From contig NZ_CP099734.1 of the NCBI RefSeq assembly GCF_025398175.1, forward strand, positions 434,001-498,000: a stretch of 64,000 bases of DNA, in the 5' to 3' direction. The DNA comes from Photobacterium sp. TY1-4. GTDB taxonomy: Bacteria > Pseudomonadota > Gammaproteobacteria > Enterobacterales > Vibrionaceae. Numbering within the stretch: the first letter of the stretch is position 1; each line of letters begins with the position of its first letter. The translations under genes were made by a program, and so were the position numbers. Shown piece by piece: positions 1-64,000 of this stretch. Under the pieces are notes generated by a model that had not been told where the DNA came from, ran no database searches, and worked only from the letters and a program-made list of their open reading frames with translations.

Positions 1-719
1 ACGTCATTGATAAGAATGTTCCGGCGCAATACCGCGACTCTGATGATGAGTGGTTTGCACTGACCCTGCGGACGCGGAGCGTCTATTCATCCCGTGATCG
101 CGTTGGCCGCCTGCCAGCCGATTTTGACTACATGGATCTGGCGAAGCCGGAGTGGAAAGGCAAGATCTGTACGCGTTCCGGGAAGCACCCGTACAATATC
201 TCGCTGGTCTCTGCCATGATTGCCAATCACGGTGAAGCCGAAGCGAAGCAGTGGCTGGAAGGTGTGAAAGCGAACCTGGCGCGTAAACCGCAAGGCAACG
301 ACCGTGCGCAGGTAAAAGCGGTGAAGGAAGGCCTGTGTGATCTGGCGATCGGCAACAGCTACTACCTGGGCAAGATGGTCAACGACGAGAAGCAAAAGTC
401 TTGGGCTGAAGCCGTTTACATCAACTTCCCGGGTCAGAAAGCTAACGGTACGCACGTGAACGTCAGTGGCATGGCCATGGCGAAATATGCCCCGAACAAA
501 GCCAATGCGATGAAGCTGATGGAATTCCTGACGGATGAAACCGCGCAGCACATGTATGCTGAAGTAAACTTTGAGTACCCGGTGAAACCTGGGGTTGAGC
601 GCTCTGAGCTGGTTGCCTCTTGGGGTGATTTCCGTGCGGACCAGGTTTCCCTGGAAAAAGTTGCGGATTACCACAGTGCAGCGATCAAACTACTGGATGA
701 AGTGAAGTTCGACCTGTAA
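1..719 (+). CDS. fbpA: Ferric iron ABC transporter, periplasmic iron-binding protein FbpA (5'-truncated)
   Basis: The open frame enters from the left edge (first whole codon at base 3) and shows the C-terminal ~239 residues of a periplasmic Fe(III)-binding protein. Known family role: FbpA captures ferric iron in the periplasm and hands it to the FbpB/FbpC permease. The adjacent Tyr pair in GNSYYLGKM matches the family's iron-ligand tyrosines. The end is typical of the family, with no sign of decay. fbpB follows after 168 bp, with a strong hairpin terminator between, so fbpA is probably made in excess over the permease. The N-terminus and signal peptide lie outside the window. Confidence 0.93.
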   Translation, partial: VIDKNVPAQYRDSDDEWFALTLRTRSVYSSRDRVGRLPADFDYMDLAKPEWKGKICTRSGKHPYNISLVSAMIANHGEAEAKQWLEGVKANLARKPQGNDRAQVKAVKEGLCDLAIGNSYYLGKMVNDEKQKSWAEAVYINFPGQKANGTHVNVSGMAMAKYAPNKANAMKLMEFLTDETAQHMYAEVNFEYPVKPGVERSELVASWGDFRADQVSLEKVADYHSAAIKLLDEVKFDL

Positions 720-727
720 GTTGGCTT

Positions 728-758
728 AAAAATGGGGCGTATTGCCCCATTTTTGTTT
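728..758 (+). terminator. Rho-independent terminator/attenuator between fbpA and fbpB
   Basis: An 11-bp perfect stem (728-738 with 744-754), 5-nt loop, and a 3' arm ending in a T-run. It lies directly after the fbpA stop and before fbpB. Partial read-through would give the excess of binding protein over permease common in ABC importers. Confidence 0.8.
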
Positions 759-887
759 GAGGCTTAGTATCTTTTCCAATAACTTATGGTACTTTCATCC
801 TCTTTTTGACGGCGGGGATGCGAATTGGACGTCGCCAGCGGTTGTCCGGGGCACCATAACGTGAATGCAAAAGGTATTTAGTCCGCA

Positions 888-2516
888 ATGAAAGAGAAAT
901 TTTTGTGCTGGCAAACCAGTGGTTGGGGACTGTCCCTGCTGCTGGTTTTGCCGATCGTCGCCATCTTCTACACAGCTGCCGGGGAAAGCGATGAAGTGTT
1001 TTCCCACCTGATGGGCACGGTGATGGCGACTTACACCGCTAACACCTTCTGGCTTGTTGTCACTACCATGGTACTGGCCCTGATCTTCGGTTTGCCTGCG
1101 GCCTGGATCATGGCTATGTGCCGGCTGCCGGGCGAGAAAGTCCTGCAGTGGGCACTGGTGCTGCCGCTGGCGATGCCGGGCTATATTATCGGCTATATCT
1201 ACACAGACTGGTTTGACTATGCCGGTCCGATCCAGATCTTTCTGCGCGACAGCTTTGGCTGGCAAAGCGTCCATGACTACTGGTTCCCGGATATTCGCTC
1301 GCTGGGCGGGGCCAGCATGGTGCTGGCGCTGGTGCTTTATCCTTACGTCTATCTGCTGGCCCGGGCTGCTTTTCTGGAGCAAAGTACCAGCTTGCTGCAA
1401 TCGGCCCGCTTGTTGCGATGCACGCCTTGGGAGAGTTTCCGCCGGGTGTCGCTGCCGCTGGCGCGTCCTTCCATTGCGGTGGGATTATCGCTGGTCGCCA
1501 TGGAAACCCTGGGCGACTTCGGCACCGTCAGCTATTTTGCCGTCAACACCCTGACCACCGCGGTCTATGATACCTGGCTGGGGTATTCGAACCTGAATGC
1601 GGCCGCCAAGATCTCGGCCATCATGCTGATGGTGATCTTTTTGCTGATCAGTGCCGAGCGGTTCAGCCGCCGGAAACAGAAACTGTTCCAGCAGGAGATG
1701 GAGCATGGCGATGATGTCCGTTATGTGCTGCGCGGTCCCCGCAAGTGGCTGGCCATGTGCTGGTGCTGGGGGCTGGTCGCGGGGGCGTTTGCCCTGCCGC
1801 TGATCCAGTTGGGATATTATGCCTGGCATTATTTTGCCGACAGCTGGACATCGGAGTTCCGGGAATACAGTCTCAACAGTTTGCAGGTGTCGCTGGTGGC
1901 TGCGGTGCTGGCGGTGTTGCTGGCGCTGATTGTGAATTTCTATCGTCGCCTGGACGGGCGGCGGATGACGCTGGTGCCGCTCCGGATCTCCTCGTTGGGC
2001 TACGCCGTGCCGGGAACGGTGCTGGCAATCGGGGTGATGATCCCGCTGACTCAGGCTGATCACCTGATCAATGATATCGCCAACCACTTGGGATTATCCC
2101 GCCCCGGCCTGGTTTTTTCCGGGACCATGGTGGCGATTATTTTTGCGTTTGTGGTCCGCTTTGCGGCGGTGGCTATCGGCAGTATTGAAAGCAGCCTGAC
2201 CAAGATCTCGCCGTCGCTGGATATGGCTGCCAAAACCATGGGGTATGCATCCACCCGGATGCTGCGGCGGGTGCACTTGCCGCTGATCCGACGCGGATGC
2301 CTGATTGCCGGTTTGCTGGTGTTTATCGAGTCGATGAAAGAGCTCAATGCTGCTTTACTGCTTCGGCCGTTTAACTTCGAAACCCTGGCGACCTATGTCT
2401 TTAACTTTGCTTCCGATGAGCAGCTGGAGCTGGCCGCCTTGCCAGCGATCTTACTGGTGATGGTCGGCCTGATCCCACTGGTGATGGTGAACCGATCTTT
2501 GGAGAAGAAACACTGA
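888..2516 (+). CDS. fbpB: Ferric iron ABC transporter permease FbpB
   Basis: A 542-residue integral membrane protein with two homologous permease halves, as in FbpB/SfuB. Hydrophobic segments begin near residue 10 and recur throughout. Each half carries an EAA-type loop contacting the ATPase: one ending FRRVSLPLARPS (about residue 190) and one ending LRRVHLPLIRRG (about residue 465). Known role: moves Fe(III) from FbpA across the inner membrane. The start at 888 is the first usable ATG; an upstream GTG runs into a stop, and no good Shine-Dalgarno is visible. The stop overlaps the fbpC start by one base, so the two are translationally coupled. Confidence 0.93.
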   Translation: MKEKFLCWQTSGWGLSLLLVLPIVAIFYTAAGESDEVFSHLMGTVMATYTANTFWLVVTTMVLALIFGLPAAWIMAMCRLPGEKVLQWALVLPLAMPGYIIGYIYTDWFDYAGPIQIFLRDSFGWQSVHDYWFPDIRSLGGASMVLALVLYPYVYLLARAAFLEQSTSLLQSARLLRCTPWESFRRVSLPLARPSIAVGLSLVAMETLGDFGTVSYFAVNTLTTAVYDTWLGYSNLNAAAKISAIMLMVIFLLISAERFSRRKQKLFQQEMEHGDDVRYVLRGPRKWLAMCWCWGLVAGAFALPLIQLGYYAWHYFADSWTSEFREYSLNSLQVSLVAAVLAVLLALIVNFYRRLDGRRMTLVPLRISSLGYAVPGTVLAIGVMIPLTQADHLINDIANHLGLSRPGLVFSGTMVAIIFAFVVRFAAVAIGSIESSLTKISPSLDMAAKTMGYASTRMLRRVHLPLIRRGCLIAGLLVFIESMKELNAALLLRPFNFETLATYVFNFASDEQLELAALPAILLVMVGLIPLVMVNRSLEKKH

Positions 2517-3553
2517 TGAGCCATGCATTATCCGTTCGCAACCTCACTTGCCGCTATCAGGGACAGCCGGTGCTGCAGAACCTCTCGTTGCCGGTTGAAG
2601 ACAATGAAATTGTGTGTTTGCTGGGTGCCAGTGGTTGCGGTAAAACCACCTTGCTCAAAGCCATCGCCGGGTTGCTCCCGCTGGAGCAGGGGGAGATCCA
2701 TATTCACGGCCGGACCATTGCCGATCAGCACACCTGGCTGCCGCCGGAAAAGCGCAATATCGGGATGATTTTCCAGGACTACGCGCTGTTCCCGCACTTG
2801 ACGGTGGCGGAAAATATCGCATTTGGCCTGCAAGGCTGGGATAAGTCGCGAGTCGCCGGCAAAGTACAGGAAATGCTGACGCTGGTGCACCTGGATGGTC
2901 TGGGCGGCCGCTATCCGCACCAGCTGTCGGGCGGACAGCAGCAACGGGTGGCAATTGCCCGGGCGCTGGCCAGCGAGCCGGATCTGATTTTGCTTGATGA
3001 GCCGTTTTCCAACATTGATACCCAGGTCCGACATGGCCTGATCAAGGAAATCCGACGTATTTTCAAGGCCCAGGGCGTAACGGCGATTTTCGTGACCCAC
3101 AGTCGGGAAGAAGCATTTGCGTTTGCCGATCGGATGGCGGTGATGAACCAGGGGGTGATCGAACAATTCGGCACGGCGACCGAGCTCTATTACCGGCCGA
3201 GCAGCCGTTTTGTGGCGGAGTTCCTGGGGGCGGGCTCGTACCTGCCGGCAACGCTTCAGCACAACCATCTGATGACGCCGTTCGGTACCATGAACCTGCC
3301 GTCGGCCCAACCGGCAGTGGCGGAAACCAGCGTTGAGTGGTTGATCCGGCCCCAGAACCTCAAGGTTGCACCGGCCGAAAACGGGGAAGGGGTGATCACC
3401 GAGCAACTGTTTATGGGAGACAACTGTCGCTATACCGTAGACTTCCAGGGCTACAATCTGGTGGTGAATTCCAATCTGATCCTGCAAACCGGTCAGCGGG
3501 TAGATGTGGCCGTAGAGCCGCATGAGCCGGTGGTGTTTGCAGCGGCCAGTTGA
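2516..3553 (+). CDS. fbpC: Ferric iron ABC transporter ATP-binding protein FbpC
   Basis: A 345-residue ABC ATPase. Walker A GASGCGKTT lies near residues 37-45, the signature LSGGQQQRVAIARA near 140, and Walker B LILLDEP near 160. The C-terminal third resembles the TOBE-like regulatory domain of the FbpC/PotA group. Known role: powers Fe(III) import through FbpB. The ATG overlaps the fbpB stop (TGATG) and has a GGAGAAG Shine-Dalgarno inside the end of fbpB. The last base of the stop codon is also the first base of the inverted-end element that follows. Confidence 0.94.
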   Translation: MSHALSVRNLTCRYQGQPVLQNLSLPVEDNEIVCLLGASGCGKTTLLKAIAGLLPLEQGEIHIHGRTIADQHTWLPPEKRNIGMIFQDYALFPHLTVAENIAFGLQGWDKSRVAGKVQEMLTLVHLDGLGGRYPHQLSGGQQQRVAIARALASEPDLILLDEPFSNIDTQVRHGLIKEIRRIFKAQGVTAIFVTHSREEAFAFADRMAVMNQGVIEQFGTATELYYRPSSRFVAEFLGAGSYLPATLQHNHLMTPFGTMNLPSAQPAVAETSVEWLIRPQNLKVAPAENGEGVITEQLFMGDNCRYTVDFQGYNLVVNSNLILQTGQRVDVAVEPHEPVVFAAAS

Positions 3554-3714
3554 TACCAATCGTCGTCAATAAGGGGTCATCCTAGCTTGTTAAAACGCTC
3601 GATAACTGCGTTAGATTTTTTGTTTGTAGAATTACTACTTATCGAAAAGTTCCGCCTTGTGCTCAAGCATTTTTCCGTCGCTAGTTCTAAACACTGACTG
3701 AGTGTGATTGGTAT
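3553..3714. repeat. MITE-like 162-bp element with ATACCAATC / GATTGGTAT inverted ends
   Basis: A non-coding stretch bounded by perfect 9-bp inverted ends: ATACCAATC at 3553-3561 and GATTGGTAT at 3706-3714. It begins within the fbpC stop codon, so it is tightly appended to the operon. It encodes no transposase and no plausible protein. The layout fits the small nonautonomous elements scattered through Vibrionaceae genomes. No second copy was recognised in this window, so repetitiveness is from family knowledge, not seen here. Confidence 0.55.
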
Positions 3715-3738
3715 AATATCCGGCGTATCAACATAAAT

Positions 3739-3761
3739 CAGGCCAGCATTATGCTGGCCTG
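3739..3761. terminator. Perfect palindrome downstream of hapR, possible terminator
   Basis: An 11-bp inverted repeat around one base (CAGGCCAGCAT / ATGCTGGCCTG), between the inverted-end element and the hapR stop. T-richness on either side is modest, so a bidirectional terminator is plausible but not strong. Confidence 0.4.
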
Positions 3762-3811
3762 TTTGATCTTGCTTGTTTCCCAAGCGGGGAAATGGCGATC
3801 CCGACGGGAGA

Positions 3812-4417
3812 TTATTTCCCGAGCAGCGATGCGATGTGTGATCCGGCTTGCTGGCGCATCGCCTCCTGATCCGGACTGATGTTGCTCTGCAGGTACAGCA
3901 CGTAGCAAATACCATGCAGTTGCCAGGTCAGCTCTTCGGCGCTGCGTGTGTTCTCAACTTCCTGATTGTTGATGCCCTGGGCAAACATTTCGACGATCCG
4001 CTCGTGATTGACTTTGTTGCTGCCGACAAACTGCGGCCAGATTTCATCGCGTACCGAGGTGCTCCATTCATACCAGACTTTCAGCCAGTCCTGTTGCTCG
4101 ATGACGGCATCAATCAGGTGATCCGTGAAGCAGGTCAGGCGCGCGTAGAGCGGCCGGTTGTCCGCGCCCAGACAGTCGGTCAGGACTTGGCTGAAACGGT
4201 TTTCTACCTGGCTCAGTACTTGCTCGACCAGGGCTTCCCGGGTCGGGAAGTAGTTAAACACCGTCGCGACGGAGACATTGGCCATTTCGGCGATGTCTGC
4301 GTGGCCGGCCCGGCCAATCCCGCGTCGGGCGAAGACTTCCAAGGAAAAATCCAGCAGTTGCTGTTTTCTCTTTTCAGGTGAGAGACGAGTTCTGGTTTTT
4401 TTGACGATCGTATCCAT
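3812..4417 (-). CDS. hapR: Quorum-sensing master regulator, LuxR(harveyi)/HapR/LitR family (TetR fold)
   Basis: A 201-residue TetR-type DNA-binding protein. The N-terminus (RTRLSPEKRKQQLLDFSLEV, then FARRGIGRAGHADIAEMA and VSVATVFNYFPTRE) is nearly diagnostic for the V. harveyi LuxR / V. cholerae HapR / LitR group. Length matches (about 200 residues). Known role: activates or represses quorum-sensing targets at high cell density. The leader carries an octamer complementary to the conserved core of Qrr small RNAs, overlapping the Shine-Dalgarno. It is divergent from hpt, as in other Vibrionaceae. Which of the three names applies depends on the species; the family call is firm. Confidence 0.93.
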   Translation of the reverse strand: MDTIVKKTRTRLSPEKRKQQLLDFSLEVFARRGIGRAGHADIAEMANVSVATVFNYFPTREALVEQVLSQVENRFSQVLTDCLGADNRPLYARLTCFTDHLIDAVIEQQDWLKVWYEWSTSVRDEIWPQFVGSNKVNHERIVEMFAQGINNQEVENTRSAEELTWQLHGICYVLYLQSNISPDQEAMRQQAGSHIASLLGK

Positions 4418-4428
4418 TTCGCTTATTC

Positions 4429-4436
4429 CCTAGCCA
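4429..4436 (-). promoter_or_regulatory. Probable Qrr sRNA pairing site in the hapR leader
   Basis: The hapR mRNA leader reads UGGCUAGG here, 12-19 nt before the start codon and merging into the AGGGAA Shine-Dalgarno. It is the exact complement of CCUAGCCA, part of the conserved Qrr1-5 core. Pairing would block ribosome access at low cell density. Qrr genes are not in this window. Confidence 0.6.
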
Positions 4437-4644
4437 TGATCATGGTGCGTGAAGTTATATAGTTGTTTTAAATGATAACTTTACAATAGCGGGTAGTTGC
4501 AATCAAACTAGTTTTATACAAACTGTATCATATAATTGACAACTTTGAAAAATAACTATTGTTTGTGAGGGATGTTAGAATAGAGATCCGTTGAGAAAAG
4601 TTAGCCGACAGGCGGCCTTTGTCGCTGTCCTGATGGAGAAAAAA

Positions 4645-5178
4645 ATGAAACATACCGTGGAAGTGATGATTTCTGAGCAGGATGTTCAGGCGCGTATCCA
4701 AGAGCTGGGACAACAAATTACAGAACATTACAAGGATTCAGAAAACCTGGTGATGGTAGGTTTGCTGCGTGGTTCGTTCGTCTTTATGGCTGATCTGGCG
4801 CGTGCCATTCACCTGACACATGAAGTCGACTTCATGACCGCCTCAAGCTACGGCAATACCATGGAAAGCAACCGTGATGTCCGGATCCTCAAAGATCTCG
4901 ATGATGACATCAAAGGGAAAGACGTGCTGCTGGTGGAAGATATAATTGACACCGGGAATACCTTGAACAAGGTGCGCGAGATCCTGACCCTGCGTGAGCC
5001 GAACTCGATCCGTATCTGTACGCTGCTGGATAAGCCGGAGCGCCGTGAAGTCCACGTCGACGTGACGTGGGTTGGCTTTGCGATCCCGGACGAGTTCGTC
5101 GTCGGCGTGGGGATCGACTATGCACAGAAATACCGTCACCTGCCATACATCGGCAAAGTGATCCCGCTGGAAGGTTAA
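4645..5178 (+). CDS. hpt: Hypoxanthine phosphoribosyltransferase
   Basis: A 177-residue purine salvage enzyme: hypoxanthine (and more weakly guanine) plus PRPP gives IMP/GMP, in the cytoplasm. The PRPP-binding motif [14 protein letters not shown] lies near residues 97-110, and the C-terminal [14 protein letters not shown] is typical. The start at 4645 (MKHTVEVM) is chosen because it aligns with family members and has the GGAG of TGATGGAG upstream; in-frame starts at 4591 and 4633 would add non-conserved residues. A TTGACA box (4536-4541) lies upstream. Monocistronic, closed by a strong terminator. Confidence 0.95.
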
Positions 5179-5193
5179 TCGACCGGCCGGTGC

Positions 5194-5221
5194 AAAAAAG
5201 CGACCTTCCGGTCGCTTTTTT
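5194..5221 (+). terminator. Rho-independent terminator of hpt
   Basis: A 12-bp perfect stem AAAAAAGCGACC / GGTCGCTTTTTT with a TTCC loop, 15 bp after the hpt stop. A/T tracts on both sides suggest it also serves the convergent can gene. Confidence 0.9.
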
Positions 5222-5244
5222 CATGTCGGGGGCGGCTCGGTCAA

Positions 5245-5901
5245 TCAGACTTTGGCACCCGGCAGAATTTTGGCCATCGCGCTGGCGTACGCCTCTTCCA
5301 GGCCTTCGCGGCTGGTGGCGGCAACGCCCAGATCGCGCAGAATCCCGTCTTCGATCCCGTACACCCAGCCGTGGATCTTAATTTGCTGACCCCGCTCCCA
5401 GGCTTGTTGCATGATGGTCGAGTTCCCCAGGTTGTAGACTTGGGAGGCGACGTTGATTTCGCACAGCTTGTCGCTCCACTGCTCGCGCGGTAGGGCTTCC
5501 AGCTCGTTGCGGTGTTTCAGGTACAGATCGCGAATGTGCAGCAGCCAGTTGTTGATCAGGCCCAGCTGCGGGTTGTCAATCGAAGCGGCAACCCCGCCAC
5601 AGCCGTAGTGGCCACAGACGATGACGTGACGGACCTTGAGCACGTCCACGGCGTACTGGACCACGGAGAGGCAGTTGAGGTCGGTATGAATAACCTGGTT
5701 GGCAACATTGCGGTGCACGAATAGCTCGCCGGAGTCCAGGCCGGTCAGTCGCTCTGCCGGCACCCGGCTGTCGGCACAGCCGATCCACAGGTATTCCGGA
5801 TGTTGGGCTTTGGCCAGGTGGGAAAAAAACTCTGGCGTTTCTTCCTTAATGTTTTCTGACCAGGAAAGATTATTTGCAAAGAGCTGCTTAATATCTGCCA
5901 T
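5245..5901 (-). CDS. can: Beta-class carbonic anhydrase
   Basis: A 218-residue beta-carbonic anhydrase interconverting CO2 and bicarbonate in the cytoplasm, supplying bicarbonate for carboxylation. All zinc ligands are present: C42 and D44 in GCADSR, H98 and C101 in CGHYGCGG. R46 completes the Asp-Arg dyad. Length equals that of E. coli Can (220). It converges with hpt over a shared terminator and diverges from the ABC exporter genes, the same neighbourhood as in other Vibrionaceae and in E. coli (hpt-can-yadGH). Confidence 0.96.
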
Positions 5902-5948
5902 GTTGGTGCCTTAGTTTGATACAGTCGTTATCCCGATAGGAATCACCC

Positions 5949-6043
5949 ATTTACATAACGCCTCACGACGGTTGCAACAAGCGATCTCGCACTGGGCGTT
6001 TTCGCGTAGCACAAGGTGCAGGAGCGCAAAGCACTATGTAAAT
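5949..6043. repeat. Spaced 9-bp inverted repeat in the can/yadG intergenic region
   Basis: ATTTACATA (5949-5957) and its complement TATGTAAAT (6035-6043) enclose 77 bp, with a further AACGCC/GGCGTT pair (5957-5962 with 5995-6000) inside. It sits in the 228-bp divergent promoter region. It could be a small inserted element, a cruciform or a regulatory structure; no function is recognised. Confidence 0.3.
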
Positions 6044-6129
6044 CGGCTTTACTATACACAAGCGAGTCAGTAAGCAAATCGGATTAGTTGCTCGCCTGAT
6101 GAAAATTTCTAACACAAAGATCGCATTTT

Positions 6130-7053
6130 ATGAACGCACTGGAAATAAAAAATGTAAGTAAAACTTACAAAGGTGGCGTTAAGGCATTGAAAAATATGAC
6201 ACTTGACGTTGAGGAAGGTGATTTTTTCGCTTTGCTCGGCCCGAATGGTGCCGGTAAGTCGACCACCATTGGGATTATCAGCTCGTTAGTTAACAAGACA
6301 TCCGGCTCGGTAAAAGTGTTTGGCTACGACCTCGACAGCCAGGTGGTTGAGGCGAAAAACCATTTAGGGCTGGTGCCGCAGGAATTTAACTTCAACCAGT
6401 TCGAGACGGTTGAGCAGATCGTGGTGAATCAGGCCGGTTATTACGGGGTGGAGAAAGCCCTGGCGCGCGAGCGGGCGGAAAAGTACCTCAAGCAACTGGA
6501 CTTGTGGGAGAAACGCCATGAGCGGGCGCGGAACCTGTCGGGCGGGATGAAGCGCCGTCTGATGATTGCCCGGGCCTTGATGCACGAGCCGAAACTGCTG
6601 ATCCTTGATGAGCCGACGGCCGGAGTGGATATTGAGCTGCGCCGCTCAATGTGGGCGTTCCTGCGCGAGATCAACCGCCAGGGGATCACCATTATCCTGA
6701 CCACTCATTACCTGGAGGAAGCGGAGATGCTGTGCCGCAATATCGGCATCATCAACCACGGGGTGCTGATTGAGCATACCAGCATGAAAGCGTTGCTCGG
6801 CAAGCTGGAGGTTGAAACCTTTATTCTGGATATCAAACTCAACGGCAACAAGCCGTCGCTGGACGGCGTGCAGTGGAAACTGCCGGATAACCATACCCTG
6901 GAGATTGATGTACCGAAAGGGACCGGGTTAAACACGGTGTTCAGCCAGTTGAGTGCGCAGGGGGTTGAGGTGTTGTCGATGCGCAACAAAGCCAACCGTC
7001 TGGAGGAGTTATTTGTCAGCCTGGTGGCTGCAGAGAAGAAGGAGCAGTCATGA
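6130..7053 (+). CDS. yadG: ABC-2 type exporter, ATP-binding subunit (YadG-like)
   Basis: A 307-residue ABC ATPase of the ABC-2/DrrA group. It has Walker A GPNGAGKST near residue 40, signature LSGGMKRRLMIARAL near residue 140, Walker B LLILDEPTAGVD, and the H-loop TTHYLEEAE. A C-terminal accessory region of about 90 residues follows. It overlaps its membrane partner by four bases (ATGA). Position next to can and hpt matches E. coli yadG. The substrate of YadGH is not established; multidrug or lipid-linked export is only a family-level guess. Confidence 0.9.
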   Translation: MNALEIKNVSKTYKGGVKALKNMTLDVEEGDFFALLGPNGAGKSTTIGIISSLVNKTSGSVKVFGYDLDSQVVEAKNHLGLVPQEFNFNQFETVEQIVVNQAGYYGVEKALARERAEKYLKQLDLWEKRHERARNLSGGMKRRLMIARALMHEPKLLILDEPTAGVDIELRRSMWAFLREINRQGITIILTTHYLEEAEMLCRNIGIINHGVLIEHTSMKALLGKLEVETFILDIKLNGNKPSLDGVQWKLPDNHTLEIDVPKGTGLNTVFSQLSAQGVEVLSMRNKANRLEELFVSLVAAEKKEQS

Positions 7054-7820
7054 GATACCAGTACTGGGTGGCGTTTAAGAGTCTGATCACCAAAGAAGTC
7101 AACCGGTTTGCCCGGATCTGGATCCAGACCATGGTCCCTCCTGCGATCACCATGACGCTGTATTTCATCATTTTCGGGAGCCTGATCGGCAGCCGGATCG
7201 GGGAAATGGGCGGGTTTACCTACATGGAATACATTGTGCCGGGGCTGATCATGATGTCAGTGATCACTAACTCGTACTCCAACGTGGCCTCGTCATTTTT
7301 CAGCGCCAAGTTCCAGCATAACATTGAAGAGCTGCTGGTCGCGCCGGTGCCGAACTATGTCATCATTATCGGTTATGTCGGGGGCGGGGTGCTGCGCGGT
7401 TTGGGCGTCGGTCTGATCGTCTCAGTGGTGTCGCTGCTGTTTGTGGATTTGCAGATTGCCCATCCGGGCGTCATCGTGGCAACCGTGCTGATGACGTCCA
7501 TCGTGTTTTCCTTGGGCGGGTTGATCAATGCGGTTTATGCCAAAACCTTCGATGATATCAGTATTATTCCGACCTTCGTCCTGACGCCGCTGACTTATCT
7601 GGGGGGCGTGTTCTATTCTTTGAGCTTGCTGCCCGAGTTTTGGCAGGGCGTGTCGAAACTCAACCCGATTGTTTATATGGTCAATGCGTTTCGGTACGGC
7701 TTCCTGGGCGTGTCAGATGTCGGGATCGTGACTTCGTTCAGCGTGCTGGGGGTGTTTGTCGCCATGCTGTATGCGATTTGCCATTACCTGATTTCACGCG
7801 GGATCGGTTTGCGCTCTTAA
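7050..7820 (+). CDS. yadH: ABC-2 type exporter, membrane subunit (YadH-like)
   Basis: A 256-residue ABC-2 permease with about six hydrophobic segments. The C-terminal half carries the family's conserved stretch around LTPLTYLGGVFYSLS. It is translationally coupled to the ATPase by the 4-bp ATGA overlap, so the two form one exporter. The start codon is fixed by that overlap. Nothing in the sequence identifies the cargo. A terminator common to this operon and convergent panC follows. Confidence 0.9.
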   Translation: MRYQYWVAFKSLITKEVNRFARIWIQTMVPPAITMTLYFIIFGSLIGSRIGEMGGFTYMEYIVPGLIMMSVITNSYSNVASSFFSAKFQHNIEELLVAPVPNYVIIIGYVGGGVLRGLGVGLIVSVVSLLFVDLQIAHPGVIVATVLMTSIVFSLGGLINAVYAKTFDDISIIPTFVLTPLTYLGGVFYSLSLLPEFWQGVSKLNPIVYMVNAFRYGFLGVSDVGIVTSFSVLGVFVAMLYAICHYLISRGIGLRS

Positions 7821-7868
7821 TCCGGCCATATTCTTCAAGTAAAAAGCGTCAAACAGAAAACGCCAAAC

Positions 7869-7897
7869 AAAAATCCCGGCCAGAGGCCGGGATTTTT
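7869..7897. terminator. Terminator between yadH and panC
   Basis: Stem AAATCCCGGCC / GGCCGGGATTT with a 3-nt loop and T-run on the plus strand. An A-run on the other side allows use by convergent panC. Confidence 0.85.
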
Positions 7898-7919
7898 TAT
7901 GCGGTGTGTCAGGTGTGAC

Positions 7920-8795
7920 TTACTCGTCTGTCGCCGCTGTCGGCTGGGCCAGCTCAACCACTTGGTTGTCGATCAGACGGGCGCTGCCGAGGAAGGCTGA
8001 CATCAGGATGACGGCTTGCTGGGTGGACTCGCTGATCGGCTGCAGGGTGGCGGCATCGCGGATGTAAATTTCATCCGGTTGTAGTCCGGCGGCGCGGAGC
8101 TGATCGTTGGCATCAACGATGATCTCGGCAAAATCATTGCGGCCGCCACGGATCTGGCTGCTGATCCAGCGCATGGTGCGGGCCAGGACCGGGGCGCGCT
8201 GGCGCTCGTCGACCGTGAGATAGCCATTGCGCGAACTCATCGCCAGGCCGTCCATCTCCCGAACGGTCGGCACACCGATGATCTCGATGTCCATCGCCAT
8301 ATCGGTCACCATCTGGCGGATCAGGGCCAGCTGCTGGTAGTCTTTTTCGCCAAAGCAGGCCACATCCGGCTGGACGATGTTGAACAGTTTGGTCACTACG
8401 GTGGAAACGCCGCGGAAGTGGCTCGGGCGCAGGGCCCCTTCCAGCATGGTTGACAGGCCCGGGACATCGACAGCGGTCTGGCGATCCAATCCCTGTGGGT
8501 ACATGATGTCCGGCGTCGGGGTAAAGACCAGCTCCACACCTTCTGCATTGAGTTTGGCCAGGTCGTCATCCAGCGTCCGTGGATAGTTGTTCAGGTCGTC
8601 GGCTTTGTCGAACTGCATCGGGTTGACAAAAATGCTCACCACGACCACGTCCGCCAGCTCGCGTGCTTTGCGAATCAGGGTCAGATGGCCTTCATGCAGG
8701 TTGCCCATGGTCGGAACAAAGGCAATCCGGCGGCCGTCACGGCGCCAGGCCCGGATTTGTTCCCGGATCGGGGCAATCTCAGCGAATGTTTGCAT
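7920..8795 (-). CDS. panC: Pantothenate synthetase
   Basis: A 291-residue enzyme that condenses pantoate with beta-alanine using ATP, the last step to pantothenate. The nucleotidylyl-transferase HIGH-type motif is in MGNLHEGHL (about residues 30-38), and SSRNGYL contains the conserved Ser-Arg of the second ATP motif. Full length for the family (about 283 in E. coli). It starts 9 bp after panB, so both belong to the gluQ-pcnB-folK-panB-panC transcription unit. The aspartate decarboxylase panD is not here. Confidence 0.95.
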
Positions 8796-8804
8796 TGTTA
8801 TTCC

Positions 8805-9599
8805 TTACTCAAAGGTATGCTCTGGACCCGGGAAGACCCCGGCTTCGACTTCTTCCAGGTATTTGGTCACGGCGGCACGCATCTCGCCGGTTTCTGCCAG
8901 GTAGTTCTTGGAGAAACGCGGCATATAGTTGGCCGAAATGCCAAACATGTCGTGCATGACCAGGATTTGACCATCGGTCACATTGCCTGCACCAATCCCG
9001 ATCACCGGGACATCCACCGCCTGGGTAATGCGCTCGGCCAAGCTGGCCGGGACACACTCCAGCAAGATGATCTGGGCACCGGCTTTTTGCAGCACAATCG
9101 CATCTTTGACCATCTGCTCGGCGTGGTCAGCATCACGCCCCTGGATTTTATAGCCACCGAAAATGTTGACCGATTGTGGGGTCAGGCCCAGGTGGACACA
9201 GACCGGCACCGCACGCTCGGTCAGCTTCGAAACGGTTTCTGCCAGCCAGGCACCGCCTTCCAGCTTGACCATGTTGGCGCCCGCGCGCATCAGCTCTGCG
9301 GCATTGTCACAGGCTTGTTCCGGGGTGCTGTAACTCATAAACGGCATATCGGCCATCAGCAGCGCGTTCGGGCTGCCGGCACGCACACAACGGGTGTGGT
9401 AGGCGACATCAGCGACCAGAACCGGCAGGGTATCCGGCTTGCCTTGCAGCACCATGCCCAGCGAATCACCGACCAGTAGTATCGGCACACCCTGTTGCTC
9501 GAACAGCTGGGCGAAGCTGGCATCATAGGCGGTGACCGATGCAAATTTACGACCTTCTTTCTTCCATGTCATCAGGTCATTGATTGTGATTTTCTTCAT
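8805..9599 (-). CDS. panB: 3-methyl-2-oxobutanoate hydroxymethyltransferase
   Basis: A 264-residue TIM-barrel enzyme that transfers a one-carbon unit from 5,10-methylene-THF to ketoisovalerate, giving ketopantoate. The conserved VGDSLGM near residue 45 and the glycine-rich [14 protein letters not shown] near residue 200 mark substrate and metal binding. Length equals E. coli PanB (264). Placed between folK and panC in the minus-strand operon. Confidence 0.96.
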
Positions 9600-9626
9600 T
9601 ACTTTTCCCTTTCCCTATCGCGGCGG

Positions 9627-10112
9627 CTAGTCGTGCCAGATGGCAAGGCCATTGCGGTCTACCTGAGTCAGCAGCGTTTGCAGTGCGCTCTGATCCGGCA
9701 GGATTAAATCCGGGGCGATCTCTGCCAGCGGGTACAGGACAAATTCCCGCACCTTCATGCCGTAGTGCGGGACGGTCAGCCGCTCACACTCATGGGTCAG
9801 ATCGCCATACAGGATGATATCGAGATCCAGGGTACGCGGCCCCCAGCGCTCGGCTTTGCGAACCCGGCCATGGGCCAGTTCGATCGCTTGGGTTTGATCC
9901 AGCAGTTCAAGCGGCGTCAGCGTGGTGTCGACGGCGACGACAGCGTTGATGTAATCCGGCTGGTTCTGCGGCCCCATCGGTGTACTGCTGTAGAGCGAGG
10001 ACTCGGCGACCACGTCAATTCCCGGGACGGCGCTTAAGGCCGCCATCGCTTCACGGGCTTGCCCGACCGGGTTGCCCAGGTTACTGCCGATGGCGATATA
10101 AGCCCGGATCAT
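9627..10112 (-). CDS. folK: 2-amino-4-hydroxy-6-hydroxymethyldihydropteridine pyrophosphokinase
   Basis: A 161-residue HPPK of folate synthesis: it moves pyrophosphate from ATP to the pterin. The N-terminal [10 protein letters not shown] and the central [15 protein letters not shown] are HPPK signatures; the paired Asp residues of LDLDI bind magnesium. The start codon overlaps the pcnB stop by four bases, the same pcnB-folK arrangement as in E. coli. panB follows 27 bp downstream. Confidence 0.95.
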
Positions 10113-11518
10113 GATGATTTCACTTGTGGTTTTTTACGGCGCGGCGGACGGCGGCGGCGACGCTGGCCGGTGCCCTCGTTCAGTTGTTGCACCATGTTGC
10201 CGCGCTGGGTGCGATCTGCCGACTGGAAATCGCGCCACCAGGCTGCCAGTGTGGCAACGTCTTTGCCTTCAAACTGACCGCGCATTTCCAAAAAGTCGTA
10301 TGCCGCACGGAATTTCGGATGTTCCAGCATTTTAAAGGAACGCTTGCCGCTGCGACGGCTAAAGCGCAGCTGTTGTTGCCAGATGTCCCGTGCGGTGGTG
10401 GTAAAGCGGCGTGGGATGGCAATGGTTTTCACCTGCTCATCCAGAATATCGTTGGCCGCCACCATAAAGGCGTCGTAGTAGGACAGGCCACCGGTGACCG
10501 AGATTTCTTCGGCACGGGTGGTCATCGGATACCACAGCATCGCAGCGTACATGAAGGCTGGGTTGACCCGTTTTTCTTCGGCGATGCGGGCATCAGTCGC
10601 AGCCAGGATATGCTCCAGCATTTTCTCGGTCGGGCTACTGTGATCTTCCGTGAAGTGTTCAGCCAGGATCGGGAACAGTTGCTGGAACAGGTTGTATTCG
10701 CGCAGCAGTTTATAGGTCGCCAAGCCGTTGCCTGATTGCAGCAGCTTGAGGCTTTCTTCAAACAGACGTGCCGGCGGAATATCCTGCAGCAGACTCGACA
10801 AACGCTGGATCGGCTCGGCGGTGTTCGGCTCGATGTCCATGTCCAGCTTGGCGGCAAAGCGAACGGCACGCAGCATCCGGACCGGATCTTCGCGGTAGCG
10901 GGTTTCCGGATCGCCGATCAGGCGGATGATCCGATCTTCCAGGTCCGGCACCCCGTTGGCATAGTCGCAGACCGTGAAGTCTTTGATGTTGTAGTACAGG
11001 GCGTTGATGGTGAAGTCGCGGCGCTCGGCATCTTCATCGATGGTGCCGTAGACATTGTCACGCAGCAGCATGCCTTCGTTGTTCTGGGCTGCAACCTGTT
11101 GCTTGATATTGCCGGATGGCTTGGTGTCAGCATGGTGGCCACGGAAGGTGGCAACTTCGATGACATCGCGGCCAAACAGAATATGCGCCAGGCGGAAACG
11201 CCGGCCGATCAGGCGACAGTTGCGAAAGAGTTTTTTGATCTCTTCCGGGGTGGCATTGGTGGCGATATCGAAATCTTTCGGCGTTTGATTCAGTAACAGA
11301 TCGCGGACGCCGCCGCCAACCAGATAAGCGTCATAACCGGCCTTGTTGAGACGATAAAGTACCTTCAGCGCGTTTTCGCTGATATCTTTACGGGAAATAC
11401 CGTGCTCTTGGCGTTGATAAATTTGCAAGGTCAAGTCCTCGGTAGCATGAGTACTGCTTTGTCGATTCAATACCTTACGGCAAAAGCTGGCTACTCGATT
11501 AAAGATAATACACCTCAT
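10109..11518 (-). CDS. pcnB: Poly(A) polymerase I
   Basis: A class II nucleotidyltransferase that adds 3' poly(A) tails, marking RNAs for decay. The catalytic region has GGGVRDLLL followed by DFDIATNA, with the metal-binding DxD; the C-terminus is very basic ([15 protein letters not shown]), typical of PcnB. The span is drawn to the only upstream in-frame ATG, but that ATG lies inside GAGGTG, a good Shine-Dalgarno. The protein aligning with E. coli PcnB (MFTRVANFCRKVL) begins at [13 protein letters not shown], so initiation is more likely at ATC 11506 or ATT 11509. E. coli pcnB is known to start at AUU. Overlaps folK by 4 bp. Confidence 0.94.
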
Positions 11519-11573
11519 TTATGTGGCTCGGATGTTATAGACAGCCGCATATGATATATCACGGCCGGGCATT

Positions 11574-12458
11574 TTAGAATGCCAGCGTGATGGCTGTGGT
11601 TTGTGGCAGTTTTTCAACGTGCCAGTTCTGACATCCCCAGCGCAGGATTGTATCCAGGCTGCTGGCTGCCAGTTCGGCAGGCGGTGCCATTCCCAAAAAT
11701 GCCATGGCCTGAACCAGGGCCGGGACCGGATTGTGCTTGTCAATCGCCGGTGCATGGTTCTGCTTCGACAACTTATTGCCGTTTTCGCTGACCGCCAGGG
11801 GCAAGTGAAGGTAGCTGACTTCCGGCTGGCCCAACTGACGGTAGAGTCCGATTTGGCGGCCGGTCGGGTCAATCAGATCGGCCCCGCGTACCACTTCGGT
11901 GACGCCTTGGGCAATATCATCCAACACCACGGCGAGGTTGTAGGCATAGAGCCCGTCCCGGCGATGAATAATGAAATCTTCCTGTGCCAGGGCTGGCGGG
12001 ATGTCAATCCGGCCGTGGAGGATATCATGGAAATGGGTGATCGGGGTATCGACCCGCAACCGGACGGCACTGTTTTCAGCACTGTGGTGACGGCTTCGGC
12101 AGGTTCCCGGGTAAAATCCCCCGGCAGCTTTGATTTCCTTGCGGGTACAGCGGCAATAATAAGCAGCACCGCTGTGCAACCAGGCGTCGATTTGGGCTTG
12201 ATAGGCGTCGTGGCGCTGGCTCTGGTACATCACCGGACCATCCCACTCGAAGCCGTAGGCCTCTAAAGTTCGCAAGATATCATCGGCGGCACCGGGCATT
12301 TCCCGGGGAGGGTCGAGATCTTCCATCCGGACCAGCCAGCGGCCTTGCCGGGATTGGGCTTGCAGGTAGCTGCCGAGGGCAGCGACCAGGGAGCCGAAGT
12401 GAAGTGGGCCGGATGGCGACGGGGCAAAGCGGCCGATATAAGGAGTGCTTAAGCTCAT
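11574..12458 (-). CDS. gluQ: Glutamyl-Q tRNA(Asp) synthetase
   Basis: A glutamyl-tRNA synthetase paralogue without the anticodon-binding domain. It activates glutamate and attaches it to queuosine-34 of tRNA-Asp. GRFAPSPSGPLHFGSL holds the HIGH-type motif (HFGS), KLSKQN is the KMSKS-type loop, and YYCRCTRKE with a later Cys forms the zinc site. The start at 12458 (MSLSTPYIG) is chosen because the preceding 23 in-frame residues are unlike the family; the protein is then 294 residues. It follows dksA with a hairpin terminator in between, as described for Shigella, where that terminator limits gluQ expression. Confidence 0.94.
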   Translation of the reverse strand: MSLSTPYIGRFAPSPSGPLHFGSLVAALGSYLQAQSRQGRWLVRMEDLDPPREMPGAADDILRTLEAYGFEWDGPVMYQSQRHDAYQAQIDAWLHSGAAYYCRCTRKEIKAAGGFYPGTCRSRHHSAENSAVRLRVDTPITHFHDILHGRIDIPPALAQEDFIIHRRDGLYAYNLAVVLDDIAQGVTEVVRGADLIDPTGRQIGLYRQLGQPEVSYLHLPLAVSENGNKLSKQNHAPAIDKHNPVPALVQAMAFLGMAPPAELAASSLDTILRWGCQNWHVEKLPQTTAITLAF

Positions 12459-12473
12459 AAACCGATCATCAGA

Positions 12474-12507
12474 AAAAGGAAAGAGGGAGCTTGCCGCTCC
12501 CCCTTCG
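12474..12507 (-). terminator. dksA-gluQ intercistronic terminator
   Basis: On the minus strand GAAGGGGGAGC pairs imperfectly with GCTCCCTCTTTC, followed by a T-rich tail. It sits between the dksA stop and the gluQ start, where a regulatory terminator is known in enterics. Confidence 0.65.
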
Positions 12508-12539
12508 GTATTACTGTCGCAGATCATGTCCTGGTCGGA

Positions 12540-12989
12540 TTAACCGGCCATCTGCTTTTCTTTGATTTCAGCCAGTGTTTTGCAGTCGATGCACAGCTCG
12601 GCAGTCGGGCGCGCTTCCAGGCGACGGATCCCGATCTCGACACCGCAAGAATCACAGAAGCCAAAGTCGTCATCTTCAATACGTTGAAGCGTCTTTTCAA
12701 TCTTCTTGATCAACTTGCGTTCGCGGTCACGGTTACGTAGTTCAAGGCTGAACTCTTCTTCCTGTGCAGCGCGATCCACAGGATCAGGAAAGTTTGCGGC
12801 TTCATCCTGCATGTGGTTCACCGTACGGCCAACTTCTTCACGAAGTTGGTTACGCCAGGCTTCAAGAATTTTGCGGAAGTGCTCTAGCTGAGCTTCACCC
12901 ATATATTCTTCGCCGGCTTTTTCCTGATAAGGCTCAACCCCAGCAATAGCCAGGATGCCTAGCGATTTCTTAACGTTGCTCTCTGGCAT
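12540..12989 (-). CDS. dksA: RNA polymerase-binding transcription factor DksA
   Basis: A 149-residue secondary-channel factor that with ppGpp mediates the stringent response. An N-terminal helix leads into a long coiled coil (about residues 30-105), then the zinc finger CDSCG...LCIDC. The coiled-coil tip retains the paired acidic residues (FPDPVDRA). The start at 12989 (MPESNVKK) has a GGAG Shine-Dalgarno 7 bp upstream and matches family length (151 in E. coli); the longer frame adds an unrelated leader. The tRNA-array promoters in this same window have the GC-rich discriminators DksA acts on. Confidence 0.96.
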
Positions 12990-13118
12990 ATAGCATCTCC
13001 TAATATACCTAATAACCGTCACTGGTTAATTTTGGGCGGTATCTATAGCAGAAAGGGTTATTTGTGGCAATTGCTGCATATCTTCAATTTTATACCAATG
13101 TGAAGAAAGCATCATTTT

Positions 13119-13829
13119 TCACAGCGGTTGATGGAAATCTATGCGGTTGCTTAAGTAGAGCTCATCCGGGTTCAATACCGCTTTGTAACCGATGATCTCA
13201 ACGCCTGCCTGTTCTGCTTGCTGAATTAACTGATGGTAGACCGGGTCTATATGGTGCGCCGCGGCTACGTTTTCAATCCCCGAATGCAAAATTGCAAAAA
13301 AAAGTATGGCTCGGTTTCCGCTTTGTGCCACTTCAATCAACTCCCGCAAATGTTTCTGGCCCCGAGTGGTGACAGCGTCGGGGAAAAAACCTTGTCCGTG
13401 TTGCAGCAGGGTGACGCTTTTCACTTCAATATAGCACGGCGGTTTGTCATCAGCAGTCAACAGGATATCTATCCTGCTGTTTTCACTACCATACTTCACT
13501 TCTGTCCGCAGTGACGAATAGCCTTGTAATTCTGTGATGATATCCCGGTTTATCGCCTCTTCAACCAGGCGGTTAGCGCGGGCGGTGTTGACGCAAATCC
13601 AGTGGCCGTCCGGGGTATGGGTCAGCTCCCAGCTGTTGGGATATTTGCGTTTGGGATTGTCAGAGGTGGAGTACCACACCGTGCTGCCGGGCTCGGCGCA
13701 GCCGGTCATTGCCCCGGTGTTGGCACAGTGGATGGTACGGATTTCCCCGTCAGGAAGTTCGATGTCAGTCAGAAAGCGTTTGTAGCGTTTGATGAGCTGG
13801 GCGGCCTGCAACGGCGGATCAAATTTCAT
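13119..13829 (-). CDS. sfsA: Sugar fermentation stimulation protein SfsA
   Basis: A 236-residue SfsA family protein. The conserved blocks are [32 protein letters not shown] and [10 protein letters not shown]. The catalytic-looking Asp and Glu-x-Lys of the last two suggest a restriction-endonuclease-like fold. In E. coli overexpression boosted maltose metabolism; the biochemical role is unsettled. The start at 13829 (MKFDPPLQ) aligns with E. coli SfsA and overlaps the thpR stop by 4 bp (ATGA), so the two are coupled. dksA follows, as in many gammaproteobacteria. Confidence 0.93.
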
Positions 13830-14437
13830 GGCATTTCCTGGTGGTCCGGTGGAGCCGGGGTGAGCGGCCACTGTTTCAGACAACGGTAGTGGACCCCGCC
13901 CCCCCGGGGGCTATTGAACAGCTCTGAAATATACAGGCCAAAGTGGCGGATGTGAAACGCCAACGGCGGGATTTCCGGCAGGGCATCCGGTCGGGCGCGC
14001 AGGTGTTTCAACAAAGTGATATGCGGGGAATAAGGCCGCGTTTCCTGGGGCAAACCGACCTGCTCGGCGATGGCCTTGAGGTTTTCGGCGAGCTGCGCGA
14101 GCGGCGCCGGTAGCGTACAGCTCAGCCAGATCAGACGGCTGCGCTTTTGGTATTTCAGCGCGGTGGTGGTGAGGGTAAATGCCGATTCTTCGAGTGGATC
14201 GGCCAGCTGGCACAGCTGCGTTTTTTGCGCGGCGCTCACGTTGCCGAGAAAAGCCAGCGTCAGGTGCAGGTTGGCCGCAGGCACCGGCCGTCCTTCTCCG
14301 GGCATCATTTGGAGCAGTTGCCTGAGTTGATGAAAGGCACTGCTGTTTTCCGCCGGGATATCTAAGGGCAGGGCAAAGAACAGCCTTTCCGGGGCCGATG
14401 GGATCCGGGTGTCGGTTTCGGATATCGTGTGAGGCAT
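13826..14437 (-). CDS. thpR: RNA 2',3'-cyclic phosphodiesterase (LigT/ThpR, 2H family)
   Basis: A 203-residue 2H phosphoesterase. The two HxT motifs are HLTL (about residue 60) and HITL (about residue 140). Family enzymes open 2',3'-cyclic phosphates on RNA and ligate tRNA halves with a 2'-5' bond in vitro; the physiological role is unclear. Of two adjacent ATGs the second (14437) is preferred because CAGGAG sits six bases upstream of it but abuts the first. Coupled to sfsA. Confidence 0.88.
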
Positions 14438-14573
14438 AGGCATCTCCTGAGCAGCGGCGTTGGCGGGTGGTTGCGGCGGGTTCGGCCACCGGGCGATTTT
14501 TGTTCAGTCTGGCCGCCAACTTTCTTGTACAATCATCTGCAGCTTCGTTTGAATATGACACAAGGTTTTTACA

Positions 14574-17057
14574 TTGTCACAGCTGCCGATTGATACCGTC
14601 CTGCCCTCGCTGCTTGCCCAGCTTCGTGTTTCCTCTCAATTGATCCTCAAGGCGCCGCCCGGGGCCGGTAAGTCGACCCGGCTGCCGCTGGCGTTGTTGC
14701 AGGAGGCTGCGGTTCGCGGGCGGATTGTGATGCTGGAGCCGCGTCGTCTGGCGGCTCGCAATATTGCGTCGTACCTGGCGGCCCAGCTTGGCGAGTCGGT
14801 CGGGCAGACGGTGGGGCTGCGGGTACGGGGCGAGACCAAGGTGAGCGCCGCGACCCGGCTGGAAGTTGTCACTGAAGGGGTGATGACCCGGATGCTGCAG
14901 CAGGATCCGGAGCTCAGCGGCATTGAATTGCTGATCTTTGATGAGTTTCATGAGCGCAGTATTCATGCCGACACCGCATTGGCGCTGGCACTGGAAGTGC
15001 AGGAAGCCTTGCGGGACGACCTGAAATTGCTGGTGATGTCGGCCACGTTGGATCAGGAAGCGCTGATCGCGCTACTGCCGGAAGCGACGTCTCTCGAATC
15101 GGAAGGGCGTTGCTATCCGGTCGAGCACCGTTATCAGCCGGTGCGCGATCCGTATCAGCTGATTGAGACCGCCGCTCAGGCGGTGAGCCGGCTGCTGGCC
15201 AGTGAGCCGGGATCGATCCTGGTATTTCTGCCGGGGGCCGGGGAAATCCGGCAACTGGCTGAACAACTGACCGAGCGGGTAGGGCCGGAAGTGCTGGTCT
15301 GCCCGCTGTTTGGCCAGCTCAGCAGCGCGGCGCAGCAGCAGGCAATCACTCCGGCACCGGCCGGTCAGCGTAAGGTGGTGATTGCGACCAATATTGCCGA
15401 AACCAGTCTGACCATTGAAGGGATCCGGATCGTGGTCGACTGCGGTCTGGAGCGGGTGGCGCTGTGGGATCCGAAAACCGGGATCAGCCGGCTGGAGCTG
15501 GCCCGAATTGCGCGCTCGTCGGCCGAGCAGCGCGCCGGGCGGGCCGGGCGTCTGGCGCCGGGGGTGTGTTTGCGTTTGTATAGTGAAGAGATGCTGAGCC
15601 GTCAGCCGGCCACGCCGCAGCCGGAAATTTTGCGCGCGGACCTGACCTCCCTGGCGCTGGAGCTGGCCCAATGGGGCTGTCTGGAGGCTGCGGATTTGCG
15701 CTGGCTGGATACGCCACCGGCGCCGGCCCTGGCTCAGTCTCGCCGCCTGCTGCAGGATCTGGGCGCGTTGACGTCGCGTCATCAGTTGACCGAAGCCGGC
15801 CAGCAAGTCCAACGTCTGGGCACCGATCCCCGTCATGGCGCGATCTTATTGCTGGCCCGCGAAAAAGGGCGGGCGGCACAGATGACCGCGGCCTTGCTGG
15901 TGGCGCTGCTGGAAGAGCCGCCGCGGGGGATCAACAATCCGGATCTGCATTTTCAGCTTAGCCTGCTGGAGAGCGGCAAACTGCCGCGGGCCAAGGCTTA
16001 TTTGCAACGGGCCCGGCAGCACTTGCAGAAAATTGCCACTGCAGAGTCCGGCGCGGCGACATCGGCGCCGCTGCAAGTCGCTGCGGCCTGGATTGCACCG
16101 CTGATGGCAGCGGGTAATCCGGATCGCATTGCGCTGTCACGGGGACGGGACGGGCGCTACCAGCTGGCCAACGGCCAGGGGGCGATGTTGTCACCGGATG
16201 AGCCGCTGGCTGATGCGGCGATGCTGGTGGTGGCGGATATCGTCAAAACCCGTCAGGGTGACAGCCGGATCTTTACCGCCATTGCAGCCGATCCTGAGCA
16301 GCTGCAGGCTGAGTTGCCGCACCTGTTTACCGAGCGGGAGTGGCTCGACTGGGATGACAAAAAAGGGCGGCTGGCGGCCGAGCAGCACTTGTGCTGTGGT
16401 CAGCTGGTGCTCAAACGCACCGTCCTGGCAGAGCCGGATCCGGGCCGGGCCAGCGAAGCACTGCTCAATGCCATTGTCCGCAAGGGGCTGAAAGTGCTGC
16501 CGTGGGATGCGCGAGCGGAAAGTCTGCTGGTACGGGCCCGGTGCGCGGCGGATTGGTTGCCTGAGCTGGCCCTTCCGGCCATGGATGAAGCCACCTTGCT
16601 TGCCGAAGCCGAACAGTGGCTGTTGCCGTTTATGAGCGGGATGACCCGGCTCAAGATGATTGAAAAATTGGACTTGGTGGCGGCGCTGGAGGCGCGGCTG
16701 GGTTGGGAGAATGCCAAAGCGCTCAACGAAGCCTTGCCGACCCATTATCAGGTACCGACCGGTTCGCGTTATCCGATCCGCTATCAGCTCGGGCAGCAGC
16801 CGGCGCTGGCGGTTCGAATGCAGGAAATGTTCGGCGAGCAGACCTCGCCGCGGATCGCCTACGGCAAGGTTGCCCTGGTGCTGGAGCTGTTGTCCCCGGC
16901 CCAGCGGCCGTTGCAGATCACTCAGGATTTGGCGGCGTTCTGGCAGGGCTCATATCGGGAGGTGCAGAAAGAGATGAAGGGGCGCTATCCTAAGCACGTC
17001 TGGCCGGACGATCCGGCCACCCATGCGCCGACCAGAAAAACCAAAAAGTATATGTGA
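14574..17057 (+). CDS. hrpB: ATP-dependent helicase HrpB
   Basis: An 827-residue DEAH-box helicase of the HrpB branch. Walker A is APPGAGKST, the DExH box is DEFHERS, motif III is MSATLD, motif VI is EQRAGRAGRLAPG, and an HrpB-type C-terminal domain follows. The start is TTG at 14574: MSQLPIDTVLPSLL aligns with the E. coli N-terminus, and AAGG lies 8 bp upstream; no in-frame ATG is equally placed. Its cellular role in bacteria is poorly defined (RNA helicase activity is assumed). It lies just upstream of mrcB, a conserved pairing. Confidence 0.93.
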   Translation: MSQLPIDTVLPSLLAQLRVSSQLILKAPPGAGKSTRLPLALLQEAAVRGRIVMLEPRRLAARNIASYLAAQLGESVGQTVGLRVRGETKVSAATRLEVVTEGVMTRMLQQDPELSGIELLIFDEFHERSIHADTALALALEVQEALRDDLKLLVMSATLDQEALIALLPEATSLESEGRCYPVEHRYQPVRDPYQLIETAAQAVSRLLASEPGSILVFLPGAGEIRQLAEQLTERVGPEVLVCPLFGQLSSAAQQQAITPAPAGQRKVVIATNIAETSLTIEGIRIVVDCGLERVALWDPKTGISRLELARIARSSAEQRAGRAGRLAPGVCLRLYSEEMLSRQPATPQPEILRADLTSLALELAQWGCLEAADLRWLDTPPAPALAQSRRLLQDLGALTSRHQLTEAGQQVQRLGTDPRHGAILLLAREKGRAAQMTAALLVALLEEPPRGINNPDLHFQLSLLESGKLPRAKAYLQRARQHLQKIATAESGAATSAPLQVAAAWIAPLMAAGNPDRIALSRGRDGRYQLANGQGAMLSPDEPLADAAMLVVADIVKTRQGDSRIFTAIAADPEQLQAELPHLFTEREWLDWDDKKGRLAAEQHLCCGQLVLKRTVLAEPDPGRASEALLNAIVRKGLKVLPWDARAESLLVRARCAADWLPELALPAMDEATLLAEAEQWLLPFMSGMTRLKMIEKLDLVAALEARLGWENAKALNEALPTHYQVPTGSRYPIRYQLGQQPALAVRMQEMFGEQTSPRIAYGKVALVLELLSPAQRPLQITQDLAAFWQGSYREVQKEMKGRYPKHVWPDDPATHAPTRKTKKYM

Positions 17058-17160
17058 TTGGCTGGCTGGTCGCCTGAGGGGATCAGTCAGGCAAATTTGA
17101 TTGCCGTGCCGGGACGGACCAAGGAGCCGGCAGGGACAGAATTCGGGAAACGTTGTGAAG

Positions 17161-19620
17161 ATGAAGATAACCCAGCACGTGGGTGCTGCGGCGCCGCAGA
17201 AGCCGGGAGCCAAAAAGCCGGGAGCCAAAAAGCCGGGACCAAAACCGGGTGCGAAAAAGCCTGCGGCCACACGGAAAAAAGCACCGGTGAAAAAGGCGGC
17301 CAATACCAGCCGCACCCGCAAACCCCGGAAAAAAGCCGGGAAGCCGTCGCCGCGGCTTCCGGGATGGCTGCGTTGGCTCCTGGGCTTTGGCCTGAAAGTG
17401 GCGGTCGTGGTGCTGGCGGTGCTGCTGGTAGCTGGAATTTATCTCGATAAAGTGGTGCGCGATAAGTTCGACGGCCAGCTGTGGAACTTGCCGGCCGTGG
17501 TGTACGGCCGGGTGCTGACCCTGCAGCCGGATCAGCCTGTCACCATTGATGAGGTCAAGCGGGAGCTGGATCTGCTGCAATACCACAAGGTGCGTAATCC
17601 GCAGCGGATCGGGGAGTATTCTGCCTCTTCAAGCCGGATTGAGCTGATCCGCCGGCCGTTCGAGTTCGAAGACGGCCATGAGGGAGAGCGCCACATCATG
17701 CTGACGTTCTCAGACAATACTCTGCAGCGTATCGAGGACATGAGTCGTGAGCGTCCGCTGGGCTATATCCGGATTGAGCCGAAAATGCTGGGGATGCTGG
17801 GAACGAAAGAAGGTGAGCAGCGGATCTTCCTGCCGCGGGAGCGGTTTCCGGAAGTGTTGGTGGATGCCCTGCTGGTGACAGAAGATCGCGATTTTTATCA
17901 TCATGAGGGCGTCTCGCCACTGGCGATTGTCCGGGCGCTGGTGGTGAACCTGCAAGCCGGTCGGACAGTGCAGGGGGGCAGTACTTTAACCCAGCAATTG
18001 GCGAAGAATATTTTCCTGACCCGGGAGCGGACCCTGCTGCGTAAGATCAGCGAGGCGTATATCGCCCTGATCATCGATTATCGCTATAGCAAAGACCGTA
18101 TTCTGGAAGCATATCTCAACGAGATCTACCTGGGGCAAGAAGGCGGCAAGGAAGTCCATGGTTTCGGGCTGGGTGCCCGGTTGTATTTCGGCCGACCGTT
18201 GCAGGAGCTGCGGATCGACCAGCAAGCCTTGCTGGTGGCGTTGGCCAAAGGGCCGTCGTATTACAATCCCTGGCGCAATCCGGAGCGGGCGAAACAACGG
18301 CGGGATCTGGTCCTGCGCCTGATGATGGACAACGGTATTCTCAGCGGCGCGCAGTATGAGCAGGCCGCATCCCGGCCGCTGGATATTCAGAGCAAGCCGC
18401 AAATTGCCAGCCGCCAGCCGGCTTACTTCCAGCAGTTGCAGCGGGAGTTGAAGCAGAAAGTCGGGGAGCGCTTTACCCCGGGTATCGGGCTGCGGGTGTT
18501 CAGTACCTTAGATCCGTTGTCGCAGCAGGAGGCCGAGCTGGCAGTGATGGCCCAGGTGCCGCTGCTGGAGAAAAAAGCCGGGGTTTCGGTCGAGACCGCA
18601 CTGGTGGCCGTGGATCGCCGCAGTGGTGAAATCCGGGCCATGGTCGGCGGCAGTCGGCCGGGGTATGCCGGCTTTAACCGAGCGCTGGACGGCCGCCGCC
18701 AGATCGGCTCGCTGGTGAAACCGGCGGTGTACCTGGCTGCGTTGCGCCAGCCGGAGAAGTTTTCTCTGGCAACCACCATCGACGACAAACCGATTGCGCT
18801 CAAAGGCAACCGGGGCAGTGCCTGGAAGCCGCGAAATTATGACCGTCGGTTCCGGGGGGAAGTCCCGTTGTACTACGCCCTGGCGAAATCCCTCAATGTG
18901 CCGACCGTCAATCTGGGCCTGAGCGTGGGCCTGGGTCCGGTGATCGATACCATGGTGCAGTTGGGCGTCTCGCGGGATGAAGTTCCGAAGCTGCCGTCGA
19001 TTTTGCTGGGTGCCTTTACCCTGACGCCGTTTGAGGTGACGCAGATGTATCAGACGGTGACCAGCGGCGGCCGTAAGGCCGAGCTGACGGCGTTACGCTC
19101 GGTGGTTGATCAGCAGGGCCAGCGCTTGTACCAGAGCTATCCGAAAGCGGCACAGGTGGTGCCGGAGCAGGCGGCCTGGCTGACGACCTACGGGATGAAA
19201 AATGTGGTCAGCCAGGGCACCGCACGCTTTTTGCAGCCAACCTTTGGCTGGGCGGCGCTGGCCGGGAAAACCGGGACTACGGACAACAACCGCGATAGTT
19301 GGTATGTCGGTGCAGACGGGCGCGAAGTGGTGACGGTTTGGGTTGGCCGGGATGATAACCAATCGGTGAACCTGACGGGATCGGCCGGGGCACTCCGGTT
19401 GTACAACGACTATCTCAAGCGTCGCCAGCCGGAGCCGCTGCGTCTTGCCTGGCCGCAAAAGCTGACGACGATGAAGTACAACCGCTTGCCAAACGGAACC
19501 CTGAGCTTAGATTGTGCGGGCCAGCAGTCGCTGCCGGTCTGGGATAAAGACGGCTTGCTCAAAGCCCACTGCAGCCAGAAGCAACCGGCCGGGTGGATCC
19601 GGAATATGTTTGGCCAGTAA
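17161..19620 (+). CDS. mrcB: Bifunctional peptidoglycan synthase PBP1b
   Basis: A class A penicillin-binding protein that polymerises glycan strands and cross-links peptides outside the inner membrane. Order: a basic cytoplasmic tail of KPGAKK-type repeats, one transmembrane helix (about residues 70-95), the UB2H region, glycosyltransferase domain with EDRDFYHHEG and QGGSTLTQQLAKN, then transpeptidase with SLVK (SxxK), SLN (SxN) and KTGTT. The frame is open from 17101; GTG 17155 and ATG 17161 are the plausible starts, and 17161 (about 819 residues) is used. The tail is encoded by a 15-bp tandem repeat. A bidirectional terminator follows. Confidence 0.94.
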   Translation: MKITQHVGAAAPQKPGAKKPGAKKPGPKPGAKKPAATRKKAPVKKAANTSRTRKPRKKAGKPSPRLPGWLRWLLGFGLKVAVVVLAVLLVAGIYLDKVVRDKFDGQLWNLPAVVYGRVLTLQPDQPVTIDEVKRELDLLQYHKVRNPQRIGEYSASSSRIELIRRPFEFEDGHEGERHIMLTFSDNTLQRIEDMSRERPLGYIRIEPKMLGMLGTKEGEQRIFLPRERFPEVLVDALLVTEDRDFYHHEGVSPLAIVRALVVNLQAGRTVQGGSTLTQQLAKNIFLTRERTLLRKISEAYIALIIDYRYSKDRILEAYLNEIYLGQEGGKEVHGFGLGARLYFGRPLQELRIDQQALLVALAKGPSYYNPWRNPERAKQRRDLVLRLMMDNGILSGAQYEQAASRPLDIQSKPQIASRQPAYFQQLQRELKQKVGERFTPGIGLRVFSTLDPLSQQEAELAVMAQVPLLEKKAGVSVETALVAVDRRSGEIRAMVGGSRPGYAGFNRALDGRRQIGSLVKPAVYLAALRQPEKFSLATTIDDKPIALKGNRGSAWKPRNYDRRFRGEVPLYYALAKSLNVPTVNLGLSVGLGPVIDTMVQLGVSRDEVPKLPSILLGAFTLTPFEVTQMYQTVTSGGRKAELTALRSVVDQQGQRLYQSYPKAAQVVPEQAAWLTTYGMKNVVSQGTARFLQPTFGWAALAGKTGTTDNNRDSWYVGADGREVVTVWVGRDDNQSVNLTGSAGALRLYNDYLKRRQPEPLRLAWPQKLTTMKYNRLPNGTLSLDCAGQQSLPVWDKDGLLKAHCSQKQPAGWIRNMFGQ
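17202..17260 (+). repeat. 15-bp tandem repeat encoding the KPGAK tail of PBP1b
   Basis: Two perfect and two degenerate units of a 15-mer (CCGGGAGCCAAAAAG) encode KPGAK repeats in the cytoplasmic tail. Copy number could vary between strains by slippage without breaking the frame. Confidence 0.7.
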
Positions 19621-19627
19621 ACCAGTA

Positions 19628-19659
19628 AACAAAACGCCGCAGACATGCGGCGTTTTGTT
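19628..19659. terminator. Bidirectional terminator between mrcB and the HD-GYP gene
   Basis: A 13-bp perfect stem AACAAAACGCCGC / GCGGCGTTTTGTT with a 6-nt loop, between convergent genes. Confidence 0.88.
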
Positions 19660-19667
19660 ATACCCAA

Positions 19668-20924
19668 TTAGTCATCCGGCTCAAAGTAGTAAGAAATCCG
19701 GATCCGAGGATTGAGATAGGTATAGACTTTTTCCGGCAGCTTGCTGGGCGCAATCGCACGCTCGATCCGCAGATCACTGTCTTCCAGTTCCAGGATCGGG
19801 GCCTCGTTGGAGGGGACGGTCGGATCATAGAGCAGGACATTCGGAAACAGCAGGCTCTCGGAGTTCACCGAGATCACCAGCCCGAGTTGCTGGTTGGACA
19901 GCTGCACCACACTACCGGGCGGGTAAACGCCCAGCAGACGAATGAGCAGCGCCAGGAAATCGTTGTTGTATTGTTCTTTTTTGTTCTTGAACAGGTAGGA
20001 GAGGGCACTGTACGGGATCCGGGACTTTGACGGGTCCTGCGGATGGCACAGGTTATCGTAAGCATTGACGACCGCAACCAGCTGGGCTTTGAGATCGATC
20101 TTGTCACCCGGCAACTGATAGGGGTAACCGTTGCCATCAAGCAGCTCATGGTGCTGGCTTAAAATCGGCTTGGCAGATTCCGGAAAATCTTCGGCCAGGT
20201 TGGCCAAATCCAGGCTGTATCTGGTATGCAGCTTGAGATAATTGTCTTCCGGCTCGGTGAGCGGCGTGGTCTTGCGGGTAATCGCCGTCGGAACCTTGAG
20301 CTTCCCCATATCGTGGAACAGCGCACCCAGCGCGATTGCTTTGATATCTTCCGCCGGCATCCCGCTGGATTTTGCCAGCATCATCGACATGATGGCCACG
20401 TTCAGGGAATGGAAGTAGATGTCTTCCGACTCCTGACTGTCATTCATCAGGTGCAGGGCGAGATTGTCGCTCTCCATCAGCGCATCGACCATTTCCTCAA
20501 CCAGCAGCTCGGCTTCCTGGATGGCCGTGACCGGGCGGCTTTTGATCTTTCCGACAATGGCGCGCAATTGGGACATGGAGCGGTTGAAGCTTTTTTCGCA
20601 CCGCTGCAGCTTACGTTTATAGTTTTTTAAACGGGTGATCCGGGACTGTTTTTCCTGCCACAGCTTTTCAGCCTGCCTGTCGAGGAACTGACTTTCGTCT
20701 TCCGTGAGTGCCTCGACCGGCGTCTCCGGATCCAGCGGCTTGGTGTCGCTTTTTTCCGGGATCAGATAAACAAACTTCACCCCGAGATTCTTAATCAGGC
20801 GAATTTGTTGATGATCTTTAATTTTGAAATGATTCAGTAGAAAAGGATGATCAGTCCACTGCAAGGGGAGCTTGATATACAGCCCTTCGGTTAAACGCTC
20901 TACCGAGAGTTTGATGCTTGCCAT
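19668..20924 (-). CDS. HD-GYP domain cyclic-di-GMP phosphodiesterase with N-terminal DUF3391
   Basis: A 418-residue protein. The N-terminal ~130 residues (IKLSVERLTEGLYIKLPLQW...) look like DUF3391, common on HD-GYP proteins. A short coiled linker and the HD-GYP domain follow, with HDMGKL and HHELLDGNGYPYQLPG intact. Known role of intact HD-GYP domains: hydrolysis of c-di-GMP to pGpG/GMP, lowering biofilm and raising motility. No membrane segment or signal peptide is seen, so it is probably cytoplasmic. It converges with mrcB; its upstream region leads into the first tRNA array. The specific name is not recognised. Confidence 0.88.
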   Translation of the reverse strand: MASIKLSVERLTEGLYIKLPLQWTDHPFLLNHFKIKDHQQIRLIKNLGVKFVYLIPEKSDTKPLDPETPVEALTEDESQFLDRQAEKLWQEKQSRITRLKNYKRKLQRCEKSFNRSMSQLRAIVGKIKSRPVTAIQEAELLVEEMVDALMESDNLALHLMNDSQESEDIYFHSLNVAIMSMMLAKSSGMPAEDIKAIALGALFHDMGKLKVPTAITRKTTPLTEPEDNYLKLHTRYSLDLANLAEDFPESAKPILSQHHELLDGNGYPYQLPGDKIDLKAQLVAVVNAYDNLCHPQDPSKSRIPYSALSYLFKNKKEQYNNDFLALLIRLLGVYPPGSVVQLSNQQLGLVISVNSESLLFPNVLLYDPTVPSNEAPILELEDSDLRIERAIAPSKLPEKVYTYLNPRIRISYYFEPDD

Positions 20925-21200
20925 TGTTATTCAGCGCAGCCTGTCTTTTTATACTTGTACACGAATTTGCCCCGCTCGACACATTGTCCTCTTCCCTGAT
21001 ACGGCCAGATGTGGATCTGGTTGTGGCGTCAGCAATCCGGATGGCAATATTTTATTGTAAACTATATCAATCAGCCTCCCAATATGCCACGCAGTGGGTA
21101 CTCGCCCGATTTTTCCCGGAAAGTTGATGAAGGTCAGGCAAGATTTTCGAGGATGGGGCGTCCAGCCCCCGCGTTTGGTAAGGCAATTGAGGGGCTGAAT
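20925..21200. other. Intergenic region upstream of the HD-GYP gene
   Basis: Holds the presumed promoter of the HD-GYP gene (minus strand), but no clear -35/-10 pair stands out. Short open frames on both strands show no family resemblance. No further feature is supported before the relic terminator at 21201. Confidence 0.4.
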
Positions 21201-21316
21201 AAGCCTCCGAACACGCGACAAGGCTTCTATAGTGGTTCACCCTGCTGGACTTGGACTTGGACTTGGACTTGGACTTGGACTTGGACTTGGACGGGGCGGC
21301 CTCCCGCCAGCGACAT
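21201..21316 (-). pseudogene. Decayed tRNA-Asn 3' part plus relic terminator
   Basis: 21201-21226 is a degenerate copy of the array terminator (AAGCCT...AGGCTT). From 21233 the sequence runs parallel to the 3' end of the intact tRNA-Asn genes (CCTGCTGGACTT, read on the plus strand), is interrupted by a GGACTT hexamer expansion and a GC-rich stretch, and resumes with CCAGCGACAT at 21307-21316. The anticodon and 5' halves are gone. It sits about 75 bp beyond the 3' end of the living array, so the array once extended further. Confidence 0.6.
21247..21292. repeat. GGACTT hexanucleotide tandem repeat (7.7 copies)
   Basis: Seven perfect GGACTT units plus GGAC. The unit is the tRNA-Asn sequence TGGACTTGA expanded, so it arose by slippage inside the tRNA-Asn relic. 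Open frames through it (Asp-Leu, Thr-Trp or Lys-Ser repeats) are not considered coding. Confidence 0.9.
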
Positions 21317-21356
21317 TTGATATCGGTGAAAAAGACGCGCAGCGTGAACAGCCGGT

Positions 21357-21387
21357 ATAAAAAAGCCTCGTCTTTCGACAAGGCTTT
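21357..21387 (-). terminator. Terminator of tRNA array 1
   Basis: Read on the minus strand: AAAGCCTTGTC-GAAA-GACGAGGCTTT followed by a T-run. It has an 11-bp stem with one G-U and a GNRA tetraloop, immediately after the last tRNA-Asn. The same terminator closes array 2. Confidence 0.92.
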
Positions 21388-21391
21388 AAAG

Positions 21392-21467
21392 TGGCTCCCC
21401 CTGCTGGACTTGAACCAGCGACATACGGATTAACAGTCCGCCGTTCTACCGACTGAACTAAGGGGGA
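21392..21467 (-). tRNA. tRNA-Asn (GTT)
   Basis: 76 nt with encoded CCA. The acceptor TCCCCCT pairs with AGGGGGA; anticodon GTT is in the loop CTGTTAA. Last gene of array 1 in transcription order. Confidence 0.97.
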
Positions 21468-21514
21468 ATTGTTTGTTACTGTGTTGCTATCGTGCTAAGC
21501 ACCACATTGTAAAA

Positions 21515-21590
21515 TGGTGCCTCGAGGCGGAATCGAACCACCGACACGAGGATTTTCAATCCTCTGCTCTACCGACTGAGCTATCGAGGC
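21515..21590 (-). tRNA. tRNA-Phe (GAA)
   Basis: 76 nt with encoded CCA. Acceptor GCCTCGA/TCGAGGC, anticodon loop TTGAAAA (GAA), T-arm GGTTCGATTCC. Array 1. Confidence 0.97.
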
Positions 21591-21593
21591 AAA

Positions 21594-21669
<76 letters not shown>

Positions 21670-21678
21670 ACACAAATT

Positions 21679-21754
21679 TGGCTCCCCCTGCTGGACTTGA
21701 ACCAGCGACATACGGATTAACAGTCCGCCGTTCTACCGACTGAACTAAGGGGGA
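21679..21754 (-). tRNA. tRNA-Asn (GTT)
   Basis: Identical in sequence to the first tRNA-Asn, exactly 287 bp away. Array 1. Confidence 0.97.
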
Positions 21755-21801
21755 ATTGTTTGCTACTGTGTTGCTATCGTGATGAGCACCACATTTTAAA
21801 A

Positions 21802-21882
21802 TGGTGCCTCGAGGGCGGAATCGACCGCGCCCGGCCAGGGACCGACACATGATTGCGAAGCAATCACAAACGGTTTGGCTAT
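21802..21882 (-). pseudogene. Scrambled tRNA-Phe pseudogene
   Basis: The 3' end (TCGATTCC, acceptor strand, CCA) matches tRNA-Phe with small insertions. The T-arm is broken by a GC-rich patch, and the anticodon arm is replaced by a perfect 6-bp hairpin GATTGC-GAA-GCAATC (plus strand), which contains the ultrastable mini-hairpin GCGAAGC. The D-arm and 5' acceptor are absent. It accounts for the 105-bp excess of this array over the regular 287-bp period. Confidence 0.75.
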
Positions 21883-21906
21883 CGTGCTAAGCACCACATT
21901 GTAAAA

Positions 21907-21982
21907 TGGTGCCTCGAGGCGGAATCGAACCACCGACACGAGGATTTTCAATCCTCTGCTCTACCGACTGAGCTATCGAGGC
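21907..21982 (-). tRNA. tRNA-Phe (GAA)
   Basis: Intact 76-nt copy identical to the other tRNA-Phe genes, directly beside the scrambled copy. Confidence 0.97.
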
Positions 21983-21985
21983 AAA

Positions 21986-22061
<76 letters not shown>

Positions 22062-22070
22062 ACACAAATT

Positions 22071-22146
22071 TGGCTCCCCCTGCTGGACTTGAACCAGCGA
22101 CATACGGATTAACAGTCCGCCGTTCTACCGACTGAACTAAGGGGGA
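22071..22146 (-). tRNA. tRNA-Asn (GTT)
   Basis: Intact 76-nt copy with encoded CCA. Array 1. Confidence 0.97.
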
Positions 22147-22193
22147 ATTGTTTGTTACTGTGTTGCTATCGTAATGAGCACCACATTTTAAAA

Positions 22194-22269
22194 TGGTGCC
22201 TCGAGGCGGAATCGAACCACCGACACGAGGATTTTCAATCCTCTGCTCTACCGACTGAGCTATCGAGGC
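22194..22269 (-). tRNA. tRNA-Phe (GAA)
   Basis: Intact 76-nt copy; first gene of array 1, just downstream of the promoter. Confidence 0.97.
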
Positions 22270-22279
22270 AACGGGGCGC

Positions 22280-22308
22280 ATTAAATCGGTTTTGGACCAT
22301 TGCGTCAA
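22280..22308 (-). promoter_or_regulatory. Promoter of tRNA array 1
   Basis: Minus strand TTGACG - 17 bp - TTTAAT, then the GC-rich discriminator GCGCCCCG, about 10 bp before the first tRNA. GC discriminators mark stringently controlled stable-RNA promoters. Confidence 0.85.
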
Positions 22309-22404
22309 TGCTTTTTTAGTGAAAACAGGCCAAAACAGCTTTTTTTAGGCTGATCGCTCGGTTTTTGAACTTTGCACGTTTGGCCTGCAGTTCATTGCGA
22401 TGAT

Positions 22405-23031
22405 TCAGGGGTGGTTGAGCGCTTGTTGTTCAAGGGCCAGGGCCCGGGCCAGTGCCGGTCGGCGATTGACGAACTGGCGGTATTTTTCCAATTTATCCGG
22501 GATTTTCTGGTCGAATTTCACCGCCCAGTTCAGCGTGTGCGTCAGTAAGATATCAGCGACCGTGGGGAAATTGCCGAGCAGGTATGTGTCCTGAGGACAG
22601 CGGGCATCTGTCACTTGGACTGCTTTTTTAAATTCCCAGGCTGCGACCGAGAGCATTTCCGGCAAGCGAATTTTTTCCGGTAGCGCGAAGCGGTGTTTTC
22701 CCAATGTCCACAGCGGTTGTTCCAATTCGGTGATCGTGAAGCTGATCCATTCATGGTGTGCCGCGGACTCCGGGGTGCCTGGTTTCGGGAGCCAGTGCTG
22801 ACCATATTTCTCTGCCAGATAGAAGCAGATGGCCGCTGATTCTGTTACGAACGTTTTATCATCTTTCAGGCAGGGAACTTTGCCACTGGGGTTGATGGCG
22901 AGGAATCCGGGGGAGCGGTGCTCGCCGCTATTGAAGTCGACCAGCTGGTATTCCCATTCCAGCCCCAGTTCCTCCAGGAGCCATGACACCCGCAGGGAGC
23001 GGGTTCGGGGGTATCCGTACAGCGTTATCAT
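22405..23031 (-). CDS. Glutathione S-transferase family protein
   Basis: A 208-residue protein with an N-terminal thioredoxin-like domain (MITLYGYPRTRSLRVSWLLE, conserved cis-Pro in GKVPCL, and ESAAICFYLAEKYG contacting glutathione) and an all-helical C-terminal domain ending ...RRPALARALALEQ. Enzymes of this shape conjugate or reduce substrates with glutathione in the cytoplasm; the substrate is unknown. The gene stands alone on the minus strand between array 1 and the peptidase/receptor operon. Family call is firm; subclass is not assigned. Confidence 0.88.
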   Translation of the reverse strand: MITLYGYPRTRSLRVSWLLEELGLEWEYQLVDFNSGEHRSPGFLAINPSGKVPCLKDDKTFVTESAAICFYLAEKYGQHWLPKPGTPESAAHHEWISFTITELEQPLWTLGKHRFALPEKIRLPEMLSVAAWEFKKAVQVTDARCPQDTYLLGNFPTVADILLTHTLNWAVKFDQKIPDKLEKYRQFVNRRPALARALALEQQALNHP

Positions 23032-23367
23032 ACCGTCATCCTTGAATGTTGACTGTGTGATTAACCTTAGTCAATAACCTCCGAAGGAGCTAAGTCCGGC
23101 GTGTTCTCCTGTTTTAGGCTGGCGATTAAAATGCTTTTCGTTGCACATGCTGAGCGTGATTTCAGCTGTTTCCATGTTGTTCAAGGTTGATGGTTGAGAG
23201 AAGTTCCATGAAATACTGTGATCTGGATCTTGTTTAGAGTTATTATTTTAATGCGAATGAAACTGAGAATTGATCTCATTACATTGCGGGTGCATGATGT
23301 GCCGCAAAATTGCAGGGAAGGAAGTGCTTTGCCCTGTCTTGAGATTCTTTGACGTTGTGGGTGCATC
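23032..23367. other. Intergenic region between GST and the S9 peptidase gene
   Basis: A 336-bp divergent promoter region, AT-rich toward 23225-23285. It contains a Fur-like palindrome at 23264-23278. No RNA gene, repeat or coding frame is supported. Confidence 0.5.
23264..23278. promoter_or_regulatory. Weak Fur-like box upstream of the peptidase/receptor operon
   Basis: TGAGAATTGATCTCA matches 10 of 14 defined positions of the 7-1-7 Fur consensus TGATAATNATTATCA and is itself nearly palindromic. It lies about 90 bp upstream of the first gene of an operon containing a TonB-dependent receptor. Suggestive only. Confidence 0.35.
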
Positions 23368-25422
23368 ATGAGACGCAGTTGGGTTGGCATTATTTGTTGT
23401 GTATTGAGCGCTCTGGTTGCTCCGGCTGCTTTGGCGGGCAACGCGACAAATCCAAACCCGGCCGACCCGTCTTATCAGTGGCTGCGGGATGACACCCGCC
23501 AGTCAGCGGTCGTGTTGAATTTCCTGCAGCAGGAAAATCAGCGCACGGAGTCACAGTTAGCGGCTCAACAACCGCTGGAGCAAACCTTGCTGTCTGAGTG
23601 GCAGTCGCGCAGCCGACAATCAACTGCGCAGCCGTGGCGGCTGCAGGGTGAGTTTAATTATCGCGTCGATGCATCGGGCCAGCAGCTGATCCGGCAAAAT
23701 GCCCAAACCCAGGCTGAAGCTGTGGTGCTGGATCTGAGCACGCGTCGCGAGGGCGCGGCTTACTATTCGTTGGGCAACTGGCAGATCAGTCCGGACCATC
23801 GCTGGGTTGCACTGGCCGAAGATCGCCGGGGCGATCGCAACTATCAAATTTCTGTGATAGCGCTGGACTCGGGCAAAGCGCAGCCGGCGGTACTGCCGGG
23901 CGTTGCCACGGATCTGGTGTGGAGCAACGACAGCCAGAGTCTGTATGTGGTCGGCAATGAGGCGAATACCTATCGTCCTCACCGGGTACTGCGATGGATG
24001 TGGTCAACTGACAGCACGCAAGAGCTGTTCCGGGAAGCCGATCTGGCTTGGATGGTGTCGATTTATCCGTCGACGTCAGGCCAGTATGTGCTGATCCAGA
24101 GTAACAATCACAACAGCAGTGAACAACATCTGGTGGACCGCAATACCGGTCGCGGGCCGGGCATGATCCGGGCGCGGGAACCCGGGGTGGAGTATTACGC
24201 CGATGTCCGTCATGACACTCTGTATCTGTCGAGCAACCTCGACGGCGACTTTGCGCTCTATCAGGCCGTGCTTACCGAACCGAACCAGCCCTGGCAGGCC
24301 ATCTGGCAGACACCGCCGACGCAGCATTTGAAAAACTGGCTGCTGTATCCGCAGCACATTGTATTGGAAGTGACCCGACAGCAGCACAGCGATCTGGTCG
24401 TGCTGAACTATCAGGGGAAGACGCTGTACCAGCAAACCATCACGCCGTCCGGTGGGGTTGCCTGGTTGTCCGGTAACAGTAGTCGCTATGGCCAGTCGGT
24501 CCGGATCCGCCGGATGTCGATGGCGCAGCCGCCGCAGTGGCTGGCGCTGGATCTCGAAACGTTCGAGATGAGCGTACTGGGCGAAGACCGCTATCAGAAT
24601 ATTGAGCCGCAGCTGTATCGCAGCGAGCAGATCCAGGTCCTGCATGATGGTGTCTCGGTGCCGGTGTCCCTGGTATACCGGCCGGATCAACTGACGGCAC
24701 ATTCCCCGGTGGTGCTGTATGGCTACGGCGCTTACGGCACACCGATGCGACCTTACTTCATGTCTCAGGTACTGAGCCTGCTTGATCGCGGCATGATATA
24801 CGCTATTGCCCACGTGCGCGGTGGCGGCTATCTCGGTCCGGCCTGGTACGAGCAGGGCAAAGGGATGAACAAACCTAACGCCTTCGCGGACTACCTCGCC
24901 GTGGCGCAAACCCTGAAGCAATACCGGGGCGGAAAAAATCGTCCGTTGCTGGCTATCGGCGGCAGTGCCGGCGGCACGCTGGTGGCGACGGCGCTCAATC
25001 AACAGCCGGCGCTGTTTAGTGCCGCAGTACTGCAAGTCCCATTCGTTGATGTGGTCGCGACCATGTCTGATCCGACGCTGCCGCTGACCCGCCAGGAATA
25101 TGCCGAATGGGGCGATCCGAGCGATCCGGCGCAGCGTGCCGTGATGGCCGCTTATAGCCCGGTTGATAATATTGCCCGCCAAGCTTATCCGCCGATGCTG
25201 GTGACGGCCGGACTATACGACAGCCAGGTGCCTTACTGGGAGCCGGCAAAGTGGGTGGCCAAAGTGCGTGACCTGAGTGTCGACACCGGCCCCTATCTGT
25301 TGCAGACCGATATGCAGGGCGGCCATCGTCAGGATGCTCGCCAGGCCCAGCAGCAGCAGGCCCGGGAGTATGCTTTCTTACTCCGCCAGGCTGCTTCGCT
25401 GCGCCATACCGATACCCGATAA
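23368..25422 (+). CDS. Exported S9 family peptidase (oligopeptidase B-like)
   Basis: A 684-residue prolyl-oligopeptidase fold enzyme: a ~400-residue beta-propeller, then an alpha/beta hydrolase domain with the triad S533 (GGSAGG), D618 (GLYDSQ) and H653 (GGHRQ). GYGAYG forms the usual oxyanion region. Oligopeptidase B cuts short peptides after Lys/Arg and is normally cytoplasmic. This one has a clear signal peptide (RRSWVGIICCVLSALVAPAA, cleavage near ALAG), so it should act in the periplasm or outside. First gene of a five-gene operon; a Fur-like box lies upstream. Specificity is inferred. Confidence 0.88.
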   Translation: MRRSWVGIICCVLSALVAPAALAGNATNPNPADPSYQWLRDDTRQSAVVLNFLQQENQRTESQLAAQQPLEQTLLSEWQSRSRQSTAQPWRLQGEFNYRVDASGQQLIRQNAQTQAEAVVLDLSTRREGAAYYSLGNWQISPDHRWVALAEDRRGDRNYQISVIALDSGKAQPAVLPGVATDLVWSNDSQSLYVVGNEANTYRPHRVLRWMWSTDSTQELFREADLAWMVSIYPSTSGQYVLIQSNNHNSSEQHLVDRNTGRGPGMIRAREPGVEYYADVRHDTLYLSSNLDGDFALYQAVLTEPNQPWQAIWQTPPTQHLKNWLLYPQHIVLEVTRQQHSDLVVLNYQGKTLYQQTITPSGGVAWLSGNSSRYGQSVRIRRMSMAQPPQWLALDLETFEMSVLGEDRYQNIEPQLYRSEQIQVLHDGVSVPVSLVYRPDQLTAHSPVVLYGYGAYGTPMRPYFMSQVLSLLDRGMIYAIAHVRGGGYLGPAWYEQGKGMNKPNAFADYLAVAQTLKQYRGGKNRPLLAIGGSAGGTLVATALNQQPALFSAAVLQVPFVDVVATMSDPTLPLTRQEYAEWGDPSDPAQRAVMAAYSPVDNIARQAYPPMLVTAGLYDSQVPYWEPAKWVAKVRDLSVDTGPYLLQTDMQGGHRQDARQAQQQQAREYAFLLRQAASLRHTDTR

Positions 25423-25518
25423 CCCGAATTTGTGATGATCTTGCCGGCTGCCAGGCCGCCGGCAGGGATCCGTCATGCTGAAATTTGTCTTTCATCCCAT
25501 TGTTCCGGAGAACCGACC

Positions 25519-27675
25519 ATGCAATTAAAGCCCGTGCCATTGGCTTTTTTGTCTTTATTTGGCCTGAGCAGCCACAGCGCTGTTGCCGAAGATGTGACCG
25601 CGATTTCGACCATTGTTGTCACAGCCAACAAGATAGAGAAGCCGCTGTCTGAGACCAATGGCTCGGTGGCGGTGATCACCAGTGAAGCGATGGCCCGGGA
25701 AGGCGCAACTGAGCTGTACGATGCCCTCAATCATGAGCCGGGGATCAGCGTTTCCGGCGGGGCCGGGCGGCCACAGAATATTACGATCCGCGGGATGAGC
25801 GGTAACCGGGTTGCGGTGATCAAAGACGGCGTGCGCGTGGCGGACGGGTATGGCGCCGATGATCTCAATGATGTGGCCGGTCATAACAGTTTCGACCTGG
25901 GGGATGTTAAACAGGTTGAAGTCGTCAAAGGCGCCGGCTCGTCCCTTTATGGTTCGGGTGCGGTCGGTGGGGTGGTGGTGCTGACCTCGAAAGCGCCAAG
26001 CGATTATCTGGGGCAACGCGACAGTTACTGGGGCATTGAAGGCGGCTATGCCGGGATCAGTGACAAATACCGGACGACCTTGACGACGGCGCAGCGCTTC
26101 GGCGATGCCGATCACCTGCTGCGCCTGAGTTACTGGGCAGGGAATGAGTCGAAAAACCATGACGAATCACTTTACCTGCGTGATGTGGACGGCTTTCAGG
26201 CGGCACTGACCAGCGAATGGTTTGTCAGCCCGCAGTGGATGCTGAAGGGCAAACTCAGCTATTACCAGCAGGAGGCGTTGCGCGAGGAAGGCCAGCCACC
26301 GATCCAGCAGGATGGCAAAGGTTGGATGGCAAAAGGTTTTCATGAGCAAGGCCAGGTCACGACCCTGGAATCCCGCGTCGGTGCGGCATGGGAAGGGGCT
26401 GGGATGTTGGCCGATCAGGCCGATTTCAACCTGTATTACCGCCTGACAGAAAATGACAGTGATTTACGGGTCGCAATGGTGCGGGTACAGGAATCTCTAT
26501 TGTTTAAGCGTCGTCAGATTGACAGCCGCCAGTTCCGCGATGCGCTGATGGGCGGCTCTGCCGAGATGCAAAAGCAGGTCTCCCTGGGAAGTGCCAACCA
26601 TACGTTCGCCTGGGGGATGACACTGGAGTCGACCCGGCATGAGCGCCCGGTGGAAAAGCAGATCATCGACTGGAACGGTGAGCAGCGCACCGAATCGGCG
26701 CCGTTTGCCGAAGCAACCACGGAACGTTTTGGTGTGTATGTGCATGACGATATTGCTTGGGGCCGCTGGAATCTGACGCCCGGATTGCGGGTTGACTACC
26801 AGCGCCTGAGTCCGGGCGGCGCAGATTCGATCGGCACGGAAGCGTTGGGCAGTTATACGCTGGAAACTGCCGATCACAGTGAAGTCTCGCCAAGCCTGTC
26901 GCTGGCTTACCAGTGGACCGATGCGCTCAATACCTATCTGAGCTATACCCACGGCTTCCGGGCGCCATCCTATGCCAAGGCTTATGGTTTCGTGCCGCAC
27001 CTGAACGGCGATTTGGGCAGCTTTGTGATCCTGCCGAACCCGGAGCTGGATGCAGAAACCAGTGACAATGTCGAGCTGGGCAGCAAATACGATGATGGCC
27101 GACTGGCGGTCTATGGTGCCCTGTTTTACTCCGTCTTTGATGACTTCATTGATGAACAAGTGGTGGGCTGGGACGATGCCAACCAACATGCCATGGTGCA
27201 ATACCAGAACCTGAACGGGGTCAAAACCTACGGCGCCGAGCTGACGGTCCGCTATGCGTTGACCGACTCGCTGGCGATCAGCAGCAAGCTGGGGATTGTC
27301 GACGGTGAAGATGAGCAGGGTGAGGAAATTCGCGCGCTCACGCCGCTGGAAGGCAACACCCAACTGGACTACAAGGCCGAGGAGTGGGACGGCTTTGTTC
27401 GCGCCAACTATGCCGGGGCGATGGATCGGGTACCGACCTGCTACGGCGATTTGGGGATGGAACAGACCTGTGCCGAAACATCCGGCTGGCTGACGGTGGA
27501 TCTGGGCGCGGGCTATTTCGTGACACCTGATTTTCGCATCAATTTAGCGGTTCATAACCTACTGGATCGGGACTACACCCGTTACCAGGATGTCGCCGGC
27601 GTTGCCGCCAAGGATACGACCTTCTCTAGCCAGCCGGGCCGTTACTTCAATATCAACGCCAAATACAGCTTCTAG
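25519..27675 (+). CDS. TonB-dependent outer-membrane receptor, haem/haemoglobin type
   Basis: The start at 25519 (MQLKPVPLAF) follows the CGGAGAA Shine-Dalgarno and opens a signal peptide ending SAVAED; upstream frame from 25432 is non-conserved. The protein has about 718 residues: TonB box region (TIVVTANKIEKP), plug domain with ITIRGMSGNRVAVIKDGVR and EVVKGAGSSLYGSGAVGGVV, then a 22-strand barrel ending in aromatic-terminated KYSF. FRAPSYAKAYGF, a His (VPHL) and NPELDAETSDNVELG resemble the FRAP/NPNL boxes with intervening His of haem receptors. Haem specificity is an inference; other ligands remain possible. Confidence 0.85.
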   Translation: MQLKPVPLAFLSLFGLSSHSAVAEDVTAISTIVVTANKIEKPLSETNGSVAVITSEAMAREGATELYDALNHEPGISVSGGAGRPQNITIRGMSGNRVAVIKDGVRVADGYGADDLNDVAGHNSFDLGDVKQVEVVKGAGSSLYGSGAVGGVVVLTSKAPSDYLGQRDSYWGIEGGYAGISDKYRTTLTTAQRFGDADHLLRLSYWAGNESKNHDESLYLRDVDGFQAALTSEWFVSPQWMLKGKLSYYQQEALREEGQPPIQQDGKGWMAKGFHEQGQVTTLESRVGAAWEGAGMLADQADFNLYYRLTENDSDLRVAMVRVQESLLFKRRQIDSRQFRDALMGGSAEMQKQVSLGSANHTFAWGMTLESTRHERPVEKQIIDWNGEQRTESAPFAEATTERFGVYVHDDIAWGRWNLTPGLRVDYQRLSPGGADSIGTEALGSYTLETADHSEVSPSLSLAYQWTDALNTYLSYTHGFRAPSYAKAYGFVPHLNGDLGSFVILPNPELDAETSDNVELGSKYDDGRLAVYGALFYSVFDDFIDEQVVGWDDANQHAMVQYQNLNGVKTYGAELTVRYALTDSLAISSKLGIVDGEDEQGEEIRALTPLEGNTQLDYKAEEWDGFVRANYAGAMDRVPTCYGDLGMEQTCAETSGWLTVDLGAGYFVTPDFRINLAVHNLLDRDYTRYQDVAGVAAKDTTFSSQPGRYFNINAKYSF

Positions 27676-27683
27676 GGGGCGTC

Positions 27684-30008
27684 ATGAACCGATTGAATCT
27701 GGCGGCTTCTCTGGTCGCTGCCGTTGTCGCTGCGCCGTCCGTTGCGGCGCCGCACCTGGATTATCCTCAGCAGATGCCGGCGATTGGCTCTGTGGCAGAA
27801 GCGAAAGCTTATGTGCAGTCCCGCTATCCGCATACCGAGACTTTGGTCCACCGCTATACCCGTCATAGCTTGCTGGGGACCCACTATAACTTCGTGCAGC
27901 AGAATACAGACGGCCAGCCTTGTGAAGGCGCGGTTGTGGTGACCACGGATCAGGATGGCGTGCTGCATAGGGTGTTTCATACGCTGGTGGACAATCCGGC
28001 GTCCTGCTCCCTGAATCAGCCGCTGCCGCCGCGTGCTCACCGGCTGGCGGTGCCGCCTGCCGGTGAGGTTGTTCAAACTCAGATGCAGGTATTCGATCCG
28101 GATCCACGTACCGCCGTCGGCTGGTCCATTGAAGGTGAGCACAGCAATGTCGCTGAAATCACCATTCCGGCTGAAGCTTACCAGCGTGTTTCCGGAGTTG
28201 ATGTCACCCGCAGTGACGGCCAGCTCTATCTGGCCAATTCGCGGGTGGTCGCGGTGGACTTTACCGAGATGCATGCGCTGGATCTGGGGCCGCAGCAGGG
28301 GGTGGTCACCGTACAGGCCGGGGACGGGTTTGATTTTACCCGCCAGGAGTCTGCGTTTCGCGATGTGAACGCCTTCTATCACTTAGATCATGCATTGCAG
28401 TATCTCGAACAATTGGGGTTTGTCGCCGATAAAGCCCTGTTCACTGTCCCGCTGAGAATTGATGCCCAGGGTCAAAGCACCAACAACTCCACCTACCTGA
28501 GCGATGTCGGGATGCTGGCGATGGGCGTCGGCGGGGTACCGGATAGTGAAGATGCCGATGTCGTGCTGCATGAGTTTGGCCATGCGATCAACGACAAGCT
28601 GGTGCCGGACTGGAAGGGGGGCGACAGCGAGGCCATCGGCGAAGGATTCGGTGACTACTGGGCCGGGGCATACAGCTTCTGGGTGCAGCGCGATCGCAGC
28701 ACTCCCTTTGAACTGGATGTGTTTGCCAACTGGGACGGGGCTGCCGGGGCGAATAAGTCGATGCGCTCGCTCAATGACACCGAAGCCCGCTATTACCCGG
28801 AGATGGACTACCGGGCTCATGTCTCTGTTTACGGGACGCTGAGCGATCAGTTGTGGTCGACGCCGTTGTTCCAGACTCTGAAGCAGGGCGTGGCGATTTA
28901 TGGCAACGGCGCATTTGACGAATTCAACCGGATCGTGCTGGAAGGGATGGCCGGGATGGGTTTCGGCATGAAAATGTCTGATCTGGCGCGCTCAACCGTT
29001 GATGCCGCGCAGCGCCTGTATCCGAATAAGGATTATGCCCGCCTGTTAGCCGCACGATTTAAGCAGCATGGGATTTTGCGTGATGTTGTGGTGCTGGCCC
29101 AGCATGATTCGGCAGTGACGCTCCCGACAGTGCAATCTGAAGCCCAGGCCGCAACTCTGACAGCAACCCTGGTCAACACCACCGATCAGCCATTGGAGAG
29201 TTACCGGGCCGAGTTGGCAATCCCAGCTGTCGGCTGGCACCGGGTGATCAGTCAGGAATCCATTGCCGCAGGCGCGCAACAGTCCATTCAAGCAGAATTG
29301 CCGCAGCCTTCGACCCTGCAGTGCGGGGAGCGCTTCGAGATGACGGCTGGCGTTGAAGTCCGCCATGATGCCAGCCAACGTGCGCAGTACAGCCAGCAGC
29401 AACTGACCTTCACCTACGGTCAGCCGGTGCTCTCACTGCCGCTGCAACAATCAGCCCGTCCTCTGGCTGATGCCCGACAAATCGATGAGAGCAGAATAGT
29501 TCTGGGTGAATCCTTGTCCGCGTTTAAAGCCGGGGATGCAAGCGGAGTCGTGGACGATGACTTTGCGGTGCACCTGTCTCTGAGCCATCCGCGGTTTGCT
29601 GAGCTGAAAGTGGTGCTACGGGCGCCTTCCGGTGCTGGTGTGAGCCTGATGGATTACCAGGATCATCCGCTATCTGACTTTAGCCATACCCTGACCCTGG
29701 CCAATACGCCCAAGCTGGCGACATTGCGCGGAGAGCCGCTGGCGGGGAACTGGATCCTTGAGATCACTGACCGGGTTGTCGGGTCGAGTGGTCAGCTACA
29801 TCGTTGGGGGATCGGCCATGTGACCGGTTATCAGTGCGGCGAACACCAGGATACGCCGGTAACACCGACCACGAGTCAACCCGATGGTTCGGCGGGAGAT
29901 TCAGGATCATCCGGTGGCGCTGCCGGATGGCTCAGCCTGTTGGCCGGTTTGGTCATCGGCGTCTTCAGACGCAAATCAAATCACATTAATACAATAGAGA
30001 TAGCCTGA
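27684..30008 (+). CDS. GlyGly-CTERM M36-like zinc metallopeptidase with P domain
   Basis: 774 residues. Signal peptide (cleavage near SVAAP), a long propeptide-like region, then the zinc site H296-E-F-G-H300 with E320 in GEGFGDYW, as in M36 (fungalysin-like) peptidases. A P/proprotein-convertase-type beta domain lies at about residues 610-710. The C-terminus has a GlyGly-CTERM tripartite signal: Gly/Ser-rich GSSGG, hydrophobic WLSLLAGLVIGVF, then RRK. Such tails are cut by rhombosortase and accompany type II secretion to the cell surface. Start 8 bp after the receptor stop with an AGGGGG Shine-Dalgarno. The protein substrate is unknown. Confidence 0.87.
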   Translation: MNRLNLAASLVAAVVAAPSVAAPHLDYPQQMPAIGSVAEAKAYVQSRYPHTETLVHRYTRHSLLGTHYNFVQQNTDGQPCEGAVVVTTDQDGVLHRVFHTLVDNPASCSLNQPLPPRAHRLAVPPAGEVVQTQMQVFDPDPRTAVGWSIEGEHSNVAEITIPAEAYQRVSGVDVTRSDGQLYLANSRVVAVDFTEMHALDLGPQQGVVTVQAGDGFDFTRQESAFRDVNAFYHLDHALQYLEQLGFVADKALFTVPLRIDAQGQSTNNSTYLSDVGMLAMGVGGVPDSEDADVVLHEFGHAINDKLVPDWKGGDSEAIGEGFGDYWAGAYSFWVQRDRSTPFELDVFANWDGAAGANKSMRSLNDTEARYYPEMDYRAHVSVYGTLSDQLWSTPLFQTLKQGVAIYGNGAFDEFNRIVLEGMAGMGFGMKMSDLARSTVDAAQRLYPNKDYARLLAARFKQHGILRDVVVLAQHDSAVTLPTVQSEAQAATLTATLVNTTDQPLESYRAELAIPAVGWHRVISQESIAAGAQQSIQAELPQPSTLQCGERFEMTAGVEVRHDASQRAQYSQQQLTFTYGQPVLSLPLQQSARPLADARQIDESRIVLGESLSAFKAGDASGVVDDDFAVHLSLSHPRFAELKVVLRAPSGAGVSLMDYQDHPLSDFSHTLTLANTPKLATLRGEPLAGNWILEITDRVVGSSGQLHRWGIGHVTGYQCGEHQDTPVTPTTSQPDGSAGDSGSSGGAAGWLSLLAGLVIGVFRRKSNHINTIEIA

Positions 30009-31450
30009 TGAGAAAGTTTCAACTTGCGATGCTGCCGGTTGCGCTGACGGTTGCCCTGAGCGGCTGTAACAGTTCCAGCTCGGATTCGGCAACAAATGAT
30101 GCCAGCTTTTTAAACTATGACGTTTCCGGTGAAGTGACTTCAACGGCGGTGCAGGTCCCGTATACGGTTTGCGCCGATATCAACCGTGACTGGGCGTGTG
30201 GCAGCAATGAGCCTGCGCTCAATGCCGAGCAATATCGTTTTACGCTCTCCAGTCCGGATATCCGGGTGACCACATCTCCTTTGGTGGTGAAGGCAAGCCT
30301 GTCCGCCGTGACCAAATCCGGCGCGAATGCTGAAGTGCTTCTGGCAGCGCCGGCTGCGATGGATAACGCCCATACCCTGATCAACGGTATTACAACGTTG
30401 GTGGTCGGGGAGATGCTGATCGGCTCCAGCCGGGAAATTGCCGTAGCGACGGTGACGGCAAACCTGAAGGCACTGGGGTTGGCACTGCCAGCGGATATTA
30501 TGCACGACAGCAACCAGGCTGCTCTGGCTAAAATGGATTTGCAAATACTTCAGACCCTGACGGCACTGGCTGGAAGCGACCTGTCTTACGGGCAAGTGGT
30601 GGCCGGGATGGCCCGGGGCCTCAAGCTTTACGGTCAGGATATTCTTGACGGTACGCTGGAAAAAAGCCAACTGGAACATATGCAGGCGCTTGGCAAAGTC
30701 GCCTATAAGCCACTCAACGATACCGGTCTGACGCAACACCTGAACCTGGCTGCCGGCGGGATGGATACCCAAGCTGATCCGGATGCACCGGGTCAGGATG
30801 CCAGCTACGGCCTGGATGTGACGGACGGCGGATTCAAGCTAACCAAACTGGATGCGACCGGGACGCCGTTGGCTGAGGACAGCACAACCTGGGACTGTGT
30901 GAAAGATGAGCGCACGGGGTTGATCTGGGAAGTGAAGGCGGATGATCCGGCATCTTACCGCGATAAACACCGCCTGTTTGCCTATGAAAGCGAGACGCTC
31001 AAGCCTCATGCCGATGATCTGGCCCTGGCGTCCTGCCAGACCGATGGCGTTGGTGTTTGTACCACTCTGGAATATGCCAACAAGCTCAATACGTCCGGCT
31101 ATTGCGGCAAAACCAACTGGCGGGTCCCGACGATGAACGAGCAGTTTGACCTGCTGGACTTTGGGGAAAGCGCCACAGACGAGGCCGGAAATACCTATGG
31201 TCTGCCGGCGAAGTACTTTAACGATCAATACATAGGCCATCCGGATTTGGCCTACGGCTATTACTGGTCATCGACTTTGCTGCGGACTGACCCGGGTTAT
31301 ACCTCCGGCCAAGCGATTGCTCACCTGACCCAAATGACCGTCAAGGACGGGACCGGGTTGGGGGAAATCACGGCTTATTACGCGCTATGTGCGCAAGGGC
31401 AGGCGTGTGATTCTCCAAACGCATTAACACTCCGTATGGTTGCAGAATAA
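30008..31450 (+). CDS. Lipoprotein with C-terminal DUF1566 (Lcl-type) domain
   Basis: 480 residues. A lipoprotein signal ends LSGC with the acylated Cys at position 20, followed by a Ser-rich linker, consistent with outer-membrane anchoring. The middle (about residues 35-260) is unrecognised, mostly helical. The C-terminal ~180 residues carry the DUF1566/Lcl pattern: WDCVKDERTGLIWEVK, NWRVPTMNEQFDLLD and YYWSST. Some DUF1566 proteins (Lcl of Legionella) bind glycans; the function here is unknown. The ATG overlaps the metallopeptidase stop (TGATGA), so the two are co-translated. Confidence 0.8.
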   Translation: MRKFQLAMLPVALTVALSGCNSSSSDSATNDASFLNYDVSGEVTSTAVQVPYTVCADINRDWACGSNEPALNAEQYRFTLSSPDIRVTTSPLVVKASLSAVTKSGANAEVLLAAPAAMDNAHTLINGITTLVVGEMLIGSSREIAVATVTANLKALGLALPADIMHDSNQAALAKMDLQILQTLTALAGSDLSYGQVVAGMARGLKLYGQDILDGTLEKSQLEHMQALGKVAYKPLNDTGLTQHLNLAAGGMDTQADPDAPGQDASYGLDVTDGGFKLTKLDATGTPLAEDSTTWDCVKDERTGLIWEVKADDPASYRDKHRLFAYESETLKPHADDLALASCQTDGVGVCTTLEYANKLNTSGYCGKTNWRVPTMNEQFDLLDFGESATDEAGNTYGLPAKYFNDQYIGHPDLAYGYYWSSTLLRTDPGYTSGQAIAHLTQMTVKDGTGLGEITAYYALCAQGQACDSPNALTLRMVAE

Positions 31451-31460
31451 GGGATCTAAG

Positions 31461-32021
31461 ATGTTGAAAAAAGCACTACTTGCCGTGACTTGCTCTGTGT
31501 TGATGGCCGGCAATGCCGCCGCAAGCCTACAGAGTTGTTACAACGATTTGCCAAACAGCGCCCCGGATATTCGCTTTCAGGATAATGGCAACGGGACGGT
31601 GACTGATCTGCAGACCAAGCTGATCTGGCGTCGATGCCTGCTGGGCATGACCTGGAATACGACCACACAGCAGTGTGATGGTGAGCCAAGCGTGTATAGC
31701 TGGAAGCAGGCGCTGTTTCAAACAGCGCTGAACTATCAGGATACCGCTGACGGCGGCAAGTCCTGGCGGGTGCCGAATATCAAAGAGCTGGTGAGTCTGC
31801 GTGAAGTCGCCTGCATCTCTCCGGCGTTGAACCTCAAAGCGTTTCCTGGCTTGTTTCGGGAGGACGCGGATAAGTGGGAGATGAACAGAACGGTCTGGTC
31901 GGCAACGCCTCATGCACAGAGCCAGACGATTCTGACCTTTGGTCTGAATGACGGCATGACAACGCATTTTGGTCCACAAGACGTTGAGCTGGGGGTGTTG
32001 CTGGTCAAAGACGGCCAGTGA
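31461..32021 (+). CDS. Small exported DUF1566 domain protein
   Basis: 186 residues: signal peptide MLKKALLAVTCSVLMAGNAA and one DUF1566 domain (DNGNGTVTDLQTKLIWRRC, SWRVPNIKELVSL, VWSATPH). Cysteines at several points suggest disulphides. The start at 31461 has AGGGATCTA upstream; an in-frame ATG at 31440 would put a polar leader before the signal peptide. It starts 10 bp after the lipoprotein stop and repeats its C-terminal domain type, so the pair may act together. It ends the operon before a strong terminator. Function unknown. Confidence 0.8.
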   Translation: MLKKALLAVTCSVLMAGNAAASLQSCYNDLPNSAPDIRFQDNGNGTVTDLQTKLIWRRCLLGMTWNTTTQQCDGEPSVYSWKQALFQTALNYQDTADGGKSWRVPNIKELVSLREVACISPALNLKAFPGLFREDADKWEMNRTVWSATPHAQSQTILTFGLNDGMTTHFGPQDVELGVLLVKDGQ

Positions 32022-32049
32022 TCACGCCGTAGTTTGAAACCGCACTGAG

Positions 32050-32079
32050 AATACCGCAGCACGACTGCGGTATTTTTTT
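32050..32079 (+). terminator. Terminator of the peptidase/receptor operon
   Basis: Stem AATACCGCAG / CTGCGGTATT with a 5-nt loop and a seven-T tail, 28 bp after the last stop. Confidence 0.9.
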
Positions 32080-32142
32080 CACCTTGATGTCGAGAGCAGG
32101 GCGGAGGGTTTGCGGGTAAATTTGCGAGTAAAAAACAGGTAT

Positions 32143-32172
32143 AAAAAAAGCCTCGTCTTTCGACAAGGCTTT
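32143..32172 (-). terminator. Terminator of tRNA array 2
   Basis: The same stem, GAAA loop (minus strand) and T-run as the array 1 terminator, directly after the last tRNA-Asn. Confidence 0.92.
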
Positions 32173-32177
32173 CAAAG

Positions 32178-32253
32178 TGGCTCCCCCTGCTGGACTTGAA
32201 CCAGCGACATACGGATTAACAGTCCGCCGTTCTACCGACTGAACTAAGGGGGA
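32178..32253 (-). tRNA. tRNA-Asn (GTT)
   Basis: 76 nt with encoded CCA; last gene of array 2 in transcription order. Same sequence as the array 1 copies. Confidence 0.97.
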
Positions 32254-32300
32254 ATTGTTTGTTACTGTGTTGCTATCGTGATGAGCACCACATTGTAAAA

Positions 32301-32376
32301 TGGTGCCTCGAGGCGGAATCGAACCACCGACACGAGGATTTTCAATCCTCTGCTCTACCGACTGAGCTATCGAGGC
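32301..32376 (-). tRNA. tRNA-Phe (GAA)
   Basis: 76 nt with encoded CCA, anticodon GAA. Array 2. Confidence 0.97.
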
Positions 32377-32379
32377 AAA

Positions 32380-32455
<76 letters not shown>

Positions 32456-32464
32456 ACACAAATT

Positions 32465-32540
32465 TGGCTCCCCCTGCTGGACTTGAACCAGCGACATACG
32501 GATTAACAGTCCGCCGTTCTACCGACTGAACTAAGGGGGA
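32465..32540 (-). tRNA. tRNA-Asn (GTT)
   Basis: 76 nt, 287 bp from the previous tRNA-Asn. Array 2. Confidence 0.97.
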
Positions 32541-32587
32541 ATTGTTTGTTACTGTGTTGCTATCGTGATGAGCACCACATTGTAAAA

Positions 32588-32663
32588 TGGTGCCTCGAGG
32601 CGGAATCGAACCACCGACACGAGGATTTTCAATCCTCTGCTCTACCGACTGAGCTATCGAGGC
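32588..32663 (-). tRNA. tRNA-Phe (GAA)
   Basis: 76 nt with encoded CCA. Array 2. Confidence 0.97.
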
Positions 32664-32666
32664 AAA

Positions 32667-32742
<76 letters not shown>

Positions 32743-32751
32743 ACACAAATT

Positions 32752-32827
32752 TGGCTCCCCCTGCTGGACTTGAACCAGCGACATACGGATTAACAGTCCG
32801 CCGTTCTACCGACTGAACTAAGGGGGA
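32752..32827 (-). tRNA. tRNA-Asn (GTT)
   Basis: 76 nt, again exactly 287 bp from the previous copy. Array 2. Confidence 0.97.
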
Positions 32828-32874
32828 ATTGTTTGTTACTGTGTTGCTATCGTGATGAGCACCACATTGTAAAA

Positions 32875-32950
32875 TGGTGCCTCGAGGCGGAATCGAACCA
32901 CCGACACGAGGATTTTCAATCCTCTGCTCTACCGACTGAGCTATCGAGGC
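32875..32950 (-). tRNA. tRNA-Phe (GAA)
   Basis: 76 nt with encoded CCA; first gene of array 2 after its promoter. Confidence 0.97.
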
Positions 32951-32961
32951 AACGGAGCGCT

Positions 32962-32990
32962 ATTAAACGGTTTTTCGCCCTTGGCGTCAA
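32962..32990 (-). promoter_or_regulatory. Promoter of tRNA array 2
   Basis: Minus strand TTGACG - 17 bp - TTTAAT with a GC-rich discriminator (AGCGCTCCG). Same boxes and spacing as array 1 although spacer and flanks differ, so selection has held the elements. Confidence 0.85.
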
Positions 32991-33068
32991 CCTCTTTTTT
33001 CACAAAAATGACCGCTTGCTCGCTTTTTGTACATGCGGGTAGGTTTACGCTATTTCATTGTCATTTCA

Positions 33069-34202
33069 TCAGATTTTGCCGCGATTGAATTCCTGTTGGA
33101 ACTTGGTCACTTTCTGCAAATAGCGGCGCGCTTCCGCTTTGGGGTGCTTGTTGGTCAGTGCCCAGTAAACCTGATTCGGTTGTAACTGGTTGAGATCCTG
33201 CATAGCGCGTTTGCGGTCGGTGTGGAATGTTCTCAACACCCCGCCGGTGCCACCGTTGTAAGCCGAGATCATGCTGTAGTGGAGTGACAGGGGATCGCGG
33301 ACGGCCTTGAGGTAGCGGTTGCGCAGAATATAGAAATACGCGGTGCCGGTATCGATATTTCTGGCTGGATCGAACAGGTATTGCGGGGACGGCTGACCGG
33401 ATTTGTTCTTCACGAGCTTAAATACGTCCGCCCCGGCCGTGTTGGGGACCACCTGCATCAGTCCATAGGCGTTGGCGTGGCTCACCGCATACGGGTTGAA
33501 ACTGCTTTCGGTTTTGATGATCGCGTAGATCAGATCCTCAGGGATCCCGTAACGACGGGAGGCATCCCGGACAATATTGGCATACTTATAGCTTCGCTTG
33601 TTGACGTGATCAGCCACCATGGGGATCTCGACATAGTAGGCCTGCTGGTAGCGGACCTGGCGTTTTTGGAGCCGGGTGGCGATCAGGTGATCGGCAAACT
33701 GGTTGGCCCGCCAGGACCATTCAATCGGCTGTTTATCCTGATCCAGCACCTGACCGTAGAGAAACGGCTTGCCGTTGAATTCAATCCCCGAATCTGAGTA
33801 GAGATCGACGCCGGCCGGATCATCCGGGGTCAGCAGGGTGGTGGTGATGGCTTCTTTGAGATGCTTTTCGGGCTCGGTGGTGGCGACGGTTTCAACAACG
33901 ATCACCCCGCGAACGAAATCGACATGGGCCCGGCTTTGGTAGCCGTCGGTATATTTCACATACTGGCGTTTGCCGGCCACCAGATTGTCATCGTCGCCCC
34001 AGTAACGGTGCACCTGGCCGCTGAAGCTGTCCATCAGGCGGTCTAAGGCGGCGGCATCTTTGGTAAACTGGCCGGGTAGGGGCGCCAGGTTTTTGGCAAA
34101 ACGGTTGGTGGTGCCGTAGTCGACATCGTAAATATTTTCGACAAATTCTCGGCTGCAGCCGCTAAGCATCAGCAGTGATAAAATGAGGGCGCGTTTTTTC
34201 AT
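33069..34202 (-). CDS. mltC: Membrane-bound lytic murein transglycosylase C
   Basis: 377 residues. A lipoprotein signal (MKKRALILSLLMLSGC, acylated C16) anchors it to the outer membrane. A DUF3393-like N-terminal domain is followed by the SLT domain with catalytic Glu in IIKTESSFNPYAVS and the GLMQVVP and AYNGG motifs. It cleaves glycan strands to 1,6-anhydro-MurNAc products during wall remodelling. The start at 34202 is set by the lipobox and the GGGGAT Shine-Dalgarno. mltC-yggX-mutY on one strand is a conserved enterobacterial/vibrio cluster. Confidence 0.95.
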   Translation of the reverse strand: MKKRALILSLLMLSGCSREFVENIYDVDYGTTNRFAKNLAPLPGQFTKDAAALDRLMDSFSGQVHRYWGDDDNLVAGKRQYVKYTDGYQSRAHVDFVRGVIVVETVATTEPEKHLKEAITTTLLTPDDPAGVDLYSDSGIEFNGKPFLYGQVLDQDKQPIEWSWRANQFADHLIATRLQKRQVRYQQAYYVEIPMVADHVNKRSYKYANIVRDASRRYGIPEDLIYAIIKTESSFNPYAVSHANAYGLMQVVPNTAGADVFKLVKNKSGQPSPQYLFDPARNIDTGTAYFYILRNRYLKAVRDPLSLHYSMISAYNGGTGGVLRTFHTDRKRAMQDLNQLQPNQVYWALTNKHPKAEARRYLQKVTKFQQEFNRGKI

Positions 34203-34312
34203 AATCCCCGGAAAGAAAAATGACATCACTTGTTGGGCACAAATGATGTCATTTTCTGGCACTTAGCGTAAGTGTTTTTCACCCGAAAGCGGGGAAAGCG
34301 TGAGATGCTGGC

Positions 34313-34588
34313 TTATTTCTCGCTTGGCGGCGTGTAGCCGTCGATCACCACATCCTGGCCTTCGAACAGGAACTTCACCATTTCGGTTTCCAGCAGCTTG
34401 CGGTGCTCCGGATCCATCATGTTCAGTTTCTTTTCATTGATCAGCATGGTTTGCTTGCCTTGCCACTCAGCCCAGGCTTCTTTGGAAATGTTGTCGAAAA
34501 TACGCTTGCCCAGCTCGCCCGGATACAGTTGAAAATCCAGACCATCCGCTTCTTTTTTCAGGCGGGCGCAAAATACGGTACGGCTCAT
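34313..34588 (-). CDS. yggX: Probable Fe(2+)-trafficking protein YggX
   Basis: 91 residues, the normal size. [18 protein letters not shown] contains the single conserved Cys, and [17 protein letters not shown] is typical. YggX protects iron-sulfur clusters and is regulated with oxidative stress in enterics; the mechanism is debated. Located between mutY and mltC, as in E. coli, which fits a link between MutY's Fe-S cluster and iron handling. Confidence 0.95.
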
Positions 34589-34748
34589 CGGGTGGCTCCT
34601 TCAGTTAAATCTTCATGAATACGGCTCCATTTATACCAGAGAGCCGCTTGGGCTGCCAGATTTCCCCGGGGCGGGGCGCCGAGCCATGAACGGATGTGCG
34701 TTCGCCGGGCCCAGTCATGGACTGAGCCCAAGATGTCGGGGTTGGCGA

Positions 34749-35774
34749 CTATGTTCTTGACGGCGTATTGCGGGTCAGGAACTTGCGGATTGGGGTCGGC
34801 AGACCCAGTTCATCGCAGGCTTCGAACGGAAACCATTGCTGGTTGTCCGTTTGTTCGCCTAAGCGGTCGACGTGCCAGACTTTGGCATCGAGCTTATAGT
34901 GGGTAAAGGTGTGCTTAAAGCTGCCTTTGAGCCGGACATGATCACCGAGCTGTTCGGGCTCGAGGTGAATTTGCGGCAGGCACCAGAGGGCGCCCCAAAT
35001 CCCATTGTCGGCCCGTTTTTCCAGCAGTAGTTTGCCATCGGATTCAATCCACAGAAACTGTCCGGCCCGGGTCGGGATGGTTTTCTTCGGCTTCGGGGTC
35101 GGCAGCTGATCGACCCGGTTGCTCTGATAGGCGATGCACTCCGGCTGGAAACTGCAGTCATCACAGATCGGATTTTTCGGCTTGCAGACCGTCGCGCCCA
35201 TATCGAGCAGCCCCTGGGCAAAGGCCCGGTTGTTTTCCGTTGGGGTAAAGGTTTCGGCCAGGTGCCAGAGGGTTTTATCGACCTGGGTCGTGCCCGGTAC
35301 GCCCTCGATGCCGAAAAAGCGGCAGAACAGGCGCTTGACGTTGCCATCGACAATTGGGCCATAGGCGTTGTAAGCAAAGGAGGCAATGGCCCCGGCGGTA
35401 TAGCGGCCGACGCCCGGGATTTTCAGCAGGCTCTCAAGCTGATCCGGAAACTGACCGCCGCATTCTTCGGTAATGTACAGGGCCGCTTTACGCAGATTGC
35501 GGGCCCGGGAGTAATAACCCAGGCCCTGCCAGTGATTCATCACTTCATCTTCCGTGGCGGTTGCCAGGGCCTCAATGGTCGGGAAACTGGCCATCCAGCG
35601 CTCGAAGTAGGGGATCACCGTGGCGACCTGGGTTTGCTGGAGCATAATTTCAGACACTAGCACCCGATACGGGGTCGGGTCCTGCTGCCAGGGGAGATCG
35701 TGGCGGCCGTGGGTCCGCTGCCAGGTGATGAGTCGTTGTTGAAAGCTGGTCGGTGTCAAAGGCGGGTGCATCAT
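34749..35774 (-). CDS. mutY: Adenine DNA glycosylase
   Basis: 341 residues. Removes adenine mispaired with 8-oxoG. The catalytic Glu is in VSEIMLQQTQV, the helix-hairpin-helix is LLKIPGVGRYTAGAIASFAY with Asp in VDGNVKR, the [4Fe-4S] ligands follow C-x6-C-x2-C-x5-C in CKPKNPICDDCSFQPEC, and the C-terminal NUDIX-like domain recognises 8-oxoG. Two adjacent ATGs (35774, 35771) are possible starts and neither has a clear Shine-Dalgarno. Diverges from trmB. Confidence 0.96.
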   Translation of the reverse strand: MMHPPLTPTSFQQRLITWQRTHGRHDLPWQQDPTPYRVLVSEIMLQQTQVATVIPYFERWMASFPTIEALATATEDEVMNHWQGLGYYSRARNLRKAALYITEECGGQFPDQLESLLKIPGVGRYTAGAIASFAYNAYGPIVDGNVKRLFCRFFGIEGVPGTTQVDKTLWHLAETFTPTENNRAFAQGLLDMGATVCKPKNPICDDCSFQPECIAYQSNRVDQLPTPKPKKTIPTRAGQFLWIESDGKLLLEKRADNGIWGALWCLPQIHLEPEQLGDHVRLKGSFKHTFTHYKLDAKVWHVDRLGEQTDNQQWFPFEACDELGLPTPIRKFLTRNTPSRT

Positions 35775-35963
35775 AAATATACTTCTTTGAATTGCTCACT
35801 TTACGGGCCGCCTGGGAGCGTGCCATGATGATGTTGGTTATCATTTTTGCTGCTGATTGCACCATAATCTGAGGGCGGTCGCAAACGATAGACTTGCACT
35901 CGGCGCGTATCTTTGGATAATGCCGACGCTTAGTTTTTATTCTTTTCTAGTTTAGGTAATACG

Positions 35964-36701
35964 ATGAGCGAAGTTTCTAAAGCCTCTGGCGAAGTCACCC
36001 TGTCTGAATTTAACGAAGACGGTAAGCTAATCCGTAAAATTCGCAGCTTTGTTCGTCGCGAAGGTCGTTTGACCAAAGGCCAGGAAGCGGCCATGGAGAA
36101 CAATTGGCCGGCGATGGGGATCGACTTTGCTCAACAGATGCTGGACTGGAAGGAAGTCTTTCATCGTGAAGCGCCGGTGGTGCTGGAAATCGGCTTTGGT
36201 ATGGGTGCTTCTCTGGTTGAAATGGCGAAAAATGCCCCGGAGAAAAACTTCATCGGGATTGAAGTTCACAGCCCGGGCGTTGGTGCTTGTCTGATGGGCG
36301 CCGAAGAGGCCGAGCTGACCAACCTGCGCGTGATGTGTCACGATGCGGTTGAAGTGTTTGATTACATGATCCCGGACGGCAGCCTGGACACAGTACAGCT
36401 GTTCTTCCCGGACCCATGGCACAAAGCGCGTCACCACAAACGCCGTATTGTTCAGCCTGAATTTGTGGAAATGGTGCGCAAGAAGCTGAAAATCGGTGGT
36501 ATCTTCCACATGGCGACGGACTGGGAAAATTACGCCGAGCACATGGTGGAAGTGATGAATGCCGCACCGGGTTATGAGAACACCGCCACTGACGGCGATT
36601 ATATCCCGCGTCCGGACGAGCGTCCGTTGACCAAGTTTGAAGCGCGCGGCCACCGTCTGGGCCACGGCGTCTGGGATATGAAGTTCGCACGAACTGAGTA
36701 A
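35964..36701 (+). CDS. trmB: tRNA (guanine-N7-)-methyltransferase
   Basis: 245 residues. Makes m7G46 in the variable loop of tRNAs using SAM. The SAM-binding [15 protein letters not shown] lies at about residues 74-88, and the catalytic [16 protein letters not shown] follows. The ATG has a TAGGT Shine-Dalgarno. Divergent from mutY, as in E. coli; followed by a terminator before glsB. Confidence 0.96.
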
Positions 36702-36757
36702 TCCCCCTTTTCAGGCCGGGCGGATGTCCGCGCCGGCCGTTATCAATCAGAATCCAG

Positions 36758-36783
36758 AAAGCCAGCCTCGTGTTGGCTTTTTT
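36758..36783 (+). terminator. Terminator after trmB
   Basis: AAAGCCA / TGGCTTT stem (extended by a G-T pair) and a T-run, 56 bp after the trmB stop and just ahead of glsB. Confidence 0.75.
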
Positions 36784-36800
36784 ACCCTTGGAGAACATGA

Positions 36801-37721
36801 ATGAAGCCGACAGAAGCATTGCTCAATGACATTCTGGATGAAGTCCGGCCGTTGATTGGTCAGGGCAAGGTCGCGGATTATATCCCGGCGCTGGCCAATG
36901 TCCCGGCCGACAAGCTGGGGATTGCCGTGTGCTATAACGATGGCGAAATCATCCAGGCCGGTGATAGCGAAGAAGGCTTCTCGATTCAGTCGATCTCCAA
37001 GGTGTTGAGCCTGACCCTGGCCATGACCCTGTATGAGCCACAGGAAATCTGGCAGCGGGTCGGCAAAGAGCCATCCGGCCATGCGTTCAACTCGATGATC
37101 CAGCTGGAGCTGGAAAACGGCATTCCGCGTAACCCGTTTATCAATGCCGGTGCCCTGGTGGTGTCGGACCTGCTGCACAGCCGCCTGTCGGCACCGCAGT
37201 ACCGGATGCTGGAGCTGGTGCGCGAACTGTCGGGCGCCCTGCATGTTGTTTATGACAAAGACGTCGCCAACTCGGAAATGCAGCACAGCGATCGTAATGC
37301 CTCGATTGCCTACCTGATGCGCTCGTTCGGCAATTTCGAAAATGAGGTGATGCCGGTGCTGACCAACTACTTTAGCTACTGTGCGCTGAAAATGAGCTGT
37401 GTCGATCTGGCGCGGACCTTCAGTTACCTGGCCAATAAAGGGCTTCCTTTGGGCGCAAAAAAATCGATCATCAGCCAGACTCAGAGTAAGCAGATCAATG
37501 CCCTGCTGGCGACCTGCGGCCTGTATGACGGTGCCGGTGAGTTTGCCTACCGGGTCGGGATGCCGGGTAAATCCGGCGTCGGTGGCGGGATCATTGCCGT
37601 GGTGCCGGGGGAAATGACCATTGCCGTGTGGTCACCGGAGCTGGATCCGTCCGGCAACTCCCTGGCCGGGACCGCCGCGTTGGAGCTGCTGGCCGAGCGG
37701 ATCGGCCGCTCGATTTTCTAA
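36801..37721 (+). CDS. glsB: Glutaminase
   Basis: 306 residues of the serine-dependent glutaminase family; hydrolyses glutamine to glutamate and ammonia. The nucleophile Ser and Lys are in [11 protein letters not shown] (SxxK, about residues 63-73). Other conserved parts are [11 protein letters not shown] and the C-terminal [12 protein letters not shown]. Length fits E. coli YbaS/YneH (308-310). GGAGAAC precedes the ATG. Closely follows the trmB terminator, so it probably has its own promoter. Confidence 0.95.
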
Positions 37722-37767
37722 GCCAAGCGATGAGGCAGGGCATCGCTTTTGATTGAAGGGGATGCCT

Positions 37768-38280
37768 ATGTTTGGTTGTGACTGGTTCGGTTGTAACCGG
37801 CGTGACACGCTGGAGAGGAAGAGGCCAGGGCGCAATGCGCTGGCTTTCTGTTTCATCGCAGCGCTGTGTTTACCCACTCAAGCAACAGCGCAAAACCAGT
37901 CTCAAATTCAAATTCAAGCGGAAGATCAGACTCAGCCTTGCCAGCCGCAGTGGCTCAATTCGGTGAGCCTGCAGGACGGTACCTTAACCCTGGCGATGGC
38001 CGGGGATCGTTTTAAGGTTGAGTCCGACGGCCAGCTCTATTACGACGTGCATAAAGTCCGGCTGAGCGCCCAGCAGATGGACGTGCTGTCTGACTACCAT
38101 CAATTCATGCAGCAAGAACTTCCCTATGTCTTGTCCCACTCGCAGCGGGTAGATGACCGACTGTGTCAGCATCTGGTGATACGCCGGGCCAAAGAGCTGG
38201 CGATCCAGCGCCAGATCCCGGCCCTGAAGCACTGGCAGAGCGTCAGCCTGGTGTCGCAGAGGTCACAGAGCGAACCCTAA
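37768..38280 (+). CDS. Short exported YggN-like (DUF2884-type) protein
   Basis: 170 residues. The start at 37768 is chosen because AAGGGG lies six bases upstream; an adjacent ATG at 37762 abuts it. An unusually long N-region (CDWFGCNRRDTLERKRPG) precedes the hydrophobic core and ALA-type cleavage near TQATAQ. The central part (LQDGTLTLAMAGDRF, VESDGQLYYDVHKVRLSAQQ) parallels the N-terminal half of E. coli YggN, whose gene is also near trmB-mutY. The long C-terminal helical part of YggN (about 240 residues) is missing. Function unknown; periplasmic location inferred. Confidence 0.65.
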   Translation: MFGCDWFGCNRRDTLERKRPGRNALAFCFIAALCLPTQATAQNQSQIQIQAEDQTQPCQPQWLNSVSLQDGTLTLAMAGDRFKVESDGQLYYDVHKVRLSAQQMDVLSDYHQFMQQELPYVLSHSQRVDDRLCQHLVIRRAKELAIQRQIPALKHWQSVSLVSQRSQSEP

Positions 38281-38315
38281 AAGAACGCCTGATGCGGTGC
38301 ATCAGGCGTTCTTTT
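38279..38315. terminator. Bidirectional terminator between the yggN-like gene and hemW
   Basis: A 17-bp perfect stem AAAAGAACGCCTGATGC / GCATCAGGCGTTCTTTT with a 3-nt loop, starting at the stop codon; serves both convergent genes. Confidence 0.92.
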
Positions 38316-38335
38316 GTTGTGGCAGGGTAGGTTGT

Positions 38336-39493
38336 TTAGTCTTCGTCGACGAATGCGGCCAGCAGATCGTTGAGGAAGAGTTTACCGTGCTCGGTGATCT
38401 GCCATTCATCGCCTCGATCGGCCAGATAGTTCTGGGCCAGCGCCCAATGGATTGAGGCGTCAATCGCGCTGAGCGGTAAGCCGGTCCGCTCGACAAAGTC
38501 CTGTTTCGGACAGGCTTCCAGCAGGCGGAAACGGTTCATGAAGAACTCAAACGGCCGCTCGTTGTTTGCTACCTGGGTTTGCTGATCCAGATAGGGCTTT
38601 TGCGGGTTGAGATAGCCGCGCGGGTGCTTCACCTTGACTGTTCGGGTGATGGTGCCGTCGGCAAAGCTGATCTTGCCGTGGGCACCGCAGCCAATGCCTA
38701 AATAATCGCCGAAGCGCCAGTAGTTGAGGTTATGGCGGCACCGCACGCCGGGCTTGCTGTAGCCGGAGATCTCATACTGGACATAGCCGGCTTCACGCAG
38801 CAGTTGGTGGCCCTGCTCGAAAATATCCCACAGATCATCATCATCCGGCAGCGTTGGCGGCTTGGAGTAGAACAGAGTGTTCGGCTCGATGGTCAGCTGG
38901 TACCACGACAGGTGCGGCGGATCCAGCGCAATGGCCTGCTTGAGATCAGACAGCGCATCGTCAATCGACTGATCCGGCAGCCCGTGCATCAGGTCGAGGT
39001 TAAAGCTGTTCAGACCCGCTTCCTGTGCCAGCTGCGCGGCGCGCACGGCTTCACGGCTGCCGTGGATCCGGCCCAGGCGCTTGAGTTTGTCGTCCTGGAA
39101 GCTCTGGATCCCGATTGAGATCCGGTTCACCCCGACTGCCCGGTAAGCTTTGAACCGATCGGCTTCCACCGTGCCCGGGTTGGCTTCCATGGTGATTTCA
39201 ATATTGTCGGCAAACGGGATCCGAACCTGGATTTCGCGCAGCAGGCGGCCGATCTCTTCCGGGGAGATCAGGCTTGGCGTCCCGCCGCCAATAAAGATGG
39301 AGTGGAGCGGCCGGTTGCCGTTGGCCAGCCGGTATGCGGCCAGATCGGTGTCCAGATCATCGAGCAGGGCATCAATGTAGTCCAGCTCCGGGATATCTGC
39401 TTTGAGCGCGTGCGAGTTGAAATCGCAATACGGGCATTTCTGCACGCACCACGGAATGTGGACGTACAGGCTCAGGGGGGGCGGGACTAGCAT
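38336..39493 (-). CDS. hemW: Radical SAM haem chaperone HemW
   Basis: 385 residues. The radical SAM cluster motif CVQKCPYCDFNSH (CxxxCxxC) identifies the family, followed by FIGGGTPSL and a C-terminal HemW domain. Formerly annotated as oxygen-independent coproporphyrinogen oxidase; HemW instead binds haem and delivers it to respiratory proteins. The stop of rdgB overlaps its start by one base, a conserved rdgB-hemW coupling. Last gene of the minus operon beginning at yggS. Confidence 0.95.
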   Translation of the reverse strand: MLVPPPLSLYVHIPWCVQKCPYCDFNSHALKADIPELDYIDALLDDLDTDLAAYRLANGNRPLHSIFIGGGTPSLISPEEIGRLLREIQVRIPFADNIEITMEANPGTVEADRFKAYRAVGVNRISIGIQSFQDDKLKRLGRIHGSREAVRAAQLAQEAGLNSFNLDLMHGLPDQSIDDALSDLKQAIALDPPHLSWYQLTIEPNTLFYSKPPTLPDDDDLWDIFEQGHQLLREAGYVQYEISGYSKPGVRCRHNLNYWRFGDYLGIGCGAHGKISFADGTITRTVKVKHPRGYLNPQKPYLDQQTQVANNERPFEFFMNRFRLLEACPKQDFVERTGLPLSAIDASIHWALAQNYLADRGDEWQITEHGKLFLNDLLAAFVDED

Positions 39494-40086
39494 CAGGCGT
39501 CCTTCAGGGCGGCGAACAGTTGTTGCAGCGCCTTGCCGCGGTGCGACAGTTGCTTCTTGCGCGCCGGCTCAAGTTCGGCAGAGGCACATTGGTCTTCCGG
39601 CACCCAGAACACCGGATCATAGCCGAAGCCGTTTTCGCCGTGCGCCTCGGTCAGGATGCGGCCTTCCCAGGTGCCGTGGCAAACCAGCGGAGTTGGGTCG
39701 TTTTCATGGCGCATCATTACCAGCACGCAGTGGAAGCGGGCGGTACGCTCGGCTTCCGGAACTCCGTCCATTTCGGCCAGCAGTTTGTTGAGGTTATCCA
39801 GATCGGAAGCATTCTCACCGGCAAAGCGCGCGGAATAGATCCCCGGTGCGCCTTGAAGAAAGTCGACCTCCAGGCCCGAGTCGTCGGCAATCGCCGGCAG
39901 GCCGGTTTCTTTCGCGGCATGACGAGCTTTGATAATGGCGTTTTCGATAAAGGTGGTGCCGGTTTCGGCCACTGAAGAAACCTGGTAGTCACTCTGGGCA
40001 ACCACATCGAAGCCGAAATCGGCCAACAGGCTTGCCATCTCTTTTACTTTGCCCTGGTTTCCCGTGGCCAGTACTAGTTTGCTCAT
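39493..40086 (-). CDS. rdgB: dITP/XTP pyrophosphatase
   Basis: 197 residues. Hydrolyses non-canonical purine triphosphates (dITP, XTP) to keep them out of DNA. The N-terminal [12 protein letters not shown] binds triphosphate; [20 protein letters not shown] supplies the metal-binding Asp. Length equals E. coli RdgB (197). Sits between the DUF4426 gene and hemW. Confidence 0.96.
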
Positions 40087-40218
40087 CGCTATCCTCGCAG
40101 CGTCTGTATCGTCGTGGGGCGCTATGATAAACCCAATTGTACCGTGTCACCAGCCTGCCATCGGCGTGCAGCGGAGCGGGGGGAAATGGCAGGAGCCGGC
40201 TGGCTCCTTAACCGGTTG

Positions 40219-40644
40219 TTAATCGACGAAGAAGGTCTGTTTGAAGGCGATCTGGCCGCTGTTGCCGCCCTGGAACACATCAATGGTAAAGGTGAAGCTT
40301 TCTTCATTGGCGTGGCTGAGTTCGGCAATATAGTAAATGGCATCGCCTTCGCGAATTTCACGGAACGAGAGAGTGCGGATGGTGCCCAGCAGGTTTTTGG
40401 CCTCGCCGGACACGGTGGCGGTGATTGCCGGTTTATCCGCCTGGGCGGTATCGAGCACCGTGATATTGACCACGGCCGAGTAGCGGCTGCGCTGGATCCG
40501 GTAGGCATTAGCAATCTCCGGGGTCAGGAAGGTCGATGGAAAGCTTGAATAGTGCACTTCCAGATCACCGATTTTGGTCACTTGTTCGGCTTGTGCCGGC
40601 AGGGCCGTCAACAAGAGCAAAGCGAGGCTGAATAACCATTTCAT
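40219..40644 (-). CDS. Exported DUF4426 family protein
   Basis: 141 residues from ATG 40644, chosen because it opens a clean signal peptide (MKWLFSLALLLLTALPAQA) with AGAG upstream; the frame is open further but without family resemblance. The mature part is beta-rich (EQVTKIGDLEVHYSSFPSTF, ...AIYYIAELSHANEESFTFTI) and fits DUF4426, common in Vibrionaceae and Shewanella between yggU/proC and rdgB. Periplasmic; function unknown. Confidence 0.8.
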   Translation of the reverse strand: MKWLFSLALLLLTALPAQAEQVTKIGDLEVHYSSFPSTFLTPEIANAYRIQRSRYSAVVNITVLDTAQADKPAITATVSGEAKNLLGTIRTLSFREIREGDAIYYIAELSHANEESFTFTIDVFQGGNSGQIAFKQTFFVD

Positions 40645-40865
40645 TGTGATATCTCCAAGAGAAATTAGGGCTTTTGGCAACCCGATAGCATTATTGTCGG
40701 TCAGTTTTGGGTGATTCACCACAAGGAATGTCGGGGGGTATTCCATCGCCGTGGCAAAGTGCTGCCAGTGTAGCGGATTTTTAAATGCTTGTTTTAAATC
40801 GGATTGAAAAGGGAGATGTTCATCGCGGTGGAAGCGCGGCCGGACGCAGCTGCCCGGCCGGGGAA

Positions 40866-41162
40866 TTAGTGGATCAGGGTTTCAATTACGGTTGGGATCT
40901 CGCGCGGGGATTCGATGCGGACCTGTTTGTGGCGTCCCAGCTCTCCTTTTTCGATCGCCACCTGGCCCTTGGCTACTTTGAACTGTTTGGCCAGGTATTT
41001 GGTCAGGTGCGCGTTGGCTTTCCCGTCCACCGGCGGGGCGGTGATGGCGACTTTGAGTTCGTCGCCATGCAGGCCAACCAGCTGGTCGCGGCTGGCCTTG
41101 GGCTGGATGTAGAGCCGGAGGATCAGATCCTCACCGTCCCGGGAAACCGCATGCTGACTCAT
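40866..41162 (-). CDS. yggU: DUF167 family protein YggU
   Basis: 98 residues, family size. [20 protein letters not shown] and [14 protein letters not shown] are the DUF167 core. Structures exist for homologues but the function is unknown. The start overlaps the yggT stop by 4 bp, so it is coupled to that membrane protein. Confidence 0.93.
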
Positions 41163-41716
41163 AGCTGGTGCCAGATCGGACCGATCAGATCGCCCATCAG
41201 GAAGTTGGCAAACTGCAGGCCGATGAACAGCACCAGAACGCTCAGATCCAGGCCGCCCATCGCCGGGATAAAGCGACGGATCGGCGCAGTCATCGGCTCG
41301 GTCAACTGGTGCATCACGTATTCAACCGGACTGCGGCCCTGGCTGACCCAGCTCAGGATGGCACGCAGCAGCAGCACCCAGAACAGCAGGCCACCGGCCG
41401 CTTTGAGCATCGACAGGCCGCCGACCCAGAGGAAATCAGGGCTGAAAGCCAATGCGCCGCCGGTCAGGACCAGTTGCAGGGTGATGAATTTTGCAATACT
41501 CAGCACATAGGCAAACACCAGCGTTGCCAGATCGAGCGAGCCGATTGACGGGATCACCCGGCGCAGCGGGCCCACCACAGGTTGGGTGGCTTTGACGACA
41601 AACTGGGAGAACGGGTTATAGAAGTCGGCCCGGGCCCACTGGAGCCAGATCCGTAGCAGCACAACCATGATGTAGAGATCAAACAGGGTGTTGACCAAAA
41701 AACCGAGTGAATTCAT
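41159..41716 (-). CDS. yggT: YggT family membrane protein
   Basis: 185 residues with two YggT repeats, each a pair of hydrophobic segments with the pattern [23 protein letters not shown] (first half) and [18 protein letters not shown] (second half). Integral inner-membrane protein; homologues are linked to osmotic tolerance and, in plastids, thylakoid biogenesis. AAGG lies ahead of the ATG. Between proC and yggU, the standard order. Confidence 0.93.
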
Positions 41717-41725
41717 AACGTAACC

Positions 41726-42544
41726 TTAAAATAATTTTTCCATTTCTTCAGCGCGGGCGATGGCTGCACGCATTGCTTTTGCTACGATATCACCAAGTTG
41801 ATGTTCGTTAAACGTGCGCAGGGCTTCTGCAGTGGTTCCGCCTTTCGAAGTGACCTGCTCGCGCAGGGTCGACAGCTCGGTGTCCGGGTTGGCGACGACC
41901 ATCGCCGCGGCACCGTTGGCGGCCTGCTGGACCAGCTGGCGGGCGGTCTGCGGATCAAATCCCTGGCGGATCGCTTCGGCTTGCATCGCTTCCATAAACA
42001 GGAAGAAGTAGGCAGGCGCACTGCCGGCTGCGGCAATCACGCCATTAATCCCGGATTCTTCTTCAACCCAGCAGACTTCGCCGACGGCTTTCATCAAATC
42101 CTCGGCAAACTGTTTGTCAGCCGCTGGGACCGTCGCCGGGGCGTACATGCCGCTCATCCCTTTACCGAGCAGCGATGGGGTGTTTGGCATCACCCGAACC
42201 AGCGTCAGCTCGGTATTGAGCATCTCGTTGAAGCGCTGGGCGGAGATCCCGGCGGCAATCGAGATCACCAGCTTGCCGGCAAAGTTAATCGCCTGGAGCG
42301 GACGGCAGACCTCTGCCATCAGTTGTGGTTTGACGGCCAGGACGATCACATCCGCCTGCTCGGTAGCCCGGAGGTTATCATCGGTGGTGTGGATCCCGTA
42401 ATCACGGGCCAGCGGCTCCCGACGGGCCGGGCTGGGGGCCGTGGCGGTGATTTTGTCCGGCGCGTAGCCGCTGTGAACCAGACCGGCGATGATGGAGCGG
42501 GCCATATTTCCGGCCCCGATGAAGGCGATTGAACGTTGTTCCAT
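41726..42544 (-). CDS. proC: Pyrroline-5-carboxylate reductase
   Basis: 272 residues. Final step of proline synthesis, reducing P5C with NAD(P)H. The Rossmann motif IAFIGAGNMARSI starts at residue 7; VRVMPNTPSLLGKGM and the C-terminal LREQVTSKGGTTAEAL are family signatures. Located between yggS and yggT in the same minus-strand operon. Confidence 0.96.
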   Translation of the reverse strand: MEQRSIAFIGAGNMARSIIAGLVHSGYAPDKITATAPSPARREPLARDYGIHTTDDNLRATEQADVIVLAVKPQLMAEVCRPLQAINFAGKLVISIAAGISAQRFNEMLNTELTLVRVMPNTPSLLGKGMSGMYAPATVPAADKQFAEDLMKAVGEVCWVEEESGINGVIAAAGSAPAYFFLFMEAMQAEAIRQGFDPQTARQLVQQAANGAAAMVVANPDTELSTLREQVTSKGGTTAEALRTFNEHQLGDIVAKAMRAAIARAEEMEKLF

Positions 42545-42572
42545 GTCTAATCCTTAGTTAAATCCTGAATAT

Positions 42573-43286
42573 TTACGCTTGGGCGTTGCTGTAATCACGC
42601 GCCCCGAAAATAGCGGTGCCGATCCGGACGATGGTACTGCCGGCGGCGATGGCCGCTTCCATATCGCCACTCATTCCCATCGACAGGGTATCGAGCTGCG
42701 GGTGTTTGGCCTGTAATTTTTGCTGTGCGTCGGCCAGGGCGCGAAAGGCCGAGAGCTGGCTGTCATAATCTTCTGCTTTTTGTGGGATCGACATTAACCC
42801 GCGCAGCACCAAGTTGGGCAGCGCGGCGATGTCATCGGCCAGGGCCGCCAGCTCGTCAAAACGGATCCCGGATTTACTGGCTTCGCCGCTGGTGTTGACC
42901 TGCAGTAAGACATTGAGCGGCGGCAGGTGCGCCGGTCGCTGCTCGCTGAGTCGGCGGGCGATCTTGAGCCGATCGACGGAGTGGACCCAATCGAAATGCT
43001 CGGCAATCGGGCGGGTTTTGTTGGACTGGATCGGGCCGATGAAATGCCAGCTCAGCTGCGCTGCTTGTGGATGATCGGCAAAATGCTGAATTTTGTCGAC
43101 GCCTTCCTGCACATAGTTTTCACCAAAAGCGAGCTGCCCTGCGGCGATGGCCTCGTCGATAGCGGCAATCGGCTTGGTTTTACTGACGGCCAGCAACTGG
43201 ACGGAATTCGCGGTCCGGCCGCATTTTTCAGAGGCCGCTGTTATCTCAGAGATGACCTGTTCAATGTTTTGTTTGATACTACTCAT
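42573..43286 (-). CDS. yggS: PLP homeostasis protein YggS
   Basis: 237 residues of the YggS/PROSC fold-type III family. The PLP-binding Lys is in LLAVSKTKP (about residues 29-37); FGENYVQEG, WHFIGPIQSNKT and LSMGMSGDMEAAIAAGSTIVRIG are conserved. Binds PLP and keeps cofactor pools balanced, without known enzymatic activity. First gene of the operon to hemW. Its start is only 23 bp from that of divergent pilT. Confidence 0.95.
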   Translation of the reverse strand: MSSIKQNIEQVISEITAASEKCGRTANSVQLLAVSKTKPIAAIDEAIAAGQLAFGENYVQEGVDKIQHFADHPQAAQLSWHFIGPIQSNKTRPIAEHFDWVHSVDRLKIARRLSEQRPAHLPPLNVLLQVNTSGEASKSGIRFDELAALADDIAALPNLVLRGLMSIPQKAEDYDSQLSAFRALADAQQKLQAKHPQLDTLSMGMSGDMEAAIAAGSTIVRIGTAIFGARDYSNAQA

Positions 43287-43309
43287 AATTGATTCTGTAG
43301 GAAAAATTA

Positions 43310-44341
43310 ATGGATATCACCGAACTACTGGACTTTAGTGTAAAGCATAATGCCTCCGATCTGCACCTTTCTGCCGGAGTGCCGCCGATGATTCGGGTGG
43401 ATGGCGATGTCAGAAAGCTCAGCCTGCCGGAACTGGAGCATGGGGAAGTGCACCGGTTGGTGTTTGATATTATGACCGACGCCCAACGCCGGGAGTTTGA
43501 AGAGAAGCTGGAAGTGGACTTCTCGTTCGAGCTGCCGCAGGTCGGCCGCTTCCGGGTCAACGCCTTTCACCAGTCGCGCGGCTGCGCGGCGGTGTTCCGG
43601 ACCATTCCGGTCCAGGTGCCGTCCTTGAGCTCACTCAATGTCCCTGACATCTTTTATCGCATTGCCCAGTGCCAGCGCGGCCTGGTTCTGGTGACCGGTG
43701 CGACGGGCTCGGGGAAATCGACCACGATCGCAGCGCTGGTCGATTACATCAATGAAAATTTTAACCGTCATATTCTGACCATTGAAGATCCGGTGGAATT
43801 TGTCCATCACGGCAAACGTTGCCTGGTGAACCAGCGCGAGGTTCATCGCGATACCCACAGCTTCCACCAGGCATTGCGCTCGGCGCTGCGGGAAGATCCG
43901 GATGTGATTGTGGTCGGTGAGCTGCGCGATCAGGAAACCATCAGCCTGGCGCTGACGGCGGCTGAAACCGGCCACCTGGTGCTGGGGACGCTGCATACCA
44001 GCTCGGCGGCGAAAACCATTGACCGGATCATTGATGTGTTCCCGGGCAATGATAAGGCGATGGTGCGCTCGATGCTGTCGGAGTCGCTGCGGGCGGTGGT
44101 ATCGCAGAACCTGCTCAAGTGTGTCACCGGCGGGCGGGTGGCGGCCCATGAAGTGATGATGGCAACCCCGGCGATCCGCAACCTGATCCGGGAAGATAAG
44201 GTGGCGCAGATGTACTCGATGATCCAGACCGGCTCTGCGCTGGGGATGCAGACCATGGAGCAGAGCGTCAAGATGCTGGTGGCCCAGGGGATTGTCGATG
44301 CCGAGGAAGGGCGCCGGATTGTCGACAGCGGCCAGTTGTAA
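43310..44341 (+). CDS. pilT: Type IV pilus retraction ATPase PilT
   Basis: 343 residues. Hexameric ATPase at the inner-membrane base of type IV pili that drives retraction for twitching and DNA uptake. Walker A GATGSGKST lies near residues 130-138. The Asp box DPVEF, Walker B VGELRD and His-box region are present, and the C-terminal AIRNLIRE motif required for retraction is intact. Divergent from yggS with a 23-bp gap, so its promoter must lie inside yggS. Confidence 0.97.
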   Translation: MDITELLDFSVKHNASDLHLSAGVPPMIRVDGDVRKLSLPELEHGEVHRLVFDIMTDAQRREFEEKLEVDFSFELPQVGRFRVNAFHQSRGCAAVFRTIPVQVPSLSSLNVPDIFYRIAQCQRGLVLVTGATGSGKSTTIAALVDYINENFNRHILTIEDPVEFVHHGKRCLVNQREVHRDTHSFHQALRSALREDPDVIVVGELRDQETISLALTAAETGHLVLGTLHTSSAAKTIDRIIDVFPGNDKAMVRSMLSESLRAVVSQNLLKCVTGGRVAAHEVMMATPAIRNLIREDKVAQMYSMIQTGSALGMQTMEQSVKMLVAQGIVDAEEGRRIVDSGQL

Positions 44342-44366
44342 CGGAACGGAGAGGAAAGGGAACAGC

Positions 44367-45473
44367 ATGACATTACAGCAGATCCTTGAAGAGATGGTGC
44401 GCTGCAAAGCCTCGGATCTCTATATTACGGTGGACTCGCCGGGCCTGCTTCGGGTTGACGGTCATTTGCATCCGGTCGGCGACGTGCTCGATCGCCGGGC
44501 GGTGGATGGGTTATTTGATGATGCGATGGACGATCAGCAGCAGCAGGAGTTTACGGCCACCAAGGAGGCGAACTTTGCCCTGGTGCGGGGAGAGCTGCGC
44601 TTTCGGATCAGTGCCTTCTGGCAGCGGGAAATGCCGGGGATGGTGATCCGCCGGATTGAAACGGAGATCCCGGATCTGCATGCGCTCAATCTGCCGATGG
44701 ACATGCAAAAGATGGCCCTGGCCAAGCGAGGGCTGGTGCTGGTGGTCGGGGCCACCGGCTCGGGCAAATCGACCACCATGGCAGCGCTGACCGGCTATCG
44801 CAACAACAACCGCAGCGGTCATATTCTGACGGTGGAAGATCCGATTGAGTTCGTGCATAAGCACAAGCGTTGCATCGTCACCCAGCGCGAAGTCGGGCTG
44901 GATACCGAAAGCTACGATGTCGCGTTGAAAAATTCCTTGCGCCAGGCGCCGGATATGATCCTGATCGGTGAGATCCGGACACCGGAGACCATGGAGTACG
45001 CGATGAACTTCGCCGAAACCGGCCACCTGTGCATGGCGACCCTGCATGCCAACAACGCCAATCAGGCGCTGGAGCGGATCCTACACTTAGTGCCGAAAGA
45101 GCGACGGGAGCAGTTCCTGTTTGATTTGTCCCTGAACCTGAAATGTATTCTGGCCCAGCAGTTGATCCCGGATGCCAAGGGGATCGGGCGTCACGGTGCG
45201 TTCGAGTTGTTGCTCAATACGCCGCGGATCGCCGATTTGATCCGTCGCGGCGAGCTGCACGAGATAAAGGAAGCGATGGCGAAATCGACCGAGTCGGGCA
45301 TGATGACCTTTGATCAGTCGCTGTTCGAGCTGTTTAGCCAGGGCAAAATTACCGAGCAGGACGCGCTGCACCATGCCGATTCGGCCAATGATTTACGTCT
45401 GATGATCAAAGTCGGCAGCAAGACCCAGCAGGCCAAAAACGCGCTTGATGGCGTGACCATTGATATGCGATAG
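44367..45473 (+). CDS. pilU: PilT-like accessory retraction ATPase PilU
   Basis: 368 residues, PilT paralogue with Walker A GATGSGKST and Walker B IGEIRT, but the AIRNLIRE motif is replaced by a different C-terminal sequence (TPRIADLIRRGEL), as usual for PilU. PilU assists PilT in forceful retraction. The start at 44367 has AGGAAAGGG upstream; an earlier frame runs into pilT. Separated from pilT by 25 bp; one transcription unit. Confidence 0.95.
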   Translation: MTLQQILEEMVRCKASDLYITVDSPGLLRVDGHLHPVGDVLDRRAVDGLFDDAMDDQQQQEFTATKEANFALVRGELRFRISAFWQREMPGMVIRRIETEIPDLHALNLPMDMQKMALAKRGLVLVVGATGSGKSTTMAALTGYRNNNRSGHILTVEDPIEFVHKHKRCIVTQREVGLDTESYDVALKNSLRQAPDMILIGEIRTPETMEYAMNFAETGHLCMATLHANNANQALERILHLVPKERREQFLFDLSLNLKCILAQQLIPDAKGIGRHGAFELLLNTPRIADLIRRGELHEIKEAMAKSTESGMMTFDQSLFELFSQGKITEQDALHHADSANDLRLMIKVGSKTQQAKNALDGVTIDMR

Positions 45474-45510
45474 CGCGTCTTTTTCAATTTTCCTATCACC
45501 AGACAAAAGC

Positions 45511-45543
45511 TTTAGGGTTAGGATGACCCTAAATCTTTTTTTA
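45511..45543 (+). terminator. Terminator of pilTU
   Basis: TTTAGGGT / ACCCTAAA stem, 7-nt loop, then a TC(T)7-type tail, 37 bp after the pilU stop. Confidence 0.88.
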
Positions 45544-45589
45544 CTGTTCAATGTTCACAACTCATTGATAAAAAAGAAGTTAACCTTGT

Positions 45590-45724
45590 GGTGAAATCAA
45601 GCGGTGCAGCTTGATGAGCTTTTGGGTTCCAGAAGTCCAAAAGCTGTACATGCTGATCAGACCCCGGATCTTCCGGGATCGCCGGATCGCGTGGCAAGTG
45701 TTCTTGAAATCCGGGGCCTTTTTG
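45590..45724 (+). ncRNA. Candidate structured small RNA between pilU and ruvX
   Basis: Beyond the pilU terminator three consecutive structures can be drawn: a 7-bp hairpin (45596-45602 / 45609-45615), a perfect 9-bp hairpin (45617-45625 / 45637-45645), and an 8-bp CCCCGGAT / ATCCGGGG stem (45662-45669 / 45709-45716). The last encloses two 4-bp hairpins and ends in CCTTTTT. The layout suggests a ~130-nt plus-strand RNA with its own terminator. No convincing promoter was identified, and it is not one of the small RNAs I can recognise. Confidence 0.4.
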
Positions 45725-45837
45725 CTGTTATTGACGGGAAAAGCTGTACAGGGTGGCGAGTAAGGGTCAGAGGCGAGCGATTGGGATGTTTGGCCCTTGG
45801 CGGCCGGCTCGCCTCTGGTGACGGCGCTGACGGTTCA
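45725..45837. other. Rest of the pilU-ruvX intergenic region
   Basis: Contains a second copy of the 12-mer AAAAGCTGTACA (45739-45750), exactly 100 bp from the copy at 45639-45650, and an 11-bp inverted repeat CAGAGGCGAGC (45768-45778) / GCTCGCCTCTG (45807-45817). There is no T-run on either strand next to the latter, so it is not an ordinary terminator. No open frame here is convincing. Confidence 0.4.
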
Positions 45838-46266
45838 TCAGCCGTATTGTTGTTCAAACCAGCTTTCGAGGATCACCACGGCGGACTGGGAGTCGATATT
45901 GCCTTTGCTCAGGTTGCGGTAGCCGCCCCGATCAAATAAATCGGCCCGGGCCTCTGCGGTGCTGAGGCGCTCATCATGCAGCTCGACCGGGCAGCCGAAA
46001 CGGCCGTGCAGGCGGTTGGCAAACTTTTTGGCGCGCGGGGTAATGGCTTCGAGTTCACCGCCGTGGAGATCCAGCGGCAGGCCAACCACCACCAAATCCG
46101 GTTGCCATTCCTTTAACAGTTTCTCGATGGCTTCCCAGCTCGGGATCCCATCTCTGGCTTTCAGGGCGGCCAGCGGGGTCGCGGTGCCGGTCAGCTCCTG
46201 GCCGATGGCAACGCCAATACTGGTGGTGCCGTAATCAAATGCTAATACGCTGCGTGAATGGCTCAT
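45838..46266 (-). CDS. ruvX: Putative pre-16S rRNA nuclease / Holliday junction resolvase-like YqgF
   Basis: 142 residues with an RNase H-like fold. The first catalytic Asp is in [25 protein letters not shown] follows, and [11 protein letters not shown] and [14 protein letters not shown] supply further acidic residues. The family matures the 16S rRNA 5' end. The start overlaps the yqgE stop by four bases, the standard yqgE-ruvX pair. Confidence 0.95.
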
Positions 46267-46832
46267 GCATGTCCTGCTTGTGTTGAAAGGTGAGCGGCGT
46301 TGATGCCGAGTTGTGCGACAGCTTTGCCCCAGCGCTCACTGATTGGGGTATTAAAGACCACCTCCGGATCGGCTTCCGTGGTCAGCCAGGTGTTTTCGGC
46401 CAGCTCCTGCTCAAGCTGTCCGGCATTCCAGCCGGCATAGCCGAGGGCGACCAGAAATTTTTCCGGTGCTTTGCTGGTGCCCAGCAACGCCAAGATATCT
46501 TTGGATGTGGTGACGGAGAGTTGCTCGGTAATATCGATGCTGGAGCTGAAGTCCTCATCCTGCTGATGCAGGTGCAACACAAAGCCCCGATCACCGGAGA
46601 CCGGTCCGCCGTTAAACACAGGTTGCTCCAGGCTGGCCGGGTTTTTCAGCGGTAAATCGCGCTCGACGTCAATTTGATCCAGCATGTTGCCGACGGAAAT
46701 ATCAATCGGCAGATTGATCACCAGCCCCATCGCCCCTTCTTCATTGTGCTCGCAGATATAGACGACGCTTCCTTTGAAGTTCGGATCCTGCATGCTGGGC
46801 ATGGCGACCAGAAAATGATTCGTCAGATTCAT
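46263..46832 (-). CDS. yqgE: UPF0301 family protein YqgE
   Basis: 189 residues from ATG 46832 ([14 protein letters not shown]), the family's usual N-terminus; the longer open frame upstream is non-conserved. Conserved parts: [33 protein letters not shown] and [15 protein letters not shown]. Function unknown; always next to ruvX and gshB in gammaproteobacteria. Confidence 0.94.
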
Positions 46833-46980
46833 GAGTGTGCCCTTACAACCTATCCTGTTACTTACAGTATGCCGACTAATCGCCGGAAATGGTATGGAAT
46901 GGAAAAGTTCAGCGGCGGTCTCCCGACCGCCGTGAATGCTTCCGACACGGGCTTGCCGGACCGGAAGCGGTATGGGAGTG

Positions 46981-47928
46981 TCAGGCCTTGACCATGCGTT
47001 CGATGGCATCCATCAGCTTACCGGTGATTGAAATATCAAAGGCGGCTTCAATCTCGCGGATACAGGTCGGGCTGGTGACATTGATTTCCGTGAGCTTGTC
47101 GCCAATCACGTCCAGGCCGACGAAGATCAGGCCTTTTTCTTTCAGTACCGGTGCGACGGCTTCAGCGATTTGGCGATCGGTGTCGCTGATCGGACGGGCT
47201 TCTCCGCGACCACCGGCAGCCAGGTTACCGCGGGTCTCGCCTTTGGCCGGGATCCGGGCCAGGCAGTACGGCATCGGCTCGCCGTCGACGACCAGAATTC
47301 GCTTATCACCGTTAGTGATATCCGGGACGAACGTTTGTGCCATGCAGTAGTGCTGGCCGTGGTTGGTCAGGGTTTCGATGATCACCGAGACGTTCGGATC
47401 GCCCTGCATCACGCGGAAAATTGAAGAGCCGCCCATGCCGTCCAGCGGTTTGAGGATCACATCGCCGTGCTCTTGCTGGAATGCCTTGATCTTGGCCGCG
47501 CTGCGGGTGACTACTGTGGTCGGCGTCAGTTCCGGGAACCAGGCGGTGAACAGTTTTTCGTTACAATCGCGCAGGCTTTGCGGTTTGTTCACGATTAGGG
47601 CACCTTCCTGCTCGGCGCGCTCGAGGATATAGGTGGCGTAGATGTATTCGGTATCGAACGGCGGATCCTTACGCATCAGCACGGCATCCAGTTCGGACAG
47701 GGCAATTTCCTGCTCGTTGTGGAATTCATACCAGCCGTTCGGATCTTCTTTCAGGCTCACGGTGCGGGTACGGGCCACGGCTTTGCCTTGCTCCAGTGAC
47801 AGGTCATTCATTTCCATGTAATGAATTTCCCAGCCCCGGCGCTGCGCTTCCAGCAACATGGCGAAGCTGGAGTCTTTCTTGATATTGATGGACGCGATTG
47901 GATCCATCACGATACCCAGTTTGATCAT
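46981..47928 (-). CDS. gshB: Glutathione synthetase
   Basis: 315 residues, ATP-grasp enzyme joining gamma-glutamylcysteine and glycine. [16 protein letters not shown] opens the protein; [17 protein letters not shown] binds ATP, and [14 protein letters not shown] is the C-terminal signature. Length equals E. coli GshB (316). The order rsmE-gshB-yqgE-ruvX is conserved. Confidence 0.97.
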
Positions 47929-47959
47929 AGGTTTCTCCTAAATGTGTTTTCCCTGAGGG

Positions 47960-48691
47960 TTAGCCGAGGTCGCCGAAGCGTACTTGCAGGGCGGTAATGG
48001 CCGTCATTGCCGTGGTCTCGGTGCGCAGCACACGCGGGCCGAGTAGGATTTCACTGAATTGATATTGCTCGGTCATCGCAATTTCTTCGCCGGACAGGCC
48101 ACCTTCCGGGCCGATCAGCAGGCGGACCTTGGTGACCGGCGCTGGCAGGGTATTGATGCTGTAGCTGGCACGCGGATGCAGGTTTAGCTTCAGGCCATCG
48201 TATTCTTCTGCACACCAATCTTCCAGTTTCATGATCGGGCGGATTTCCGGCACGGTATTGCGGCCGCACTGTTCGCAGGCACTGATGGCGATTTTCTGCC
48301 ATTGCGCCAGTTTCTTGTCAAAGCGATCGGCATTAAGCTTCACGCCACAGCGCTCCGAGATCAGCGGAGTAATGGTGTTCACTCCCAGCTCGACCGATTT
48401 CTGGATGGTAAATTCCATCTTTTCGCCCCGTGAAACCACCTGACCGAGGTGGATATCCAGCGGCGATTCGACGCTGTGCGCGTTGCGGCCCTGGATTTCG
48501 ACTTCAACGCTTTTCTTGCTGGCGAGGGTGATCACTGCCGGGAACTCGGCATCGCTGCCGTCAAACAGCACCAGTTCCTGACCGGTTTGCATGCGCATGA
48601 CGCGGCCAACATGGTTGGCAGCATCGTCGCTGAGCAGGACGTTGCCTTGGGCCGGCAATGGCTCGGGATGAAAAATACGGGGGATTCTCAT
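47960..48691 (-). CDS. rsmE: 16S rRNA m3U1498 methyltransferase
   Basis: 243 residues of the SPOUT superfamily. N-terminal PUA-like domain ([12 protein letters not shown]), then the trefoil-knot SAM site [16 protein letters not shown] and [18 protein letters not shown]. Methylates N3 of U1498 in 16S rRNA. Located 31 bp upstream of gshB in the same direction. Confidence 0.96.
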
Positions 48692-48844
48692 GGCTATTTT
48701 AATAACCTGCTTGGGTTTTTGATTGGCTGCATTATATCAATACAGAGCTGATAGACACTACATGGTTGCCGCGGGGGGAAAATACAAGGCAAGGCCGGTA
48801 ATTTTGTCCGGCAGCCGACGGGCAGGCTGCCGGAGAGAGGGGGG

Positions 48845-49549
48845 TCAGCGGCCTTGGGCCTGACAGGCACGCAACACATACGGATTGTGGCTGCGCTGTA
48901 CCTTGGCGATGCGGCGGTCGCGCTCACATTCCCAGTCCGAGACCGGATGCTGGCGATCCCAGGCTTCCATCAGCTGGCGTTGCTGACGGGAGAGACGGAA
49001 CGGATAGGTGTCGCTCATGTACAGGTAAATCCGGGCAATTTGTCCGCGAGCGCCCGCGGGCGGATCGGCCCGGCGGGATTGGAAGTCGATTTTCATCGCG
49101 CACTGGCCGTAATAGGCGCCGAGTTGATTGTTCCACGGCATAAAGCTGAAATTGGAACGGTCGCCGTTCACTTCGCCGATCGTCGGGGTCAGGTTATGCA
49201 AGTCGGCTTCCATGGTGCGAAACGCGGCGTTTTTCCGGCAGTTCTTCCGGCCGCCGTCCTGCCAGCATTGGAGCTGGTGGCCGAATTGCCAGGCCGGCAC
49301 CACGTGTTCCCATTCAATCCGGCTGGCGCGCTGGGGTTGCTTGCGGATCTGATAGCCGCAACTTTCCAGATCGGGCACCCCTTTCTTGCCTTGCCAGTCA
49401 ATGGCGCAGCCACAGTAAAAACTGACGGGATGATCCCGGTAAATCTGTACGGCAATTTTTTTTGCTTTGCTGAATGAGGCGGGCGGTGCGGCCAGCGCAA
49501 CCGCAGGGGTGAGCAAGGCGAACAGCAGCACCTTGATAGAAAACTTCAT
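48845..49549 (-). CDS. endA: DNA-specific endonuclease I (periplasmic/secreted)
   Basis: 234 residues. Signal peptide [20 protein letters not shown], then the EndA/Dns fold with [21 protein letters not shown], the catalytic [14 protein letters not shown] (His-Glu/His metal site) and [15 protein letters not shown]. Eight or so cysteines imply disulphides. In Vibrio the homologue Dns degrades external DNA, limits transformation and is repressed by HapR, whose gene is also in this window. The start at 49549 is set by the signal peptide. Confidence 0.95.
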
Positions 49550-49672
49550 AAATGGCCTTATCAATAGTAATTATCTGATAAGACTATCACTGATGATGAT
49601 TTTTAGAAGTATCTCACACGGCTGCGGTATCTCCGGCAGACGCGACCGGAGTGATGTGAAGCGGGTTGCATT

Positions 49673-50164
49673 TTATAGAGCCTGCAGCGGCTGGCGGCAG
49701 GTGTGGCAGTGGTAGATCGCTTGCTGGCGACGGATTTTATTATGGCGGCGGACGGTAAGCTGGTGCTCCTGGCATTGACAGCGATAGCGGAACGTTTGGC
49801 CTTGAACCGATTGGATATCAAAGCTGTGGGTGGTTCTGGCCGGAATACCAAACACCTCGGTCATCACCGCTTGCCACTCTTTGCCATGGGGGCGGACTTT
49901 GCCGAAGCGATGAAAGGTCACCAGGTGGGCGATTTCATGTGGCACCACTTCATCGAGAAAGGCTTGCGGGTTTTCTGCCAGCAACACCGGGTTGAAGCGA
50001 ACTTCCCAGCTTTGCAGCCGGGCACTACCGGCAATTTTCCCCCGTTGCCGGAAACTGACCACCGGCAGGGGCAGGTTAAGATGCAACTGCTGGTTGGCCC
50101 GGGCAATACACTGGGCAACGCGGGCGTTAATTTGGGACTGAAGCTGGGATTGGAGCGATGTCAT
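49673..50164 (-). CDS. sprT: SprT-like zinc metallopeptidase
   Basis: 163 residues. HEIAH (H76, E77, H80) forms the zinc-binding/catalytic site in VVPHEIAHLVTFHRFG; the C-terminal part has paired Cys motifs (CQCQEH, CHTCRQ) for a structural zinc ribbon. SprT domains are related to eukaryotic Spartan proteases, but the bacterial function is not established. Between endA and metK, as in other vibrios. Confidence 0.92.
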   Translation of the reverse strand: MTSLQSQLQSQINARVAQCIARANQQLHLNLPLPVVSFRQRGKIAGSARLQSWEVRFNPVLLAENPQAFLDEVVPHEIAHLVTFHRFGKVRPHGKEWQAVMTEVFGIPARTTHSFDIQSVQGQTFRYRCQCQEHQLTVRRHNKIRRQQAIYHCHTCRQPLQAL

Positions 50165-50214
50165 GGCGAAAACTGGGTTGCGCGTGAAAGGCTTAGTATA
50201 AAAGGCGCGGCAAT

Positions 50215-50243
50215 AAAAAAGGAAGCCGCAGCTTCCTTTTTCT
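50215..50243 (-). terminator. Terminator of metK
   Basis: GGAAGC / GCTTCC stem flanked by A and T tracts, 4-nt loop; on the minus strand it ends in a T6 run just after the metK stop. Confidence 0.88.
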
Positions 50244-50258
50244 GTCTGTTGCGAGCGT

Positions 50259-51413
50259 TTACTTCAGGTTGGCGAAGTCACGCAGCAGATCGGCTTTGTC
50301 AGTTTTTTCCCAAGGGAATTCTTCACGGCCGAAGTGACCGTAAGCCGCCGTCTTCTGGTAGATTGGCTGCAGCAGATCCAGCATTTCAATCAGGCCGTAT
50401 GGACGCAGGTCGAAGTGCTGACGCACTGCTTCAACAATCACATCGTGTGCCACTTTCTCAGTGCCGAAAGTTTCCACCATGATGGACGTTGGATCCGCGA
50501 CACCGATGGCGTAAGACAGCTGAATTTCACAGCGAGCAGCCAGGCCGGCAGCAACGATGTTTTTCGCCACGTAACGTGCGGCATACGCCGCACTGCGGTC
50601 AACTTTTGATGGATCTTTACCGGAGAAAGCACCGCCACCGTGACGCGCGGCACCGCCGTAGGTGTCGACGATGATCTTACGGCCGGTCAGGCCACAGTCA
50701 CCCATTGGACCACCAATGACGAAACGACCGGTCGGGTTGATGAAGTATTTGGTGTCTTTGGTCAGCCACTCGCTTGGCAGCACCGGCTTGATGATCTCTT
50801 CCATCACGGCTTCTTGCAGCACAGGCAGCTCGATGCTGTCACAGTGTTGCGTTGACAGAACAACCGCATCGATCCCAACGATTTTGCCTTGATCGTATGC
50901 AAAGGTAACCTGGCTTTTCGCATCCGGACGCAACCATGGCAGGGTGCCGTTTTTGCGGATTTTCGCCTGACGCTCAACCAGACGGTGGGCGTAAGTCACG
51001 GGTGCCGGCATCAGCACATCGGTTTCGTTGGTCGCGTAACCGAACATAATGCCCTGATCGCCTGCGCCCAGTTCGCGCGGATCTTCACGGTCAACACCCT
51101 GGTTGATGTCCGGAGACTGTTTCCCAATCGCGCTCAGGACCGCACAGGAGTTGGCATCAAAGCCCATGTCAGAGTGTACATAGCCGATGTCACGAACTGT
51201 TTTACGGGTGATCTCTTCAATATCAACCCAGGCAGAGGTGGTGATTTCGCCACCCACCATCACCATGCCGGTTTTGACATAGGTTTCACACGCAACACGT
51301 GCCTTCGGGTCTTGCTCCAGGATTGCATCCAATACGGCATCAGAGATCTGATCGGCAATTTTATCCGGATGTCCTTCTGATACAGACTCAGAAGTAAACA
51401 GGTGCTTTGACAT
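50259..51413 (-). CDS. metK: S-adenosylmethionine synthetase
   Basis: 384 residues (E. coli 384). Forms SAM from methionine and [35 protein letters not shown] and [16 protein letters not shown] are the signature motifs with catalytic His and Lys residues. The start at 51413 (MSKHLFTSE) fits the family; an upstream in-frame ATG adds four residues. The promoter carries a perfect 8-bp MetJ box, so repression by MetJ-SAM is expected. Confidence 0.97.
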
Positions 51414-51527
51414 GTGTACACTCACTTAAATATGGCTTGTCGATTGATTAAGAGGGGCTCTGGTGTAGAAGCATTCATCAATGATGCATATCAATGTCCG
51501 TGTTGATGGATAGAGCTACCTCCGTCT

Positions 51528-51563
51528 AGACGTCTATAATACCTGCACCCTGTTTTAAATCAA
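51528..51563 (-). promoter_or_regulatory. metK promoter with overlapping MetJ box
   Basis: Minus strand: -35 TTGATT (51558-51563), 16-bp spacer, -10 TATTAT (51536-51541), then a perfect AGACGTCT met box (51528-51535). The neighbouring octamer (51520-51527) matches at 5 of 8. MetJ binds tandem met boxes, so the layout fits autogenous SAM control. Confidence 0.75.
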
Positions 51564-51597
51564 TACCGTAATTCATGTGGAGATTGTTGAATGGTGC

Positions 51598-51613
51598 AAG
51601 CAATCGTTTACGT
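51598..51613. promoter_or_regulatory. PurR-like operator upstream of tkt
   Basis: AAGCAATCGTTTACGT agrees with all 11 fixed positions of the E. coli PurR consensus ANGCAANCGNTTNCNT. A weaker version (8 of 11) lies 85 bp further on at 51683-51698. It is also close to the metK -35, so either gene could be the target. Confidence 0.5.
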
Positions 51614-51811
51614 TTCATCGGGTTAATGACAGGAAAGGGCGGAAAAACCAGAGCAGGCACTTGATATGGATGAGATTTTTGCGGGAAATCGTTTGCAGAG
51701 GCAGGGCAGACTTTGCGACAATGCTCACCCGCCGATTTCAGATGCAACCCCTGCATCTATTGCTGGACAGACACCCACAATTATTATTGTCGATGAATTT
51801 CTGGAGCAGAC

Positions 51812-53809
51812 ATGCCTTCTCGTAAAGATCTTGCAAATGCAATCCGTGCCCTGAGCATGGACGGTGTACAACAAGCCAACTCCGGTCACCCGGGTGCCCC
51901 GATGGGGATGGCTGACATCGCCGAAGTCCTGTGGCGCAGCCACATGAACCACAACCCACAGAACCCGAGCTGGGCTGATCGTGACCGCTTCGTGCTGTCT
52001 AACGGCCACGGCTCAATGCTGATCTACTCGCTGCTGCACCTGACTGGTTACGCGCTGCCGATCGAAGAGCTGAAGAACTTCCGTCAGCTGCACTCGAAAA
52101 CCCCGGGCCACCCGGAGTACGGTTACGCGCCGGGCATCGAAACCACCACAGGTCCGCTGGGTCAGGGCATCACCAATGCTGTGGGCATGGCAATTGCTGA
52201 AAAAGCCATGGCTGCGCAATTCAACCAGGACGGCCACGACATCGTCGATCACTTCACTTACGTGTTCATGGGCGACGGCTGTCTGATGGAAGGGATCTCG
52301 CACGAAGCCTGCTCCCTGGCCGGTACCCTGGGCCTGGGCAAACTGATCGCGTTTTGGGATGACAACGGCATCTCAATCGACGGTGAAGTGGAAGGCTGGT
52401 TCACCGACGATACTGCCAAGCGTTTTGAGTCTTACGGCTGGCACGTGATCCCGGCGGTTGACGGCCACGATCCGGAAGCGATCAACGCAGCGATTGAAGC
52501 AGCGAAAGCGGAAAGCGGCAAACCAACCCTGATCTGCACCAAAACCATCATCGGCTTCGGCTCACCAAACAAAGCCGGCTCGCACGACTGTCACGGCGCA
52601 CCACTGGGCCACGACGAAATCGCTGCAGCCCGTGAATTCCTGGGCTGGAACCACGGTCCGTTTGAAATCCCGGCTGACATTGCGACAGCATGGGATGCCA
52701 AAGATGCCGGTGCTGCCAAAGAAGCAGCCTGGGACGAGAAGTTTGCAGCCTACGCGGCGGCATATCCTGAGCTGGCGGCTGAGTTCAAACGTCGCATGAA
52801 CGGCGAACTGCCGGCAGAGTGGGAAGCGCAGGCAAGCCAAATCATCGCTGATCTGCAAGCCAACCCGGCCAACATCGCCTCACGTAAAGCGTCCCAAAAC
52901 GCGCTGGAAGCGTTCGGCAAACTGTTGCCTGAATTCATGGGCGGCTCGGCTGACCTGGCGCCATCGAACCTGACCATGTGGTCTGGCTCGAAATCCCTGA
53001 CTGCCGATGACGCGTCTGGGAACTACATCCACTACGGTGTGCGTGAGTTCGGCATGACCGCGATCATCAACGGTATCGCCCTGCACGGCGGTTTCGTACC
53101 GTACGGCGCAACCTTCCTGATGTTCATGGAATACGCCCGTAACGCCATGCGCATGGCTGCGCTGATGAAAGTGCAGAACATCCAGGTTTACACCCACGAC
53201 TCGATCGGTCTGGGCGAAGACGGCCCGACCCACCAGCCGGTTGAGCAAATCGCGTCACTGCGCCTGACTCCGAACATGAGCACCTGGCGTCCTTGTGATC
53301 AGGTTGAATCTGCTGTGGCGTGGAAACTGGCGATTGAACGCAAAGACGCACCGACCGCGCTGATCTTCTCGCGCCAGAACCTGGCCCAGCAAGCACGCAG
53401 CGAAGCACAGGTGGCTGACATTGCCAAGGGGGGTTACATCCTGAAAGACAGCGACGGCAAACCTGAGCTGATCCTGATTGCGACCGGCTCTGAAGTTGAG
53501 CTGGCGGTGAAAGCTGCCGACGAGCTGACGGCTGCAGGCAAGCAGGTTCGCGTGGTCTCGATGCCATCGACCGATGCCTTCGACAAGCAAGATGCGGCTT
53601 ACCGTGAGTCTGTGCTGCCATCTGACGTCACAGCGCGGATCGCGATTGAAGCCGGCATCGCCGACTTCTGGTACAAGTACGTCGGCTTTGACGGCCGCAT
53701 CATCGGCATGACCACTTTCGGTGAATCTGCACCGGCCGGTCAGCTGTTTGAGATGTTCGGTTTCACCACGGAAAACGTGGTGAGCACCGCCAAAGAACTG
53801 CTGGCTTAA
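51812..53809 (+). CDS. tkt: Transketolase
   Basis: 665 residues. Thiamine diphosphate enzyme of the pentose phosphate pathway moving two-carbon units between sugars. [15 protein letters not shown] near residue 65, the ThDP/Mg motif [13 protein letters not shown] near residue 155, and the pyrimidine domain with [18 protein letters not shown]. Length as in E. coli TktA (663). Codon use is strongly biased, typical of high expression. A possible PurR-like site lies upstream and a terminator downstream, followed by epd. Confidence 0.97.
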
Positions 53810-53841
53810 GCCACCGTTTGATTTATTTCGGTAAGTGAAAT

Positions 53842-53868
53842 AAAGGCCTCCGAATGGAGGTCTTTTTT
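53842..53868 (+). terminator. Terminator of tkt
   Basis: AAAGGCCTCC / GGAGGTCTTT stem (one G-T pair), GAAT loop, T6 tail; 33 bp after the stop. Confidence 0.85.
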
Positions 53869-54052
53869 ATACAAAATGGGATCTCACTCACAGTGCTATC
53901 GGGGTGAAAAGTTTGCGACGATGCTGAGCTGGGACGTTTAATTGTTTGTTTTATCTGGGTTTAGTTTGCCGGGTGACCGCGTTCACATTTATCGTGATTC
54001 TCATTCTGGCTTGGTATACACTAACCCAGCTTATCAATTTTGTAGCACGGAT

Positions 54053-55102
54053 ATGACACTAAGAGTCGCAATCAATGGATTTGGCCGTATCGGACGCAGT
54101 GTGCTTCGCGCCCTGTATGAGAGCGGTAAACATCATCAGATCAAAGTCGTGGCAGTGAACGAGTTGGCCGAGCCGGAAGCGATGGCCCACCTGTTACAGT
54201 ATGACACCAGCCACGGCCGCTTTCGTAAGCCTGTCTCCCATGATCAGGAGCACCTGTTTATTGCCCACGACAATGGCGAGCAGGACAGTATCCGGATCCT
54301 GCACCAGTCTGATATTCACCTGTTGCCGTGGCAGGATCTCGAAGTCGATATTGTGCTTGACTGTACCGGGGTGTTCGGCTCGCGCGATGATGGCGAGGCG
54401 CATTTGAAAGCCGGGGCTAAAAAAGTCCTGTTTTCCCACCCGGCCGGCAATGATATCGATCACACCATCATCTACGGTGTGAACCACGACTCCCTTCGCC
54501 CGTCACACAAAATTGTTTCCAACGGCTCCTGTACCACCAACTGTATTGTTCCCGTCATCAAAGTGCTCGATGAAGCCTTTGGGATTGAATCCGGGACCAT
54601 CACCACGATCCATTCCGCGATGAATGACCAGCAGGTCATCGATGCTTACCACGGCGATCTGCGTCGTACCCGCGCTGCCAGCCAGTCCATTATCCCGGTT
54701 GATACCAAACTTCATTTAGGGATTGGTCGAATCTTTCCGAAATTTTCTGACAAATTTGAAGCCATCTCTGTGCGCGTGCCCACAATTAACGTTACGGCGA
54801 TGGATTTAAGTGTCACAGTGAAAACAAATGTGAAAGTTAATGACGTAAATCAATCACTGGCAGAGGCGTCTCGTTGTACATTAGGCGGTATTGTGGACTA
54901 TACCGAAGCCCCGCTGGTTTCCATCGATTTCAATCATGACCCCCACAGTGCCATTGTGGACGGAACGCAAACCCGGGTAAGTAACCAGCATTTGCTCAAG
55001 CTCCTGGTCTGGTGTGATAACGAATGGGGATTTGCCAACCGGATGCTGGACACCGCGTTAGCAATGCAGGCGGCCGATACGCTGCCTGAAACAACTGAGT
55101 AG
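54053..55102 (+). CDS. epd: D-erythrose-4-phosphate dehydrogenase
   Basis: 349 residues, GAPDH-like. Oxidises erythrose-4-phosphate to 4-phosphoerythronate for pyridoxal phosphate synthesis. NAD-binding [15 protein letters not shown] at the N-terminus, catalytic Cys in SNGSCTTNC, and [14 protein letters not shown] near the end. The start at 54053 (MTLRVAING) matches the family; the frame is open upstream but non-conserved. epd-pgk-fbaA is the classic order. Epd rather than GapA is supported by this context and by [20 protein letters not shown]. Confidence 0.95.
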
Positions 55103-55182
55103 TAAGAATTAGCGGGCCGGGCAGTGACGCCGGGCCGACAAAAACTTTGACTTTAAATTAATCAATGTTGAGAGGACAAACC

Positions 55183-56346
55183 ATGTCTGTAATCAAGATG
55201 ACTGATCTGGACCTTGCAGGTAAACGCGTTTTCATTCGTGCAGACCTAAACGTGCCAGTGAAAGACGGCAAAGTAACTTCTGATGCACGTATTCTGGCAT
55301 CACTGCCTACAATCAAGCACTGCCTGGAAGCGGGTGCGAAAGTCATGGTGACATCTCACCTGGGTCGCCCGACTGAAGGTGAGTACGCAGAAGAGTTCTC
55401 TCTACAACCGGTTGTGAACTACCTGAACGACGCCCTGGATTGCGACGTGAAGCTGGCCAAAGACTACCTGGACGGGATTGAGCTGAACGCCGGTGAGCTG
55501 GTGGTTCTGGAAAATGTTCGCTTTAACCAAGGCGAGAAGAAGAACGAAGAAGCACTGTCGAAGAAATATGCAGCCCTGTGTGATGTGTTCGTGATGGATG
55601 CCTTCGGTACGGCGCACCGTGCACAGGCCTCGACGCACGGCGTTGGCATGTTCGCACCAATCGCGTGCGCCGGTCCGCTGCTGGCCAACGAGCTGGATGC
55701 CCTGGGCAAAGCGATGGATAAACCAGCGCGCCCAATGGTAGCGATTGTCGGTGGCTCTAAAGTGTCAACCAAACTGACGGTGCTGGAGTCACTGTCGAAA
55801 GTGGCTGATCAGCTGGTTGTCGGTGGCGGTATCGCCAACACCTTCATTGCTGCTGCGGGCCACAACGTGGGTAAATCCCTGTACGAAGCGGATCTGGTCG
55901 GCACTGCCAAGAAACTGATGGAAGAGTGTGCGATTCCGGTCGCGACGGATGTTGCGTGTGCCAAAGCGTTTGACGAGAACGCAGAAGCCGAAATCAAACA
56001 TGTTTCTGAAGTGCAGGACGATGACATGATCTTCGACCTGGGTCCAGAATCCACAGCAGCACTTGCAGAAATTCTGAAGAACGCGAAAACCATCCTGTGG
56101 AACGGCCCGGTTGGTGTATTCGAGTTCAAGAACTTTGAAGCCGGCACCAAAGGTATTTCTGAAGCCATTGCCGCTTCTGAAGGTTTCTCTGTTGCAGGGG
56201 GTGGTGACACCCTGGCTGCGATTGACAAGTTCGGTATCAAGGCGGATGTTTCTTACATCTCAACGGGTGGCGGCGCATTCCTGGAGTTCGTGGAAGGCAA
56301 AACCCTGCCGGCAGTTGCGATGCTGGAAGAGCGTGCTAAAGCTTAA
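55183..56346 (+). CDS. pgk: Phosphoglycerate kinase
   Basis: 387 residues (E. coli 387). Transfers phosphate from 1,3-bisphosphoglycerate to ADP in glycolysis. The N-terminal [16 protein letters not shown] binds substrate; [19 protein letters not shown] and the C-terminal [15 protein letters not shown] bind nucleotide. The start at 55183 ([15 protein letters not shown]) aligns exactly with E. coli; GAGAGGACAAACC precedes it. Highly biased codon use. Confidence 0.97.
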
Positions 56347-56356
56347 TGACACATGG

Positions 56357-56377
56357 GCGGGAGCCAATCGCTCCCGC
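56357..56377 (+). terminator. Hairpin between pgk and fbaA
   Basis: GCGGGAGC / GCTCCCGC, 8-bp stem with a 5-nt loop, 10 bp after the pgk stop. It has only a weak T-rich tail, so it may attenuate or protect the transcript 3' end rather than fully terminate. Confidence 0.5.
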
Positions 56378-56388
56378 ACTTTAATTGT

Positions 56389-56417
56389 TTGTTAGCAAGG
56401 CCCCGATTTTGTAGAAT
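56389..56417 (+). promoter_or_regulatory. Candidate fbaA promoter
   Basis: TTGTTA (56389-56394), 17-bp spacer, TAGAAT (56412-56417). The start point would fall near 56424, directly before the PurR-like site, leaving a ~65-nt leader to the fbaA ATG. Confidence 0.5.
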
Positions 56418-56426
56418 GTCGGCTTG

Positions 56427-56442
56427 AAGCAAACGATTGCAA
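56427..56442. promoter_or_regulatory. PurR-like operator in the fbaA leader
   Basis: AAGCAAACGATTGCAA matches 10 of 11 fixed positions of the PurR consensus and is nearly symmetric around a central CG, as LacI-family sites are. It sits just downstream of the candidate promoter, a usual repressor position. Another LacI-family regulator is equally possible. Confidence 0.45.
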
Positions 56443-56487
56443 AGATTTATCTTTCATACAGACAACAAGGCAAATAGGACTATTGTT

Positions 56488-57564
56488 ATGTCTAAGATCT
56501 TCGATTTCGTAAAACCTGGTGTAATTTCTGGCGACGACGTACAGAAAGTATTTGAAGTTGCAAAAGAAAATCAATTTGCACTTCCTGCGGTGAACGTAGT
56601 GAACACTGACTCGATCAATGCTGTCCTGGAAGCGGCTGCCAAAGTGAAAGCGCCAGTTGTGATTCAGTTCTCAAACGGCGGTGCTGGTTTCTTCGTCGGT
56701 AAAGGACTGAAACTAGAAGGTCAGGAAGCACAAATCAAAGGTGCGGTTGCGGGTGCGAAATACGTGCACGCGATTGCTGAGTCTTACGGTGTGCCTGTCA
56801 TTCTGCACACTGACCACGCTGCGAAAAAACTACTGCCTTGGATCGACGGCCTGCTGGATGCGGGTGAAGCGTTCTTTGCACAAACCGGCAAGCCACTGTT
56901 CTCTTCTCACATGATCGATCTGTCTGAAGAGTCACTGGAAGAAAACATCGAGATCTGTGCTCAGTACCTGACGCGCATGGCGAAGATGAACATGACGCTG
57001 GAAATCGAACTGGGTTGTACCGGCGGTGAAGAAGACGGCGTTGACAACTCCGATATGGATCAGTCTGAGCTGTACACATCTCCGGAAGATGTTGCTTACG
57101 CTTACGAAAAACTGAATGCCATCAGCCACCGTTTCACCATTGCGGCGTCTTTCGGTAACGTACACGGTGTTTACAAGCCAGGTAACGTTGTACTGACTCC
57201 GACGATTCTGCGTGATTCTCAAGCATACTGTTCTGAGAAATTCGGTATTGCGTCAAACGCGCTGAACTTCGTCTTCCACGGTGGTTCAGGCTCATCTCTG
57301 GAAGAGATCCGCGAGTCTATCTCTTACGGTGTGATCAAAATGAACATTGATACCGATACGCAGTGGGCGACTTGGGACGGTATTCGTCAGTACGAAGCTG
57401 AAAACCACGATTACCTGCAAGGCCAGATCGGTAACCCAACCGGTGAAGATGCACCGAACAAGAAATACTACGACCCACGTGTATGGTTGCGTGCGGGCCA
57501 GGCATCTATGGTAAAACGTCTGGAGCAAGCGTTCTCTGATCTGAACGCGATCGACGTACTGTAA
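56488..57564 (+). CDS. fbaA: Class II fructose-bisphosphate aldolase
   Basis: 358 residues (E. coli 359). Zinc-dependent aldol cleavage of fructose-1,6-bisphosphate. PVILHTDHAAKKLLPW has the first zinc His and the catalytic Asp; ELGCTGGEEDGVDNS, FGNVHGVYKPGNV and FVFHGGSGSS complete the site. The start at 56488 (MSKIFDFVKPG) matches the family; the open frame upstream overlaps the promoter and is not coding. Strong codon bias. Ends the epd-pgk-fbaA run with a terminator. Confidence 0.97.
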   Translation: MSKIFDFVKPGVISGDDVQKVFEVAKENQFALPAVNVVNTDSINAVLEAAAKVKAPVVIQFSNGGAGFFVGKGLKLEGQEAQIKGAVAGAKYVHAIAESYGVPVILHTDHAAKKLLPWIDGLLDAGEAFFAQTGKPLFSSHMIDLSEESLEENIEICAQYLTRMAKMNMTLEIELGCTGGEEDGVDNSDMDQSELYTSPEDVAYAYEKLNAISHRFTIAASFGNVHGVYKPGNVVLTPTILRDSQAYCSEKFGIASNALNFVFHGGSGSSLEEIRESISYGVIKMNIDTDTQWATWDGIRQYEAENHDYLQGQIGNPTGEDAPNKKYYDPRVWLRAGQASMVKRLEQAFSDLNAIDVL

Positions 57565-57586
57565 GACAGCCTCTGTTGTCCTTGAG

Positions 57587-57613
57587 AAAAGCCCGCCTTG
57601 TGCGGGTTTTTTT
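57587..57613 (+). terminator. Terminator of fbaA
   Basis: AAAAGCCCGC / GCGGGTTTTT, 5-nt loop and T7 tail. Confidence 0.9.
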
Positions 57614-57846
57614 CGGCCAGGGGAAATGGAATGTGATCTGAGTCGGGTTTTTGTTGGTGTTTTCAATCGGCAACGGTATTATCCGGCCCGATGAGACTTG
57701 CGAATGATTCGCCTATGAAATGAAATCACTGTTATAGTGGTTGTAGCATAAGTCATTCAATTGCGTTGAAGAAATAAACAAAATGCCGCTCCCGCAAACT
57801 GAAACACCGCGGGAAAGTCGATAACTACTAGCAGAGTAAGATAGGT

Positions 57847-58731
57847 ATGAGTGAGAGTGTTGCAGAAACGGTCGTAGATACGATTAAGGATAACGAGTTA
57901 ACCAGTGGTGTCCTGAATGCCGGGACCTGGATTGCGGACAACCAGGACTTGCTGATCCAGTATGGGGTGAACCTCATTTCAGCGCTGCTGATCCTGTTTA
58001 TTGGTAATATCATCACCAAGGTCATTGCCAACGGCGTTGCGAAAATGCTGCGGAAAAAGCAGATGGACGGTGCGGTAGTCGAGTTCCTGCACTCTCTGGT
58101 TCGCTATCTGCTGTTCGTGATTGTGCTGATTGCCGCCTTGGGCCGGGTTGGCGTGCAAACGGCCTCTGTGGTTGCCGTGATCGGTGCCGCCGGCTTGGCC
58201 ATCGGCCTGGCCTTGCAGGGCTCGCTGTCGAACTTCGCCGCCGGGGTGCTGATTGTTGCGTTCCGTCCGTTTAAGTCGGGTGATTATGTTGAGGTAGGTG
58301 GTGTTGCCGGTTCGGTTGAATCGATCCAGGTGTTCTCGACCGTGTTGAATACCCCGGATAACAAGATGGTGGTGGTGCCGAACGCGGCCGTCATTGGCGG
58401 TCCGATCACCAACTATTCGCGCCATCAGACCCGCCGGATTGATTTTGTGATCGGTGTTTCCTATAAATCTGATTTGAAGAAAACCAAAGCGGTGCTGAGC
58501 CGGGTAGTGGCGGCAGAGCCGCGTGTCCTGCAGGATCCGAAGCCGACGATTGGCGTCGTGGCGCTGGCCGATTCATCCGTTAACTTCGTGGTACGTCCTT
58601 GGGTCAAAACGTCGGAGTACTGGGCGGTTTACTTTGACTTGCTGCAGGCGATCAAAGAAGAGCTGGATAAAGAAGGGATTGAAATTCCGTTCCCGCAAAT
58701 GGATGTTCACCTGAACAAGGTTGAAGATTAA
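57847..58731 (+). CDS. mscS: Small-conductance mechanosensitive channel MscS
   Basis: 294 residues (E. coli 286). Three transmembrane segments; the pore-lining third helix is the Gly/Ala-rich VVAVIGAAGLAIGLALQGSL (about residues 96-115), followed by the conserved FRPFKSGDYVEVGG beta domain and a C-terminal cytoplasmic cage. Opens on membrane tension to release solutes on hypo-osmotic shock. fbaA-mscS-argO order matches E. coli. Confidence 0.96.
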   Translation: MSESVAETVVDTIKDNELTSGVLNAGTWIADNQDLLIQYGVNLISALLILFIGNIITKVIANGVAKMLRKKQMDGAVVEFLHSLVRYLLFVIVLIAALGRVGVQTASVVAVIGAAGLAIGLALQGSLSNFAAGVLIVAFRPFKSGDYVEVGGVAGSVESIQVFSTVLNTPDNKMVVVPNAAVIGGPITNYSRHQTRRIDFVIGVSYKSDLKKTKAVLSRVVAAEPRVLQDPKPTIGVVALADSSVNFVVRPWVKTSEYWAVYFDLLQAIKEELDKEGIEIPFPQMDVHLNKVED

Positions 58732-58767
58732 TCCCGCAGGTCTGAATGACGACGATGCGAGCATGAC

Positions 58768-58795
58768 AAATGGAGCCGAAGCGGCTCCATTTTTT
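58768..58795 (+). terminator. Terminator of mscS
   Basis: AAATGGAGCCG / CGGCTCCATTT with a 3-nt loop and T-run; convergent with the YbaK-like gene. Confidence 0.88.
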
Positions 58796-58814
58796 ATGCC
58801 TGCCGCCAGCAGCT

Positions 58815-59309
58815 TTATCTGAGGAGTCGGATCACCGGGTTGGGTAGTGTGGCGAGCAGGGTGTCGAGATCTGCGCTGGCAAAGGCGAACGTATATTCCG
58901 GCTCGCCCGGGGTATACATCAGTTCCGGATGCCGATAGAGCACCGGATCAACCAGCAAGACGATCGCTTCGTCGAGTCCAAACGGACAGACCGCGCCCGG
59001 CGCGCAGCCGATGACAGCAACCATTTCTTCATGGCTGCAGACCGAGACCCGTTTGCCCAGCGCCTGCTTGACTTGTTTACTGTCGAGCCGGCTGTCTTTA
59101 TGGGTCAGCAGCAGGCTGTGCCCGCCGCCTTTGACCTTCAGAAACAGACTTTTGGTTGGTGCCGCCGTCCAGCCCAGTGTTTCGGCCAGTTTGGCATCTG
59201 TTTCATAATCTAAAATCGGTTCGTGCTGCCAGGATTGATATCCTACGCCGGCCTGTTGAAACAGGCTCAGATTGTTCTGGTATATGACGGCTTGTCTATC
59301 CGAGGGCAT
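58815..59309 (-). CDS. YbaK/ProX-type aminoacyl-tRNA editing domain protein
   Basis: 164 residues from ATG 59309 (MPSDRQAVIYQNNLSLF), which lies inside the end of argO, a 14-bp overlap suggesting coupling. The frame is open 12 codons further upstream but within argO. LGWTAAPTKSLFLKVKGGG and GCAPGAVCPFGLD are hallmarks of the YbaK/PrdX superfamily, whose Lys lies in the TKSLFL part. Members hydrolyse mischarged Ala- or Cys-tRNA(Pro). Closest to PrdX/ProXp-ala type; the exact substrate is not determined. Confidence 0.82.
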   Translation of the reverse strand: MPSDRQAVIYQNNLSLFQQAGVGYQSWQHEPILDYETDAKLAETLGWTAAPTKSLFLKVKGGGHSLLLTHKDSRLDSKQVKQALGKRVSVCSHEEMVAVIGCAPGAVCPFGLDEAIVLLVDPVLYRHPELMYTPGEPEYTFAFASADLDTLLATLPNPVIRLLR

Positions 59310-59931
59310 AGTCGCTCCAGAGTTGCTGCGCCAGATGGCTGGCAATAAAAAACATCATCGCCGCAACGGCCAGGTCAATACCACGTTTAACGGCTGGTTT
59401 TGACAGGGTTGGCCCCAGCTTGGCGGCTCCGATTGAAATGGTATAGAACCAGACGAAGGAAGCCAGGATGGTCCCAATCGCAAAGGCGATCCGATCATGG
59501 CCTTCAAACTGCCCGCCGATAGAGCCCAGGATGACCACCGTATCGAGATACATATGCGGATTCAGGACGGTCACCGCCAGCGCACCGAGGATCACCGCGC
59601 GGCGGCCGCGGGCCAGCTTCTGGGCTGATAGCTCTTCGGCATTGGCCGGACGCAGGGCACTGCTCAGGGACAGCGCGCCGTAGAACAGCAGGAACAAAAT
59701 ACCGCCGAGAGTGACGCCGGTCAGCAGGGTTTCATTGCTGGAGAGCAGGGCGCCACCGCCAAAGATCCCCAGGCTGATGAACAGGGCATCCAGCAGAATG
59801 CAAATCGTCGCTGTGGTTAGGTGATGATTGCGTTTAATTCCCTGATTCAACACAAATGCGTTCTGCGCTCCGATCGGGATAATCATACTGGCCCCTAAAC
59901 CGAAGCCTTGTAATAGCGCCCAAATACTCAT
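59296..59931 (-). CDS. argO: Arginine exporter ArgO (LysE family)
   Basis: 211 residues (E. coli 211) with about five or six membrane segments. MSIWALLQGFGLGASMIIPIGAQNAFVLNQG is the LysE/ArgO signature. It exports arginine (and toxic canavanine) to limit internal levels. The start at 59931 fits that N-terminus. It diverges from argP, its known activator in E. coli, so ArgP regulation from the shared intergenic region is likely. Confidence 0.94.
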   Translation of the reverse strand: MSIWALLQGFGLGASMIIPIGAQNAFVLNQGIKRNHHLTTATICILLDALFISLGIFGGGALLSSNETLLTGVTLGGILFLLFYGALSLSSALRPANAEELSAQKLARGRRAVILGALAVTVLNPHMYLDTVVILGSIGGQFEGHDRIAFAIGTILASFVWFYTISIGAAKLGPTLSKPAVKRGIDLAVAAMMFFIASHLAQQLWSDYALG

Positions 59932-60066
59932 AATCGCGGTGGTTCCTTTAATTGATTGAATTGACGGTGGTATGGATTGGCGCAAGCTTACGCTTCACGC
60001 TAGGATTAAGTACAGCTAATAATGTTTATCTATCATTAGACACTCTTATAAAGGCAGGGAGGGGCA

Positions 60067-60963
60067 ATGAGAGGACTGGATTACCGGTGGATTGAAGCGC
60101 TGGATGCGGTGATTTCCCAGCGCGGGTTTGAGCGCGCAGCCGAGGATTTGTGTATTACCCAATCAGCGGTGTCGCAGCGGATCAAGCAATTGGAAAAGCT
60201 GATGGCCCAGCCGATGCTGGTGCGAGAACAGCCGCCCCGGCCGACCCCGGCCGGGCAGAAACTGCTGGGACTCTATCGACGGGTCCGCTTGCTGGAGCAG
60301 GAGTTGCTGCCGGCCCTGGCAACCGATGCTGACGATCAACCGATGTCGGTGGCAATTGCCACCAATGCTGACAGCCTGGCTACCTGGTTGTTACCGGCGC
60401 TCAGTCCGTTGCTGAAATCCCGCCGGATAGAGCTCAACCTGTTGGTCGAGGATGAAGCCCGGACGCTGGATAAGCTGCGCAGCGGCGAAGTGGTGGGGGC
60501 GCTCAGTATGGAAAGCCGCCCGTTGCCGGGGTGTGTGGCGGAATATCTGGGGCGGGTCGACTATCTTTGTGTGGCCAGTCCGGCATTTGTCAGGCAGTAT
60601 TTTTCTGCCGGGGTGACGCGTACGTCCTTGATGTCGGCACCCGGGGTGACGTTTGATCCCCATGACGACATGCATGAGCAGTTTGTGCACCAGCATTTTA
60701 ATCTGCCGCCGGGCCGTGTGATGAAGCATACGGTCCGCTCGTCGGAAGCCTTTGTGCGTCTGGCTCTGGAAGGCATTGCGTTCTGCCTGATCCCCCGGGT
60801 TCAGATCCAGCAGGAGCTGGCACAGGGACTGCTGGTCAATGTTACCCCGGAGATCATGCTCAGCCGCCGGATGTACTGGCATCACTGGGTGCTGGAAAGC
60901 GGGGTGCTGTCTGAACTCACCCAGCAGTTGACTCAGTATGCCCGGCACATTCTGCCGCAGTAG
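60067..60963 (+). CDS. argP: LysR-type regulator ArgP (IciA)
   Basis: 298 residues (E. coli 297). N-terminal winged HTH ([20 protein letters not shown], then [16 protein letters not shown]) and a C-terminal effector domain (about residues 90-290). Activates argO in response to arginine and is antagonised by lysine. Strong Shine-Dalgarno GGGAGGGG. Adjacent to and divergent from argO, the conserved regulator-target pair. Confidence 0.95.
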
Positions 60964-61096
60964 GGCAGGAAGTACAGTCGGCTGAGGTTGTTAGATTAAA
61001 AACGTTGTACAAAATTTTATGTGCGGCGACGGATAGTTTGCGGTTCTTCGTTGTCCAACCTTTCAGACTCAATCAATGTTATGAACTGGAGAGCTT

Positions 61097-61801
61097 ATGA
61101 AGAAACATCTACTGGCGGTTGCCCTGGGGATTGCTGCACTGGGCGTGACACCGGCATTTGCTGCCAATCTCACGGTGCCGCACCTCGAAACCGTCGGCCA
61201 GGGTGAAGTCACAGCGCAGCCGGATATGGCCGAGTTCTCTGTGGCGGTGGAAGAAACCCGTGCCAGCGCGAAAGAAGCCAAGCAAGCGGTGGACAAAGCG
61301 GTCACGGCGTTTGTTGAGCGACTGGTCGCCAGCGGGGTTGAGCGCAGCGATATTCTCAGTGCGAACATCAGCCTTCACCCGCAATATCATTATCCGAAAG
61401 ACGAAAAGCCCGAGCTGATCGGATACCGTGCCAGCCGCCATATTACGGTGATGGTGCATGATCTGAGCAAGCTCAATGAGTATCTCGATAACGCATTGGG
61501 CGACGGGATCAACCGGATCAACAATATCCAGCTGAAACTCAGCAACGAGGCGGAGTATCTGGAGCAGGCGCGTCAGGCCGCCATCAAGGACGCACAGGCG
61601 AAAGCCGAATCACTGGCCAAAGGTTTCGGTACCCGATTGGATGGCGTCTGGCAGATCACCTATCAGGTTGCACAGCCGCGCCCGGTGATGATGATGAAGA
61701 TGGCAATGGATGCGGGGGCACCGGAAATCGCCGCGACCTACCAGGATACGGAAATGACGATCCGGGATCGGGTTGAGGTGGTCTTTAAGCTGGAAGAGTA
61801 A
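61097..61801 (+). CDS. yggE: SIMPL/DUF541 periplasmic protein YggE
   Basis: 234 residues. Signal peptide MKKHLLAVALGIAALGVTPAFA, then the SIMPL domain (LTVPHLETVGQGEVTAQPD, YRASRHITVMVHDLSKLNEY, DAQAKAESLAKGFG). E. coli YggE lowers oxidative stress; the mechanism is unknown. GGAG precedes the ATG. argP-yggE adjacency is conserved. Confidence 0.93.
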   Translation: MKKHLLAVALGIAALGVTPAFAANLTVPHLETVGQGEVTAQPDMAEFSVAVEETRASAKEAKQAVDKAVTAFVERLVASGVERSDILSANISLHPQYHYPKDEKPELIGYRASRHITVMVHDLSKLNEYLDNALGDGINRINNIQLKLSNEAEYLEQARQAAIKDAQAKAESLAKGFGTRLDGVWQITYQVAQPRPVMMMKMAMDAGAPEIAATYQDTEMTIRDRVEVVFKLEE

Positions 61802-61820
61802 GCGCCAGCGATTTGAATAA

Positions 61821-61855
61821 AAAGCGGCGAGAGGGAGATCTCTCGCCGTTTTTTT
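61821..61855. terminator. Terminator between yggE and serA
   Basis: CGGCGAGAG / CTCTCGCCG stem, 6-nt loop, A tract before and T7 after; usable by both convergent genes. Confidence 0.9.
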
Positions 61856-61875
61856 GGCCAAGGATGAGCGGTTGA

Positions 61876-63105
61876 TTAGTGCAAAATACGGGCGCGGATC
61901 GTGCCGTCGATCGCTTTGAGCTTGGTCAGGGCTTCTTCGGCGCGCTCGGTTTCGACATCAATCACCACATAGCCGATTTCCGGACCGGTTTGCAGGTATT
62001 GGGCGGCAATGTTGATCCCATCTGCGGCGAAAATCGTGGTGATCTGGTTCAGGATCCCCGGGCGGTTTTCGTGAATATGCAGCAGGCGTGAGCAGTTACG
62101 GTGCTCCGGCAGCGAGACTTCCGGGAAACCGACGGCCGACAGGGTCGAGCCGTTGTCTGAATACTTGGCCATCTTACCGGCGACTTCGATGCCGATGTTC
62201 TGTTGGGCTTCCTGGGTGGAGCCGCCGATGTGCGGGGTCAGCAATACGTTGTCGAATTTGGTCAACGGAGACTCAAACGGGTCGTTGTTGGTTTTCGGCT
62301 CAACCGGGAACACGTCGATGGCCGCACCGGCCAAGTGTTTGCTTTCCAGGGCGCTGCACAGGGCGTCAATATCGACGACCGTTCCGCGGGCGGCGTTGAT
62401 AAAGATTGCCCCCGGCTTCATGCGGGCGAACTCTTCGGCACCCATCATATCCTGGGTGCCCGGGGTTTCCGGTACATGCAGGCTGATCACGTCACATTTA
62501 TTGAGCAGTTCGCTCAGGGAAGGCACCTGGGTCGCATTGCCGAGCGACAGCTTGTTCTCGATATCGTAGAAATAAACATCCATCCCGAGGTTTTCAGCCA
62601 GGATCCCCAGTTGGGTCCCGATATGGCCGTAACCGATGATCCCCAGTTTTTTGCCGCGGGCCTCAAACGAGTGGTCGGCGGATTTCTGCCATTCACCGCG
62701 ATGCGCCATGGCATTCTTTTCCGGAATGCCGCGCAGCAGCAGCAGGGTTTCCCCGAGCACCAGCTCAGCGACACTGCGGGTATTGGAGAACGGGGCGTTG
62801 AAGACCGGGATCCCGCGTCGCATGGCGGCATCGAGGTCGACCTGGTTGGTTCCGATACAGAAACAGCCGACGGCGATCAGTTTTTGTGCGGCATTGAAAA
62901 CTTCTTCGGTCAGTTGGGTGCGGGAGCGGATCCCGACGAAATGTGCATCCTGAATGGCTTCCAGCAGCTCATCCCCGGCCAGGGAGCCTTTGTGGTACTC
63001 AATATTGGTGTAGCCGGCTTGCTGCAGAACTTCAATTGCTGACGGGTGGACCCCTTCGAGCAAGAGAATCTTAATTTTGTCTTTATCCAGTGAAACTTTA
63101 GCCAT
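61876..63105 (-). CDS. serA: D-3-phosphoglycerate dehydrogenase
   Basis: 409 residues (E. coli 410). First step of serine synthesis. NAD-binding LGIIGYGHIGTQLGILAE, catalytic Arg-Glu-His set with NAARGTVVDIDAL and TPHIGGSTQEAQQNIG, and a C-terminal ACT domain (HIHENRPGILNQITTIF) for serine feedback. The start at 63105 (MAKVSLDKDKIK) matches the family; the longer frame adds 25 unrelated residues. A PurR-like palindrome lies about 110 bp upstream. rpiA is the next gene upstream, as in E. coli. Confidence 0.96.
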   Translation of the reverse strand: MAKVSLDKDKIKILLLEGVHPSAIEVLQQAGYTNIEYHKGSLAGDELLEAIQDAHFVGIRSRTQLTEEVFNAAQKLIAVGCFCIGTNQVDLDAAMRRGIPVFNAPFSNTRSVAELVLGETLLLLRGIPEKNAMAHRGEWQKSADHSFEARGKKLGIIGYGHIGTQLGILAENLGMDVYFYDIENKLSLGNATQVPSLSELLNKCDVISLHVPETPGTQDMMGAEEFARMKPGAIFINAARGTVVDIDALCSALESKHLAGAAIDVFPVEPKTNNDPFESPLTKFDNVLLTPHIGGSTQEAQQNIGIEVAGKMAKYSDNGSTLSAVGFPEVSLPEHRNCSRLLHIHENRPGILNQITTIFAADGINIAAQYLQTGPEIGYVVIDVETERAEEALTKLKAIDGTIRARILH

Positions 63106-63217
63106 TGGGTTCTCATCCTTAAAAACATGAGTCGGCGCGCTCAGGCGGGAAACCAGCGTGCGGACAGAAACGGCTAGCATGTGGAGATTTCCGGCATACT
63201 GGCGGCCCTGGGCCCTG

Positions 63218-63233
63218 ACTCAAACGTTTGCTA
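63218..63233. promoter_or_regulatory. PurR-like palindrome upstream of serA
   Basis: ACTCAAACGTTTGCTA has the perfect core CAAACGTTTG and matches 9 of 11 fixed positions of the PurR consensus. On the minus strand it lies just after a TTTAAT that could be the serA -10. PurR control of serine/glycine genes makes biological sense but is not shown here. Confidence 0.4.
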
Positions 63234-63292
63234 CATGCTGGTATTAAAGTATCAAAAAATAATCACCATGGGTAAGAATATTACAATAAAGA

Positions 63293-63323
63293 TAAGAAAA
63301 AACGGCATAAATTATGCCGTTTT
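63293..63323 (-). terminator. Terminator of rpiA
   Basis: AAAACGGCAT / ATGCCGTTTT, 5-nt loop; on the minus strand followed by TTTTTTCTT. Confidence 0.9.
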
Positions 63324-63366
63324 GTAATCAAATAACAGGATTCAGCTGCGCAGGCTGAAGCACGGA

Positions 63367-64000
63367 TTATTTTTCAAACTTTTTCACGCCTTCCGGAGAG
63401 CCGACCAGCAGGACGTCCGCGCCGCGGTGGGCAAACAGGCCGACGGTGACTACGCCCGGCAGGGCATTGATTTGATCTTCCAGCAGTTTCGGATCCGTGA
63501 TCTGCATGTTATGCACATCCAGGATGATGTTGCCGTTGTCGGTCACGCAACCTTCACGGTAGACCGGGTCGCCGCCCAGTTTCACCAGCTCGCGGCCGAT
63601 GTAGGAGCGTGCCATCGGGATCACTTCAACCGGGAGCGGGAACTGACCCAGGACGTCGACTTGCTTGGTGTCGTCGACAATGCAGACAAACGTTTTGGCA
63701 ATGGCAGCGACAATTTTCTCGCGCGTCAGCGCAGCACCGCCGCCCTTGATCATGTCGAATGCGCCGTTGATCTCATCTGCGCCGTCGACGTAGATATCCA
63801 GGCTGGAGACTTCATTGGCATCGAAGACCGGGATCCCGAGCTCTTCCAGGCGTTGGGTGGACGCGACGGAGCTTGAGACCGCGCCTTCGATTTCTTCCTT
63901 ACGGGTTGCCAGTGCATCGATGAAGTGATTCACGGTTGAGCCTGTGCCGACCCCGACAATGCTGCCTTTCTTGACGTAATCCAGAGCAGCCCAACCGGCA
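63367..64000 (-). CDS. rpiA: Ribose-5-phosphate isomerase A (N-terminus cut by the window)
   Basis: About 211 residues are visible; the frame runs through the right edge, reading [20 protein letters not shown] at its N-terminal side, so only about 8-10 residues are missing compared with E. coli (219). Interconverts ribose-5-phosphate and ribulose-5-phosphate. VGTGST binds phosphate; [20 protein letters not shown] has the catalytic Asp residues and LTREKI the Lys. It is the first of the minus-strand rpiA, serA pair, separated from serA by its own terminator. Confidence 0.96.

Follow-up and report, generated by a model that had tools for sequence, protein, structure and literature searches.

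The five genes at positions 23368–32021 of the Photobacterium sp. TY1-4 window (the whole 64-kb stretch of DNA that was analysed) raise the question of whether two peptidases, a TonB-dependent receptor and two DUF1566 proteins form one system, and what such a system would do. The original prediction had described five genes forming a single unit that ends in a terminator. All five open reading frames were confirmed on the plus strand, each with a match to its named family. The gap between the S9 peptidase gene and the receptor gene is 96 bp, and the following gaps measure 8, −1 and 10 bp. With all five genes in place the locus reads as one operon, which is located on C1, the larger contig of the genome (3.58 Mb). 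The terminator was found as a hairpin with a 13-bp stem leading into a T run (32047–32077, −17.4 kcal/mol). A simple terminator scan did not list this hairpin; it returned 8 terminators against 9.9 expected. A sigma-70 scan gave one match, on the opposite strand, against 6.1 expected.

The first gene (23368–25422) encodes a ptrB-like serine peptidase of 684 aa related to prolyl oligopeptidase and oligopeptidase B, with matches to PF00326 (186.6 bits) and PF02897 (S9_N, 145.9 bits). The catalytic Ser, Asp and His are intact in 59/59 complete loci. The protein scores 455 bits against the oligopeptidase B equivalog NF007511, for which the cut-off is 1313 bits. By its sequence it is an S9 family member with an intact triad that falls outside this equivalog, and the signal peptide recognized by eye predicts its export. 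The second gene (25519–27675) encodes a receptor of 718 aa with TonB plug and barrel domains. The start codon ATG 25519 is preferred over GTG 25432 on the basis of start conservation and of a signal peptide seen by eye. The product exceeds the cut-offs of both TIGR01785 (388.6 bits versus 316.85) and TIGR01786, and its best PDB profile match is PhuR with 279 bits, the next one reaching 102 bits. His494, which lies between the FRAP-like and the PNxxL (NPNL-like) motifs, is present in 59/59 complete loci. The FRAP-like motif is kept to a high degree (Arg481 in 51/59, Ala482 in 53/59 and Pro483 in 58/59 loci), and Pro506, Asn507 and Leu510 of the NPNL-like motif each occur in 59/59. These family scores, the nearest solved structure and the conserved histidine bear out the prediction of a haem-type receptor. 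One further receptor of the same genome exceeds the TIGR01785 cut-off. The orthologue from P. marinum (P0054), where the five-gene locus is apparently also found, carries the NCBI name HutR, and the receptor is placed here in the HutR/HvtA clade.

The third gene (27684–30008) encodes a metallopeptidase of 774 aa with a P-domain (PF01483, 49.4 bits). Its match to the M36 family PF02128 (20.2 bits) stays under the Pfam cut-off of 23.3; the HExxH motif and the downstream Glu of an M36-like gluzincin are found in 59/59 complete loci. A GlyGly-CTERM sorting signal is encoded at 29910–29975 (TIGR03501, 21.0 bits versus a cut-off of 15.5), and the genome also encodes a rhombosortase (TIGR03902, 169.1 bits, cut-off 84). 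A protease with a surface-sorting tail, as had been predicted, is thus supported. An Arcobacter-type metagenome bin (L103) encodes at 3495–5759 a version of this peptidase with a lipobox-like N-terminus and without the GlyGly tail, in an operon that is otherwise complete apart from an S9 gene truncated by the contig end. The last two genes, LCL1 (30008–31450, 480 aa) and LCL2 (31461–32021, 186 aa), encode proteins with the PF07603 domain (Lcl_C, formerly DUF1566), which score 50.6 and 66.1 bits, respectively, against a cut-off of 34.9. LCL1 is a lipoprotein whose lipobox Cys20 is present in 59/59 complete loci. For LCL2 the start ATG 31461 is preferred over TTG 31440, and the protein is predicted to be exported, as judged from a signal peptide recognized by eye.

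Co-occurrence across the Vibrionaceae had been set beforehand as a check on the gene set. In a sample of 150 Vibrionaceae genomes, the peptidase query (E ≤ 1e-20) matched 39, Photobacterium sp. TY1-4 included. Among the 38 other neighbourhoods, 36 show the identical order S9–receptor–peptidase–LCL1–LCL2, and the remaining two are cut by a contig end on the S9 side and retain the other four genes. The five-gene set is therefore not a product of chance, and the prediction of a single gene unit gains support. A few genes in these loci are broken by a stop or a frame change and yet are still in place. The receptor profile matched 41 of the same 150 genomes; 39 of these are the peptidase genomes, and the two extra matches are far weaker (1.8e-103 and 1.1e-101 versus ≤1.4e-122 in all 39). 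LCL1 was found in 40 genomes, namely the same 39 and one with a weak match (3.6e-38) within a long ORF. The co-occurrence is thus strict: the peptidase, the receptor clade and LCL1 are found in the same 39/150 genomes. As a separate observation, in V. metoecus (L093, 4831–8914) the S9 gene is split over three ORFs and the receptor ORF is without its usual C-terminal end, which may reflect decay or a sequencing error.

The locus is not restricted to this family. A wider scan with the peptidase profile, covering contigs with a match to either of two short patterns, yielded 79 distinct loci from the best 80 of 322 relatives. The peptidase, LCL1 and LCL2 are encoded together in 53/79 of these loci, and 52 also contain the receptor gene; in the one without it (L111) the contig begins inside the peptidase gene. 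In the other 26 loci among these best 80 of 322, the stretch examined contains nothing of the set but the peptidase domain. Vibrio, Aliivibrio, Salinivibrio, Psychromonas, Ferrimonas, Moritella and Psychrobium are represented among the members from the best 80 of 322 relatives, as are two Arcobacter-type metagenome bins (L103 and L111), for which mis-binning is possible. The S9 gene, whole or partial, is present in 44 of the 53 loci from the best 80 of 322. Six of the nine loci without it lie at contig ends; the three with more than 6 kb of upstream sequence, two from Shewanella (L125, L127) and one from Pseudoalteromonas (L128), lack S9 and have kept the other four genes. In an order-level sample of 394 genomes, LCL1 (E ≤ 1e-40) was found in 27; a strong receptor match (E ≤ 1e-190) is present in 25 of these and nowhere else, and in the remaining two (G241, G255) the receptor gene is partial and lies at a contig end. 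Twenty of the 394 genomes gave weaker receptor matches only (E 1e-143 to 1e-111), 19 of them without LCL1. Haem-type receptors outside the HutR/HvtA clade therefore occur without LCL1. Seven of the fifteen LCL1 loci assigned to Aeromonas were read, and all seven show the order receptor–S9–peptidase–LCL1–LCL2, so the members stay together despite a change of order. Over 59 loci, the correlation between the distance matrices of the individual genes reaches r values of 0.85–0.96, which shared species history explains equally well. In a locus with the same genus code as Moritella L176 (L177, 10034–12606), the LCL1 gene is interrupted, and a transposase-like ORF, recognized by eye, lies in the gap.

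The original prediction knew of no described system with this set of genes, yet a corresponding operon has been published. RT-PCR in V. vulnificus showed that ptrB and hvtA form one operon with three hypothetical ORFs (VV2_1550 to VV2_1552); this operon was described as similar to the hutR operon of V. cholerae, and hvtA was found to be regulated by iron and Fur (PMC6813434). The Photobacterium locus resembles this operon, as published, in having five genes with the S9/ptrB gene first, the haem receptor gene second and three further ORFs, in Fur control, which is predicted for the Photobacterium locus, and in the FRAP, NPNL and His features of the receptor. It differs in that the last three ORFs are left hypothetical in the V. 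vulnificus paper, whereas in Photobacterium they encode a peptidase and two Lcl_C proteins. Also, hvtA resides on the second chromosome, whereas the Photobacterium operon is on the larger contig. Co-transcription was demonstrated in V. vulnificus only (PMC6813434). From their number and position in the published description, we infer that VV2_1550–1552 are the orthologues of the peptidase, LCL1 and LCL2 genes.

A similar correspondence is seen in V. cholerae, again by published description. There hutR is VCA0064 (PMC6855506), and the next locus tag, VCA0065, is a putative metalloprotease with a GlyGly-CTERM tail (PMC6219818); unlike the Photobacterium gene, it figures in print as a rhombosortase substrate (PMC6219818, PMC13393428). 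The word hutR has no occurrences in these two rhombosortase papers. In the text at hand, HvtA/HutR is treated as a stand-alone haem receptor and VCA0065 as a stand-alone rhombosortase substrate. Within the open-licence literature, we found no paper that joins a haem receptor, a VCA0065-type peptidase and Lcl_C proteins, and none with two of VCA0063, VCA0064 and VCA0065. The accessible parts of PMC3237569, PMC11389362 and PMC3120857 hold nothing further on the five-gene operon. A homology search with the LCL1 of V. metoecus returned five proteins, none with V. cholerae or V. vulnificus in its name. A new element is the identification of the last three operon genes: one encodes a metallopeptidase with a GlyGly-CTERM tail, and the other two encode Lcl_C/DUF1566 proteins. 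Three ORFs without an assigned function thereby gain a testable role, and the DUF1566 pair is placed in iron nutrition.

A roughly palindromic Fur-box-like site, ACTGAGAATTGATCTCATT, is located at 23262–23280 on the plus strand, 87 bp upstream of the S9 start. It matches a Vibrio Fur consensus at 13 of 16 informative positions and is the sole place in the 64-kb window to score at least 13/16. The upstream regions of the S9 gene were collected from 61 loci, with a few repeats among them. All 57 distinct regions, our own included, contain a site with at least 13/16, and 35 of them reach 14, while such sites occur in 1/150 operon-internal upstream regions and in 1.25% of mononucleotide shuffles. 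With the published Fur consensus and up to three mismatches, no site was found in the 64-kb window. The window site matches this consensus at 12/19 positions, which is not significant when taken alone (p 0.42, 60 dinucleotide shuffles). Over the whole upstream set, the mean best identity to the published consensus is 13.8 versus 11.8 in shuffles, and 40/61 regions reach 14 versus 3.7% of shuffles. The Fur site printed for V. vulnificus (PMC6813434) appears by eye to be the same motif. Sequence conservation across the set, judged mainly with the Vibrio consensus and mononucleotide shuffles, thus points to a putative Fur operator upstream of the ptrB-like gene, of which the window copy is weak on its own. 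There is good support for iron-controlled haem import, and for the relatives both haem import and Fur-type control are already in print. We put at roughly 70% the probability that the locus is orthologous to the hutR/hvtA operon, taking its identity, the iron control and the haem import together.

The ligand of the receptor was considered separately. In both S9-less loci examined (L125 from Shewanella and L128 from Pseudoalteromonas), a gene for a CobN-type chelatase adjoins the receptor gene; in L125, DUF2149 and ExbB-like genes are also found beside it. The best solved relative of the Shewanella chelatase is HmuS (408 bits), described as a haem dechelatase (PMC12583661). We take this neighbour as only a hint towards haem, because CobN nearly ties with HmuS (399 bits) and NCBIfam assigns both chelatases to CobN. 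Both proteins exceed the cut-off of NF004644 and could equally be cobaltochelatases, which would agree with the import of a non-haem ligand such as a metal-binding peptide or a different porphyrin. Such a ligand is improbable in view of the haem family scores, PhuR as the nearest solved structure and the hemin uptake mediated by HvtA (PMC6813434). The HmuYRSTUV system of the Bacteroidota shares with the present locus the haem receptor and, in the two S9-less loci examined, the CobN/HmuS-type neighbour; it differs from loci of this type in that in the latter the protease and Lcl_C genes come after the receptor gene.

The best explanation is that the operon encodes a surface system for haem uptake and protein degradation under Fur control. 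We propose that iron starvation would lift Fur from the site at 23262–23280, leading to a single transcript. The rhombosortase would process the GlyGly-CTERM metallopeptidase for release to the surface or into the medium, while the lipoprotein LCL1 and LCL2 would hold a protein or a glycan-bearing substrate near the receptor. Cleavage of the held substrate by the metallopeptidase would free haem, which the receptor would import via TonB, and the exported S9 enzyme would trim the peptides so produced. Substrate capture, the action of the proteases on haem proteins, the feeding of the receptor and the place and role of the S9 enzyme are inferred in this scheme, and the step in which a substrate is held and cut and its haem passed on has a little less than an even chance of being correct.

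It was also considered that the receptor alone accounts for haem uptake, while the proteases and the DUF1566 proteins constitute a separate surface unit for protein foraging or adhesion that shares with it only the iron control. HvtA mediates the uptake of hemin and not of haemoglobin: V. vulnificus with HvtA and without HupA grew when given hemin but not when given haemoglobin (PMC6813434). In the accessible text, the deletions named for the strains of this growth test are limited to hupA, a tonB gene and a siderophore gene. The result weakens the part of the original prediction in which surface proteases open haemoglobin, and it fits a separate unit. HvtA is described as the minor haem receptor (PMC8706444). 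In the reports on V. cholerae, VCA0065 peptides were found in the supernatant and not in membrane fractions (PMC6219818, PMC13393428), and the Lcl_C domain has been described in an adhesin (PMC11162425), both of which would also agree with such a unit. Without the rhombosortase RssP, VCA0065 in the supernatant drops 5.4-fold in one study (PMC6219818) and 2.5-fold, not significantly, in another (PMC13393428); the gene is also described as RpoH-regulated (PMC6219818). Against a separate unit, the receptor clade, the peptidase and LCL1 were never found apart in the 150 Vibrionaceae genomes, and the genes are together after the rearrangement in Aeromonas and in the absence of S9 in Shewanella and Pseudoalteromonas. 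The genes for the receptor, the peptidase and the two Lcl_C proteins have stayed closely linked even where another family has rearranged them, which suggests that these proteins work together, and we consider a separate unit unlikely, although it deserves serious attention.

The two DUF1566 proteins were predicted to bind substrate. Binding of something fits the C-type-lectin-like fold modelled for LCL2, the closest match of which is the C-terminal domain of Legionella Lcl (8q4e). Legionella Lcl is an adhesin carrying a DUF1566 domain (PMC11162425), and the proteins share the Pfam family. They differ in that LCL2 has four cysteines invariant across 59 loci and both LCL1 and LCL2 are acidic (median net charge over 59 loci −34 and −4, respectively), whereas the Legionella domain has no disulfides and binds glycosaminoglycans through a basic surface (PMC11162425). 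Glycosaminoglycan binding through a basic surface is not favoured for the present pair, given the acidic charge of both proteins. A role as haemophore or haem-binding co-receptor, comparable to that of HmuY or HpuA, was also weighed, since a lipoprotein gene is linked to a TonB receptor gene and, elsewhere in the genome, a single protein combines Lcl_C and di-haem peroxidase domains. In a scan of LCL1 and LCL2 for conserved H, M, C, Y, W and R, no His was conserved in at least 80% of the 59 loci; apart from the N-terminal Met, the positions above this threshold are Cys, Trp, Arg and Tyr. Because the fold of LCL2 is C-type-lectin-like, with the glycan binder Lcl as the closest match, and neither protein has a well conserved His, a haemophore role is quite unlikely. 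Our best guess is that LCL1 and LCL2 capture a protein or glycan. Of the features of receptor–lipoprotein pairs of the HpuAB and SusCD type, the present operon shows the genetic linkage. A bolder version of the capture scheme would be a new kind of self-contained surface machine for haem uptake. In it, LCL1 as a C-type-lectin-like lipoprotein and its secreted partner LCL2 would take the place of HpuA or SusD, catch haem-bearing proteins or glycoprotein particles and hold them directly over the TonB receptor, within reach of the rhombosortase-sorted metallopeptidase; we regard this version as speculative and rather doubtful.

Further genes of related families were observed in the same genome. 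A TonB receptor gene on another contig (C2:1048000-1062000, 4492–9390) is flanked by two GlyGly-CTERM genes, whose products of 504 and 436 aa have no Pfam match at E 0.01; this arrangement is perhaps a parallel system of a receptor and surface proteins. In a second region of that contig (C2:1726000-1738000, 4269–8548), two adjoining genes encode Lcl_C proteins, and the second is the one that also carries the CCP_MauG di-haem peroxidase domain. Just past the terminator of the five-gene operon, the minus strand carries eight tRNA genes at 32178–32950, arranged in tandem in the order Asn-Phe-Thr.
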